From: Isoetes taiwanensis
Taxonomy: Eukaryota > Streptophyta > Lycopodiopsida > Isoetales > Isoetaceae
Direction: 5' to 3'
Length of the DNA: 64,000 nt
NCBI GenBank assembly: GCA_021234155.1
Contig: JAJEKV010000011.1
Span: 9,279,712-9,343,711 of the forward strand
Of this stretch, positions 1-64,000 are shown piece after piece. Both the position numbers and the translations under genes were made by a program. How positions within the stretch are numbered: the stretch's first letter is position 1; each line of letters begins with the position of its first letter. Under the pieces are notes generated by a model. That model did not search any database, was not told the DNA's origin, and worked only from the letters and a program-made list of their open reading frames with translations.

Positions 1-544
1 TTAGTCTGGAAATTGGGCTGGCAATGAATGGTAGAATGATGAAAAACAAAAGCGGAAGACGAGCTCAACACCAGCACTGCCTGGAAAGTTTCTCAGCACC
101 ACAAGATTTTTAGAATAAGCTAGCCATTTCCCTAAACTGACTGTTTGGATGACACCCTAGTACCATACCCAGCCATCGTGATATTTAAGAACATTGAAGG
201 TTTCCACCATCAAAATATCAAGAGCTCAGGACAACAATCTAGAGTTTTCTGCTCTTTGAATTGACAGGTTGCGCCTACTCCAGGACATGCAAAGGGTGTG
301 TTAATCATCGTGGTATGGCTTTTACTAGAGATACTAGAAAAATGGCAGTCTTCTAGTCAAAAAATGAGATTAGAGGGTAGGTTATTATATGGTTCAAATG
401 ATTGAGCAGTGTTCTGAGAATGATGGAGAATGATGGAAACTTAGGGAATTATGTTTTACCTTTGTTTGTGGAAAGTGGCAAAGATATCGGATGGTCACGA
501 GGCTTTCAACGGATTACTTCATCTAAATGAGCATTCCCGGACTT
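1..544. other. No gene seen
   Basis: No reading frame with recognisable protein similarity, no RNA gene and no clear repeat was found in this AT-rich stretch. It may be diverged upstream sequence of the PPR relic that follows. Confidence 0.4.
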
Positions 545-1500
545 CTCTCGATTTTAGGATATATTGAAATTGGACAGCCCGATCATGCTTTTAAGGTCTA
601 TGAGAGGATGCAAAGGGATAGCATAGAACCTCATGTTACACACTTATAGCTTTCTTTGCGAGGCTTGTGCAAGATTGAAAGATATTGAAAGAGGGCGTTG
701 GTTTCATATTCACATTAGTAAAATCAAACTTGGCAAAGACATCTCTGTTATCAATGCATTAATGGACATGTATATCAAATGTAGTTGCCTAATGAGGCAC
801 GGAATGTCTTTAACCGGTACAATCTGTTAGAGACGTTTTGTCCTACAACTTTTACTTGCGGGGATATGTTGAAAATGGGTGCAATCGTGAAGCAACGCGA
901 TGCTACCAACAAATGCAAGATGAATGCTTATCTCCTAGTGCCCTCACATTTGTTTACATCCTATGAGATATTCGCAAATGGGATTTGAGAAGGATATTTA
1001 CATTGGAAATAGTTTGGTTGACATGTATGCCAAATGCGACTCATTTAGAGAAGCACACAAAGTTTTTGACAAGTTTGTTGTTCCAAAGTGTAGTTTCATG
1101 GACATCAATAATTGGAGGATATGCCAACCGGTCAATGTGATCAATGGCATTGCATTGCTTTTGAGCGGATGAAACGAATGGCATATCCCCGGATGTTGTT
1201 ACATTTATTTGTTGCTTGAAGGCTGCGGTAGCTCGGGGACCATAAACCGGGCGAGAAGGATTCATGCGGATATTGTACAAAAGGGATCCGAAAGACAACT
1301 TTCTACTTGCAATGCTTTGATTGACATGTATTATGCAAAGGTCGAGAAACTCATGTCAAGATTTTTACGCGAGGGGTTTGAGAAGATTGTTCGCTTAGCA
1401 ACAACTTCTTTGGGCATGTATGCTAAGTGTGGATCTCTTCTGAAGCCTTGGAGATCTTTGACAAGCTTCGGTTCGAGATGATGTCTCTTGGACACAAATT
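545..1500 (+). pseudogene. PPR (pentatricopeptide repeat) protein pseudogene, PLS type
   Basis: Reading across frames gives successive PPR motifs. They include a segment with DHAFKVYERMQRDSIEP, one with GRWFHIHISKIKL and NALMDMYIKCSCL, one with IGNSLVDMYAKCDSFREAHK, and one with RRIHADIVQKG and NALIDMY. The VDMYAKC and ALIDMY signatures are typical of plant PLS-class PPR proteins, which bind organellar RNA and often specify C-to-U editing sites. The frame changes near 790-960, 1,100-1,210 and 1,340-1,380, and stops interrupt it, so it cannot encode a full protein. Family assignment is strong. The subclass, and whether an E/DYW tail ever followed, cannot be told from this piece. Confidence 0.85.
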
Positions 1501-4500
1501 ATGATGGGTTTTGTTGAAGGTGAGTCTATGAAATCTGATGATGTCTATATGCTTGCCTTCCTTTTGAACTTTGCCAATCATTGTATGTGAGCTACGGCAA
1601 TGGATTCACAAGTTCAAGTGGGCCGTAACTTATGTCCAATGCATATGGTTTTGTTCTTGCGGGATGTCGGGTTGTTCTTGGAGCATGTCGGGTTTTATGT
1701 TCCAAAGCAACATGTCCACGTGATCACATTATAATTAAAGTTGATGATCTATCTTCTATTTCATGGCAAAGGACAAGGATGATCAAGTAAGCACATGGAA
1801 GTTGCAAGAAATGTATTGGCGCTGGACTTGACATCCTCTCCACGTTTTTGGGGATGAGATACTTCGATTTTAATGCCTCGGTCTAGGTGGTTATGTTTTT
1901 TAAGCTTCAATAGCATTTTGTATGGTGTAATAATGGCTATTTAGAAAATAACGCATAAGGTTTTATTACAACAACTCTTGCTTTAAGTGCAGTTCACGGA
2001 TAACCACCCTCATGCTTTAAGTCCGCTATTTCAGAACCTATGGAGAGGTGAGGTGGCGAGAATCTCTGAAGCTTCTTTTTACTCGTTGAAATCCATGTCC
2101 TAATTCTTTATTTTCTGGTGTAATGAACTTCTTTGGCGGAATTTGCCCGGCAACTCTAAATCCAAAGATGCTCACATGCGTGCAATGATCAAGCTTGATT
2201 CCCGTATCATTTTGTATCCAATTCTCAAATCCATGTGCTACTATAACATGTTCTTTATAGTTCAAGCGCCAAGGCTCCATTTTGCAAAATAAAGCTAATT
2301 AAATCACAGTCAATCATTCTTCACATTTGCAATTGCTCGTTATTTATGCTTCAAAGGCGACATAACCATGTATTCGCTTCGAAATCCACGTCCTAATGTG
2401 ACATGATCGTTGTTTTTCAAGTATCCAAATTCTCTTTCTATCTTTGGGCTGCATTTTGCAAGATAGCAAGGAGTTCTCTTTTGAATGTTATTGTTTGAGT
2501 TACCGATTTTGACATGCTCACTTAAGCTAGAAAGTCACCCGATGGGTCATCATTTCTTCTTGCTTCTGTTGTTGAGAGTGTTGAATACCATATTAGAACT
2601 GAAAAATTTGCATGTTTCGCCTATTTTCCACAGCAATAGATAGTCATGCAACATTTAAGGTTACGCGGTTTCCGTCCATGATACTAGTGTAGAAGCGGTT
2701 ATTCTAGGCCGAGTTTTTTTGTCGGGTTGCGGCATAGATAAGATTGTTATAATGTGTTTGACGGTTGGAGGAGAGGACACCGGCTTCGAGAATGAAGCCA
2801 TCGATTTTAAACAAATTGATCCATATTTGCTTATATAAGATGGGCATCGATTTTAAACAAATTGATGTATATCTTTGCTTTAACAAGATGGGGAGGAGCA
2901 AGATCGTTCATGAATATGCAGATGACGTGCACTTCATAAAAAATGACTTCTTTCTTCTAAGTGAACCCAAGCATTCTTTGTCAATTAGAGACTTTGAAAT
3001 TATTTGACGTATATATATTATGGTATTAAAATCATGGCATTGACTTTAGTTGTTTACCAACGAGTTGTATCCACCCCGGTTTATGCAGCCTATGTGAACA
3101 GAAGCATTGAGTTGATTTTTGCAGAGGGTGCTCGCTCTAATTCGAGGTCTTCTTCTCCTTGCAAATTGCACTTTGTATTTGGAAATGTAAGCCAGATGTT
3201 GAACCATTAGGCAATGCCATTATACGAAATTGCATAAGTGTCACTCTATGGTTTTTGTTAAAAGTATAGCCCGAAGAAATACTTGAAACTTACACATTAT
3301 TACTAAATGGGAGGAAGTGTCCCTACATCGCCCCTGATGAGTAACAAAATAATAGTACTACGCAGAGAAGTTCCAAGTTAATGTTAGATGTGTTTTATGT
3401 AGGGGAAAAAATTATTTGTAGTCAAATTGGAGGTAAAGTTGCTATTCCACAGGGGATGGAGCTCTAGTTGCAACTGTTCCTATTTGTAGTCAAATTGGCT
3501 CTAGTTGCAACTGTTCCTATTTGTAGTCAAATTGGAGGTAAAGTTGCTATTCCACAGGGGATGGAGCTCATGATGTTACATCTAGGTCATATGATAGCCA
3601 TATCCTGTAAGATGACCGTTCAATATTAAATTATGTTGTATAAGAGCTAAAATATATTATTCACCCTGATTCATTGTATTACATCCATGTGTTCATTACA
3701 ATTCAAAATAATGCTTGGATCACAATGCCTGGAAAGTTATTAAAAGCTATTTTTGCTCGTCACAAACAATAACATAATGATCTATAGGCACATAGTGTTG
3801 TCTGCAACTCAAATCTCGAGTATCATTAAATAACACTGGCAGGCCACACTTTTAGTTTGATGTATGTGTTCTCAATGCTATGCTTTTGCAACTTAGACCT
3901 CCCAATATTGATAGTTTGGAAGATATAAAGGAATCCTACAGGATGTGAGAGAATAGGGTTGGGAAATTTTTTACATTTAAAACTTTTAGAGCAGTGACTA
4001 GCACATATAAAAAATGAAGCATAGATGACCACGATTTCATCAATTCAAATGCCAAACCCATACACACAATTTTATCAATTCAAATGCTAAACAGAAATTG
4101 GTCTTTTTTTGCTCTTATGTTGACATTCATGTAGAAAGCTATCTATAATGGAAGCTAGATACTTATGTCAATAGTACATGGGATGAGGCCTACCATATCT
4201 GGATAAGCAACAACAAAATCAATCGCCCTTGGGCAGAGTGCAATTTTTCAAACATGAAATTTTACCTAGCAAAATTGTAACTGGAGATGTGTCGTTCAGA
4301 TTTCCAATGATTGGAAAAGAAATTTTAGATTTCATTGCTGTGGTTGGTTATGGTTTTTTTTTTTTTCCTTATATTTATTTCTTAACCAAAATAATATCCC
4401 CATAAATAATACTGAGCTTCATTGAATGGCTATTGGGTAAAGAGTTTAGCTTAAAACTTCATGACTTTGGGATATATGCATATTGTCCTTTGTGCTATTC

Positions 4501-4610
4501 TTAGTCTTGGATTTTGCTCCCAGATGTTCATAAACCACGTTGGAAACAAGCTTTCAGCATGGCACTTTGCGTAGCATTGGATCATTTTTATTTTGTTGAT
4601 GAAAAAAGTT
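1501..4610. other. Gene-poor stretch with small direct duplications
   Basis: The first ~60 bases may still be decayed PPR sequence. At 2,805-2,890 a ~40-bp unit containing GATTTTAAACAAATTGAT occurs twice. At 3,415-3,570 a ~60-bp unit (Key: GGAGGTAAAGTTGCTATTCC) is duplicated, with a shorter piece between the copies. An open minus-strand stretch at 2,038-2,280 has a coding-like composition but matches nothing I recognise. Confidence 0.4.
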
Positions 4611-4623
4611 CTAATAAACAATT

Positions 4624-4932
4624 GTGAGCTTATGGCTGCTAGAAGTTTTAATAAACAATGGTGAGCTTGCCTGCCCTACCGAACCAATTGATGGCTATTC
4701 ACCTAAAGTTAGGATTCAAGATAGTGGGGATTTTGATGGAGATACACTCCATGTATTTGTTCCGCAATCAGTGAAAACTAGGGCAAGAGTATCAGAGTTA
4801 TTATGGATTGTGAAACAAGCTTTCAGCATGGCACTTCCACTGAAATTGAACCATTCATATTCTGTGGATGAAGAAGTTCTAATAAATGGTGGTGGACTTC
4901 TGACTACTAGAAGTTCTAATAAACAATGGTGA
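4624..4932 (+). pseudogene. Fragment of a plant Pol IV/V-type RNA polymerase largest subunit
   Basis: The frame contains GDFDGDTLHVFVPQS followed by KTRARVSELLWIVKQ. DFDGD is the metal A (Mg-binding) active-site motif of multisubunit RNA polymerase largest subunits. The following aromatic and HxxxPQS pattern, rather than NADFDGDEMN, is closer to the plant-specific Pol IV/Pol V subunits (NRPD1/NRPE1), which act in RNA-directed DNA methylation. Only this active-site region is present. It is bracketed by internal duplications: the string with CTAATAAACAATGGTGAGC recurs at about 4,611, 4,650 and 4,905, and an AAACAAGCTTTCAGCATGGC string recurs at 4,548 and 4,815. This points to a scrambled relic rather than an exon of a working gene. 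Choosing Pol IV/V over Pol II is inference from a short match. Confidence 0.62.
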
Positions 4933-5441
4933 GCTTCATCTAATGGCTATGAGTCAAGGGATTTGGCTTAAAACATCATGATTTTGGGTTAGATGGATAC
5001 TTCCATTTGTGTAACAGGACAATTGAGAGGGTAAAAATCTCAAACAAGATGCACATTAAAGACATTAATAGGTCATCATATAAATTAACTGATATGATAC
5101 TTGAATTTAACTTGAGCAAACGAAACTTTGGGATTTACCTATGACATATGATAAGAGAGACTACTGTACGAAACTATATGGCAATGTCGACCGATTCAGC
5201 TTCCACTACGAGTTCTTCTTCCACTGTGAAGTCACCCATTGATAGTACAAAGACTTGTATATATATATTTTTTTTACATTGCTTTTGAATGTTCAGGAAA
5301 ATATGAAGGTTGTCCTTCTCCAAGCTTACATTTAGTTCACTTTCACATGTCCACAATCGCTTTCACGGGTCCATAGCTGATATTCTGCTGACTTTATAGA
5401 AAACCTCATTTGTGATGAGTTTGACAAAAGAAATGTTCGCG

Positions 5442-5460
5442 GCGGCCTTGGCCGCCGTGA
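5442..5460. repeat. GCGGCGGC...GCCGCC palindrome (fold-back element end)
   Basis: A GC-rich perfect-arm palindrome, GCGGCGGCCTTGGCCGCCG, sits in AT-rich DNA. Its flanks (TTCG before, TGATAAATTTCTT after) match the reverse complement of the palindrome near 11,027, so it is a dispersed unit and not a chance stem. Confidence 0.6.
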
Positions 5461-5472
5461 TAAATTTCTTGT

Positions 5473-6030
5473 AGCAATTATCTTATAAAGTTGTAAACAT
5501 AAGCCATGTGATTGTGCAAACATTATAGCAAGAAAACTTTGCTAGTAAAACTTGTAAGAGAGAATTGCGAATAGGTCCGTGATCTTTCTGATGGGAATGG
5601 ACTAGATCTTCACCCTACCTGACTGATTAAGAGCATCACATGTGGTCTCCGATTGGAACAGAGAGAAACGTTAGGTTTATCAAAGCAGTTTTCCCTCCTC
5701 CATCAAATTTGATACAAGATTTGAACAACCTGCCAGGGCGCAGATGTCAGAAGAATCCAATTCTCCATAGTACTTGCACAGTGACTCGTTGTTTGAAGTA
5801 AAGCCAAACTGCTCATACTGAACTAGAATTCCCTTTCTATTTTTAAGCCTTCTTATGGATCAGAGTCTATGTAGAGTAGCTTGATCAATCTGGAAAGCAA
5901 AAAACCAGTACCAGTGCTCATATCATTTGTTAAAATACAATTCATGTTGCTCTTTTCAGTTACGACATTGTTGCGAGATCTGTAAATATCTTAAATTCTC
6001 ATAAGCTTGCAATATTTTCGTTTGGTATTT
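5473..6030. repeat. Dispersed repeat, partner at 26,225-26,790
   Basis: This block and 26,225-26,790 align along almost their whole length. Shared strings include AAACATAAGCCATGTGATTG, GGACTAGATCTTCACCCTAC and CTTGCACAGTGACTCGTTGT, with scattered substitutions. In this copy it runs directly into the TAZ zinc-finger relic. In the other copy the similarity stops at about 26,790. Confidence 0.8.
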
Positions 6031-6479
6031 GCAAGCGGTATTCCAGAAAAGTAAAATTCGCCCAAATCCCATCTCTGGTTGGGGAGATATCGCCAATTAA
6101 AGTCCGAGTTCTATTTATAGAAGTATCTGCGACTTTAACCTTCTTGCAGTTCAGGCATCTTCCCTCGTCCTTTATTTTGCAATCTTGAAAATGTCGAAGA
6201 GTATTTCTATAATTCAAATACCAAGGACGGTATTTGCAAGAAGAATCACATGAAGAAGACATAGATACATGGCACAACACATCCATACATAACTTGGCAT
6301 GTAATTCCATTTTGTTGGACCCTCGTGGCCAGCAGACCCGCTTGCTTTGTTGCTTCATAGTTTGCTTTATATAGTAATAACAAATTCCATCTGACCAGGT
6401 TTCCATCAATCTGGTACAACACGCCAAATTTCAACTCCTGGAATGGGGCAATGAAAAAGAGTGCTAAATGTCTCTTCAT
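5999..6479 (-). pseudogene. TAZ-type zinc-finger protein relic
   Basis: The minus-strand frame contains CHVSMSSSCDSSCKYRPWYL, then HFQDCKIKDEGRCLNCKK. The spacing HxxxC...CxxxC...HxxxC...CxxC is that of a TAZ zinc finger, found in plant p300/CBP-like acetyltransferases (HAC) and BT adaptor proteins, where it binds transcription factors. It resembles the second TAZ half of the two larger copies at 16.0-17.1 and 28.8-30.0 kb. No acetyltransferase or BTB domain is seen nearby. Only one or two exons remain and the start is uncertain, so I treat it as a relic. Confidence 0.6.
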
Positions 6480-7004
6480 ATATTCTGCTATAGCTTCTAT
6501 ATTGATGTTTTTTTCATTTCAAATCTTGAGAAGTGGGTATCGTTCATGCTTAATTTCTCAAGAAACTTGATGTTCATGCTTAATTTTCGAGTAAATTATC
6601 AGTAGAAAAGAAACAAGGAATTGTTCTAATCAGGATTCCATTTTTGTTTGATAACTTTCACTTAGTTGCCTATGGAGGATATGTCTTAACCAAGCTTCCA
6701 ATTTTGTTTTTTATATAATCAAGCTTTCAGTTTTGCGTAATATGCTCCTTCCAGGCATAGACCTTCAAACCGCATCCATTTGGCTTCATGAATAGATTGA
6801 TTGTTATGTCCGCTCAAATCTTAATGATCCTCCACTGTTGTCTCAAACTCTTACATTATCCCGAGAAAACATAGACTTGCCCTTCCAAACAGGATTGTTG
6901 CCTCTATTTTAATTGAGCATGGTGCATTGTCTTATTGTCAAATCTATCCATATGACAATGTTTGTCTCATCTTTACATCCTCTCAAGTGTTTAAAAGCAC
7001 AACA

Positions 7005-8160
7005 TAATGATAATGTTTGCCCGATCACAAATCGTATCTTTATAACTTAAGATTGTCAAAGGTTTTGGATGGTATTCGTATAAGAATACTATAAATCTTG
7101 ATGGTGGCACTGTGGATTCGAAATAGGGGAATTGAAACAGAGGAATCTGGGGTTTTATTTCTCTGGCGTTTAGGGCCAAAGCATCCCAATGCAGCAGGCG
7201 GTTATGGCAGCTATGGCGGCTCCACGCTTGTGTAGGCATTGTGGCGGCTACGGCGCCTCCAATTTTTATGTAGGAACTGTGGCAAATATGGCGCTTTTGT
7301 AGGAACTGTGGCAGTTATGGCCCCTTTTTTTTTTTTGCTTGCTTTTTAATCTATTTTGACAGCTAAGCTTACAAAGGAAAGAAAAGGAAAGTTCAGATGC
7401 AATTTGTGGTAAAAAAACAGGGGTCGTGGCCATGGATTGTTGGGCACAAAACCCTTCTTGTTCCAACATGATTCTGCAGTGAAGCGCATAAGACAGGTTG
7501 TAGGTGTTTAATTTTCATTTTGTATATATTTTATGTTTGTCTTCAGTGGATTTCAAGCTATGAAGGAGAGCCGAAACAAGGAAGACCGCATGCCTATGGA
7601 ATCATACAACATAAAAGTTTTACTATTTCATGCCTTTGTTCTGACCTTCAGATAAGATGGTCGAACACGTCCTCCTCATGGAATTCCAGGTAAGCCATAA
7701 GCATTGGATTGGAACTAAAGTTTGATTCCCCAAGCTCATGTTTGTGCTGTAAAGAAAGAGTCGACTTGGTTAATTTGCTTTGAGTGTTGCTATATTGTAT
7801 TCATGTGCTGCCATATTGTACAAGGTGGAGTGTGCCTGAATACTACTTCAACCCATGGTGTTGGGTAAGGGGCGCCCCTATTAAATGGGATCAACTTGAC
7901 CGCATGCTAACCCAAAGCTAGAGGCCGAGATCTTCTGCGCCGACATATTCCACAGAAGATGTCGTCTAACAGCCTCAAAGCAATAATACACACTCAAAGC
8001 AGACACTAAGATACCCCTTCTCCTTGTTGCTAATTGATTATATTGCATGCCATACATTGATACTTTATTGAGCTTGTTTGATGTGTGTTTTAGATTGGAC
8101 AACATGTGGTTGCATTTGTTCATCTTGTTCAATAGCTAGAGAATTGGACCTAGACATGGT
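7005..8160. repeat. Dispersed repeat family, copy 1
   Basis: About 1.1 kb that aligns with 9,534-10,625 over its length and with 27,357-28,030 over its second half. Landmark strings are GGCGGTTATGGCAGCTATGG, GGGGTCGTGGCCATGGATTG and TTGGGTAAGGGGCGCCCCTA. It contains no convincing coding sequence: open stretches are short and not conserved between copies. It may be a non-autonomous retroelement piece, but no LTR or TIR boundary could be fixed by eye. Confidence 0.75.
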
Positions 8161-9533
8161 GCAAAAATTATTTGAATGTATTTGTGTGCTTGGAGATGCC
8201 AGGCATTAGTTGGATGTATGAAATAGGTAGATGTAATGGAGTTTGTAGGTGTAGGAATATAATATTGTATAAGTAGATGGAATGGAGTATTAAGATGTGA
8301 ACATAGCATAGCATTTTCTTTCTTTATGTTTAAGTCTAATGCATAGGTTGTGATAAAGTCAAAATGAAAGATATTAGCTATTAATTGCTTTAGCATGTAC
8401 GCTTAGGTGTAAATGGGTCTGATTTGTCGGCCGTATGCAAAGTGGGTCGCTTAATGGTTAATCAACGGGGCCCAAATTGTTGTTTCAAGGTAGAGTTCTG
8501 ACGTAATCTTTTAGCAACAGAGGTTTTATGGCGTTTTTAGCATGGTTAATGTCAAAATTTGCAAGACTCTTACCTAAATATGTAGGTCTCTTGAAGGTCT
8601 TTCCAAAGATGTCTTCAGTTAGACAAATAGAGTTGTATCAAGAAAATTATGCCCAATTTTGTACGGCTGTATTTTTTAGACAAAAAAGTTTTTGGTATTT
8701 TTAGCATAGATGGGCTCAAAATTTGCTGAAATCGTACCTAACATGAGAGCTAGATATTTGAAAGTTTTTCCCAACGGTGTATTACTTTTGACAAATAGAG
8801 TTGTATTAAGAAAGTTACGGCCAATTTTAGTGCGATTGTAATTTTTATGACAGTAAAAGTATGGTAGTTTTAGCTAGGTACTATTTGTGGTTTGTCTTGC
8901 TTAATAGATGTGTAAAACAGTAGAAGTTCAGATCTGAAGGTAATGGATACTAACCTTGTATTATCATCTAGCTGTCGTAAGCAGCCAGTAGTAGTTTAGT
9001 ATCTTTTACTGCAATAATTTGTACATGATTGAAGGCAAGTTTAAATTATGTATGTTTTACTCATAAATTGGAAATTATTACTGATTGCTTCGAGATGAGG
9101 GTCGATGAGCCAGATAGTCTTACTGCTTACTTGCTAGCGGCTTTGCACATACCCTTTTAAGGAATAACGTAATTGGTTCGGCAAGTGGTAACCAAGACTT
9201 CTTCTTCTTGAAGTAGATCTAGTTCTTGTGTTTGAGTTGATATGAACATATAGAAGTGATGATGGCTTAAAAATGAAGTGGTGAGATCTGTCCTAGATAC
9301 ATATATAGAAAGAGTAACAGTTTTGATTGTGGATATGCAATTTTATGCATGATTACTTTATAGAACATGTATTTTTTTTTTTTGGTTTGACATAGATATG
9401 CTTAAAGTGAAACTTTTTTTTACTGATATGTGGGTATTTCTCAAGTTGATAACATTGTTTATTGTTTCGAAGCATTATTTTGTGCGAATAATTTAGATAA
9501 TATGTCAAAGTGCCCTTAAGTTGTGGCCTGGAA
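8161..9533. other. Non-coding spacer with a degenerate ~180-bp duplication
   Basis: Two diverged units, about 8,535-8,705 and 8,700-8,880, share the order TTTTTAGCAT, CAAAATTTGC, GACAAATAGAGTTGTAT, AAGAAA and CCAATTTT. No gene or RNA was recognised in the rest. Confidence 0.4.
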
Positions 9534-10625
9534 TAACATATGATAATGTTTGCCCGATCACAAACCTTATCTTTATAACTTAATATTGTCAAAGGTTTTG
9601 GATGGTATTCCTATAAGAATACTATAAATGTTGACGGTGGCACTGTGATTTGAAATAGAGGAATTGAAACAGAGGAATCTGGGGTTTTATTTCTCTGACA
9701 TTTAGGGCCAAAGCATCTTAATGCAGTAGGCGGTTATGGCAGCTATGGCAGCTTCACGCTTGTGTAGGCACTGTGGCGGCTACGACGCCTCCAATTTTTC
9801 TGTACGAACTGTGGCGAGCATGCCACTTCTGTAGGAAATGTGGCAGTTATGGCGGGTTTTTTTTTTTTTTTTGTTGCTTGCTTTTTAATCTATTTTGACA
9901 CATGAGCTTGCAAAGGAAAGGAAAGTTCGGATGCAATTTGTGGTCGAAAAACAGGAGTCGTGACCATGGATTGTTGGGCGCAAAACCTTGCTTGTTCCAA
10001 CATGATTCTGTAGTGAAGTGAAGTGCATAAGACCTATGGAATCATACAGCATAAAAGTTTTACTGTTTCATGCCTTTGTTCTGACCTTCAGATAAGATAG
10101 TCGAACACGTCCTCTTCATGGCGTTCCAGGTAAGCCATGAGCATTGAATTGGAACTGGGGTTTGATTCCCCAATCTCATGTTTGTGCTGTAAAGAAAGAG
10201 TCAGACTTGGTTAATTTGCTTTGAGTGTTGCTATATTGTATTCATGTGCTGCCATATTGTACAAGGTGGAGTGTGCCTGAATACTACTTCAACCCATGGT
10301 GTTGGGTAAGGGGCGCCCCTATTAAATGGGATCAACTTGACCGCATGCTAACCCAAAGCTAGAGGCCGAGATCTTCTGCGCCGACATATTCCACAGAAGA
10401 TGTCGTCTAACAGCCTCAAAGCAATAATACACACTCAAAGCAGACACTAAGATACCCCTTCTCCTTGTTGCTAATTGATTATATTGCATGCCATACATTG
10501 ATACTTTATTGAGCTTGTTTGATGTGTGTTTTAGATTGGACAACACGTGGTTGCATTTGTTCATCTTGTTCAATAGCCAGAGAATTGGACCTAGACATGG
10601 CACAAAAATTATTTGAATGTATTTG
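9534..10625. repeat. Dispersed repeat family, copy 2
   Basis: Close copy of 7,005-8,160. The right 300 bp (about 10,300-10,600) is nearly identical to 7,860-8,150, including AAGCTAGAGGCCGAGATCTT. The left part differs by small indels and a longer poly-T near 9,857. Confidence 0.8.
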
Positions 10626-10769
10626 TCTATATCAATCCTATTCCTTAAAATAGTTATTTGACATTTTTAATTGTCAAAACCAAGAGTAAATCAACATTAG
10701 CAATTTTAGTTGTGCTTGAAATATGTTCTTTCTCCAATTAAGTTGTCATTACAAATGAATTGTCTTTGT

Positions 10770-10965
10770 TAGAATGTGTACCTAAGTACCACTAGCGGCT
10801 CCACAAGAACTTGCGCGTTTTCAAAACAAGTCTTGCCGCTCCACAAGAACTTGCGTTTTCAAAACAAGTCTTGTTAGAATGTGTACCTAAAACAAGTCTT
10901 GTTAGAATGTGTACCTAAGTACCACTTGCGGCTCCACAAGAACTTGCATTTTCAAAACAAGTGTT
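10770..10965. repeat. Short tandem duplications (GCTCCACAAGAACTTGCG unit)
   Basis: A ~60-bp unit holding GTTAGAATGTGTACCTAAGT, GCGGCTCCACAAGAACTTGC and TTTTCAAAACAAGTCTTG occurs as three irregular copies. A TAACCTTATTCG unit of ~36 bp is duplicated a little further on (11,085-11,150). Confidence 0.7.
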
Positions 10966-11025
10966 CCAATATCCCATAGCATGCCTTTTTGCTAGTTTAT
11001 TACTATTATTAATACAAGAAACTTA

Positions 11026-11049
11026 TCGCGGCGGCCAAGGCCGCCGCGA
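11026..11049. repeat. TCGCGGCGGCC...GGCCGCCGCGA palindrome
   Basis: This is a perfect inverted repeat around CCAAGG. It is the same unit as at 5,442 but in reverse orientation, with related flanks AAGAAACTTA and ACGTTTCTC. A shorter version, GCGGCGGCAACGCCGCCGC, lies at 32,512. These look like the terminal or fold-back parts of a small inverted-repeat element family. Confidence 0.6.
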
Positions 11050-12880
11050 ACGTTTCTCTTTCCCAGCCTTTTGTATACACTCATAACCTTATTCGGATTA
11101 TATGATAGATAATTCAATAACCTTATTCGAATCATATGATAGATAATTCAATAACATGTGGGACTATTGTCCATAACAAATGGCCTAACGTGCAACATCC
11201 TGCTATTCTACCAAGGTGAATAAGTAACAAATTTTTCTTTGAAATCGCATTTCAAAGAGTAAGATTGGACGAGGTGCTGATTAAGAAGCCTAAGGTGATT
11301 ATTAGATGCGCGGTTAAGGCATCATTAGATGCATTTGTTATTCGAAATGTTACGATGCGAATTTGTTGGCATAGTTGGCATTCTAGTGGTTTCAATCCCA
11401 AAAGATACATTCTAATACAAATAACTTCATCCAAAACCATACCGAAGAAAGAAAAGACTTGTCGGTATGATGCCTTGCTTGCTTCTAGCGATCCGCCATA
11501 CACACAACACAATAGCGACAATGCATTATCTGTTAAAAATTGGGGCTTTTCAATGGGGACAACTTTGTCCCTTGAATTCGACCCTTGGTGATGGACAATG
11601 ATGCTGGAATGCGAAAATTAATCCACGGCTTGCAAATCTTGCGATAAATGCAAAGAAATTAGAACCCACACATTCTGCATCATATTTTCCAGAGCATCCG
11701 AGGCTTCTCCCGTAAATCACAGTGCACGGGTCCTCAAAGTTTGCTTGAAGATTAGCAGCCATCGATTTGCTTCCATGGAAGATTTAGAGCATACCTAATT
11801 CCAACGAAGGGTCTGGGGTTGCGCAGGACTGCCATGCATGGAGTGATGGAGTGGCCATGGCTACATCTGCAGCCTAAGCGTTGCCGAAAGTGAGTGCCTA
11901 TGCTAAGCAATTGTCCGATTCTGACCAGGGAAGAAGAATGCTTATCAATTGTCCGATTCTGACCAGGGAAGAAGAATGCTTACCAATTTTTTTTCTAGCT
12001 CCCAAATCTCTTTCTTTGGTGGTGTAGGACCAGTATAAAGCTTTAGTAATTTTAAGCTTTAAGCGTAAACAGCACGGCACCTTGATATACAGGCACTATC
12101 CTTTGCCACACGAAGCTTCAAACACAGAGCTCTTTGCAAACTCTGGCCTTTTGCAAACACAGAGCTTCCAAACATAGGAAGGCTATGGTGTTGCTAGTTT
12201 CTGCTCCCACATGCGATCGACAATCTCGTGGACTTGATTGGCAAGTCGTTGATCTAAAAATTTGCTTACTAGTTAGCATTCTCCTCAATGAAACTCCATA
12301 AACCCTTCAACTAGAAGTAAATGCTTCATATTTTCAAGGACAGAAACTTTCCAACAAAGAAAGTAATAAAGTTCGTCATAATTGGCATAAAAGGGTGAAC
12401 CTGCAGAGGAGTGATCTGAAGGCTAACAAGCAAACGAGCTCAATGCCGGATGATTCCAAACTAAGTTCTACAAATAAGCAAAAAGCAAGAAAATTCAATA
12501 TCGTCCGTGACACATTCAGCTTATTAGCTTATTATGCACGTATCTGAAGAATAGAAAAGCAAACTAAGTTAAGATCTGGGAGGTTTCTGAATTTGACAGG
12601 AAGAAATTGCAAGACATCTCTCTTTATCTTCATGCCAAGAAGGTAACAGAATAGGAAGGAATAAATAGCATTGACTTCTGCCAGAACCTACAGTTTCCAG
12701 TCTTTTAAGCTTAACACTCCTATAGGAAATTTGGCTACAAAATAAAAGTCAAACAGCAATAAGCTTTAATGACTTATAATAGCAAATGCAATAGGAACAG
12801 ATGTTTCACTATAGAGGGATATGGAAAGTGTAGCTCCCAATTGGCTTCGATCACAGGTGAAATTAAAAAGGTTTTAGAGT
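11050..12880. other. Non-coding region with a 39-bp tandem duplication
   Basis: A unit holding CAATTGTCCGATTCTGACCA is repeated twice at about 11,908-11,985. Several open stretches (for example minus 11,550-11,762) have no recognisable family. The missing 3' half of the TPS gene would be expected here, and none of it is present. Confidence 0.45.
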
Positions 12881-12886
12881 ATACAC

Positions 12887-14783
12887 CCTGGCACAACTGT
12901 TCGAGTAGGGACAGCAATTTGAACCAATAACACCTTATAATGCCAGTTAACATTTTCTTCCAAAAACTTCTCAAAGGCAAGGAGCTTTTGAGGGATGCCC
13001 TTAATCATATCCAGAAGGTCAACGCCCAACGTAACCTGTTTGGAAGCATCATTTATTATAATAAAATAAGAGTATCAACTCAATACAGAAACATGCATTG
13101 TGCAAACCTTTCGACCAGCAAAACGAGCACGTAACTCTTGAATTCTATGTTTCACAAGGTCAGTTTCAGTTGTTGCTGTGAATCTTTCTGAATCGATGCC
13201 AATTGGAAACTGCAAAAGGCAGAAGCATATACTTCAAAGATTAACATCCTTGACAAATTTAAAACTAATACAATCACATAAAAATGAGAGAACTTTCTAG
13301 ATACCGCTGCAACACGTGTAAGCTTTCCCTGGTCTTCAAAACCTTCTGGAGTGCCTTCTAACCCTAAGATATGTGTGCATGCACTGACAAAACGTCTAGC
13401 ATAATCGTATGTATGAAACCTGAAGGGCAAACAACAAAACTCCATCTTAAGACATAGATTGCACTCTAAGAAAGGTGATCTTACCTTGACATTCAGAAGG
13501 TAGAAAAAGCTAGTCATTTTCCCTCTAACTGAAGACAAAGCAATTAATCTCGCTCCACGGAAGACTTACCCGACCAAATCTGCCATGAGTACGACTTGCA
13601 GAAGCTCTGAACGTAATGGTAATGTCCTATATATTTCTGAGGATGGAAAAGGTGTGTGAAGAAACCATCCAACTTTTATTCTGCTGTTACCCTCCTTCAA
13701 AAACTTCGGAAGAAACATAAGATGATAGTCATGACACCAGACAACATCCCCCTCATTATAATGCTTAGGGACCACCTTTGCGAAAAGCTTATTGGCTTCT
13801 TTGTATGCATGAAACTGAGATTGCAAACTTCTGGTTGCAGCTGTCTGTTGTCTTGACGAAGCCCTATGTAATAGAATAGTGGCCAAAGAACATTGTTGCA
13901 GTAGCCATTGTAATACTGATCAACAGTATCTTCATCAAGGAACACTGGTATAAAACCCGACATGTAAGGAACAAAGGATTGTAACTTCCATCTATGGGAC
14001 ATACAAAGACCATGACTAGGAAAATCAACTAAATTTGTAACTAAATAAGTATACCTCTTTTTGCATGGCTTCCGATAAGGATGCCTTCCTTTTTTCATCC
14101 TGCACATTGACACCTGGCCATCCAATCCATGCGGCTTCGAAGTGCTTCACACTTGTAGATATGAATCATCTAGGAAGGTTAGAAACGGTAACAAAAATCC
14201 TGAATGACAGGGCACTTTATTTGCATGTCCATTAGCAACTAAGTCCCAACAGAGCATAACCAGATTCAACAACGAGGCTACGGCAAGCTTCTAAATTTCA
14301 AAAGTTTTGAACTACATAATAAACCGAAAACTGTGGACCCAAGGCGATGCATATACATAATCAAGGAAGCTTTAGTTTGTATGGAGCAAAACCAACTGAA
14401 TTCGTAAGTAAAGAAAAGCTTACCAAGTAGTGACTTACGACATCTCCTGCAGTTTGGAGCTCCAAATCCCATAAAGTTTCGATCCTTCAATTGCAGAGAC
14501 AGGGAGTCTATTGGCCACAACAAGCAGCCTCTGTTTTGCATGCCAGCTCTCTTCTCTGCTGCTCGATCCTTCCACACCTTTCCCTGAACACTTTTCTCGA
14601 GAGCCATTGTCATTTCCTCCGCTTCCAGGCCTCTGGATCCTTTTCTCTGGAAGAATTTTACAGGTTATCTTTCCTAAATTGCCTTTCTCTAAGTAATCTT
14701 TCAAGCCTAGATATGGAACCATTTGTTAACGGTGTCCCAATTCCAAAATCGGGGTCAGAAAGAGAAGCGGTGCAGTGAGGCAT
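12887..14783 (-). pseudogene. TPS1-like: Truncated class I trehalose-6-phosphate synthase pseudogene
   Basis: Trehalose-6-phosphate synthase makes trehalose-6-phosphate from UDP-glucose and glucose-6-phosphate in the cytosol. Exons can be placed by eye at 14,783-14,439, 14,151-14,055, ~13,957-13,570, 13,419-13,315, 13,209-13,108 and 13,035-~12,887. They give, in order, SRLERLLRERQFRK (the class I N-terminal extension), QRLLVVANRLPVSA, AAWIGWPGVNV, IPVFLDEDTVDQYYNGYCNN, GDVVWCHDYHLMFLPK, KVGWFLHTPFPSSEIYRTLP, FHTYDYARRFVSACT and GVDLLDMIKGIPQK. The sequence ends at IAVPTRTVVP, roughly a third of the way through the Arabidopsis TPS1 protein. The rest of the synthase domain and the phosphatase-like domain are absent. 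At least three frameshifts (after RKDNL, before the catalytic part of exon 1, and near 13,845) and a damaged splice acceptor before exon 3 show that it is dead. Confidence 0.93.
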
Positions 14784-15152
14784 TCGGCCCCCTTTTTCTG
14801 CAGGTGTAGAAGAAAGTGAGAGTCTTCTTTGAAGTGGGTGGTGCTCTGAATCCTCTTCTTGCCATGATTTTATCCTGTATGGGGCCTTCGTAGATTTCCT
14901 AGTCCGGTAGCCTTGCTCAAAATCCAGAGCATGTGTTAATGTGAAGATCACCGCATCAGTGAACAGGGGAACATGGAAAAATCCATCGTCCCCTGTTACG
15001 TGTCGACCATCTAAATTTTCTTTTTTAAGGTTTTAGAAATGAGCAAAAAATGGTACGTGTCAACCGCTAGGGCTGCTCTCAGCCCAGAAATATTAGCCTG
15101 TTATTTTTTGCGAACAAATTCATCTGCCTTATATAGGTAGTGATAATATTAC

Positions 15153-15153
<1 letters not shown>

Positions 15154-15189
<36 letters not shown>
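15154..15189. repeat. (ATT)12 microsatellite
   Basis: Twelve uninterrupted ATT units follow a short AT-rich lead. Confidence 0.95.
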
Positions 15190-15524
15190 GCATTCTATCA
15201 CTCTACTGTCACAAAAATTAGTCCAAACTTCCAAAATCATAGCAAATTCAATTCATGTCTACCAAGAAAAGACATCCTATGATTTGCCGTCACAGTCTAT
15301 CTATCTATGCAACAGTCTATCTACCTATGCAACGTGCAGCACAAAATGTGCAGCATAGACTTGAAAATTCAGTAGTGTAAAACTTAGAAAACGGAAATAA
15401 ATGTTAAGCTCTATTCATACGAACAGTAATAGTGATGTGCATAGTCATGTTCATCCAGTTCATCCGCTAGTTCCAACATCCATGAACTGGGAGTGATGCC
15501 TTGTTACCTGCAGCAGGAAAATGT

Positions 15525-17600
15525 GGGTTAGCACATGAATGCTAGCCACAGCAAGCTGTAGATTGAACCCTAGCATATCGCCTTTCACCCAATTACATTC
15601 TGACTAAACCAAATTACAGATGTGCTGCTCCATGATAACTTCATATTCCATGCCATAGTTTCTCCTTTTTGTATCCATATTTCATCCACTGATTATTTCA
15701 GATTCTCTTCTTATATCTTCACTTACCTTCTCTCTTCCTGTTCTGCTTATTGCATCATTTTGTGACAGCAGCACATTAACATTTAAGTATACTAAATACA
15801 CTATTACATATCCCTTACGATGTACTGCCAATACATCACAATGAAAATCATCTGCAGTTTTATAATGTTAAAACTCGACTCTCAATGCTAATTTAGATAT
15901 CAGATTGCCCATCCTGTGCATCAATTTGTAACAGCAGCACATTAACATTTTAAACATCCTAAATACACTAACATATCCCCATCACAATGCAAGACATCTG
16001 CAATGTTATTTGACTCACAATGTTAATTTGACCTGTCTACTTACTCGCAATTGCAGCTAACACTATTCTCACGTTGAGCGTGTTGAACCCGGTGCATAAA
16101 ATTCAATGCCCTTCTGCACATCAGGCATCTGCCCCCATCCTTTATTTTGCAATCTTGAAAATGTTGAAAATACTTTCTATACCACAAACACAAGGAACCG
16201 TATTTGCAAGAAGAATCACATGAAGAAGACACATATGCATGGCACATCGCATCACAAGATAACTTGATAAATAACTCCAATTCCGTTGGACCCTCATGGC
16301 CAGTAGACAAGACTTCAGTCTCAGAAGGCAACGCTTCAGTCAGAGTCCTAGCACCTGGACAACATATTCGGAAGAAGAACAATAAGATGGAGAACGAAAA
16401 TCAAAGGAACAGTCCAACTAGAAAGAAGCGAAAAGAACAAATAGAGGTTCCAACGTTCAGCCTTTAGGCTGACTCTTCACAAACGTGTTGCTGCACTAAA
16501 AGTTGCCCTCGGCCTTCACTCACCTGATGTACTGATGGCATCGTTATCCTTACGCATGAGACAATCCCTAAAATTTCTGATTTATTTTACACGAGCATTA
16601 GTCAACATGATTCCTCAGGTGCCTTTACTATGTTTGAAAACCGAACTAACTTACCTGCACGAAACAATCGAACAATCTGATCGCCTGCATTCTAAGACAT
16701 GCGATCTCACCATCCTGATTCACGTACAGAAGGGGAAGCCATTATGATCCTTACATATCATGCATTAAAACAAGCCCCTTACCTGCAATTATCAATCGGA
16801 CATGTTTTCTTTTGTTCTCGGCACATCCAAGCATGCAAAAACACGAAGAGCAGATACTCCTGGCACTTATTGCATCTAGATGTAGGGATTATTGTGCAAA
16901 ATTTAAAATGCAGAATAAGACGTTTAAACATAAGACACTTGGGAGAACATTCGCCACGAGAACAAACAGATGCCTTCGCATCCTTCAATGCATCCAAACC
17001 ATCCAATAGTTCATCCCATTTAGGAGGTACGAACGGATCCAATAGGTCAGATCTATCCAACAGTGCAAAACTATCTAGGTCAAAACGTCTTTCAGATGTA
17101 TCATCGCCACGAGACAAGGCTTCGTTTTGCATCCTGACGACTGGATAACAAAAACATCAACACCAGTTAAGTAAGCTGGAAAAAAAAAAAAATCAAAGAA
17201 ACCGTCAAGTATTTCTGTAGCATCCTCAGTTTTCATATCCCCCTTGGTTTCTGAAAAAATTGGAGGTTGAAAACATGCTTACAGATTTTTGTAAAATCCT
17301 TCGTTGCAGGCAAGCTCCAATAGTAGATACAAGGAGCGGCGCCCAAAAGGATCGGCGCCCAAAAACATCCAACACCAGTAAGTAAACTGAAAACAAAAAT
17401 CAAAGAAACCGACTAAGTATTTCCGTAGCTTACAGATGCTTACAGATTCTTGTAAATAGGGCGAATTTGCTCCTGTCGATTACTCCGCCCAAAAAGCGTG
17501 TCGCTCGGGATAAGTTGGCCGCTGTGTTGGTTGCATGTAAAATGATTCATGCATTAACTTAGCTGTGAGCCAGGTGCCCGCTTTATATAGTTACTTATTG
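15525..17600. repeat. Segmental duplication, copy 1 (partner 28,055-30,420)
   Basis: The two blocks are collinear and close in sequence from TGTGGGTTAGCACATGAATG to GGTGCCCGCTTTA. They carry the same TAZ zinc-finger relic on the minus strand. Copy 2 has two extra internal tandem duplications, at about 28,160-28,540 and 28,690-28,850. The last ~150 bp, with GATTACTCCGCCCAAAA and GATAAGTTGGCCG, also occurs alone at 34,378-34,570. Confidence 0.9.
16041..17132 (-). pseudogene. Double-TAZ zinc-finger protein relic, copy 1
   Basis: The minus-strand 5' exon (17,132-16,779) begins MQNEALSRGDDTSERR. It continues into CSRGECSPKCLMFKRLILH, then CNKCQEYLLFVFLHAWMC and CPIDNC, a complete TAZ-like pattern of Cys/His residues. 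A second exon (16,382-16,041) contains CHAYVSSSCDSSCKYGS, then HFQDCKIKDGGRCLMCRRA, a second TAZ half. TAZ fingers dock transcription factors in HAC acetyltransferases and BT scaffold proteins. Neither a HAT nor a BTB domain is visible, so this may be a small stand-alone TAZ family. The 28.8 kb copy keeps a six-codon segment that is deleted here near the N-terminus. No intact splicing path was proven. Confidence 0.65.
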
Positions 17601-18089
17601 TTTTTTGCCAAATTTAGGGTCCACAAGGGTACTCTAATTGGGTTTTTTTTTTTAAATTAAAAAAGATGTGCGTCGTTGATTGATGCCCGATGAATGGCTC
17701 TTGCCCGATGAATGGCATCTTCGAAATCCTAGTCAATAGGGTGTTTGCCCAGGTCTAATATTTGCACGGTATGATGCCCTTTTTCTTACAAAAGCTCTTT
17801 CATTCTAGATAGGTGACTTATGGAGCAAAAACAACAAGGGTTGTCTTGTTCTTCTTGTATTCAAGTTTTTTGTAATTGCTATTGATCCTTCTGGAAAGTT
17901 TGTGTGGTATTGAGCCTTGTTTTGAATTGCAGATGCTGAAGAATGAAGCTTGGCTACTTTACAAATTAGAAACCTTAGAATGATGTTTATCTGTCTAAAA
18001 AATTGTATTGTTGGCAGTATTTCCTGCATTTTCTTTCCAGTTCTCAGCAAATAGATGGCAGTTTCACCATATTTGCATTTTTCTCGTCT
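17601..18089. other. No gene seen
   Basis: AT-rich spacer with a short GATGAATGGC duplication at about 17,685-17,715. Nothing else was recognised. Confidence 0.4.
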
Positions 18090-18930
18090 TATGCAGAATC
18101 GTTAGTCAACTCCAGAGATTATAGAGCTGTTACTGCCAAAAGATATTTCAGATATTAGATTTGTGAACAGAGTTGAGAGCTGGAATCTGCGTATCTGCTG
18201 TCTTGGTACCATTGTTAAATGGGTTTGCTGCAGCGAACGTGCAAACATTCCATACTTATGATAAGGTCTGGGAGGTAAGTGCATATTTTTAATTTCAATT
18301 TGCAGATGAAGTTTTTGGAGTTGTCAAGTTCATTCATCTTACACAGGTGTTCAGGAATACCATAAGCAAAATTGTGAATAACTAAAGTGGAAGTTGTGTT
18401 GGGCGAAGGACATGCTACTTCAGAATGGGCACAGACCCATGTACTTTCTCTACAGGCTATGGAGATGGAGCATCTGCAGTCGCTGAGTCGGTGGCACCCA
18501 ATATGGATATATGGCAATGTCCAGAGGATGTGGGTTTACGAACTGTGCTCTTTTGTTCACTGTTCGGGTCTGCATGTTATCTTGCTTAGGTAAACAACCT
18601 GTTCTTTTGTCGATCCTTTTTGTATGTTATACGTGTTTTTGCTTTTGAATGGCAATAATGGAGTTTTTCCCCATTGATAAATCAATCTCAGTTGTGGATA
18701 CGTAACTTTCCTGCTATGTCTTCTACCTCTAAGCATTTCGTTTCTTCTAAGTGTTTCACTTTTGTTTCAGATTTATTAAATGCGCACAGGAACTTTGGTT
18801 TTACAGAAATGCAACAACAGGGGAAAGAACAACATATATGTTGGCTCTTCCAGCGCCATAGCAGAACTGCTCTCTGCAAGGCATGTGATAGCCTGCAACT
18901 CTTTCTCACTTTTTTGTGATTTGAAGAGCA
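18090..18930 (+). pseudogene. Possible exons of an unrecognised plant gene
   Basis: Three short stretches read like exons with plausible splice signals. The first, near 18,110-18,240, follows TGCAG and contains PEIIELLLPKDISDIRF. The second, at 18,425-18,589, contains STGYGDGASAVAES and ends in a hydrophobic LFCSLFGSACYL followed by GGTAAAC. The third, near 18,780-18,880, contains LWFYRNATTGERTTYM and then a stop. The family was not recognised. The reading frames do not join cleanly, so a decayed gene is more likely than a live one. Confidence 0.25.
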
Positions 18931-19188
18931 TAGAGAGAGTTATGATTCGTCGAGGTTCCTAACGTTTTGGTCTTGCAAGGATATGTACATGGTTATAGCA
19001 AAATGCTTTTGCCATATTAGAAAAGCTACTGTATGATAGATGAATTTTATCTGGTCTAATTTGGTCTTCCTTTTATTGCAGGTCACCTGCAAACTTAGGC
19101 TCTTCATTTTCGAGAAGCGCACCAATATTTATGCTTGTTTCTTGTTACTTTGATTTTTGTCTTTGAGTTACTGATTGTTGGATAAAGA

Positions 19189-19398
19189 TTTGATGCTTAT
19201 CTTTACTCCTTATCTGTTTCTCTTTGCATTTTAGAATGCTACATATGAGACTTCACAATGAGGATTCACTTTTCACTATGGAGGTAGCAATGAAGATTTG
19301 AAGCTTATCTTTACTCTTTATCTGTTTCTCTTTGGATTTTAGAATGCTACATATGAGACTTCACTATGAGGATTCACTTTTCACTCTGGAGGTAGCAA
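19189..19398. repeat. ~112-bp tandem duplication
   Basis: The unit with TTAGAATGCTACATATGAGA, GAGGATTCACTTTTCACT and GGAGGTAGCAA occurs twice in direct order with few differences. Confidence 0.85.
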
Positions 19399-19904
19399 AT
19401 GTCTTCACCCTTTTATTCTTCTTCATCTTGTGTGTGTTTCTAACCTGTCCTTTTCCAGGGTTTGTGCTGCCATTATAAAGGATCAAAGGTCGAATGCTTA
19501 GAATGACCACCTTACAGATTGCAGGTCACGCTCCCGTCCATTACAGATTGCACTAGGTCACTTCCATTTTAGTGCATCAGTAGGTATGCTCTTGTCTTTA
19601 GCTTATGAATTGCTCAATATGAGTTTGTTTTATATAATTTATTGTAAAACACAAGGTAAAATTGTGGGTTCAACTCCCACATGTTCACATTTCCATTGCA
19701 GTCACCAAAATTGCCATTGCAGCAGAGATTAGATTGTTTAATTATATTGGTTAAATCTAAACCATCTACGTTTACCACATTGGGTAACTAATTGGTGTCA
19801 TGCAAAATAGCAATCTAAACTAACCACATTGTCTCTAGATCAGGTTTACCATATTGTGGTATTATATTAATTATTCACTATCATTGTAAAATTATCATGT
19901 ACAC

Positions 19905-20235
19905 ATATCGAGGAAGATAGATGTGAAATATCGTTCCACTAAACTTGACATATTAAGCGTTGGCACAGATTATATAGTTTAAGCTGTTATAAAGACCAAC
20001 TACAAGCTCACTAAATTTGACATATTAAGCATTGGTACAGATTATATATTTTAAGCTGTTATAAAGACCAACTACAACTATCACGTTCTAGTACCATGTC
20101 CACATACTCGTAAAGATAGATGTGACTAAATATCATCTCACTAAACTTAGCATATTAAGCATTAGTACACATTAGATATTTTAAGCTGTTATAAAGGCCA
20201 ACTAAAACTATCACGTTCTAGTACCATGTCAAAAA
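19905..20235. repeat. Irregular tandem repeat, three units
   Basis: Three units share ACTAAA, CATATTAAGC, ACAGATTATAT and TTTAAGCTGTTATAAA. Two of them also share ACTATCACGTTCTAGTACCA. No coding potential was seen. Confidence 0.8.
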
Positions 20236-20402
20236 ATAATGTTCGTTTATCATGTCATGGAACTGTATTAAGGAACCATATTGTATAACTAGATATGGTT
20301 TGTAAACTTTTTGGCCCACAAACACGTATTGATTTTAAGATTTGGTTTTCACTTATAAATCAATACAAAAAAGTCATACTGATTAAATTTTGGGGGCCTT
20401 GT

Positions 20403-23400
20403 GGTAGGCTACCTTGAGAACTTTTTTGGTTTCCGCCTCCTGGGGTCCTTACACTCCCTAGCCTGTGAGGCGGCCTTCCAAGATCCTGGCCTTGTGTGAC
20501 TTGGGGAAGGGTCCCAGCTCAGCTACCCAACAACGGGTTGCCCGGACTGCTCTAATGCTAACTCCTTGATCGCAACCTTGTCCGAAAATTCGAAAAATTG
20601 GCCTGTATGCTCGAGATGACTTAGAAAGACAGATGGAAAAAAAACCATAATTTAATTCTATGCGATACATTAATTACGAATTTATGGATGCCTTACGTCT
20701 GCAAAAATGGCACTTGACTTCTACTTGCCACATCAGGAAGAGGGCAGATCCAAACTTTATTCTGTCAGTTCCACTTGCTTCGCGTTCCTAAGTGCAGTTT
20801 CTCGGCCATGTCCCAAGTGAAAAAGACCAAAACTCGGCCCCCAAAACGCAAACCCTTCAAGAACCTGACAACTCCAAGGGTTTACGTTTCAGAGGCCCTA
20901 TCCTCGTCAGATTCGACCAGGACCTTGTGCCGCATCTTAAAGTGGAGGGGGGTGTCAAGGCCAGAACACAAGCCTAAAAACCCCGTCGGAAGCAGGTTGC
21001 CCCAAAAGTCCTTTCCCGAAGGCCCTGGCAATGAACGGGCAACCTCTTCTATTCGGAACCGTGATTTGGCTCTTCCATTGGGCCCAGAGAATTGACATTG
21101 CTTTGGGGACCAAGTTTTGTGGCTAGAAGACCACCCCTTCTCCCAGAAGCACCAAAGTACCTCATGTCCAGCACCTCGTAGTCAATTGGCATGGGATGCT
21201 GAATACGGACATGTAGAGCGTACACGTTCCTTTCTCATATAAAACTGATTGTGTAACTTGATCTCTAGGGCAATTTTGCCAGTCCGGATGATGTGGCGAA
21301 GTCGAATCTCCATTCTCGGTTCCTTGCAGTGCCCGAACAACAAAACACATTGGTTTCTACATGGTTGCCCGCAAGACGCTCCGCGATTTGATAAGTCTCC
21401 CCGGATCGATTTTGGATTTTTTTAGACCTGCCTGAAGTAAGGCCCTTGAACGGAGGATGCAACGGTATCTCCGGGAGGGTGGTCATTAGCGTACGGCCCC
21501 CCGGGATGCGCTGCCAAGGTAGGCTACCTTGAAAACTTTTTTGGTTTCCGCCTCCTGGGGTCCTTACACTCCCTAACCTGTGAGGCGGCCTTCCAAGATC
21601 CTGGCCTTGTGTGACTTGGGAAAGGGTCCCAGCTCAGCCACCCAACAACGGGTTGCCCGGACTGCTCTAATGCTAACTCCTTGATCGAACCCTTGTCCGA
21701 AAATTCAAAAAATTGGCATGTATGCTGGAGATGACTTAGGAAGACAAATGGCAAAAAATCATAATTTAATTCTGTGCGATACATTAATTACGAATTTATG
21801 AATGCCTTGCTTCTCCAAAAATGGCCCTCGACTTCTAATTGCCACATCGGGAGGAGGGCAGATCCAAACTCCATTCCGTCAGTTCCGCTTGCTTCGCGTT
21901 CCTAAGTGCAGTTTTTCGGCCACATCCCAAGTGCAAAAGACCAAAATTCGACCCCCAAAACTCAAACCCTTCAAGAACCTGACAACTTCAAGGGTTTACG
22001 TTTCGGAGGCCCTATCCTCGTCAGATTCGACCAGGACCTTGCGTCGCATCTTGAAGTAGAGGGGGGGTGTCGAGGCCAGAACACGGACCTAAAAATCCCG
22101 CCGGAAGCAGGTTGCCCCAAAAGTCCTCTCCCGGCGACAAACGGGCAATCTCTCCTATTCGGAACCGTGATTTGGCTCTTCCATTGGGCTCAAAGCATTG
22201 ACATTGCTCTGGAGACCAAGTTTTGTGGCTAGAAGAGACCACCCCTTCTCCCAGAAGCACCAAAGTACCTCATGTCCAGCACCTCGTAGTCAATTGGCAT
22301 GGGAGGTGGATGCTGAATACGGACATGTAGAGCGTACACGTTCCTTTCTCATGTAAAACTGATTGTGTAACTTGATCTCTAGGGCAATTTTGCCAGTCCG
22401 GATGATGTGGCGAAGTCAAATCTCCATTCTGGGGCCCTTGCAGTGCCCGAACAACAAAACACATTGGTTTCTACATGGTTGCCCGCAAGACGCTCCGAGA
22501 TTTGATAAGTCCCCCGGATCAATCTTGGATTTCTTTGGACCTACCCGAAGTAAGGCCCCTGAACAGAGGATGCAACGGTATTTCTGGGAGGGTGGTCATT
22601 AGTGTACGACCCCCCGGATGCGCTGCCAAGGTAGGCTACCTCGAGAACTTTTTTGGTTTCCGCCTCCTGGGGTCCTTACTCTCCCCTCCTGTGAGGCGGC
22701 CTTGCAAGGTCCTGGCCTTGTGTGACTTGGAGAAGGGTCCCAGCTAGGCTCCCTAACAAAGGGCTGCCTAGACCGCTCTAATGCTAACTCCTTGATCGAA
22801 ACCTTGTCCGAAAATTCGAAAAATTGGCCTGTATGATGGTGATGACTTAGGAAGCCAGCTGGCAAAAAATCAGAATTTAATTCCGTAAATTTATGAATGC
22901 CTTGCTACTGCAAAAGTGGCCCTCGACTTCTAATTGCCACATCGGGAGGAGGGCAGATCTAAACTCCATTCCGTCAGTTCCAATTGCTTCACGTTCCAAG
23001 TGCAGCTTCTTGGCCACGTCTCAAGTGCAAAAGAACTCGACCCCCAAAACGCAAACCCTTCAAGAACCTGGCAACTCATTGGGTTTATGTTTTGGAGGCC
23101 CTATTCTTGTCAGATTTAACCAGGACTTTGCACCGCGTCTTGAAGTAGAGGGGTTGTCGAGGCTAGAGCACGGGCCCTAAAAACCCCCCAGAAGCAGCTT
23201 GCCTCAAAAGTCCTCTCCCAAAGGCCCTGGCGATGGACAGCTCCGAGATCGTGGTTTGGCTCTTCCATTGGGCTCAGAGCGCCGACATTGCTCTGGGGAC
23301 CAAGTTTTGTGGCCAGAAGACCACTCCTTCTCCCAGAAGTGCCAAAGTAGCTCTTGTCTAGCACCTTCTGGCACGGGACGTGGATTCTGAATACGGCCAT

Positions 23401-23800
23401 GTAGGCCGTACATTATGCAAAACTGACCGCGTAACTTGGTCCTTAGGGTAATTTTGCCTTTTTGCTTCGTGTTCCCAAGTGCAGCTTCTTGGCTACGTCC
23501 CAAGTGTAAAAGACCAAACCTCGGCCCCCAAAACGCAAACCTTTCAAGAACCTGGCCCTATCCTTGTTAGATTCGACCAAGACCTTGCGCCGCGTGTTGT
23601 AGAGGTGGGGTGTCGAGGCGAGAGCGCGGGCCCTAAAAACCCTCCAAAAGCGGCTTGCCCCAAAAGTCCTCTCTCGAAGGCCCTGGCGACGGACGGGCAA
23701 TCTCCCCTATCCGAAACCATGATTTGGATCTTCCTTGGGCTCAGACAGTCAAAATTGTCATGGGGGCCAAGTTTCATGGCAAAAAGACCACCCATGTTCT
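20403..23800. repeat. Tandem array with a ~1.1-kb unit
   Basis: Units begin with GGTAGGCTACC at 20,403, 21,519 and 22,630, giving periods of 1,116 and 1,111 bp. A fourth, internally deleted unit occupies about 23,459-23,800. All share CCGCCTCCTGGGGTCCTTAC, GGCGGCCTTCCAAGATCCTG (variant in unit 3) and CAAACCCTTCAAGAACCTG. The array is markedly more GC-rich than its surroundings. Each unit has open stretches on both strands, but their frames are not conserved between units, so I read it as non-coding tandem repeats. Confidence 0.9.
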
Positions 23801-23824
23801 CCAGAAGAAGAATGACGACATGTT

Positions 23825-24200
23825 TGATCCTGGGGCATGTTTGAGCCTAGGGGCAATGCTTGAGCCTAAGAGGCTTGTTTGAACCTAAGTGGCATGTTCG
23901 ACCCTGAGGGAAATGCAACACCTACAGGTGGTATTTTGTTATTGCGACGTCACATACAATACTTTTTATTTTAGTATGTGACATGTTTGATCCCAGGTGG
24001 CATGTTTGAGTCACACGTCATGTTTGAGCCTAGTTGACATGTTTAATGTAGGTGGGATGTTTGAGCCACATTGTGAAGTCATGTGTTGTATTTTTTTCTC
24101 TAGTTTATGTGGCATATTTGATCCTTTGTTGGAGCTTAGGTGGCATGTTCGAGTCTAGGGGCAATGCTTGAGCTTAGGTGGCTTGTTTGAGCCTATAACA
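23825..24200. repeat. Degenerate minisatellite (GGCATGTTTGAGCCTA)
   Basis: About a dozen imperfect units of 20-28 bp vary around GGCATGTTTGAGCCTAGG. They begin at the edge of the 1.1-kb tandem array. Confidence 0.7.
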
Positions 24201-25402
24201 ATGTGACCTACCAAATGCAATAATAACATGCAGTTGCACTAATAACAGAATATTCCCTAAGATTCCCTAAAAATATGCTAGTTTTGGCATCAAACTTTAA
24301 AAGAAGGCATATTTTCTAGGAGTGCAGTGCCATTTTCGAGGGACAAAAGAAGAAAATTGACATATAAAAAAAAAAAATCTATTTGAAGGGTCGATCTACT
24401 AGAATAATTTTAACGAATTTGTCTTGTTTTGAAAACTAGATAAAAAGATATAGAGTACATAAATGATATAAGAAATTTCTCTTTGCTCACTCCCTTGCAT
24501 TTGATGAAGTGAGTCAGTATTGATGGATGTTTCTGACAACCAAGCAAACATTTCCCTGCGACTCACTTACAGATTGGAATTATGCCTAGTAGTAATAGAT
24601 ATGTGTTACTTTAGGACTAGTAATTTTGAAAACTCGTAAGCGGAAGTAGTAATGTTTAAAAGATGCTATAGGAAGGGCTTGAACTTATTTGTTAATTTAA
24701 TGTGTCCGTTGTTGCCAAATGATTGTTTCCCATACATAAGAAAATTAGAATATCTCCAACTTTGGACAGGAAATCCAACTCTCCATGGTGATATCGTTTA
24801 TTATATGCAAATATGTTGTTTAATAGCTAATGTTTTGTATGTTGTTTAATAGCTAGAAATATTTCGTACAAATGTTAAGATGGTTCAGAAAAGAGCATGA
24901 GAGATCATGAGTCCACTTGTTTGGATCCAGTTGGGTGGGTAAAACGAAGAGGAAAAGCCTCTTATGTTCATCACGATCCCCTTGCAAAGATTTTTCAGCA
25001 ATGTCCTTGCGATCTGTTCTTGCAGCAATCGCAGATCGCGATTTATTGCAGCACTTGCAGCTCCTGCAAGAATTTTCCATTGCTAAAACTCTATGTGTTT
25101 GCATTAGCCAATTGATTCTGCAATAAACCGTCTTCGCCTGGAACTCTTCCTTTCAAAATTATTTTGAAGTTCTTTCTTACAGTTAGGCGTTTGCATGCAC
25201 ATACCTGTGGGAGAAGGGATTCCCTTGGTCAGTTTCCAACCCTAGGGTTTAGGTTGAACGAGGGAGGGGCTCATGTCTTAGCTTCTCCGGGTTATAACAA
25301 GCAGGTCGAGACAAATCCGCCTACCCTTTATGGTACATCGTCTCTCAACCCCCTACCCTTCTCCTTGGTTGTCCTTTCTCAAATCATACAATAAGATGCA
25401 CT
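24201..25402. other. Non-coding spacer
   Basis: No gene was recognised. A telo-box-like AACCCTAGGG lies near 25,238, a motif common in plant promoters, about 170 bp before the PPR relic. Confidence 0.35.
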
Positions 25403-25860
25403 GTGTTCCTTCTGGACTACAGAAAGTTTGTCACAAACACAACTCTTAAACCCAGTGCTTTCTTGGACAATTTGGACTCTTTATGTAGACAAAACAGGCT
25501 TTTAGAGGCACTGGAACGGTTAGAATCAGGGAAGCTTGTTCTGAATTTCAATGTATATGTCTGTATCCTTAAGACTTGCTTAAAGGCCAAGGAAAATTGG
25601 GCAGTGAAAAGAGTTCGAGACCACATTGTTCAGAATGGGTTTCAGGCTGATAGATGCATTTGGTAAATGCGGAAATATTGAGGTTGCATTTGATGTCTTC
25701 CGTGGCAGTGAGGAGAATTAGAATATTTTCTCCTGCAATGCCATGATTGCAGCGTATGCCCAACAAAGTTATGCAAAGCAAGCTCTTCAGCTGCTTTTGG
25801 AAATGCAGCTAGAAGATGTGAAGCCAAATTTATTGTCCGGCATTGGGTTGCTGGCATAAC
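25403..25860 (+). pseudogene. PPR protein pseudogene (N-terminal part)
   Basis: The first frame reads FLDNLDSLCRQNRLLEALER, then NVYVCILKTCLKAKENWAVK and RVRDHIVQNGFQAD. After a frameshift near 25,655 it continues with GKCGNIEVAFDVF, CNAMIAAYAQQ, AKQALQLLLEMQLEDVKPN, and an internal stop lies in the linker. This is the P-L-S pattern of plant organellar PPR proteins. It ends abruptly at about 25,850. Confidence 0.85.
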
Positions 25861-26224
25861 CCAAATTATAAAATTGAATTTAGCACCAGAAGGCACTCAA
25901 TTTGAACCGCATCAATATTTCTTGCTCTGGCTTCAGACTTAATCCAGAATCCTCCTCTGCTCTCCTTAGGAAAATGATTTTTGATTCCTCCTCTGCGGCT
26001 TTCTAGAAACTCATCTCAAGAGCTGCTAACTTACTCTCGCTCCAGCCCGATTCCAGCAACGCCCTTACAAAACGACATGCTCCTTTGTTCATCGTTGCAC
26101 ATGTCATCATGAAAGGATTACTGGCTGTTTTTTCATCCTGAGTTTTTCCCCCGGACACACGATGACGTGGCAGCAAATTGGTAAAAGAATAAAAAGGATA
26201 TTCTTGAAGAATCTAGCCTATAGC

Positions 26225-26790
26225 AATTATTTATAAAGTTGTAAACATAAGCCATGTGATTGTGCAAATATTATAGCAAGAAAACTTTGCTAGTAAAGCT
26301 TGTAAGAGAGAATTGCAAATAGGTTCTTGATCTTTCTGATGGGAATGGACTAGATCTTCACCCTACCTGAATGATTAAGAGCATCACATGTGGTCTCCGA
26401 TTGTAACAGAGAGAAACGTTAGGTTTATCAAAGCAGTTTTTCCTCCTCCATCAAATTTGATGCGAGATTCGAACAACCTGCCAGGGCGCAGATGTCAAGA
26501 GAATCCGATTCTCCATAGTACTTGCACAGTGACTCGTTGTTTGAAGTAAAACCAAACTGCTCATACCGAACTAGAATTCCCCTTCTATTCTTAAGCCTTC
26601 TTATGGATCTCTACGTAGAGTAGCTTGATCAATCTGGAAAGCCAAAAACCAGAACCAATGCTCATATCATTTGTTGGAATACAATTCATATTGCTCTTTT
26701 CAGTTAAAATATTGTTGCGAGATCTGTAAATATCCTAAATTCTCATAAGCTTGCAATATTTTCGTTTGGTATTTGCGGTCGGTATTTCAG
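26225..26790. repeat. Dispersed repeat, partner of 5,473-6,030
   Basis: Collinear with the copy at 5.5 kb. Similarity ends where that copy enters the TAZ relic. Confidence 0.8.
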
Positions 26791-26869
26791 ACATGGTTGG
26801 GCCAAGAATTGGCCTTGTATTGTATGGGAAATCGTATTTAAACTATATTTTCTAACTGATTTGAGCCGA

Positions 26870-27060
26870 GATGAATGTAGCATTTCAAAAACGACTTAGA
26901 GCATCTCTCCTTTTTTTCTTTTTCTTTTTTCTATGCATGATTTTGAGGATAGCCGAGATGAATGTAGCATTCCAAAAACGACTTAGGGCATCTGTTTTTT
27001 TTTTTTTTGTTGTTGTTTCTATGCATGATTTGAGGATAGAAGGATAAGAATAGATGCTGC
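26870..27060. repeat. ~110-bp tandem duplication
   Basis: GCCGAGATGAATGTAGCATT, AAAACGACTTAG, CTATGCATGATTT and GAGGATAG appear twice in order, each copy with an internal poly-T run. Confidence 0.8.
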
Positions 27061-27356
27061 TTTCTTTTTTCAGCAGGGGCGGCAACGGATCTCAGCGGGG
27101 CAAGCTTGGAGGTAGGGGTTCTGCCATCGCCTATGGCGGATGAAGCCCACGACTTCTTCTTCTTCTTGTGTTGTGTCTTCGGTTCTTTTTCTGTTTATGT
27201 TTTGTGTTCTTCTTCTTGGGATTGAGGAGAAGCGAGATTTGGTTGCTAGAGTAGCGAGATTTGGTTGCTGGAGTAGCTGAGATTTGGCTGCCATCTAGTA
27301 CCGACCGATGCCTCCCTGTTCTGTTCAAGGGGCCATGGATCCCAGCAGAGCTTGCA

Positions 27357-28030
27357 AAGGAAAGGAAAGGAAAGGAAAGTTCAGATGCAATATGTGGTCG
27401 AAAAACAGGGGTCGTGGCCATGGATTGTTGGGCGCAAAACCCTGCTTGTTCCAACATTATTCTGCAGTGAAGTGCACAAGACGAGTTGTAGGTGTTTGAT
27501 TTTCGTTTTGTATATATTTTATGTTTGCCTTTGGATTTCAAGCTGAAACAAAGAAGACCGCATGCGTATGGAATCATACAGCATAAAAGTTTTACTATTT
27601 CATGCCTTCTTTCTAACCTTCAGATAAGATAGTCGAACACGTCCTCCTCATGGCGTTCCAGGTAAGGCATGAGCATTGGATTGGAACTGCATTGGATTGG
27701 AACTGGGGTTTGATCCCAAGCTCATGTTTGTGCTGTAAAGAAAGAGTCAACTTGGTTAATTTACTTTGAGTGTTGCTATATTGTATTCATGTGCTGCTAT
27801 ATTGTACAAGCTGGAGTCTGCCTGAATCCTACTTCAATCCAAGGGGCGCCCCTATTAAATGGGGTCAACTTGACCCATGCTCTTCCGCGCCAACATATTC
27901 CACAAAAGATGCCGTTAATTAACAGCCTCAGCCGTTATCTAACAACCTCATAGCAATAATACACACTAAGTTGATAATTAATTATATTGCATGCCATACA
28001 TTGATACTTTATTGAGCTTGTTTGATGTGT
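27357..28030. repeat. Dispersed repeat family, copy 3 (partial)
   Basis: Matches the second half of 7,005-8,160, from GGAAAGTTCAGATGCAAT to TTTATTGAGCTTGTTTGATG. Small deletions include loss of the AAGCTAGAGG stretch. Confidence 0.75.
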
Positions 28031-28054
28031 ACCTAAGTACAACTTGCAGCTCTG

Positions 28055-30420
28055 TGGGTTAGCACATGAATGCTAGCCACTGCTAGCCACATGTAGGTTG
28101 AACCCTAGCATATCACCTTTCACCCAATTACATTCTGACTAAACCAAATTACAGATGTGATGCTCCATGATAACTTCATATTCCATGCCATAGTTTCTCC
28201 CTTTTGTATCCATATTTCATCCACTGATTATTTCAAATTCTCTTCTTATATCTTCACTTACCTTGTCTCTTCCTTTTCTGCTTATTGCATCAATTTGTGA
28301 CAGCAGCACATTAACATTTAAGCATACTAAATACACTATTACATATGCTCCATGATAACTTCATATTCCATGCCATAGTTTCTCCCTTTTGTATCCATAT
28401 TTCATCCACTTATTATTTCAAATTCTCTTCTTATATCTTCACTTACCTTGTCTCTTCCTGTTCTGCTTATTGCATCAATTTGTGACAGCAGCACATTAAC
28501 ATTTGAGCATACTAAATACACTATTACATATCCCTTACAGACGATGTACTACCAATACATCACAATGAAAATCATCTGCAGTTTTATAATGTTAAAACTC
28601 GACTCTCAATGCTAATTTAGATCTCAGATTGCCCATCCTGTGCATCAATTTGTAACAGCAGCACATTAACATTTTAAACATCCTAAATACACTAACATAT
28701 CCCCATCACAATGCAAGACATCTGCAATGTTATTTGACTCACAATGTTAATTTAACCAGATTCTCACGTTCAACACTAACATATCCCCATCACAATGCAA
28801 GACATCTGCAATGTTATTTGACTCACAATGTTAATTTAACCAGATTCTCACGTTGAACGTATTGAACCCGGTGCATAAAAGTCAATGCCCTTCTGCACTT
28901 CAGGCATCTGCCCCCATCCTTTCTTTTGCAATCTTGAAAATGTTGAAAATACTTTCTATACGACAAACAGCAGGAACCGTATTTGCAAGAAGAATCACAT
29001 GAAGAAGACACATATGCATGGCACATCGCATCACCAGATAACTTGATACGTAACTCCAATTCCGTTGGACCCTCATGGCCAGTAGACAAGACTTCAGTCT
29101 CAGAAGGCAACGCTTCAGTCAGAGTCCTAGCACCTGGACAACATATTCGGAAGAAGAACAATAAGATGGAGAACGAAAATCAAAGGAACAGTCCAACTAG
29201 AAAGAAGCGAAAAGAACAAATAGAGGTTCCAACGTTCAGCCTTTAGGCTGACTCTTCACAAACGTGACTCTTCACAAACATGTTGCTGCACTAAAAGTAT
29301 TGATGTACTAAACATGTGCCTTCACTCACCTGATGTATTGATGGCATCGTTATCCTTACGCATGAGACAATCCCTAAAATTTCTGATTTATTTTACACGA
29401 GCATTAGTCAACATGATTCCTCAGGTGCCTTTACTATGTTTGAAAACCGAACTAACTTACCTGCACGCAACAATCGAACAATCTGATCGCCTGCATTCTA
29501 AAACATGCGATCTCACCATCCTGATTCACGTACAGAAGGGGAAGCCATTATGATCCTTACATATCATGCATTAAAACAAGTACTTACCTGCAATTATCAA
29601 TCGGACATGTTTTCCTTTGTTCTCGGCACATCGAAGCATGCAAAAACACGAAGAGCAGATACTCCTGGCACTTATTGCATCTAGATGGAGGGACTATTGC
29701 GCAAAATATAGAATGCAGAATAAGACGTTTAAACATAAGACACTTGGGAGAACATTCGCCACGAGAACAAACAGATGCGCACGCATCGTTAAATGCATCC
29801 AAACCATCCAATAGTTCATCCCATTTAGGAGGTACGAACGGATCCAATAGGTCAGAACGATCCAATAGTGCAAAACTATCTAGGTCAAAACGTCTTTCAG
29901 ATGTATCATCGCCACGAGACAAGGCTTCAGTCTCCTCACTGCTTGCTTCGTTCTGCATCCTGACGACTGGATAACAAAAACATCAACACCAGTTAAGTAA
30001 GCTGGAAAAAAAAAATCAAAGAAACCGTCAAGTATTTCTGTAGCATCCTCAGTTTTCATATCTCCCTTGGTTTCTGAAAAAATTGGAGGTTGAAAAGATG
30101 CTTACAGATTTTTGTAAAATCCTTCGTTGCAGGCAAGCTCCAATAGTAGATACAAGGAGCGGCGCCCAAAAGGATCGGCGCCCAAAAACATCAACACCAG
30201 TAAGTAAACTGAAAAAGAAAATCAAAGAAACCGACTAAGAGTATTTCCGTAGCTTACAGATGCTTACAGATTCTTGTAAATAGGGCAAATTTGCTCCTGT
30301 CGATTACTCCGCCCAAAAGAGCGTGTTGCTCGGGATAAGTTGGCCGGCTGTGTTGGTTGCATGTAAAATGATTCATGCATTAACTTAGCTGTGAGCCAGG
30401 TGCCCGCTTTAGTTACTTTT
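28055..30420. repeat. Segmental duplication, copy 2 (partner 15,525-17,600)
   Basis: Collinear with copy 1. It carries two extra tandem duplications, one holding CCATGCCATAGTTTCTCCC and one holding CCCCATCACAATGCAAGACA. Confidence 0.9.
28823..29958 (-). pseudogene. Double-TAZ zinc-finger protein relic, copy 2
   Basis: This is the longer-kept of the two paired copies. The 5' exon (29,958-29,584) begins MQNEASSEETEALSRGDD. It contains CSRGECSPKCLMFKRLILH, then CNKCQEYLLFVFLHASMC and CPIDNC. The second exon (29,161-28,823) contains CHAYVSSSCDSSCKYGS, then HFQDCKRKDGGRCLKCRRA. The Cys/His spacing fits two TAZ fingers. Between the exons, a minus-strand RDCLMRKDNDAIS piece matches the RDCLVCKDNDAIS strand seen at 63.0 kb. 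As with copy 1, whether this is expressed is unknown. Confidence 0.65.
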
Positions 30421-31215
30421 TTTTTTTGCCAAATTTAGGGTCCACAAATATAAACCTCACACCTCCTTCGCGTATATATCTTCTTCATCTTATAAAATTA
30501 TGTTATGAGGGAATTAATTCCACATCAGATTGAGATGGAGGGCCAGGATTTCTTTAGGCAAGGTAGGGTTTGGGTCATTCCGGCAAGATGTGGGGCTCAG
30601 CTCCGGCTTCTTGTGGCGATTTGGGGATGCTTGCTTCAACGGTGCGAGATATGTTTTAGGGATGAACGAAGACTATCTACCCTGTTGAATATTATAGTAA
30701 GAAAGCGCAGGAGTTGTGGAGACTTATGATATAGGTTTCAAGCTGCAGATTTTTATGACGGAACAAAAAGATATGAAGTAAACAATTTGCTTGAATTTTA
30801 AGGGAGCTGTATCCATCTGCAGGGTCGGAATGATGACCCTATGCCTAGAAATCCATAAATTTAGATCTAAAAAACGGCCTCTAAACTCTGTTTTGCCTGC
30901 TATTTGTCATGCTATTATAGCTGAACGATGTGCGCACAGTTTAGAAAGCAACAAATTGAGTCTATTAGCCAACTTAGAGGCATGAAATCAGATATTTGAA
31001 GCCTGTATGATGTGCCCACAGCCTAAAACCCACCAAATCGGGTCTGGTAGCTACAAATCGAGCTTGATGGGGCTTAAAATCGGCCTCTGTACTCTGTCTT
31101 CTTGATGGGTGTTCAAATTCCGCATGATATTGATGTTCTGTCTTTTCATTCAGGTCTTCTGTATCGATTTGATTTGGCATTGCTTGTTAATTAGTGGATT
31201 AATCGCTTCTGCAGA
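30421..31215. other. No gene recognised
   Basis: Contains one open plus-strand stretch (30,505-30,729) with no recognisable family, and a short degenerate duplication around CTGTTTTGCCTGCTATT and GATGTGCGCACAG. Confidence 0.3.
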
Positions 31216-31350
31216 TCATTAAGGTTGAAGAAGCATTGACAGCTCTGCTTGGTGCCTGCAAGGTTTATGGAGAAACGGAACTTGCACTTAAATGCTTTTG
31301 GCAGCTAGTCCGTATGAATCCAAAGAATTCTGCTCGTTATGTGCTTATGG
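31216..31350 (+). pseudogene. PPR E-motif fragment
   Basis: Read from the ATT at 31,218, the frame gives VEEALTALLGACKVYGETEL, then ALKCFWQLVRMNPKNSARYV. ALLGAC, the acidic residue before LA, and the NPxNSAxYV ending are the E motif that follows the last PPR repeat in editing-type plant PPR proteins. No PPR array precedes it here, so it is an isolated remnant. Confidence 0.75.
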
Positions 31351-32505
31351 TAAAATATTTATGCTAGGATTGATAGATGGCATGATGCAGACAAAATAGA
31401 AGAACTGAGAGAAAATGCTTGGGCATTGAAGCAAATTTAGGAAGGGTGACAAATATCTTGAGTTCACAAGTTTGAAGGAGGAAGGGTAATGACAATGCAT
31501 TTTTGGGAAAACTAATTGTGGCTGAATATTGGAAATGCTTTTATTCGGCTGTTGGTGGATGCAAAAAATCACTGCTTCTGTCTTGAAGCAAAGTTTCAAT
31601 TCAAGATAGAGGTACAATCGTGATCAGGCAAGAATGTCAGGACATGATACAAGGCTTGGGCACATAAGCTCGATTTGGGTTTTGATTTCTTCGAACATGT
31701 CAAGTCGCTGAGAGCGTCAGATTGGGAACTGCAGCTTTTTCTGCAGTTGCATTTGCAGCAAGTCCAACTCCAAGAATGCTAATTTTCGTTCAGAAAAGGA
31801 TTGTTCTGCATTTTCTAGGGGACCGAATGTAGGAACTATTTACTTCAAGAGGGATGGTCTGGCATAGATAACAACAATGTTTAGGCAGGAAATCAATGGA
31901 ATAACCTCTTTCCTAAACATTCTATGAAAAATGGAAGCAGATTTGGGTAGTTCTCCAAAAAATGAGTGTGATGATCCGAAAGATCCGCATGTATTTGTTT
32001 GGAGTTTTAATGTTTCTCTAGTATTTGTTTGGAGTTCTGCATTGGTTAAAAATATTTAACTCACAGGCTTCCAACACTCATGAACCAATATTTGACTGTC
32101 CAGCTTTTAGAGTAATGGACGTAAAGCTGGTCTAAGGATGGGAAAGCATTATATGCAAGCGCCAGATTTAAAATCTCGCATGCATCAGAATCATGAACCT
32201 AAACCAACAATACATCCATACCCCATAATTCCTCGTGAAAACTGAATGTCTGGTATCGTTTGTTACAAATCAACTTGTGTATGTAAGTGTCATCAGAAAA
32301 ACATCCGAGTCTATAAAAAAAGAAACAAAACATCGTTATCTCAACATAAGTGAAGGTAAGAAGAGGTGGTTTGCTATTTGATATGTTCAACAAATGCTAG
32401 ATAAGAACCATCAAACGTGTCACCTAAACAGAAGTTTTTAAAACTAGATGTTGTTGTTCAAAATTCGAAGTCTCAACCATACCACTACTTCAAAAAACCC
32501 TTCGA
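31351..32505. other. No gene recognised
   Basis: AT-rich sequence without a recognisable family. GTATTTGTTTGGAGTT is directly repeated at about 31,989 and 32,020. Confidence 0.35.
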
Positions 32506-32510
32506 ACTAT

Positions 32511-32532
32511 AGCGGCGGCAACGCCGCCGCAA
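32511..32532. repeat. GCGGCGGCAACGCCGCCGC palindrome
   Basis: A GC-rich inverted repeat flanked by TATA and AAAATCAT. It is related to the palindromes at 5,442 and 11,026 and sits at the left edge of the 32,536-33,060 duplicated block. Confidence 0.6.
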
Positions 32533-32535
32533 AAT

Positions 32536-33060
32536 CATCTTGTATATGTATGAAAATATGTATAGGAATGGCAAATACAGGGCCACGAACCATTGCAAAG
32601 CAAAAAAAAATATTTTTGCAAAGAGACCAGAAGCTGGCGTCCACCTCTGGACCTTGCGCAATCTGAAACAGAGCTTGAATTTGTGCTGCACAATTCGAAA
32701 CAGAACTTTTAAAGCTTTGACATTGCAAGCAATGAACCGCCAAATTGGATGGTTTATAACATAGGGCCGGTAAACAAAAGTGCATGAGAGAAACGAGAAT
32801 GAGCTAACTTCCATATCAAGGTGCAAACTTCAAACTTCCGCATTCATAGAGTAGCTTTACAAAGAATCCTCAACAAGAAGCCTCAGAAAGGAGATGTGTA
32901 CATAAACAAAGCAGACAGGCAACAGCAAACAAGAGATAAAACATATTCGCATGAGACGCCGCATGGTATTGGTATAGATCCTTCCCTGCACAGCCAAACC
33001 GTTCAAAAGCTTCTCATCCAAACCTGCCCTGCACAGCCAAACCATTCCATCCAAATCCGC
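32536..33060. repeat. Direct repeat, partner 34,621-35,140
   Basis: Two ~520-bp blocks are nearly identical, from ATGAAAATATGTATAGGAAT to CCATTCCATCCAAATCCGC, about 2.1 kb apart. The open stretches in them are shared by descent and show no recognisable protein family. Confidence 0.92.
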
Positions 33061-33100
33061 AGATCTTGACCCGGTTAGCAACCAACATCTCCACCGGTCC

Positions 33101-33440
33101 TCTTTGGAAGTCCACATGGCCATATAATACCAGAAAAGCAAGCTTGAAGTCATATCTAGCCGCCCCCCATGCTCGGTCAGCAAAACGTTGTAATTATAAC
33201 CATTAGTTCTCACACAAAGGAAAAAATATACAATATTAAACCCCATCTCCCTTTTCTCGCCAAATCATTAGCCAAATCTTACTCCGGAGATAATTCAGCA
33301 ACTTATGCCACATTATCTTATTTTCCTCCTTTTATTTAAAGTTCAAAGGTCAGCTTGGCCTTTACAACAAAACTGTGGGCTTTGCTCGAAGTAGCAGCAG
33401 CAGCTACTTCGCCCAAAATAGGGCAAATTTGCTTACCACG
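33101..33440. repeat. Direct repeat, partner 38,936-39,280
   Basis: Both copies run from GGAAGTCCACATGGCCATA through CTTACTCCGGAGATAATTC to GGCAAATTTGCTTACCACG. Confidence 0.9.
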
Positions 33441-33734
33441 ATTACTGATAACAATGTTCACCCTTTTGATTTCAAGAAGCAAGTGATACTAGTCTCCGAA
33501 AACCCAAGCATATACATACAACCTGCAACTCCAGACACACAATCCGATCACCTGTACTTGCTAGCCGATCCCTGTGTATCCTTCTTGATTTATTAGCAGG
33601 CAGTCCGACCAACATGGAGTCGGTGTTCGGCGCCCATAGACCTGTCATGTTTGAACAGATTTTCGCTCCCATTTTAATGCCTAGACCTCCTCAAGATATT
33701 ATATCTATATAAAGACCATTGCCATAGAAATATC

Positions 33735-34413
33735 TTTTTTTTTTTTTTTTTTTTTTTTGAGAGAATGGGGTTTTTTTCATTAATTATAGAAAAAGGTACA
33801 ATGATGTGAGTGAGCCATATAGTTGACTACTCGACATTAAGCATGTGAACAAAATAGACAAAATACACATAGATAAGTGCTATGCTATGTAGATAGCAAA
33901 AAGCAAAAATGATTGAAATTATGGAGTCCTTGAATGCCTTGTGAAAGTTATCTGATAAAAATATTCACTTGCAATATTATCCATGATCCCCTAATATTCT
34001 CCATGATCAATACCTTCGTTCTCAACCCCTTGTCTTTTCTTTCCATACTGAACTCAGCAGATAGATATGGTATGATCATTTTGTTTATTAACTAACTGAA
34101 TATGTGATGATCTACCCATTATTTCATCATTCCTCCTTCATCACATATCTCAGTTACATTAAGCCCTTTTCTGAACTGAATGATTAGCTTCTGTCAAAGC
34201 TTTTGTGAAGATATCTGATACCTGCTCTGATATGTTTATGTAAGCCATCTGAATGTGCCCTTTCCCTACCAGCTCACTTATGAAATGAAGATTTAATTCT
34301 ATGTGTTTCGTTCTCTCATGCTCCACCAGATTTCTAACGATAGCAATACAACTCTGGCTGTCTGTTAGAATTGTAAGCTTACAGATGCTTACAGATTCTT
34401 GTAAATAGGGCAA
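33735..34413 (-). pseudogene. Ty1/copia retrotransposon relic: RNase H end and 3' flank
   Basis: The minus-strand frame at 34,413-34,159 contains LTDSQSCIAIVRNLVEHERT, then KHIELNLHFISELV and ISEQVSDIFTKAL. This is the C-terminal end of a Ty1/copia RNase H, with the usual ERTKHIE and DIFTK motifs, the enzyme that removes RNA from RNA-DNA hybrids during reverse transcription. The rest of the polyprotein is missing: upstream it is cut by the repeat block that begins at about 34,378. The segment 33,735-34,150, with a long poly-T, may be the 3' untranslated region or LTR, but no LTR pair was found. Confidence 0.85.
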
Positions 34414-34570
34414 ATTTGCTCCTGTCGATTACTCCGCCCAAAAAGCGTATTGCTCGGGATAAGTTGGCCGCTGTGTTGGTTGCATGTAAAATGATTCATG
34501 CATTAACTTCGCTGTGAGCCAGGTGCCCGCTTTATATAGTTACTTATTTTTTTTTTGCCAAATTTAGGGT
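34378..34570. repeat. Third copy of the tail of the 15.5/28 kb duplication
   Basis: From GCTTACAGATGCTTACAGAT to CCAAATTTAGGGTCCACAA it matches 17,440-17,625 and 30,255-30,440. It joins the copia relic directly to the 34,621 repeat. Confidence 0.88.
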
Positions 34571-34620
34571 CCACAAATATACACCTCACACCTCTGTATA
34601 CTAGGGCGCTCCTTCGCGTA

Positions 34621-35140
34621 TGTACATATGTATGAAAATATGTATAGGAATGGCAAATACAAGGCCACGAACCATTGCAAAGCAAAAAAAAATATTTTTG
34701 CAAAGAGACCAGAAGCTGGCGTCCGCCTCTGGACCTTGCGCAATCTGAAACAGAGCTTGAATTTGTGTTGCACAATTCGAAACAGAACTTCTAAAGCTTT
34801 GACATTGCAAACAATGAACCGCCAAATTTGATGGTTTATAACATAGGGCCGGTAAACAAAAGTGCATGAGAGAAATGAGAATGAGCTAACTTCCATATCA
34901 AGGTGCAAACTTCAAACTTCCGCATTCATAGAGTAGCTTTACAAAGAATCCTCAACAAGAAGCCTCAGAAAGGAGATGTGTACATAAACAAAGCAGACAT
35001 GCAACAGCAAACAAGAGATAAAACATATTCGCATGAGACGCCGCATGGTATTGGTATAGACCCTTCCCTGCAGTGAAGCGTTCAAAAGCTTCTCATCCAA
35101 ACCTGCCCTGCGCAGCCAAACCATTCCATCCAAATCCGCG
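34621..35140. repeat. Direct repeat, partner 32,536-33,060
   Basis: See the partner block. The copy ends at TCCGC and is followed by GGGCAAGCATCTTATGAGCT, which recurs at 39,749 next to the outer transposon. Confidence 0.92.
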
Positions 35141-36342
35141 GGCAAGCATCTTATGAGCTTCTATATTTCACTTTGCTGATATACGTTGGTTTCGCATGCT
35201 CAGAATCCTGTTGTTTTTCAGCGACCATTGTATTATCTTATATTATAATGTTTTAGTGCAAGTAATGGACCACGCCCTAATTTCGACGGTTTGGATTCAT
35301 TCATATCACGTGGCATCATCCTAACCTTCCCTTGCAACTTACCTCTCTTTAGGGTTTCTTCTTCAATCGCGGCAGTCTGATAATCCAAACCTCGGTCGGT
35401 TCTTTACGGCAGGAGCTGCTTGACGGAGCCTGATATCGCGGCAGTCTGATGAATACCTCAAAAACCATATCAACCAGTAAAAAGACGGTAACATCTTCGG
35501 CAACATCTTGGATTCTTGGGTCTTACCGGAACTGCTTCAAAATTTAGAGATAAGGTAGAATCTATGCAAAACGGCCCTCTTTGATCTGAGTTCGCCAAAA
35601 GCCAAGTTATTTTAGGTCGTTTCTAGCCAAAAAGAAGCTCAGCTTGCATCTTCCATTTCGGCTTGGCCTTACCCAACCATATCAAGCCTGCAATGAGCCA
35701 TGCAGAGGACGTTATTAGCCATGGTGGAGGATGAATCAGGGAAAAAATAGATGTATCTGGGTCAAGGTTATATAGATGAATCTTAGTGCCTGCATGCGGA
35801 CGAATCTGTGAGATTTGTAACTGCACTGCATCTAGATGGCATCGTTGGTGCCCATTCAAAAAACCGGATTACAAAAAAAAAATGGTATATTTAGGTTTCT
35901 GATATTTGTTTTGGCCAGGTCTTTGCGAAATCTGACTGTAGAAGCCTGGGCTTTGTCATCCAAGTTTGTGAAGATGATTATGATTGCATGCTTTTGATGA
36001 AGCTATGGTCGGAGTTGTTTGCAGGATTCAACCAAATAAAAACCGCAGAGCAGGGCTTGGGTATGATCCAAAGGCACAATTAGGTCATCAAATGAGATTA
36101 CAGTTCAAAGCAATCCTTTGCTGTGCACGATTGAGAAATAGAAATTGGCATGAGGTATACATCATTCAATGTTAATATTCTTTTGCTTTCTTTCAGTTTC
36201 CTTTGCTTTCTACAGAGCAATATCCGGTTACCTAAAGCTCAAGCACATATGCTTACTTGAATCACTTTTTCTATTCGCTCATTTAAGATCTGAGTGTTAT
36301 TTATTTGTTTGGATATGATTCTAAATTTGTCTCATTTTGCAG
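35141..36342. other. Mostly unrecognised sequence
   Basis: Holds a ~95-bp piece (35,141-35,236) shared with 39,748-39,845. An open minus stretch (35,859-35,623) and a plus stretch with GLGYDPKAQ (36,030-36,080) do not match a family with confidence. Confidence 0.3.
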
Positions 36343-36791
36343 GGTTGTTTTACTGACTTCATTGTTCTTATAACGAGTGGAGGAACAAATTCTCATATAT
36401 TGCAATTTGATGAGCAACTATTTTTTATTTATTTATTACCACCTATTATCTTCAATGTTGGGTAAGAATGTCTTTATGCTTATAAAAGTCAATATCACGA
36501 TTAAAACTCATGCTTTTACATACACAATCTAGCTCTAGATGCTGCCTCAAAGCATAAATCAACATATTCTACCTAAAACCCCAAAGGATGAATAATTGCA
36601 GAAATCTTAACTTCTGGACTACCATGTGAAGCTCTGAAATAGACATCTCCTCTTTAGAATTGTTAACTTTTTGCTCTAATTATATGGGTCTGTAGATTCC
36701 AGGTCAAGAAAAAACAATTCTTTCAAAATTTTATTGCGATCATGCTATATGGCGCATTTGGTGTCTTTATCTTTCTCCATTATAGCTGCTG
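36343..36791 (+). pseudogene. NHX-like: NHX-type Na+(K+)/H+ antiporter, two exons only
   Basis: Two exons with consensus splice sites remain. Exon 36,343-36,461 encodes VLITSGGTNSHILQF, then EQLFFIYLLPPIIFNVG. Exon 36,696-36,791 encodes FQVKKKQFFQNFIAIMLYGA and then diverges. FFIYLLPPIIFNAGFQVKKKQFF is the highly conserved membrane segment (amiloride-binding region) of plant vacuolar/endosomal NHX exchangers, which swap cytosolic Na+ or K+ for protons. The splice phase between the exons is correct. No earlier or later NHX exons were found within 1 kb either side, so this is a fragment, though I cannot exclude distant exons beyond very long introns. Confidence 0.75.
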
Positions 36792-37430
36792 GTAAGAAGT
36801 AATCTGAATGTAACACTACTGGATTATAACCCTTACGAATGCAACAGAGGAAGAAGTGTGATTCAATGTGATTGATGTTTTTTTTCCAACTGAAAAATGC
36901 CAATCCCCTTAAGAAATATATACAATATATAGTGTTTAATTATTAAGAAAATGGACATTATGGTGGATATCATTTTCAATGATGTGTTGAATTGCTAAAA
37001 GATCAGACATTATATTAAAGCATGCTGATTAATAAGAAAGACTCCAAATTCATGACATAGAATAATGTGCGAAAACAATGTCAAAGATGGTTACTGCATA
37101 TATCAAATATACAATAATTCCAAAGAACCATCTTTGCATATATCAAATCAAATATACAATAATTCCAAAGAACCATCTTTGACAACATTTTTAATTGATG
37201 GTAAGGTCAGTGAAATAGAGATTGCCATCATAATGGTACATGCCAAAGTTGGAGAATAAGCTTAGAAAATAAGTTAGACATAAATTGAAGAGAACATAAA
37301 ATATGCTCCCAAAAAGTTTCGAATTGTATAAGTTTCCAACAAGTTCCAGTGGAGGATTGTATAAGTTTTCAACATTTACAAGTTACCAAATTATGCCCAG
37401 CAACGCTGGGCATTATAACTAGTTCCTCAT
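36792..37430. other. No gene seen
   Basis: AT-rich sequence with a ~45-bp tandem duplication around TATACAATAATTCCAAAGAA (37,105-37,180). Confidence 0.4.
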
Positions 37431-38935
37431 AATGGTTTGGGGTTATTGCTCAAATCGTCATGCCCATCCCTGGAAAACCGTGTTAAAGGCAGTTAATACG
37501 CCAAATAAACAGAGTTCAAGACAAATTCCTTCTCGCAGGGTTAGCCGGCTGAATGATTTGATGGTTCTCCATTTGTCAATTGTGTTTATCCATTTATCCT
37601 TTCTTTTATGGTTAGTCCCTTTAGCAACTAGTTAAGAGCAAGTTTGCCCATATGTCTGATACCATTAGGAATTGAATGTGGACAAGAAGCTGCATGCGAC
37701 AGAGCTCCAAGAACTTTATGATGTCAAGATTCTCCAGAGATGGTTTTCTGTAAGAAAATGTTCATGTCCTTTTTTTCCCTTCCTCTTGTTCGTTCATGTT
37801 TTGCAAAAAAATTCCACAAACCAGGCAAGGTGGGCAGAGATTTTTTATTCAAGTAAAGATTTTCTTCTGACATGCTTATGTCAGTAGTAAGGACATTTGC
37901 CCAGAGTTTCCCAATGCTGGTTCAGATTGCGATGATTGTAAAATTGGGTGTATTCCTCCAACTTGTCAGAGATCAAAGTTAAGGTAACCTTTTGTGATTT
38001 CGAATATGCAAATTTTTGTTTGAGCATGTATTTGACACAATTGAATCATCCCAATCTCATCTGCAATACATGGACATGTACAATATGTAGGCCATATTAT
38101 AAATGGGGCAAGATATGTACCACGTGCACCAGTAAGTAAGCGGGAAAAAAAAAATCCAAAGAAACTGTCAAGTATTTTTGTAGCATCCTCAATTTTCATA
38201 TCTCCCTTGTTGAGAGAGGCTTATAGATTATTGTAAAATCCTTCGTTGCAAGCACGTCCCAATAGTAGGTACCAAGAGTGGCAGCCTAGGCTCTCGCTAC
38301 TTTGCCAAAATAGGGCAAATTTATGGGAAGAAAAATCAAAGGAACGGTCCAACTAGAATGGAAGAAGCAAAAAGAACAAATAGAGGATCCATAGGCTGAC
38401 TCCACACAAACAACGTGTTGCTACATCTGATGTACTGATGGCATCATTATCCTTACACACGAGACAATCCCTTATTTTGATAATTGAAGGGACACACAAA
38501 ACATTTCTACAGGCTTTCAAGCCAAGTCATATATTTCAAGCGTCCTAGTTTCTTCCACTGTAAGTTTTTATCTCCAAGCTAGAGATAGTTTAGCATGCTC
38601 CTAATTATCTCCTTTAAATCACTTGCTTGCTTAATCAGCTATGTAGGAGAAGTATTTTCTCCTATTCACAGTCATAGTCATGTAATTTGGCATGCGAGCT
38701 ACTTTGTTGTCCAAGTACTTAGCTATGTTTGGGACATGGCCTAGGGCTACCTGGAGGGATGCCTTAGGTACAAAGGATCATATGCAAGAAGGCAATTCTA
38801 GTAATGTCGGACTTACCTTTGTTTGGAATGCTTGCATGACTTCATGGTAGTATGGTGTTGCTGCTATCGTGTCTGATAGGTCGAACTCATGTTGAAGAAC
38901 TGAGAAGACAGAGTTGGCATCTGCTTCTTCCATAT
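37431..38935. repeat. Empty-site paralog of the outer-transposon insertion locus
   Basis: This block matches 39,843-39,980 on its left part and 62,131-63,540 on its right part, that is, the two flanks of the 22-kb transposon. The join lies at AATT (37,578-37,581), within GTCAATTGTGTTTATCC. The left flank of the transposon ends ATCAATT and the right flank starts AATTGTGTTTATCC, so this block shows what the site looks like without the insertion. Coding potential is doubtful: a Cys-rich plus stretch (37,890-37,980) and a minus RDCLVCKDN piece are present but unproven. Confidence 0.93.
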
Positions 38936-39280
38936 TTGGAAGTCCACATGGCCATAGAATACCAGAAAAGCAAGCTTGAAGTTATATCTAGCCGCCCCCT
39001 TGCTCGGTCAGCAAAATGTTGTAATTTTAACCATTAGTTCTCACACAAAGGAAAAAATATACAATATTAAACCCCATTTCCCTTTTCTCGCCAAATCATT
39101 AGCCAAATCTTACTCCGGAGATAATTCAGCAACTTATGCCACATTATCTTATTTTCCTCCTTTTATTTAAAGTTCAAATGTCATCTTGGCCTTTACAACA
39201 AAACTGTGGGCTTTGCTCAAAGTAGCAGCAGCAGCTACTTCGCCTAAAATAGGGCAAATTTGCTTACCACGATTACTCTG
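38936..39280. repeat. Direct repeat, partner 33,101-33,440
   Basis: Close copy of the 33.1-kb block. In this locus it replaces the continuation seen at 63,520 after GGCATCTGCTTCT. Confidence 0.9.
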
Positions 39281-39346
39281 CCCAAATCTCCGTGTTGCCA
39301 CCTTTGTTAGCTATAGAAGACATTGGGTGCTGCACATTGATTTTCA

Positions 39347-39842
<496 letters not shown>

Positions 39843-39976
39843 TATTCCTCAGAATGGTCTGGGGCTATTGCTCAAATCCTCATGCCCATCCCTAATATGC
39901 CAAATAAACAGAGTTCAAGACAAATTTATTCTCGCAGGGTTAGCTGGCTGAATGATTTGATGGTTCTGCATTTATC

Positions 39977-39980
39977 AATT
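39977..39980. repeat. Left target-site duplication AATT
   Basis: AATT directly precedes the left terminal inverted repeat of the outer transposon and matches the AATT at 62,131-62,134. The paralogous empty site has it only once. Confidence 0.9.
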
Positions 39981-40357
39981 AACAAGATTGCGTATTAAAC
40001 GGGAGCAAATCATCGAAACGATAGCGAAAGGAATATTCCTCAAAGATTCCCTTTTTTTTTTAACAAAAGGGGGTAAAACTAGGTAAAAAAAAAAAAAGAT
40101 GCATGAAATTCTATTTTGACCCCCCCCCAAAATGACTAATTTTTTTGTGCAACGAAAGAATTGACATTTTTAAAGTGTCACTTTTCTTAGCAAATAGAAT
40201 GTTCTTGAAGTATATTTTACGAGAGAATCTCTAATTTCAGAGGATAAAATATTTAACAAAAATTGAAGTAAGTCCAGAATTGAAAGCGTAGTATTCTCAA
40301 AATTTGAAGATAGAATCTTCATATTCACATGCAAAATTTACAGTCTTTTTCTAAGAC

Positions 40358-43300
40358 TCAGTTATGTACAAAAGTGTGAGGAGTGATGAGAGAGGGATCC
40401 AGGACGTCATCATGTTCATTTATGCCATCCTCATCACCTTCACTTCTTTCACTATCACTAGAGGAAGTGCTTGAGTTATCTTCCTCATCACTATCAACAG
40501 ATGGTGAAGCATTGTCACCATCTTCTTCATCCTCTTCTTCGTAATTACAAGCTTTTTTAAGCAAATTGATAGTCCTCTGGCGTAGACGATTGTCAGATTT
40601 CAATTTAAAATCATAGCATAATATAGTCACGTCATTAAGGATCAGCTCATCCCTACAACCCACCTTCTTGGACTTTCTCCCTTTTCCTTGGCTTCTCATT
40701 TCTAACTCATGTCTACCTTCAAAAGCATTTTCTGAACGTGTTGCAAGCCAATGAATCTTGAGTTTAGTGACTAAGCCTTCCTCCTTGACTGTGTCAAGCA
40801 CTTTTGCTATCCAGAAAGGTCGATCTTTGTCATCCTCCTCAGTTGGAAGAGCAATTAGCATACCCTTGGTAATTTCTGTGATATTACCTTGAGGCTCATT
40901 CTTGCGTCTTGGTCCGAGGTACATGACTCGATCCTCGTCTTCTTCTACTGCAGGTGCTAAGGTAGCATTGCTTGGACCTGCTTGGTGCTGGGGTTGATGG
41001 AAGGTGTTAGGCCATTGAAATGGTTCTTGCAACTGTCTTAGAGCTATATTTTTCACAACAATTTTCTGTTCGAGAAAGAAGTTACTCCACCACATCCGAT
41101 CTTCTTCTAAGAAGTACTTAAAGCCTGAGGAAATTCCATTTTCAATGGCTTTTAAGGATGACTCGTGGGTACTTTTTTACGCTTGGACTCCTTAGGATTT
41201 TTGAGAGGAAGTTGTTCAAAGACGTTCTACTGAAGGGAAGTGTGCGGAATATATTTAGGGAAGCGTAATCCCTTTGGTGGACTCCAGTCCTTAGTTGTGG
41301 TATACTTCTTGCCACAGAAGAAACTCGGCCATCCTTCAAGTAGAACTTCATGTGATGTTGAAAGGTGAGATCATTCAATTTGTTCACGCTTTTGTTCTGC
41401 ATGCGAACGTTGAGAGAAAATAAACTCTCTCGAAGTCGGCGGTCTCTTTAAGAAGAAGATCGACTTTGGAGTGGGAGTGTAAGAATCTTCAATAATTCGA
41501 ACTAAAGTAGGAGGAAGAGAAAGCCTTCTTCCTTCCGAGGCTTACTTAAAAATCACTGAACATTTGGTCAATTTGATCATGAGTGTGGCCTACAAGTAAG
41601 AAACCCGACTTCACTTTTCTAAAGATCCCTAGCTCCACTAACATGGCACAGTACGCAAAGAGTGTTTGGTTCTTGTTCTCCCTTGTAGTATTGTCAAGTT
41701 GCAGGTAAAGCACTGGTGGTAATTGCTCTTGCTCGCACAGGACCTTGTTAAGAATTGTAATTGTGAGGTTCGGGCACCATGCAAGTTTGGATACGTCAAG
41801 AATACTTTGCACTTTAGACTTCCTTTGAAGACCATAGCTCCTACAAGGTGGATCTTAACAAAACATTCCTCCGGCACATCTTTAGGAATGTTCAAGAAAT
41901 GCGGTAGAGTTTTTTTTTTTTTTTGGTCCATTCCATCAATCACAACAGACATATATATTGCAATTGGACGTTCAAGAGCTTTTTTTTTCTATGTTTGGCA
42001 AGCTTTCTTCTCTCACGCTTGTTGTTCACGATGTGCGGCAAGGTTACGTTGCACAATATCTCGTGAGAAGAAATGAGGTCAAAGCATTATATTTAAAACA
42101 AGTGAGAGATTGGAGAACATGAGCTTACTTCTTTTCGACCTCTGTCTTTGCGGTTTCTCTTTGACTCTTTAATTACGCACACCTTGAGCAAGCGGACATT
42201 CTATGTCTCCCGGGAATTTTCACTAAACCGAATTCACTTTTCCACGGTCACGGTGAAGTGTGAGTAAGAGATGTCTTTGAGTGCAAGTCTCTTTGTACTC
42301 ATTAAAAACATCTTTTTTGGTGATGTTATCAGTTAAATGATACATGTTACTGTTAGGCAGCTTCTCACATGTTTCTCTAAAATATTTCTCCATCCATGAC
42401 ACAGCAGCAAGGGCATGCATGGTTACAACTCTTCTTGGTCCACAATGATCATCAATTACTGGATTTTTGTCCAGTCTTTTGTGTATTCTAGACATTCTGG
42501 TGGACCCTAAATGGTGGACAACCATAATGCATTTCTGGCAAACTTCTTGATGGTTAATGTAGTGCAAGAAGGTGTTGCGGTCTGGTCTTACATGATAGGC
42601 CAAATAGGCATTCTGGTCAGCCAATGTCATTGAACTGTAGTTGTCTCTAATTGCTCGTAATTTAGCCATGTTAAATTTGTTGATACAACCCAATGAGCAG
42701 CATTTACTTCTTAAAAGTCTTCTCATTTTGTGCTCGTCCATAAGGTTTCTTCTTCTTACAGAGGAGCATGCTCTCAAACTAAAATCCACCTTGAATTTCT
42801 TGGTGGATTGGCTAGAGAATGTGTAATCTCGTTGCACTTTGTTGGTGTCTTCATCTTCTGAAGAGAGTTCTACTCTGGGGGTGACCTCCTCTACCCTTAG
42901 TGGTGTGCTTGTAGAGGAGAACAAACCACGTGAAGCTGTACCCGGACAAGGCGGAGGTGCAGTGTTGAATGAAGGAGATGGGCCACCATATGATGTGCCA
43001 GCGAAAGTTGTTGTAGCTGCTTCACAAGGAGTTCGATCAAACATGTCTCTTATAGCAGACTGAAATTCTGCAAAACCATGTGTCACCACGGTTGTGTGAA
43101 GAGGAGTAGATGTTGCAATGTCGTCTTCATTTGTTGTGAAATCGTGGTGGGAGAAGCTGTGGTGAATCTCGCAGTCTTCAGAACGTGTTGTATTCCTTGT
43201 TTGTGTAAGTGAAGATGGAGAAACTACAAACGGCTGAGGTAGTCTGTTTCGAAATATTCTCTGAGGTCGAGCATTTGTAGTGTCGGGGGATGGTACAAAT

Positions 43301-43554
43301 GGTGGTGGAAGATTGCTACGTGCAATAGGTGAGGGTTGGAAAGGTGGTGGCAACCGGTTTCCTACTGGACTTGGAGAGGGTTGGAAAGGTGGTGGCAGTC
43401 TACTAGTTACTGGACTCGGAGTGTCTTCGAGAAGCAACAAAGACCTTGTCGAGGTAGGTGTTGAAGAAGCATCTCTGTCTTGTGTTCCATTTGAAGTAGA
43501 GGTACTTGGGCAAACAAATGGTGGTGGAAGTTTGTTCACGAAGCGGTTAACCAT
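40358..43554 (-). pseudogene. DUF7869-type transposase-like gene (RNase H fold inferred), decayed
   Basis: Translation on the minus strand starts at the ATG at 43,554. The N-terminus has five Pro-rich units around RLPPPFQPSPS. A Cys-containing region follows with CSLGCINKFNMAKLRAIRDN, then VCQKCIMVVHHLGSTRMSRI, then (41,950-41,560) VVIDGMDQKK, VLYLQLDNTTRENKN and LVGHTHDQIDQMF. These are the hallmark strings of the eukaryotic DUF7869 family. Their three conserved Asp positions suggest an RNase H-like catalytic core, but that is inference. The last exon (41,095-40,358) has PFWIAKVLDTVKEE, then LKIHWLA, a chromatin-reader-like barrel, and an acidic DEE/Ser tail. Frameshifts near 41,810 and 41,340 and stops around 42,000-42,200 break it. 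Several introns are likely, and the exon borders are approximate. Confidence 0.75.
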
Positions 43555-43632
43555 GTTGAACAACTGCAAAAAATTGTGGACTTGTTACTAACTCACAAGT
43601 CGATTGGACTAATGATATTCGAGAATACAAAT

Positions 43633-43700
43633 GCTATTCCAGAATACTAATTTGTGTGCAGCATTTGCTGTGTGTGCACAGATGCTATTCCAGAATACAC
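43633..43700. promoter_or_regulatory. TATTCCAGAATAC sites in the divergent promoter
   Basis: Two sites, GCTATTCCAGAATAC at 43,633 and GCTATTCCAGAATACAC at 43,686, lie in the ~330-bp gap between the transposase start (43,554) and the start region of the methyltransferase gene (43,888). They are the same motif as in that gene's introns, which suggests shared control of both genes. This is inference. Confidence 0.5.
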
Positions 43701-43953
43701 TTGGCCAGAGTGTTTGAACAAGACATATTCTGCATCACATAGACAACTGCAACTGACAGTAGCCTACCTTTAAAAAGGAAAATTCAGCGCCTCAGTTGCG
43801 TATTCCGCTTCCAGAGATTTAGTCGCCAGCCCGAGCGCCTTCCGATCTATATTGATTTGCTGTCTTCCGATTCACATAGCGAAAATAATGGACAGGTAAG
43901 CAATTAAAGTACATAGTACGTCTTTCGGTGTTTAATGTTTTGTTTTTGTAAGC

Positions 43954-44216
43954 CAAAGTGTATTCCAGAATACACTTTGAGCTTCTATCGAAGTGCAAAG
44001 TGTATTCTGGAATACACTTTGCTCACTGCCGAAGTGCAAAGTGTATTCCAGAATACACTTTGCCCTTCGGGAGAAGAGCAAAGTGTATTTCGGAATACAC
44101 TTTGCCCTACACTTTGCCCTTCGGGCGAAGAGCAAAGTGTATTCCAGCTAGTGTATTCTGGAATACACTTTGCTCTTCGCCCGAAGGGCAAAGTGTATTC
44201 CGGAATACACTTTGCT
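43954..44216. repeat. Palindrome array 1 (GTGTATTCCRGAATACAC), about six copies
   Basis: Near-perfect ~26-bp palindromes, each centred on TTCCGGAA, TTCCAGAA or a close variant, are separated by spacers that are themselves palindromic (CTTCGGGCGAAG). The array lies in the leader or first intron of the ParB-methyltransferase gene: a GT donor follows ATGGACAG at 43,888-43,895 and an AG acceptor lies at 44,463. The short open frames across it are artefacts of the repeat. Confidence 0.92.
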
Positions 44217-44463
44217 TATCTTCTTGAAAACACTAATTTTTTTGCACTTGAACACCACTTTTTAGCTGTAACAGACCACTTTTTAGGTTGAACATACCAC
44301 TTTTTAGTCCAATTAAGACATAAAAATTGTGTTGGAGAGACAATATTTGTGTTTTTTTTCTTGTCTTTTGCTAGCCTTTAGGGCACATGATTAGTAAATC
44401 TTATTCTGGAATATAGCTTTCGTCTTATTTTCTGTCTTAACATTGTTGTCTTAAACGTTTCAG

Positions 44464-46123
44464 TGGCAGGGAAGAAGGCAGCAAAAGGGCATAAAAAAAA
44501 CTGTGAAGATTAAGCGTCCACACCCTCAAAAGCACACCACTGACACGGACGAGCCTACTATTTACGAAAACTTTCAAACGCAGTGGTTCATTACCAGGGG
44601 TGCAGACGGAAAGTACAGCACACTGACGTTTCTGTACGTCTGTAAAAGTGCTGGGAACAAAAGGTACGCCGACACAGAGTTCGTCAACCTTGGGACAATT
44701 AAAGAGGTCTCAGAGGTAGCCGGACAAGGAGGTCAGGCGACAAGGCTATCCTTCAAGACCTCCCAAGGGTTCATTGTTGTGGACATCGCCTTCTTTAGAA
44801 TTGTCAGTGTGCAACCACAGGCACTGTACAAATTCTTTTCACACTACCGGACTAAACGCAGCCTGTCTTCACTAATTAGACAGGTTTGTACTAGTACAAG
44901 CGAAGACTTTCCTGTAAGTGAGTCAGAGCAATCAGATGGAGGACCATCACCTTCTCCTAGTAATTCCGGGGGGTCATCAGATGGAGGGTCCCAAGACCTA
45001 GAAGAGGAAGTTCCACCAGTGCTGCCAAAGAAACTTAGCAGGCCAAGAGCCACCATAGCCGCTAAGGAACCAAAGAAGCGGAAGGTACAGCAGCTTGAAG
45101 TTGCTGAAATCCCCGAGGAAAGCACAAAAAAACAAAAGGGAAAAGGAAAAGCTCCCGGGGTAGCAATAAAAGAAAAGAAACTTGATAAGACCTCCGAAAG
45201 AATGGAGGTAATAAATGCAGAAAAATTTGTACAAGGGGTGATCTATCTTCTAGTAACTTGCATGAGGCTGCCCCCAAAGAATGAAGCTGGTGAAAGGCCG
45301 CTTCATGTTCGTAAAATATATGCCGACCACTTAAGGAACCTGAAGGACAGAATTAGGAGCAATCCTAATGCTCATGTGGTGCCAATAGTTGTCCTTGTTG
45401 ACAGGGAGCAATGCAACACCCCCCAGGACTATGACAGAGAAAAAGCAGACACTTACACTCACTACGTCTTGGGAGGAAATCATAGCTTCAAGGCAAGAAG
45501 GCAGCTGTACAAGGAATAAAAGAACCCCAGGTATCTCTCCGTCCTGTGCGCAGTCTACTGTGGTCTCACCGACGAAGAAGCAAAAATCGTTGCCAACACA
45601 CACAATGCTGACAACGAGTACAAATTAAAGATGAGTTTTGTCGACAAGATCCGGTTCATGCACAGGGAGTACATGATTTTTAAAGAAAAATATGGAGAAG
45701 ACTTGAAGAAACCAGCGTACTCCTTAGAACTGAAGGAAGCTTGCGCAGTGGAGTGCTGCCTCAAGTACGACGAGGCTAACAAACGGCAGTCACTCATACC
45801 GCATGACAACTGGTTTCAATTAGCCTTCAGAGATGGCAGAGTAAGTTTCTTTTGTATTCTGAAATAACTTTGTTGCCCTCCGACTGACCTCGGTTATTAC
45901 TGTGCAGATATGGGACCTACAAAACGAGATTTTTACCATGTTCGAGCGTGGTGAATTGAAAAGTAAAGGAAAGGTCTCAGAAAAGAAAAAAGGTTCTGAT
46001 GTCCCAAAAAAAGAAATGACGATAACTGTGTGGAGAGAAATGCAGGGCTTTACAGACATGGACATACTAGAAGGTCGTAGACAAAGAATTTACTCTAGAA
46101 GAAATGTCCAAGGAACTTCACAG
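44464..46123 (+). pseudogene. ParB/sulfiredoxin-like domain half of a ParB-DNA methyltransferase gene
   Basis: Exons 44,464-45,840 and 45,908-46,123 are joined in phase by a 67-nt intron. The frame first gives an unidentified domain (about residues 1-125, with FITRGADGKYSTLTF). A Ser/Asp/Glu-rich linker with a nuclear-signal-like PKKRKV follows. Then comes a ParB/Srx-like segment: IYADHLRNLKDRI, HVVPIVVLVD, then YVLGGNHSFKARRQLYKE, where GGNHxxxARR matches the DGxHRxxA signature. An in-frame TAA at 45,517-45,519 is followed by conserved-looking sequence in the same frame (CAVYCGLTDEEAKIVANTHN), so it is a nonsense mutation, not the gene's end. The last exon ends in phase 0 at 46,123, and its partner exon starts at 60,332. 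No ATG is in frame in the first long exon. A start at 43,888 leads into a stop after splicing, so the start is unresolved. Confidence 0.68.
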
Positions 46124-46166
46124 GTAAGAACGATAGAACTTTCGTTTTAGGTTTCTTTCCGTAGCG

Positions 46167-46284
46167 CTAAGCGTATTCCAGAATACACTAGGGATCCAGA
46201 ATACACTACGGATTCTGCGAGTAGTCTAGAGAGTATTCCAGAATACACATCCGCTTACAAGCCGAAGCCAAAGTGTATTCCGGA
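46167..46284. repeat. Palindrome array 2 (diverged), left part of the split intron
   Basis: Four degenerate copies of the TATTCCAGAATACAC motif lie between the splice donor at 46,124 and the left end of the inner element. The last one, AAGTGTATTCCGGAAT, is cut by the insertion. Confidence 0.85.
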
Positions 46285-46903
46285 ATCATTAGGGCGGATT
46301 TGGGGTCTGAAAATGGCCCTTATCTTGGGTTAAAGATTTCCACGTCAGATTCGCCAGGACCAATCAGGTTTGCGCCTTTTTTACGAAAGTCAGTATTACT
46401 TGGCAAGTAGAAGGATGAGCAGGCTTACTTGGCATCCACATGGCGTATTTTCATAGGGGATGCCTGCGCTTTTATTGCAACCATTTTAATGGCCCGTATT
46501 TTTCGGGAGTCGCTTCGCCGCCCAAAATAATGGTGACTTTGACCGCCACCTTGTCCCGCCACCAACTCCCTTTGTCAAATTTTGGCGCCAAACTTGATCT
46601 TGTCACTCCGCGCCTCTACGTGCATCCTCTCCGCCTTCACTCCTCATCCGCAATCCATGTCTCCTGTAATTTCGTGTTCTTGCCCCATTTACGTAACTCC
46701 CAAGGTCAAGAAGTGGTAGGTTTTGTCTCAATAGGTTCGTGGGTGAGTATGCCGCCATCAACGAGGGGCGAGCATAGAGTTAGCGACAAAGGCGATCAGA
46801 CGTGCGGACACATTGGATAGGTAGGATAAAAGAGTTCAAGTTGAATTCTAGCGGCCGGAAAGTGGAAAGTATAACAATACGACATGCATATACCCCTTCT
46901 GAT

Positions 46904-47959
46904 ATGGCCAAAGAGCTAATCTCCACCAAAAACAGCTTCCCAAAATTGCTCGCAAATGGTAACCACCTTAATCGGATCACACGACGCCGGCTAGTCTGTA
47001 ACCTACTTAACTGCGTAGAGATAGTTTCGTCGGCCGGTGATCTCCTTATCTTTTCATTTCTTTCGTTGACACGTGTTTACAAACAAATTTATTGTGCAGG
47101 TTTATGTTTATCAGACGTCGTGGATGTCATTCCGGCCGAAAGTATTAGTAGTGTACTTGTCGTGTATCACATAGACATCGGAATTGTCCTTTTCCAAGGT
47201 ATGGATGCCGTGACCTTGCGGGGTATAGGCATCTGGTTTTACGGACATGATTATAACGTAAAGGTCAGGAAACCGAGCTTGAGGCCGGTTGAATTGCCCC
47301 CTTTAAGTGAACTTTGTAAGCCACGGACTAATGAGAACAATGTAATTGCAATGAAGAAATGCATGGCTGACGAGGTGCAAGCGGGAATGTCTGAAAACGG
47401 AGGCGTGAGGATGAGTTTCAAAATCTTCACACCGTTTGAGGTATTTGCTAATATATTCCAGATGGCGCAGGAAGTTCGAAAAGCTCCGAAGACATATACG
47501 TGCTTTCTCCCCCCTGCCGATTTTGTGGATGGCTTATTTTTTGTTCCGACCTGGGATGTTCGATTCCACGAATCATCCGGTCAACTAACAGAGGTCCGCG
47601 TAGTTAAGTCCTCCTTTAAGTTCAGATACTTTCTTCCAAAACAATATTTATACGTTAATTGTCAACTAGAACGAAGGAAACAGAAAAAGAGAGGCTGCAC
47701 AACTTTTTGGGAGCCGTTTGAGGACCATAACAGACACTCCGATGCGGTGGATATTCGAGTATGGAGAGGGGAGGAAGTCATTTATACAGCCACCATGGAA
47801 AGCGAATGGCCATTATCAGAGCTAAGAGTGCTAATGGAGACAGAGGAGATTGCTGACGACTTCCATTATTTTATTGATGGCATTAGGGTTGGTTACAGGC
47901 AAGAGGGAAATGTAAAGTTTAGTGAGTTCGCGATCAACAAGAAATTGTCTATCGCCTAG
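46904..47959 (+). CDS. Orphan protein gene, intact, 330 codons with one small intron
   Basis: No family was recognised. The frame is open from the ATG at 46,904 (an in-frame stop lies upstream at 46,781) to the TAG ending at 47,959. It contains a 63-nt segment (47,037-47,099) with GT and a pyrimidine-rich TTGTGCAG end. Removing it keeps the frame and deletes an odd hydrophobic stretch, so it is probably an intron, giving 330 residues. Visible features are a Pro-rich hinge with RPVELPPLSEL, a VYVNC-like beta-rich middle (FKFRYFLPKQYLYVNCQLE), a basic ERRKQKKRG, and a C-terminal EWPLSELRVLME ... YFIDGIRVGYRQEG ... SEFAINKKLSI. That ending looks like a ubiquitin-like beta-grasp fold, but this is a weak visual guess. 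It is the only undamaged gene of the inner element. Confidence 0.6.
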   Translation: MAKELISTKNSFPKLLANGNHLNRITRRRLVCNLLNCVEIVSSAGDLLIFSFLSLTRVYKQIYCAGLCLSDVVDVIPAESISSVLVVYHIDIGIVLFQGMDAVTLRGIGIWFYGHDYNVKVRKPSLRPVELPPLSELCKPRTNENNVIAMKKCMADEVQAGMSENGGVRMSFKIFTPFEVFANIFQMAQEVRKAPKTYTCFLPPADFVDGLFFVPTWDVRFHESSGQLTEVRVVKSSFKFRYFLPKQYLYVNCQLERRKQKKRGCTTFWEPFEDHNRHSDAVDIRVWRGEEVIYTATMESEWPLSELRVLMETEEIADDFHYFIDGIRVGYRQEGNVKFSEFAINKKLSIA

Positions 47960-47999
47960 CGCTTTGAATCTCGGTTTTTTATTTGTGTTTTTGTCCGAT

Positions 48000-48056
48000 G
48001 TTTTTTTAGGGTTCCGTATTTTGTCCGATATTTTTTTAGGGTTCCGTACAATTATT
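48000..48056. repeat. ~29-bp tandem duplication after the orphan gene
   Basis: TTTGTCCGATnTTTTTTTAG and GGGTTCCGTA are repeated in direct order, 40-100 bp after the stop codon. They may form part of a 3' end signal. Confidence 0.7.
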
Positions 48057-48143
48057 TAAAAACGTTACCATCATATTTTACTTTAACTTCTGTTTTTTAC
48101 TATTTATCTCTTGCCAGTTGTCTATTTTTGTCAGTGTTCGTAG

Positions 48144-48150
48144 TATAAAG
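48144..48150 (+). promoter_or_regulatory. TATAAAG box before the H3-like gene
   Basis: TATAAAG lies only 20 bp upstream of the ATG at 48,170, closer than the 80-110 bp seen in the other genes of the element. Either the leader is extremely short or another TATA is used. Confidence 0.35.
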
Positions 48151-48169
48151 CGCCATCCGCTGAGAAGCC

Positions 48170-49079
48170 ATGGCAAGAACTAAGCAAACTGCAAGGATCC
48201 ATCCAGGTGGTGTAAGGCCAGGTGATTACATTAGTCCGCCTTCTTCATCTGACTCTGAAGTCTCTGATAGAGATTCTCCTCCTCCGACCATGCCTAACAG
48301 AAGACCCGGAAAAGAAATCCGCATGACAGACGGCGGGAGAAGCAGCTCCGGAGTAAGTAGGGAGGTGCACTCCGGTTCGGAGACAGAGGATGAAAATGTG
48401 AGAGACCGGCAAGCAGAATATGACGCCGGATTAATTATTGGGCAGCCGCCTCTTCTTGCTCTTTTTCCTGCTCCTCCCCGCCTCCCCGTGGAGGTGCCAG
48501 AACTTCAAATCAAAGGAGGAGGCTCAACGCCTTAAAGGGGAAGGCGACCAGAATGTGAGGAGACTACGGAAGAGTCGGGCCGAGGAACAGCCCGCAAATG
48601 CTCGGGTGAGGAGGCAGCCGGAAGAGACGGCCGAGCAACAGGCTCCAAATGCTGCGGTGGGTGAGGGTAGTGGCCGAAGCGAAGACTAAGCCTCGGCATT
48701 AAAGTGCTTCGCGAGATTAAGAAGTATCAAGAGCACCGGGAGATGGTCATTCCGCGCCTCCCATTTGCTGTGCTCGTGAGAGAGATTCTGCAAGAGTGTG
48801 GTGCGATACATCATACCGCCATGTAATTCAAGCAATCAGCTTTAAATGCTCTTCAAATGGCTTCGAAGCAGCTTGATGCTCTGGCCTGTTTCGAGGACTC
48901 GCAGCCTTTGCAAAGAATACATGCCAAGCGCAAGGATCGTTATGCCCAAGGACGCGACTCGCCTTACGCATAAGGGATCCCGAAAGTACTATGGTCAAAA
49001 TTTTATGGCTGAATACAACAAGAAGAAAGACCCCGTAAAAAAGGCCGTGAAGTGCCTTTGTGTTTTTTCATATGTATAA
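48170..49079 (+). pseudogene. Divergent histone H3 with a canonical ARTKQTAR tail start, decayed
   Basis: Histone H3 pairs with H4 in the nucleosome core. The ATG opens MARTKQTAR, identical to residues 1-8 of H3 including Lys4, then IHPGGVRPG, where Lys9, Ser10 and Lys14 are lost but the GG is kept. A long Ser/Asp/Glu-rich insert follows (to about 48,687, with one frame change). The histone fold is then recognisable. Frame 48,689 onward gives LGIKVLREIKKYQ (alpha-N), EMVIPRLPFAVLVREILQE (alpha 1), FKQSALNALQMASKQL (alpha 2), then FEDSQPLQRIHAKR. After a frameshift it continues IVMPKDATRLTHKGSRKYYG (alpha 3, compare IMPKDIQLARRIRG) and a Lys-rich C-terminal tail absent from normal H3. A TAA inside the fold (about 48,821) and two or more frameshifts make this copy non-functional. 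The tail plus long linker suggests a specialised variant. Confidence 0.83.
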
Positions 49080-49182
49080 TATTTCTTAATGTAATGGCTT
49101 TATAAGCTTAATCTCTTAGTCCATTTCTTTCTTAGAAGCCTAGCTTCAGACTTTGTATTTTTTTTTTTAATGTTATACGTGA

Positions 49183-49252
49183 GGATCACACGACCTTGCA
49201 GCAAGCATTGTGCTTTTTGTTGCACATAGTAGTCTTCGGCGTCGTGTGATCC
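49183..49252. promoter_or_regulatory. GGATCACACGAC inverted repeat after the H3-like gene
   Basis: A perfect 12-bp inverted repeat, GGATCACACGAC ... GTCGTGTGATCC, with a 46-bp loop, lies ~100 bp after the gene's end. It is the best of at least five related inverted repeats in the element. The telomeric repeats begin at the next base. Confidence 0.8.
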
Positions 49253-49300
49253 AACCCTAACCCTAACCCTAACCCTAACCCTAACCCTAACCCTAACCCT
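49253..49300. repeat. (AACCCT)8 telomeric repeat (TTAGGG type)
   Basis: Eight perfect AACCCT units follow directly after the inverted repeat and end in AAAATATACGG. Most land plants have TTTAGGG telomeres, so a TTAGGG tract inside a mobile element is unexpected. It could be a captured telomere, a healed end, or the product of a telomerase with the TTAGGG type. Confidence 0.97.
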
Positions 49301-49436
49301 AAAATATACGGACAAATCTCCCCACAACGGTTGTGTCCCCTTTCATAATCGACAAACGGCTACTTGAGTTCAAAAGTGACAAAATACTTTTACCGCTCCT
49401 AAACATCTTCTTGTTTTCGCTGCTTGTTTTCGGGCC

Positions 49437-50932
49437 ATGGATTGTTATGTGAAGTTCCCGGAATGGTATGCATCCGCCCCTCATGACAACGAGGAAGTTG
49501 CGCCGACCGCGATTTATCCGTTCTATTGCAAGGAGTTGGACATCATGGCAAAAAAGAGCGAGCTTGATGCTATCGCGAGGTTGCCTTAGCTTTCACCCGG
49601 GACCGCTTGGTCTCGCCAAGACGCCCTTTGCAGATGTCCCTGGCTCGTGGATTCCAAAACCAGCTCTAGAGGAGGCGGCTTCCCATTTGCAAACAACGAA
49701 GATGTTTTTCAAGAATGCTGCGCAACGGGCTCCTCCTGGCTGCGTCCTTGTGCTTAAGAAGGTATCTTATTTCTCTTTGCCGTTTGCATTTGCTAGTTAT
49801 TGCATTCTGCTCGGCCAAACCGAAGATACACTGGAAACAATGAAATCTTTAAACCAAGGGGGTCAGTTATGTGTGATGATGCTGACTATGACGTAGAAAT
49901 GGAGATAGATCTACAAGAAGAAGAGCAAGAATGTAGGAGTTTTAGCTTCGACGCACTGGCCTTGGGTGAACCAGAGGAGGGAGATGATTCTGAAGGTGAT
50001 GAGGATGGGGATGAGGATGAAAAGAAGTTGTCTGACATAACGCCAATTTTAGTGGAAGGCAAAGAATACCTATTGCTAAGTGATATACTGAGGAACCCGT
50101 CTTTGTTACTTAATGTGTGCTAGGGAAGACGAGCTTATTTTACCTTGGCGAATGGGTAAACCTAGGCCTAGATTTTGAAGAGGATTTGGACAAAGAGATG
50201 TTTGAAGTGTCTAATTACACCGCAATGCTATAAAGCTTAAAAGAAGCCTATGAGAGGCTGGAGTCTCGATTTGCTCAAGAGGAGGCTTAATCTACCAACG
50301 GAAGAAGAATTCCAGCTCTCGCGTGCAAAGCCGCCAACGGGATCTACAGGTTTATGTGCCCTTCATCAATCAGGGCAAAGATAAGCCTCATAGATGAGGA
50401 GAAATGTGAAGAAGATAAGCTTGAGGGTTCTTATTTGTGGGAAGTAGATGATTTTTCTTGCCGACATGCACGCGGGGACAGGAAAGATTGAAGGACTCTA
50501 CATTGTTACGATATATCTCAAGATTCGTTAATGGGGAGATAATCGTCTTCGGCAGAACTTTCAGTCCAAAAGGTGCAGAGTTTGTCTATTACATCCGTGC
50601 ATTATGCATGTATGTACGGTAACCATTCCCAATTGGCATCAAACACCGAAAGGGTGATAGCAATTGGGCGGGATGTTGTGCTACAATATTTTGACGACCA
50701 AGCCGGTCTCATGGGAGCAGCAATATGTTAAATTTTTAGTCTGGCCGGCTTGACTCACCCAAGGTTGGAAGCCGGGGTCGATAACATGGAAGTCATTGCC
50801 TTGTTGGATGGGCGTAGGGGATTGAAAGAGCATGAAATTGACGAATTTAAGCTTGAGAAATTGGAAGTTATATGTTTGTCAACTTGTATCGGTAAAATTA
50901 TTTATGTACGATTGTCCTTCCTAGATTCCTAA
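49437..50932 (+). pseudogene. Decayed gene for an unrecognised acidic protein
   Basis: From the ATG at 49,437 the frames, taken in turn, give WYASAPHDNEEVAPTAIYPF, then FADVPGSWIPKPALEEAASH, a probable intron starting at 49,761, and a strongly acidic stretch EPEEGDDSEGDEDGDEDEKK (about 49,970-50,030). They continue with PILVEGKEYLLLSDILRNPS, FYLGEWVNLGLDFEEDLDKE, AYERLESRFAQEEA, RYISRFVNGEIIVFGR, VVLQYFDDQAGLMGAA and EAGVDNMEVIALLDGRRGLK. Composition stays coding-like over 1.5 kb, but at least five frameshifts or stops occur. Acidic tracts of this kind are common in histone chaperones. That role is only a guess, prompted by the H3-like neighbour. Confidence 0.5.
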
Positions 50933-51076
50933 TAAAAATTATTTTATTTGTATTTATTCACATCACGCCAAATACATCACCGATTTTTACGTCATATCTA
51001 GGTTTTTAAGGCCGTGGTGATATTTATCTCAAGAAATGAAATATTATTGGAAAAAAACAATTAATTTATTTATTCC

Positions 51077-51105
51077 TCACACGACGCGAGAAGCAACTCG
51101 TGTGA
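51077..51105. promoter_or_regulatory. TCACACGA...TCGTGTGA inverted repeat
   Basis: Perfect 8-bp arms with a 13-bp loop (CGCGAGAAGCAAC) lie immediately upstream of the TATA box of family gene A, and also ~150 bp after the end of the preceding gene. A weaker version (ATCACGCC ... GTGGTGAT) lies at 50,963-51,030. Confidence 0.75.
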
Positions 51106-51112
51106 CTCATGT

Positions 51113-51120
51113 TATAAATA
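51113..51120 (+). promoter_or_regulatory. TATAAATA box, family gene A
   Basis: TATAAATAGAAGACC lies 80 bp before the ATG and is followed by a pyrimidine-rich leader with CTTCCGCCTTCC. The same 15 bases occur before gene B. Confidence 0.7.
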
Positions 51121-51192
51121 GAAGACCGATGTCCACGCTGACCTCCGACGGCATCATCATCTTCTACTTCCGCCTTCCACCTTACGCTCAAG

Positions 51193-51580
51193 ATGGCATC
51201 ATCATCTTCCTCTAGCAAGCGACCACGCCAAGATAGCACTCCCCAGCGCCCAGAGCTGCCCGTGGACATCACCCTTGCAGTGGTGATGAAGAGATTCAAG
51301 GAGATCCATGATGAAAACAACCGTCTCTGTCGCCGAGAACAATGAGGCGGCCGATGCATTAGCCTTCACGAGGGGAGCCGGCCAAGACGAAGCGAGACGT
51401 TGAGCTCGTGGAAACATTCGCCATGTACCAAGAGGCTACGAAGCCGCAGGCGAGGGCGCAGGTTGAAACTGCTCACATGATTTCGCAGGCCTTAGAAGAT
51501 ATGGAGAAGAAGCCCGAGCGGGAGGAGGATGAGAACGCACCTTTACCATTTCACCGCAGGACATGAAAATCAGCTAGAGG
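51193..51580 (+). pseudogene. Small coiled-coil gene family, copy A
   Basis: The ATG opens MASSSSSSKRPRQ, a Ser-rich start with a basic patch, then ELPVDITLAVVMKRFKEIHD. A TGA at 51,343 closes the frame after 50 codons. Beyond it, in other frames, the sequence continues as an alpha-helical, charged region (ELVETFAMYQEATKPQA, HMISQALEDMEKKPEREEDE), as in copy B, so the original protein was about 125 residues. Ser-rich start, ELPxDI motif, then coiled coil is the family plan. No known family was recognised. LPxDI recalls the start of an F-box, but the rest does not fit one. Copies B, C and D follow at ~0.9-kb intervals. Confidence 0.6.
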
Positions 51581-51690
51581 ATCATGAAGATCCCTAGGCG
51601 TTGTATCTATCTATTTTTGCTTCAAAGAAAAGTTTTTCTATTTTTGCTTCTATCTATCCTCTTGTTCCAATGTATGTTCTGTTTTATTAA

Positions 51691-51770
51691 ACTATCACAC
51701 ACCACGCCAAAATGCCTTGCTTGCAATTAGGTAGCAATCAATCGGATTTCGCGCCGCGGTGATCTCCATG
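51691..51770. promoter_or_regulatory. Imperfect ATCACAC-type inverted repeat after gene A
   Basis: ATCACACACCACGCCAAAAT faces ATTTCGCGCCGCGGTGAT. The loop TTGCAATTAGGTAGCAATCA is shared with the equivalent position after gene B (52,572-52,642), so the whole 3' region was duplicated with the gene. Confidence 0.6.
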
Positions 51771-52017
51771 CCATTCTATTTTGCTTCAATGAGAAGTTCT
51801 ATCTTTAGTTATGTATCGGTAAAATTACTTATGTATAGATTGTATCACCGAAATTATCAATAAAAATTATCACACGAAGCTTTCTCTCGGAAGAAAAAGA
51901 CGTTAGAAGAAGTAACGGTCCTTTTTCCTCACATGACGCGAGAAGTAACGGTCCATTTTCCCGACCCACTCAAGATCCTTCACGCGTCGGTGACTCAAGC
52001 TACTACGAAATCCCTGT

Positions 52018-52025
52018 TATAAATA
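52018..52025 (+). promoter_or_regulatory. TATAAATA box, family gene B
   Basis: TATAAATAGAAGACC lies 109 bp before the ATG and is followed by a strongly pyrimidine-rich leader (CCTCTTCCGCCTTCCGCC). Confidence 0.7.
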
Positions 52026-52126
52026 GAAGACCTTCTATCTTGCCTTCGACCTCCCGATCCTCTTCCGCCTTCCGCCCTACGCTCATCTTCTCTCCTTTCC
52101 GCTTCTTCCGCCTTCCGGCTTCTCCG

Positions 52127-52500
52127 ATGGCATCTTCATCCTCCTCCAAGAAGTTTAATCGCGCCCAGAGCTGCCTACCGGACATCACCCTTGCCGTGGT
52201 GATGAAGAGATTTAAGGAGGTTCACGAATTAAAACAAATTGCCTCGGCCGCCGGTAGAAGATGGAGGCGGTGGACGTGTTAGAATTCACGAGGGGGCTGC
52301 CGCGATGAGCGAGACCTTGAGCTCAAGGGCAACATTAACCAGTACCGAGAGGCCAATAGTCAGAGGGTCGAGGCGCTTTAATCGCGACACAATATTTCGC
52401 AGCGCTTAGAAGATATGGAGAAGAAGCTTCCGAGCTGGAGGATGAGAACGCAGACTTTACGGCCAGCCTACGGGATCATGAAGATCCGTAGCCATTGTAT
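52127..52500 (+). pseudogene. Small coiled-coil gene family, copy B
   Basis: MASSSSSKKFNRAQSCLPDI runs into TLAVVMKRFKEVHE, closely matching copy A. The frame ends at 52,282 after 51 codons. Further on, other frames hold QRLEDMEKK and an ending with GIMKIRSHC, parallel to the AxDHEDP-type ending of copy A. The ELP motif is shortened to LPDI. Like A it is broken by frameshifts after the conserved motif. Confidence 0.58.
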
Positions 52501-52571
52501 ATACATTTTTGTTTCAAAGAAAAATTTGCTCGTTTCTTGCTTCTATCCGTTTCTCTTGTTTTGTTTTATTA

Positions 52572-52642
52572 AAGATCTGACGACGACGCGAAATGCCATT
52601 CTTGCAATTATGTAGCAATCAATGGATTTCGGCGTGATGATC
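52572..52642. promoter_or_regulatory. Imperfect inverted repeat after gene B
   Basis: GATCTGACGACGACGCGAAAT faces ATTTCGGCGTGATGATC, with the same loop sequence as after gene A. Confidence 0.6.
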
Positions 52643-53011
52643 TCCACAACGCATACATCGTTGTATGTATAAATTCCTAATTTATTAATGGAAAAGTATA
52701 TGTAACACAAATATCTAGCTAGATTATGTGACAACTTGCGTGTAAATGCGAATTTGCATGTGGATGACAACGCCTATTCACATAACGCGGGCTTGTGGAT
52801 GATAACGCCATGCCAAGGACGTGGCATGCGCCGCCACAATAACACCGTTTTTTGTACGGCCTCGCATACAAGACGGCTAGGGATATGACGGATCCCATGA
52901 TGCTAACATAGGCTACCGTTGCCTAATTGCATGCTATAATTTCGCCCGTAGGATTATTACAAAACTTTATCCAGACTGCAACCGTGATATTCCAACGTGA
53001 TCTCTAGTTTC

Positions 53012-53020
53012 TATATAAAA
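53012..53020 (+). promoter_or_regulatory. TATATAAAA box, family gene C
   Basis: Lies 101 bp before the ATG and is followed by the pyrimidine-rich leader (CCATCTCTCCTGTTCTCCC). Confidence 0.68.
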
Positions 53021-53112
53021 GGTCGGAGGCCTTTGTCTTCTCCTATCCGGCCATCTCCTCGTTTCTACCACATCCGCCCTCAACCATCTCTCCTGTTCTC
53101 CCATCACTTTCA

Positions 53113-53540
53113 ATGGCCTCCACTCCGGTTCCATCCCCGCCGAGATCTTGTCTAAAGTTTTGGTCAAGGAAATTCGTAACATTCGTGGGAAGCGAGGAAC
53201 GGATCCGCCTTCTAAAAGAAAAAAGAATGATTAAGACGCCGCCAAGCTGGTTCTGCGGCAGAGGAAAAGGCCGCCTTCTATAGGGAGGTGATTTTAGTGC
53301 GCGACAATCGGCCGGGCTGTTTTAGACCGCTGAATTGCGCCACACGAGATATAGCCTCCAAGAGAGGCTTAGGGCCGCAATCGGCGGGGAGAGGCTGCCC
53401 GAGCTCAACTCGATGAGCGGGAAGATAAGGTTGCGGAATATGAGAACGTGGTTGCGGGGCGTGCAATCATGTTGGAGGAGCAGTAAAAAATTATCACCGC
53501 CCTCCGTGAAGAGCTTGCCCCGGCGATCATAGGCATCGGG
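53113..53540 (+). pseudogene. Small coiled-coil gene family, copy C
   Basis: The ATG opens MASTPVPSPP. After a frameshift within 30 bp the family motif follows as IPAEILSKVLVKEIRNIRGK and SKRKKND. A coiled-coil part with EDKVAEYENVVAGRAIMLEE, a stop, then ITALREELAPAI closes it. It is more diverged than A and B. The same promoter plan and 3' inverted repeat support common descent. Confidence 0.52.
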
Positions 53541-53683
53541 CTCCTCCTAGAGGGGGGCTTTTTTTTTTTTTAATGTTTGTAATGGTTTTATTTCTCAATG
53601 GGAAAAGTTTTTGACAAATGTGCCGAATATTACGTTTCCTATTTTTAATTTTTAATATCCGTGGTAGAGAGAATGACAAGACA

Positions 53684-53748
53684 GATCACACGAAGCGAAA
53701 CCCTTCATAGGGTTTTAAAGCTCGTCTGCAGATTTCGCGTGGTGTGAT
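53684..53748. promoter_or_regulatory. GATCACACGAAGCGAAA inverted repeat after gene C
   Basis: ATCACACGAAGCGAAA faces TTTCGCGTGGTGTGAT (14 of 16 positions pair), ~140 bp after the gene. Confidence 0.75.
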
Positions 53749-53888
53749 ACAGTGTAGTTAGAATAGTTATTAATGTGTTCCAGCGGACAGTACCATTAAT
53801 GTGTTCTAGCGGACAACCCATTGAATCCACTGACACGCATGCATGCAAAAATTTAATCGCGTGTTTAATATGTTCAAGCGCTAATATG

Positions 53889-53896
53889 TATAAATT
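53889..53896 (+). promoter_or_regulatory. TATAAATT box, family gene D
   Basis: Lies 93 bp before the ATG, with the usual leader (CTCCTTCCGCCGG ... CGTCCCTCC). Confidence 0.65.
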
Positions 53897-53981
53897 GAGG
53901 TCCTTGCATTGTGCTCCTTCCGCCGGTTAGAGTCTTTGCTCCTCACTTCTATAATCTTAACGTCCCTCCTATTTGTCATCT

Positions 53982-54530
53982 ATGGCCTCCACATCCTCAA
54001 CCGCTGATAAGGGAAAACGCAAGAGGATAGAACTCCCTTCTGACATAGTGTTGGGTGTTCTAATGAAGAGGTTGAAGGAGCAAGATGATCTTCTAAAGGA
54101 AAACGCCGTTACAATTCAGCGTAAAGAAGAAGAGAATGAATTCAACCTTCTCATGCTTCGTGAGCCGAGAGGCAAATCAAGCGGTTGAATAGAAGGTCGG
54201 ACAGATGACATGCCCCAACAACCGCAGACCGAGGTGGTTATGACGGCAACGCAGGATGCTAATTCAGCGTAAGAACACGTTGTGCTATTGGGACAGGAGC
54301 GGGACATGTACAAAGAGATGGTGGACAGATTGGAGGAACGTTTGGATAGGGTGATTGCTCGCTTGAGGGGAATAGATGAAGACGAAGACGAGGACGGAGC
54401 TGATGATGATGATGAAGATAATGAAGAAGAGCTCGTGACCGGAGCAACAATGAGTCGTTGTATTTTGTTTTTCAATGTAACATCTTTCACAACTTTAATC
54501 AAAAGTAACCTTTTTATTATTATCTTGTAA
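53982..54530 (+). pseudogene. Small coiled-coil gene family, copy D (longest)
   Basis: MASTSSTADKGKRKRIELPS leads to DIVLGVLMKRLKEQDDLLKE and a heptad-like NAVTIQRKEEENEF, ending in a stop at 54,188. After frameshifts the helix continues (GQERDMYKEMVDRLEERLDR, VIARLRG) into an acidic tail IDEDEDEDGADDDDEDNEEE, with a stop ending at 54,530. The basic start, coiled coil and acidic tail would suit a dimeric nuclear or chromatin-associated protein. That is inference from composition. Confidence 0.58.
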
Positions 54531-54610
54531 AGCTTCACACGACGGAAGCCACATAAATGCAAGCAATAGCTTAAACTCCACTGCTCAAGGCCAGATGATC
54601 TGAGATAAGA

Positions 54611-54677
54611 TCACACGACGCCGAAGCTACGGATTTGTGCAAACAAGGTTGGAGGCAAGTACTTCAAGGTCGTGTGA
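54611..54677. promoter_or_regulatory. TCACACGAC...GTCGTGTGA inverted repeat after gene D
   Basis: Perfect 9-bp arms with a 49-bp loop. A further single arm, TTCACACGACGGAAGCC, lies at 54,534. Confidence 0.75.
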
Positions 54678-54789
54678 ACATGCTACACATTACAAGTATA
54701 TTTTTACCGATTCTTTGTCTCTTAGATCTCCATTTGTTATGCGATGCTAGTGGGGCCCTAGAATTTTGCCAAGCAACTTTCCGCTTTCT

Positions 54790-57354
54790 CTTCAAAGATT
54801 ATGCCAATGGTGTTTACGACTTACGGGTTGCTCTTTAAAGCGACCTTCTTGTCGATGATTTAGCCATCGCCCTTCTATAAAACCACTCACATCCGTCTTA
54901 GAGGGTTGGTTCCCACATTTCCACCCCTCTTTGAGTGTTACATGAAAGGCTATTTTAGCTTGTTTATACGACTTCTCCATGCCTTGTGCACTCCACAATC
55001 GCTAGGCTTCCATACTTCCTAAAAACCAAGGTGCATGAGCCCAAAAGATGTGCAAGTAGTGCGTGACTTCACTCTCTCCCCATGCGCCTATGAAAGCTTT
55101 AATAAATTTGTTATTCGCTTGCACCTAACATTTTCAGATCTTCTTGTGAGGTCCATTCTCTCAATGTATGGGAACAATTCGCATAATGCATCCCATGCTT
55201 TTTTTTTCCTCAATGCCGAACTTAACGCCATCTCAGGCGGGGGTCCTGCTCCGCATCAACCAGCAATTTTCCAAATTCATAGACCTTTTCTCCCATCTGG
55301 TTTCCGCTCAGAGCCTCTCTATGATTCTTTATGAAGCATCGAAGCTTTCACCCTCCAATTGACACCTTACGAGGCACACTTGTTCTTCCTTCCCGCTTCT
55401 CATCGAGCTCTAATCTTACATTGCCACCATGCAAACCTCGCTTCCGATAGAACATGTTCAACTCTACTAATTCCTTCCTCTCTTCTCTTCTTGTCCAAAT
55501 GTTCCACACCTAAACTGCAGCTCAAAAATATCATCTTGTCGATGATTCTCACAAAGCCGCAAAGTGCGATATGAACCCTCTCTAATGGAATGGGGAAAAT
55601 GCCATGGAACTTGGGATCTTCTTTCTCCTCTATTAGAGCATTTGCTTGGTTAAGGGACAAGGTTGAAACAGCTCTTCCCAAGATTTTTGACTTCCTTTGC
55701 ATGATTGCAAAGATGCATAACTTTTTGCATGTTCCTTGTCCTCCTCCACTTATGTTGTACATTGCTTTCTCGCTTTTAAATCAGACACCAAGTGAAAAAT
55801 TACTTTGTAAGATCCATAGTGATCTACTTTGCAATTTTCCCCTCCCTCGAATCTAGATATTAGACTCGGGATGTCGGTTTGATTGAACACCCATTTCAAT
55901 ACCTCGTGGGTTTTTTTTTTCGAACTTTAAAGAGACCTAACCACCGTGTGTCATCTTGATTGACATGAGAACCATTTTTCAAAGACGTTTCTTCTCCTCG
56001 TCGGTCACCTCTCGACATCTTTTTATTATTCTTGTTGCTCTTTGATTTAGCATGTGCAATTGCATTCTCAATTGCTCTATTCATGATGACAACGGATACC
56101 CTCTCATACTTCTCAAACTTAATCGGTTCCATTTCATCCAATTTTATGCAAACTTCAATCTCACCATTAGTTTTCGCGAATCGTTAAGTCATAATATTTG
56201 ACAAGGAATTGTAAGAGAGTAACAGGTCAACCCAAAGATTATTATGCTCATTCATTCATTCCAACTATATCACAACAATCCTTGCCATTCTTATCTTTTA
56301 TGGCTATGGCGGGGACCAAGCACATTCAACGTGGTGCATCTCTCCTAATATGGCATACACCATCTTTGTCCTAGTAACCCTTGTATTCTTGACAATTTGT
56401 GGACATGGAGCTTAATACTTTTTTGTGCCCATTCTTTTCAACGCTTCGTGGAATGGCTTGAATAGAGAACGGTAACCAAGCCTACCGATGCCTACATCAT
56501 CACAAACGGTCAGACATCCGCCGCTTCTAACTTCTTCTTGTAGATCTCCCTAGTACCATTTCCAATACCATCTTCTTGAGAGGAGAGTTGTAGGGCTGAC
56601 AAATCATGTCCACTATCTCCCTGTTCGTCGTTAGGTTCTTCACCACGTAACCAAGATTGCTTCTAGTTTCCCGGATCTTAATTGGCCTTTTTTGGGTGTT
56701 GTAAACGGACCTTGTGGCGCGGACCTAAGCGCCTCGAATGCACCTGATCCAAACTTCAGTTCCTCTATCTACGATAATGCTTCTTCCTTTCTCGCAAGCC
56801 AAGGGGTGTTTTCTTCAAATTCTTTAACCTACATTGAAGCCCAAAGTTTGCTCTTTCGAGCTCTTGGATCTTTTCTTGCGCCCTATCACCAATTTGGACT
56901 TGTCCGCCATTATCTCAAAGAAGTTTCCCTCCCCAAGCCGTCATTCCTTTCCTTCATCACGGTGGAGTAATGAAGCGAGAGAAAAAAAGAGTCTTTGGTT
57001 TAAGTTATAATTCTCTTGTGACAATCGGAAGCAGCTCATCTCAAGGAACTGTATTCGATTCCGAATGCCTTCATCCTCTCTCAATCTCTCACAATATCCC
57101 AAGAGGCCAGAGTTACCGTCACCACAAAATCGGACTAAACTTGAAACGTCCCGAAATGACGGTTTCTTGCCACTCAACGGATCCAATGGATATAAACTGC
57201 CATCCGCCCAGATGTCGACACTTTTTGAGCCTGCAAGACGCAACATGTCGAGGTCTAAGTTCTTATTTTTTAGACCTCTTTTTTTGCGATTGAAGACTGG
57301 AGCATATTCCTGAGTCAGTTGGATCCTTATCCACACATCATTTGGAGCTTCCAT
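54790..57354 (-). pseudogene. Long decayed minus-strand coding region(s), unrecognised
   Basis: The minus strand from the ATG at 57,354 is open for 137 codons (MEAPNDVWIRIQLTQEYAPV, RLSQENYNLNQRLFFSLASL). It then continues through many stops with clearly coding-like text: MADKSKLVIGRKKRSKSSKS (about 56,920), REIYKKKLEAADV (56,540), ASVGLVTVLYSSHSTKR (56,490), NALIEEKEDPKFHGIFPIPL and ERVHIALCGFVRIIDKMIFL (55,640-55,540), EHVLSEARFAWWQCKIRAR (55,450). At least a dozen stops occur, so the gene is dead. It is the largest coding relic in the inner element and therefore the best candidate for its lost transposase or replication protein, but I recognise no catalytic motif. Confidence 0.45.
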
Positions 57355-57394
57355 ACCGCGTGGATCGCACGGCGCGAAATGAAGGTGTACAATT

Positions 57395-58025
57395 TGTATG
57401 CCCCAGCACAATTCGCTTCGTTTGAGGCTCAGTCCGTACTAACCTCGTTTTTGAAATTTGCAACGTGCATATGGAAATCGAAAAGTCTATTCTCCTACAA
57501 TCCATGCTTTTATACAAAAGCAAATTCAAAATTCGAATTGTAGGGGGGCGGGAAGCCTGTATTGGGATGAAGTAAAGATCCCGGTTACGAACTTTTAAGG
57601 CGCAATCGCAAATAAAAAACGAAAAGTCTAATACAAAGCTTCAACCTACACATTCAAATTTTGAAATGTAGAAGGCGGGAATGGACTCTAAATGAAAATA
57701 GGGCAAGACAAGATCGGTGATGCGCATGATTGGTATCTGACAAACCAAGAGACACCGTCATGAGTTGCCGGTATGCTATAATGCAAGTGGCTTTTTAGAA
57801 GCGCCCGCGGTTAAGGCCAATCTGTCTGACAACCAACAGAATTAAATACATATGGCGCCATAGATATGCGATTCCCCTTATTCCGGGAGAATATTCCAAG
57901 CAAATCTGACGAGAAAAAAGGGGCGGAAATATGACGTGGAATGGCTGATAGGAGGCCATTTTGAGACCCCAAATCCCAAGGAGCGGAAATATGACGTGGA
58001 ATGGCTGATAGGAGGCCATTTTAGT
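57395..58025. repeat. Duplicated right-end segment, internal copy
   Basis: Aligns with 59,440-59,995 in the same orientation. Shared strings include TTTGAAATTTGCAACGTGCA, CTGACAAACCAAGAGACACC and ACATATGGCGCCAT. It ends in GGAGGCCATTTTGAGACCCC, a truncated version of the right terminal repeat, followed by a second tandem copy of GAGCGGAAATATGACGTGGA. An old right end of a related element may therefore lie here at about 57,978. Confidence 0.88.
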
Positions 58026-58131
58026 TCATAAAACATAATATAACTTGGAATGATAGATATTTTATATGCAAATGGGAGACTATTGATGAGGGACTTGTGT
58101 TTAATTTTAATTTGACAACAAATAAGAAAGT

Positions 58132-58199
58132 GGATCACACGATGCGAATTTAGTGTGTTCCATTTTTGTTGCATATGTACTATTCGCTTGGTGTGATCC
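58132..58199. promoter_or_regulatory. GGATCACACGATGCGAAT inverted repeat
   Basis: GGATCACACGATGCGAAT faces ATTCGCTTGGTGTGATCC (16 of 18 positions pair), with a 32-bp loop. It is about 360 bp downstream of the minus-strand gene at 58.9 kb, consistent with a 3' position on that strand. Confidence 0.78.
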
Positions 58200-58559
58200 T
58201 TCTTGAAAAATAATATGCTCTTTGAAAAGGGATAATGACTTATGTACTTAAGAGTGGTAACACATGTATAGTAAAAAAAAAAGTTAGGTATTCAAATGGA
58301 ATTAGAAGCAAAAACTTTTTACATTCAAAATTTTTTATGGCCGTATGGCTTTACATCATTTTGTAAATTTAAATGCCCGGAGGCTTCAACTATTCACAAC
58401 AAAAAAGCCCTGAGGCTTGGCACCATATGGTAAGAAGTCGGAGGCAAGCTGGAGGCTAAGAACAAGGAAAAAAAATAAGAGGTGCTCGCCCTAACAAATT
58501 TCATTCATCCGCTTCACCATCCGCAAAAAAAAAATAAGAAATAACCGTTAGTTGAATGC

Positions 58560-58914
58560 TTAAGAAAAGAAAGAAAACATGCATGTACCATGAACTAACG
58601 CCATGAGCTCCTCAAGTCGGGCCGGATTCGTCTTCAACTTCTTCATCTTCTTCATCTTGGCTTCTTCTCCTTGGGTAGACCACTCATTTTCTGAAGAATC
58701 TCCTATCCAGCCTTCAAGAACACTCAGGATGAACTCCTGCTCCGAAATTTCCTCTCGATTCCTCATTCTCGATTCTCGCCGAGGAATCGTGAGGAATCGA
58801 GGCATTCAGAGTAAGAACCGTGGGCGCAGAGGGAATCGGGAGGGAACACCTCTTCCAGCCGTAATAGGCTTTCTTGGAGGACACCTCCGGCTCTTCCGTA
58901 GCTGATCTCTTCAT
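58560..58914 (-). pseudogene. Small minus-strand gene, unrecognised, one frameshift
   Basis: The ATG at 58,914 opens MKRSATEEPEVSSKKAYYGW, then PSAPTVLTLNASIPHDSSAR. After a frameshift near 58,755 the sequence continues with EISEQEFILSVLEGWIGDSS, MKKMKKLKTNPARLEELMAL, and reaches a possible splice donor GGTACAT at about 58,590. Upstream on the minus strand are TATATCTA (58,999-59,006) and a very C-rich leader, the same promoter style as the tandem family, but protein similarity to it is not evident. Confidence 0.45.
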
Positions 58915-59104
58915 GGCGATGGACTAGAGAAATTGGGCGGAGGATCTAGCTAAGATTGGGGGAGATTGGGGGGGAGAATGGGCCAATCTAGGCTGGAATA
59001 GATATAGGCTGGATTAGACGTGAAAATCGTAGGAATGATTCGTTATTCCAGTCCTATCAACCATCATTACATGCCATTATGTGCATATCTCAAATTTGAG
59101 TCAT

Positions 59105-59215
59105 ATCTAATATCTTCCTTTTTAGCCTTATACCTAAATATCCAATATCTTCCTTTTTTAACCTTATTCCTAAATATCCAATATCTTCCTTTTTAACCTT
59201 ATTCCTAAACCTATA
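59105..59215. repeat. Three ~35-bp tandem units
   Basis: ATATCTTCCTTTTT, CCTTATNCCTAAATATCCA occurs three times. Confidence 0.85.
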
Positions 59216-59439
59216 TGATTTGAGTTTAACCTGAAAATGAACACCGATATAATTCGAATTTAACATACTATTTAATACCAAGATGCTACGTCACACTATG
59301 TCGATAATTGGGATTTAAAAAAAACACCAAACCCTCCTCGAAAAAAACCACGTAAGTGCCGACCTCACTTGTGTTTAAGTTTAATTTGACAACAAGCAAC
59401 TTCCCATCTTGTGTAGATCGCGACGGCCTTGAAATCAAG

Positions 59440-59995
59440 GTGTGGTATTTTTATGCCCCAACACAATTCGCCGTGTGAGCCGAACGTCCATTACTAACTT
59501 CGTTTTTGAAATTTGCAACGTGCATATGGAAATCGAAAAGTCCATTCTCCTACAATCCATGCTTTTATACATTAAGCAAATTCAAATTTCGAATTGTAAA
59601 GGGCGGGAAGCCTGTATTAGGATGAAGTGAAGATCGGTTAAAGTAGACCCTTGGCCTGAAATGAAAGTCTGATCTGATACAAAGCTTCAACCTACACATT
59701 CAATTTTTGAAATGTAAAAGGCGGTGATGCGCACGCTTGGTATCTGACAAACCAAGAGACACCGTCATGAGTTATGCTATAATGCAAGTGGCATTTTAGA
59801 ACCGCCACGTGTTGCATCAGTCCGTCTGACAACCAACAGAATTAAATACATATGGCGCCATGAATGTGCAATCCCCCTTATTCCGGAAGAATATTCCAAG
59901 CAAATCTGTAATTATGAGAGTTTGGTATCCTAGGTGGCATGGGAAAAAGGGAGCGGAAATATGACGTGGAATGGCTGATAGGAGGCCATTTTCAG
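59440..59995. repeat. Duplicated right-end segment, terminal copy
   Basis: Partner of 57,395-58,025. It leads directly into the true right terminal inverted repeat (59,984-60,017). Confidence 0.88.
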
Positions 59996-60029
59996 ACCCC
60001 AAATCCGCCCTAATGATACTTTTGCTTTC

Positions 60030-60265
60030 AACGTGAAGCAAAAGTGTATTCTGGAATACACCTTTGCTTTACGTTAAAGCAAAAGTGTATTCCGGAATAC
60101 ACTTTTGCTTTACGTTAAAGCAAAAGTGTATTTTGCTTTACGTTATAGCAAAAGTGGCTTCACGTTGAAAGCAAAAGTGTATTCCGGAATACACTTTTGC
60201 TTCCGGAATACACTTTGGCTTTTAACGTGAGTCGAAAGTGTCTTCCGGAATACAATTTGGTTTCC
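60030..60265. repeat. Palindrome array 3, right part of the split intron
   Basis: Five or more copies of AAAGTGTATTCCGGAATACA-type palindromes, some partial, have spacers built on GCTTTACGTTAAAGC instead of the CTTCGGGCGAAG of array 1. It lies between the right end of the inner element and the acceptor at 60,331. Confidence 0.92.
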
Positions 60266-60331
60266 TCTTCTTGGTGTTTTCGTTTTCCGGAAAAGAAGTC
60301 TCATTTTGTTTTACTTGTTGTTGACTTCCAG

Positions 60332-61778
60332 CCAAAAAAACGTTATTACGTGCCAAACGTGTTTAATGGAGCAGCTGAACGTGGACAGCTGGGACAGGTG
60401 CAAAGAGCTCTATCCCATTGCTACATCCGACGAGCGTATTATTCAATACGCTCCAAATTTTGAGGGCTGGGTACGTAGTTTTCCTGTTTTTAAAGTTTTT
60501 CCTTTGTGTTGCATGAAGCTGACTTTAATCATTAACAGAGCAAGAAGAAGAACAAGGACCTGCCAGAAGGTTTTATGCACCTGGTACGAACAGCCAGAGA
60601 AGAGAGGACTCTAGCGGACAGGCGTGTTGTAGATGCTGAGCCGTCCGACTACGAGAGGTTTTCTATATTCGATCAAAATAATTTTTATTCTATCGTTCAT
60701 GGGGACTGCACTAAGTTGCCAGGAAGTATAAAGCCACAAGATTTTACATTGGTCATAGCAGACTTGCCATATGGTTTTAAGCTGAAGGATAGCCGCTACG
60801 ATGATCAGCCTTTCAAAAACTCAGAATTCAATGCTTTCGTCGATGGAATTAAGCAGGTTACCACAGCAAAACACTGGCGTCTTGTTGTTTCCATTCAAGC
60901 ATGCAGGCCGGCCTTGTGGAAGCTACTTTCAAGAACCACTTCGGTTCCCCTATGCAAGCCGGTTATGAAAACATGGTCTGGTGAGTCCTTAAATCAAAAG
61001 TGCCGTTCACGTGTTCTTTCTTTCAAGTTTTTATTCAAGGTTGCAATTGTAACCCGTCAGGGTCTATTCTGGAATACGTACTTACTATTCTGGAATACGA
61101 TCTTGCAGGTACAAGACTAATATTAACTACCATGGTGGAGGACCGAGGCTGCTGAGCAAGGTTGAGTATCTCCATGTAGCTTACTGGAGTTTCGACGGGA
61201 AGCGTACCATGGAGCACTTCAACACAGCAACCTGCCAGAATTTTTCTAATGTCCTAGAGTTCCCAGCAGTATTACAGAAGCTCCAGGACCCAAGTGCACA
61301 AGGCAGAATTGTAAATCATTATCAGAAGCCACAGAAGCTAATCAACCATATTCTGGACATGTTCTCACGTCCAGGAGATTGGGTCCTTGATGCTTTCTCT
61401 GGCTCTGGTACAACAATAGCATGTGCACTTAAAAAGGGCCGTAATTGTGTTGCTGTTGACATTGATAAAGAGGCTGTAGACTTCATCAAGATGAGGTTGT
61501 CTGTTTTACCAACTCTACCAGATGAAAATCAAGAGTTAGGAGCTAAATCATCATCAGATTTTGCCAAGATGACATCCTCTGAGATACAGCCTCCTTTTAT
61601 AAGCTCTCTGGAAGATGAAGCTACCTTTGCAGAGCTCAAAGAAGTAGCTCTAGCTACTATTCCTGAAGAGACTGTAGACACCAGTAAAGATGAAACAATG
61701 ACAAAGGAGCAAACTGCAGAGACGGACAAGGCTGGAACGAGCACACAACATACTGAGGACTTTGATTTAGACCTCTGA
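60332..61778 (+). pseudogene. DNA amino-methyltransferase half of the ParB-methyltransferase gene
   Basis: Exons 60,332-60,470, 60,539-60,980 and 61,109-61,778 join in phase. The frame gives PKKRYYVPNVF, then LNVDSWDRCKELYPIATSDE, then KDLPEGFMHLVRTAREER. Motif IV follows as LVIADLPYGFKL (a DPPY variant) and motif I as GDWVLDAFSGSGTTIACALK near the C-terminus, then NCVAVDID. Motif IV before motif I is the order of beta-class N6-adenine/N4-cytosine DNA methyltransferases, which are bacterial and phage enzymes. DLPY leans to adenine, without certainty. An Asp/Glu/Thr-rich tail follows, and AATAAA occurs at 61,847. One-base frameshifts near 60,365 (extra A) and 60,888 (loss in a T run) disable this copy. 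The first exon is in phase with the exon ending at 46,123, so both halves were one gene. Confidence 0.85.
61060..61101. promoter_or_regulatory. Two TATTCTGGAATAC sites in the last intron
   Basis: CTATTCTGGAATACG occurs twice, 22 bp apart, inside the 128-bp intron 60,981-61,108, extending the motif to a third intron of the gene. Confidence 0.75.
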
Positions 61779-62130
61779 GTTTTCTTTTGCTATATTATTT
61801 ATTATTGGCTACAAAATACTGCCATATTTACTGTATCGAAAGAAATTAATAAAAAAAAAAAAATATTTTTACGTATTTTGGATGTCTTCGAATTCCTAGT
61901 AATGTTCCTGGTGTATTAGTGTCTGGAATTCTGCCATTTTCAAGTGCTCTTTTCTACAAATGCGAGATTATCATTTTAAAGGGCCCCAAAATGCATGATA
62001 TAATATTTTGTTCCACTTAAAATCCCAAGCTTCTTTTGAAAATGATCATTTTTCCAATCTTGGTGTTTTTTTTAAGGGAATCTTTGAAACGGGAGTGATG
62101 CAACACTCCCGTTTAATTTGCAATCCTGTT

Positions 62131-62134
62131 AATT
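62131..62134. repeat. Right target-site duplication AATT
   Basis: Directly follows the right terminal inverted repeat (GCAATCCTGTT) of the outer transposon. Confidence 0.9.
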
Positions 62135-63570
62135 GTGTTTATCCATTTATCCTTCTTTTATGGTTAGTCCCTTTAGCAACTAGTTAAGAGCAACCTTCCC
62201 CATATGTCTGATACCATTAGGAATCGAATGTGGACAAGAAGCTGCATGCGACAGAGCTCCAAGGTCTCCATGATGTCCAGATTCTCCAGAGATGGTTTTC
62301 TGTAAGAAAAATGTTCATGTCTTTTTTTTTCCTTCCTGTTGTTCGTTCATGTTTTGCAAAAAATTTCCACAAACCAGGCAAGGTGGGCAGAGATTTTTTA
62401 TTCAAGTAAAGATTTTCTTCTGACATGCTTATGTCAGTAGTAAGGACATTTGCCCAGAGTTTTCCAATGCTGGTTTAGATTGCGATGATTGTAAAATTGG
62501 GTGTATTCCTCCAAATTGTCAAAGATCAAAGTTAAGGTAACCTTTTGTGATTTCGAATATGCAAATTTTTGTTTGAGCATGTATTCACAATTGAATCATC
62601 CCAATCTCATCTGCAATACATGGACATGTACAATATGCAGGCAATATTATAAATAGGGCAAGATATATACCACGTGCACCAATAAGTAAGCCGGAAAAAA
62701 AAAATCCAAAGAAACCGTCAAGTATTTTTCTAGCATCCTCAATTTTCATATCTCCCTTATTGAGAGATGCTTACAGATTCTGGTAAAATCCTTCGTTGCA
62801 AGCACGTCCCAATTGTAGGTACCAAGAGTGGCAGCCTCCGCTCTCGCTACTTCGCCAAAATAGGGCAAATTTGCCATTAAAATAATAAGATGGGAAGAAA
62901 AATCAAAGGAACGGTCCAACTAGAATGGAAGAAGCAAAAAGAACAAATAGAGGATCCATAGGCTGACTCCCCACAAACACGTGTTGCTACACTAAAAATT
63001 GGCCTTAGCCTTTCCGCATCTAATATACTGATGGCATCGTTATCCTTACACACAAGGCAATCCCTTATTTTGATAATTGAAGGGACACAGAAAACATTTC
63101 TACAGGCTTTCAAGCCAAGTCATATATTTCAAGCGTCCCAGTTTCTTCCATTGTAAGTTTTTGCCTCCAAGCTAGAGATAGTTTAGCATGCTCCTAATTA
63201 TCTCCTTTAAATCACTTGCTTGCTTAATCAGCTGTGTAGGAGAAGTATTTTCTCCTATTCACAGTCATAGTCATGTAATTTGGCATGCGAGCTACTTTGT
63301 TGTCCAGGTACTTAGCTATGTTTGGGACATGGCCTACGGCTACCTGGAGGGATGCCTTAGGTAAAAAGAATCATATGCAAGGAGGCAATTCCAGTAATGT
63401 CGGACCTACCTTTGTTTGGAATGCTTGCATGACTTCATGGTAGTATGGTGTTGCTGCTATCGTGTCTGATAGGTCGAACTCATGTTGAAGAACTGAGAAG
63501 ACAGAGTTGGCATCTGCTTCTGCTACATAGGAAGTGGCGTTGTACCATCCCCTGAAGGATACAGTAGCCA
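62135..63570. repeat. Right flank of the insertion, homologous to 37,582-38,935
   Basis: Collinear with the empty-site paralog through GGCATCTGCTTCT (63,510). It differs by scattered substitutions and a ~40-bp segment at 62,990 that is missing in the other copy. Confidence 0.92.
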
Positions 63571-63571
63571 T
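63405..63571 (-). CDS. Possible first exon of an unrecognised gene
   Basis: From the ATG at 63,571 the minus strand reads MATVSFRGWYNATSYVAEAD, then VFSVLQHEFDLSDTIAATPY, up to a good donor (CAAAG|GTAGGT at about 63,410). The matching part of the 38.9-kb copy lacks the start. No family was recognised. The upstream C-rich/AT-rich sequence has no clear TATA box. Confidence 0.35.
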
Positions 63572-63599
63572 GGTTGTGATGAAGTTGAGAATGTCAAAC

Positions 63600-64000
63600 A
63601 GATGTATGAGTACCTTAGGGAGCTAGAAGATCGGCTTGGAGTGAGGAGCAAAAGTATATGTGGCTAATGAGGGGTACCCTTATATTTTTAGGCAGATTTA
63701 AGTGGGGATTTTTCTAGGGTTTGGGGACTATTGCAATTTTGGAATGGTATTATTTATTTCTCGGGTAATTCGAACAACTAAATATGGGGAGAACTATCTA
63801 ATAACCTTATTGCAACAAATTTTAGATGATTCGGAGCTGTCTAGGTCAAGTTATGAAGGTTCAAAGAGTGACTACTCACGACATGTGCCTCAGGCCCGAG
63901 TGAAATTCTTATTCGTGCTTCTAGCGCACGGCGTGAGTACTGGCAGCCTGTTTGGGCCTGAGATATTGCCAAACTGATGAAATGAGGGTATTTTCTTGCT
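63600..64000. other. No gene recognised
   Basis: A plus-strand open stretch (63,702-63,977) has no recognisable family. Nothing else stands out to the end of the window. Confidence 0.3.

Follow-up and report, generated by a model that had tools for sequence, protein, structure and literature searches.

The 64-kb window (the whole stretch of Isoetes taiwanensis DNA that was analysed) contains a broken gene for an H3-like protein, which lies within a 13.7-kb segment bounded by TIRs. We favor, with moderate confidence, the interpretation that this gene belongs to a 13.7-kb TIR element in the plant genome, that it derives from canonical H3, that it was strongly changed while the element lineage was moving, and that it was inactivated later in the present copy. 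A single copy of the H3-like gene was seen in the 64-kb window. The features of the element and of the gene are collected in Table 1.

Table 1. Coordinates of features assigned to the 13.7-kb element and its H3-like gene (positions in the window).
Feature	Position	Strand	Details
Left TIR of 13.7-kb element	46285..46324	+	ATCATTAGGGCGGATTTGGGGTCTGAAAATGGCC...; 95% over 41 columns to 60017-59977
First element gene, open frame	46784..47959	+	385 aa from GTG 46802
H3-like gene, exon 1	48170..48352	+	MARTKQTARIHPGGVRPGDY...GGRSSSG
Probable intron	48353..48500	+	148 nt, phase 0; GTAAGT donor, pyrimidine-rich acceptor tract
H3-like gene, exon 2, linker part	48501..48689	+	NFKSKEEAQRLKGEGDQ...SGRSED, then stop in that frame
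H3 fold frame	48671..48970	+	GIKVLREIKKYQ from 48695, LPFAVLVREI, IHAKR to 48931; from Pfam, PDB and alignment
H3-like frame end	48939..49079	+	VMPKD and basic C-terminal extension; stop at 49077
Inverted repeat, ~74 nt, non-coding	49180..49254	+	GATCACACGACG...CGTCGTGTGATC; z -5.5
Telomere-like array	49253..49302		(AACCCT)8.3, perfect; abuts inverted repeat
Probable remains of another element gene	49437..50900	+	pieces in several frames; read by eye
Probable small-gene remains	51122..54527	+	shared start MASSS..., LPxDIxLxVxMKRxKE (by eye)
Right TIR of 13.7-kb element	59977..60017	-	pairs with left TIR

Structure of the H3-like gene

The ORF of the H3-like gene opens with MARTKQTAR, in frame at 48,170-48,196, as the exact ARTKQTAR tail reported in a preliminary description of this DNA had indicated. 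The next residues are IHPGGVRP, where H3 has KSTGGKAP. Lys9, Ser10, Thr11 and Lys14 are replaced, three of these losses (Lys9, Ser10 and Lys14) having been noted correctly before, and Gly12, Gly13 and Pro16 are kept. In all, five positions are altered between tail residues 9 and 16, and residues 17-40 are replaced by a linker. Among the modifiable tail lysines Lys4, Lys9, Lys14, Lys27 and Lys36, the gene retains Lys4 alone.

The frame that begins with ARTK stays open through a putative intron to 48,535. A GTAAGT donor is present at 48,353, and the 50 bases upstream of the acceptor are 80% pyrimidine, a level reached by 4 of the 7,881 AG sites in the window, this acceptor included. When donor and acceptor are joined, exon 1 continues in phase 0 into the NFKSKEEAQRLKGEGDQ frame. 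As donor, acceptor and phase all fit, we read this apparent first frameshift as splicing, and the change of frame between 48,352 and 48,501 is probably a 148-nt phase-0 intron. Since the first frame is open to 48,535, retention of this intron in the transcript may also occur. If spliced, the linker is ~107 residues long and mixed in charge (18 Lys/Arg versus 16 Asp/Glu in the 98 residues counted); the long acidic linker of the preliminary description would therefore be found only in a transcript that keeps the intron.

The reading changes from the linker frame to that of the H3 fold at about 48,660-48,690, and the fold starts ~500 bases past MARTKQTAR. Its landmarks follow in order (GIKVLREIKKYQ, IPRLPFAVLVREI, SALNALQ, FED, IHAKR, MPKD), with an in-frame TAA at 48824-48826 inside the fold and a further frame change between IHAKR (ending at 48,931) and VMPKD (from 48,939). 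Downstream of MPKD no likeness to the H3 C-terminus was seen, and a basic extension runs to 49,076 instead. With its TAA stop and no fewer than two changes of frame, this copy is dead.

Origin of the histone fold

The H3 fold spans about 48,683-48,953. In Pfam, the Histone family was matched by the 51-aa piece without breaks (8.8e-6; its 26.4 bits lie exactly on the curated cut-off) and by a 100-aa read-through of one TAA (1.8e-8); the best PDB match of this 100-aa read-through was Histone H3.2 (phmmer, 3.7e-11). We aligned the fold locally to plant H3.1, identical to chain 8kcb_F, and observed identity in 41 of 90 columns (score 155; 500 shuffles gave at most 54). Three length changes fall inside the aligned fold, all of them whole codons (+4, +1 and +1 residues). 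By these sequence comparisons, the fold of the gene is that of H3. The preliminary description had called this fold diverged yet recognisable and had named a profile search as the test of its likeness to H3, a likeness that the Pfam, PDB and alignment results leave standing. From the alignment, we take R49, R72, H113, R116 and D123 to be kept in the fold. These include three (R49, R72 and R116) of the six arginines that presumably contact DNA; of the other three, R63 and R69 have been substituted, and the TAA stop takes the place of R83.

We asked which H3 class the fold most resembles. Its alignment score was 155 with plant H3.1, versus 92 with human CENP-A and 81 with Arabidopsis CENH3. A CenH3 origin was rejected on these scores, and the H3-like gene appears to derive from canonical H3, being nearer to H3 than to these two CenH3s; the short 51-aa piece taken alone leans slightly the opposite way, with fission-yeast Cnp1 (a CenH3) ranked first by 0.7 bits. 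The gene resembles CENH3/CENP-A in its altered tail, its longer inter-helix loop and its ARTK start, the last as in sunflower CENH3, which begins ARTKHPAK (PMC4628103). As this CENH3 begins with ARTK, such a start alone neither separates H3 from CenH3 nor points to readers of Lys4.

A single-sequence fold model (pLDDT 74) found no structural match in the PDB. No relatives at E <= 0.001 were recovered for the frame-joined reading among 930 candidates, from which the length filter omits ordinary 136-aa H3, or for the fold piece among 3 candidates. So few candidates for a histone suggests that the protein database is poor in eukaryotes.

The element that carries the gene

The H3-like gene lies inside the TIR-bounded segment 46,285-60,017. 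The two ends share an exact 27-bp TIR core, which none of 100 shuffles produced, and within the 64-kb window no copy of this core was found besides the two ends of the element. The joined flanks of the element align to an intact palindromic repeat with a score of 73, compared with 34 for the left flank alone, 44 for the right flank alone, and at most 52 for 500 random joins. As most of a palindromic repeat reappears when the flanks are joined, we conclude that the 13.7-kb element is nested in another element, and the mobile-element setting proposed earlier is thereby supported by both the TIRs and the nesting. No clear target-site duplication was seen; the TIR flanks share at most 2 bp, and thus lack the 8-bp duplication of hAT elements. 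In a Pfam scan of 80 of the 150 element ORFs, histone was the sole convincing family, with weak matches to PF23532 (0.00094) and PF14812 (0.0027). As no transposase family was detected in these 80 of 150 ORFs, where decay may hide one, our use of the word mobile rests on the TIRs and the nesting.

The first gene of the element, the 385-aa ORF, may by eye hold an in-frame intron (46,959-47,099). It matched no Pfam family, had no relatives at E <= 0.001 among 1286 candidates, and gave an uninformative structure model (pLDDT 32). A BAH-like look of its first part, noticed by eye, was dropped when Pfam, PDB and sequence searches returned nothing. The scanned pieces of the probable gene remains that follow the telomere-like array contained no convincing Pfam family. 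Two of the small-gene remains are DNA duplicates of one another (51246-51768 versus 52161-52646, 74% identical). The right end of the element is itself duplicated (57360-58022 and 59413-60006, 83-97% in pieces), with other DNA between the copies.

Non-coding stretches of the element hold a family of inverted repeats (GATCACACGACG...), found at 46970-47048, 49180-49254, 52568-52646, 53680-53753, 54604-54682 and 58129-58202. The + strand of the window has 6 occurrences of ATCACACGA, each of them within the 13.7-kb element. Folding of nine stretches gave six with z <= -2 (-2.5, -5.5, -2.1, -2.8, -3.2 and -6.4) and three above this value. The (AACCCT) array next to one of these repeats is of the TTAGGG type; the usual repeat in plants is TTTAGGG.

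An apparent interrupted element is present on both sides (44455-46150 and 60370-61775, both +) and carries palindromic AAAGTGTATTCCGGAATACACTTTG repeats. Copies of the palindromic repeat flank a bacterial-type N6/N4 DNA methyltransferase gene (PF01555, 7e-18) and another ORF, and we take these two genes between palindromic repeats for the interrupted element. The second ORF has a ParB-like GGNHSFKARR stretch by eye and no Pfam match. Elsewhere in the window are trehalose-phosphate synthase exons at 13,155-14,146 (best 1.7e-37), which we take to be of plant type, in keeping with a land-plant host, and a DUF7869 match (PF25273, 3.6e-33) at 41549-41812 (-), near a proline-rich 448-aa ORF at 42223-43569 (-).

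Constraint, drift and alternative origins

The chief alternative, which we hold to be possible rather than probable, is that a host H3 transcript or gene was captured by transduplication, the way in which Pack-MULEs capture host genes, and was then carried unused through many transpositions, its tail tip surviving by luck. Inactivated copies in Pseudocercospora fijiensis provide a precedent (PMC6710886). We compared the gene with 2000 neutral simulations, run to the same fold identity as that observed. The conservative share of the changes was at least as large in 201 of them, and the mean score of the changes at least as high in 205, which makes the mismatch profile indistinguishable from neutral drift. 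At most one stop was present in 722 of the simulations, so one stop is unremarkable. Both of these results fit an unused passenger. Against it, the first nine residues all remained intact in 8 of the 2000 simulations, a stretch that was picked after it had been seen, and the remainder of the tail has been replaced by a long open linker. Selection for the Lys4 end of the tail, as proposed in the preliminary description, is suggested only: the rarity of the intact tip in the simulations speaks for it, and the post hoc choice of the stretch and the ARTK start of sunflower CENH3 (PMC4628103) weaken the case.

Under neutrality, the fold would have needed a drift of 0.34 substitutions per site. Had each TIR arm drifted by 0.34 per site, no more than 2 differences in 41 would be expected with a probability of 1.6e-8. 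As such drift after insertion is incompatible with the identity of the TIRs, we conclude that the divergence of the protein predates the present insertion and happened while the element lineage was still active.

We also assessed the small number of frame shifts and stops, for which the joint P ranged from 0.0001 to 0.24 over the rates assumed (0.002 for 0.34 substitutions per site with 0.1 indels per substitution; 0.24 for 0.2 with 0.05). This scarcity speaks for constraint, and against an unused passenger, at ordinary or high indel rates only. A neutral segment was rejected in a two-segment codon model, in which a host segment under purifying selection, combined with a neutral one, was set against a free omega (2dlnL 8.6; reached in 0 of 200 bootstraps, largest 5.8). 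The model used 82 codons, 4 unrelated H3 genes and a star tree, with several parameters at bounds. It prefers constraint after capture over neutrality, and, as parameters sit at bounds, we trust the direction of this result more than its size. A single-branch codon test (2dlnL 12.0, 0 of 100 bootstraps) was set aside for the two-segment test, since the branch in question also carries the synonymous changes of the host itself. The references were 4 of 6 H3 loci fetched from genome contigs (L001-L006), the other 2, cut by introns, being dropped. The six loci are ordinary-looking H3 genes, some of them intron-cut; they are eukaryotic, lie on six contigs from MAG records that carry a bacterial label, and are probable contamination of the MAG bins.

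Histones occur in some large DNA viruses, and the element could be an endogenous DNA virus with the gene as its viral histone, a reading that we consider unlikely. It would accommodate the several small unassigned genes, which run mostly in one direction by eye, and the inverted-repeat family in non-coding stretches. Yet no viral hallmark family (PolB, integrase and capsid were looked for) was found by Pfam in 80 of the 150 ORFs, where decay may hide them, and splice signals are present in the H3-like gene. Viral contigs contained no confirmed relative of the H3-like reading or of the 385-aa ORF, and the TIR core was absent from them; a search of the same contigs with canonical H3 gave 5 pattern matches, none of them confirmed.

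It is very improbable that a host H3 gene or retrocopy, unrelated to the element, decayed at this site: the copy is indeed broken, and H3 genes are common in hosts, but the gene sits between the TIRs of an element that was itself inserted into another, the identity of these TIRs leaves little room for decay since insertion, and the linker and intron are untypical of a processed H3 copy.

Comparison with known systems

The preliminary description regarded a histone encoded by a DNA transposon as not a described system, a statement that does not hold, since H3-like genes in fungal hAT transposons have been published (PMC3538342, PMC6710886). In the first report, hAT transposons of Pyrenophora tritici-repentis encode H3L, which is represented by ESTs, has tail insertions and altered fold helices, and is neither H3 nor CenH3. 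These elements are 5.6 and 2.3 kb long, contain the hAT transposase, and are present in 26 nearly identical copies, 2 of them with frameshifts (PMC3538342). In the second, by Dhillon et al., the hAT elements of Pseudocercospora fijiensis contain 784 inactivated H3-like copies, with 90% being truncated, RIP-damaged pieces; the elements have 8-bp target duplications (PMC6710886).

The gene described here is likewise an H3-like gene between the TIRs of a DNA element, and thus of the transposon-borne H3-like (H3L) kind. It shares with H3L (PMC3538342) an N-terminal tail with insertions, altered helices in the fold and an adjoining further ORF of unknown function. The two differ in that H3L is found in a fungus, on a small hAT element with a transposase, whereas our gene is found in a plant, on a 13.7-kb element in which no transposase was found, as one broken copy; the plant gene also has the exact tail tip and the ~107-residue linker (if spliced), the tip of H3L lying outside the comparison. 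With the Pseudocercospora elements (PMC6710886), it shares an inactive captured H3 multiplied by a DNA transposon, and differs from them in its plant element without a hAT signature, its own linker and its probable intron. The kind is therefore already known, and the 13.7-kb copy is a striking variant of it and not a first. As far as the literature searched extends, with plant-specific work on captured histones covered incompletely, the plant host, the much larger element without signs of hAT, the exact tail tip and the ~107-residue linker (if spliced) are new.

Proposed role of the H3-like protein

In the history that we favor, a canonical H3 would have kept tail residues 1-8 and its fold core, and a long linker of mixed charge would have replaced H3 residues 17-40; the inactivation of the present copy would have come after this change of the protein. 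The protein may have entered H3 pathways by means of its fold and of the tail tip, which is unchanged and is the part bound by writers and readers of Lys4. Without Lys9, Lys14 and Lys27, it would be unable to carry the marks that plants use for transposon silencing. Such an unmarkable protein could counter silencing of the element from within nucleosomes on it. Alternatively, it could act as a soluble decoy that ties up H3 chaperones and Lys4 readers. The pattern of DNA-contact arginines (R49, R72 and R116 kept, R63 and R69 replaced, R83 on the stop) weakly favors the decoy form. A role in anti-silencing or as an H3 decoy would be plausible. For this proposed function only, a likeness can be drawn to VANC of VANDAL elements (PMC10398659): VANC, encoded by a plant transposon, strips silencing marks, and element-specific non-coding repeats occur in both cases. 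VANC differs in that it binds the non-coding DNA of its elements and is no histone (PMC10398659).

A broader proposal, which we put forward as doubtful, is that an H3 variant of its own, with the Lys4 tip and without the silencing lysines, arose in a lineage of plant DNA transposons; this variant would shield the element from heterochromatin or divert H3 chaperones and readers; together with the H3L of fungal hAT elements, it would represent a convergent, repeated strategy. Should further copies prove intact and selected for, they would provide independent, non-fungal evidence for a purposeful retention of altered H3 genes by DNA transposons, and escape from silencing by means of an unmarkable, transposon-supplied histone would become testable.
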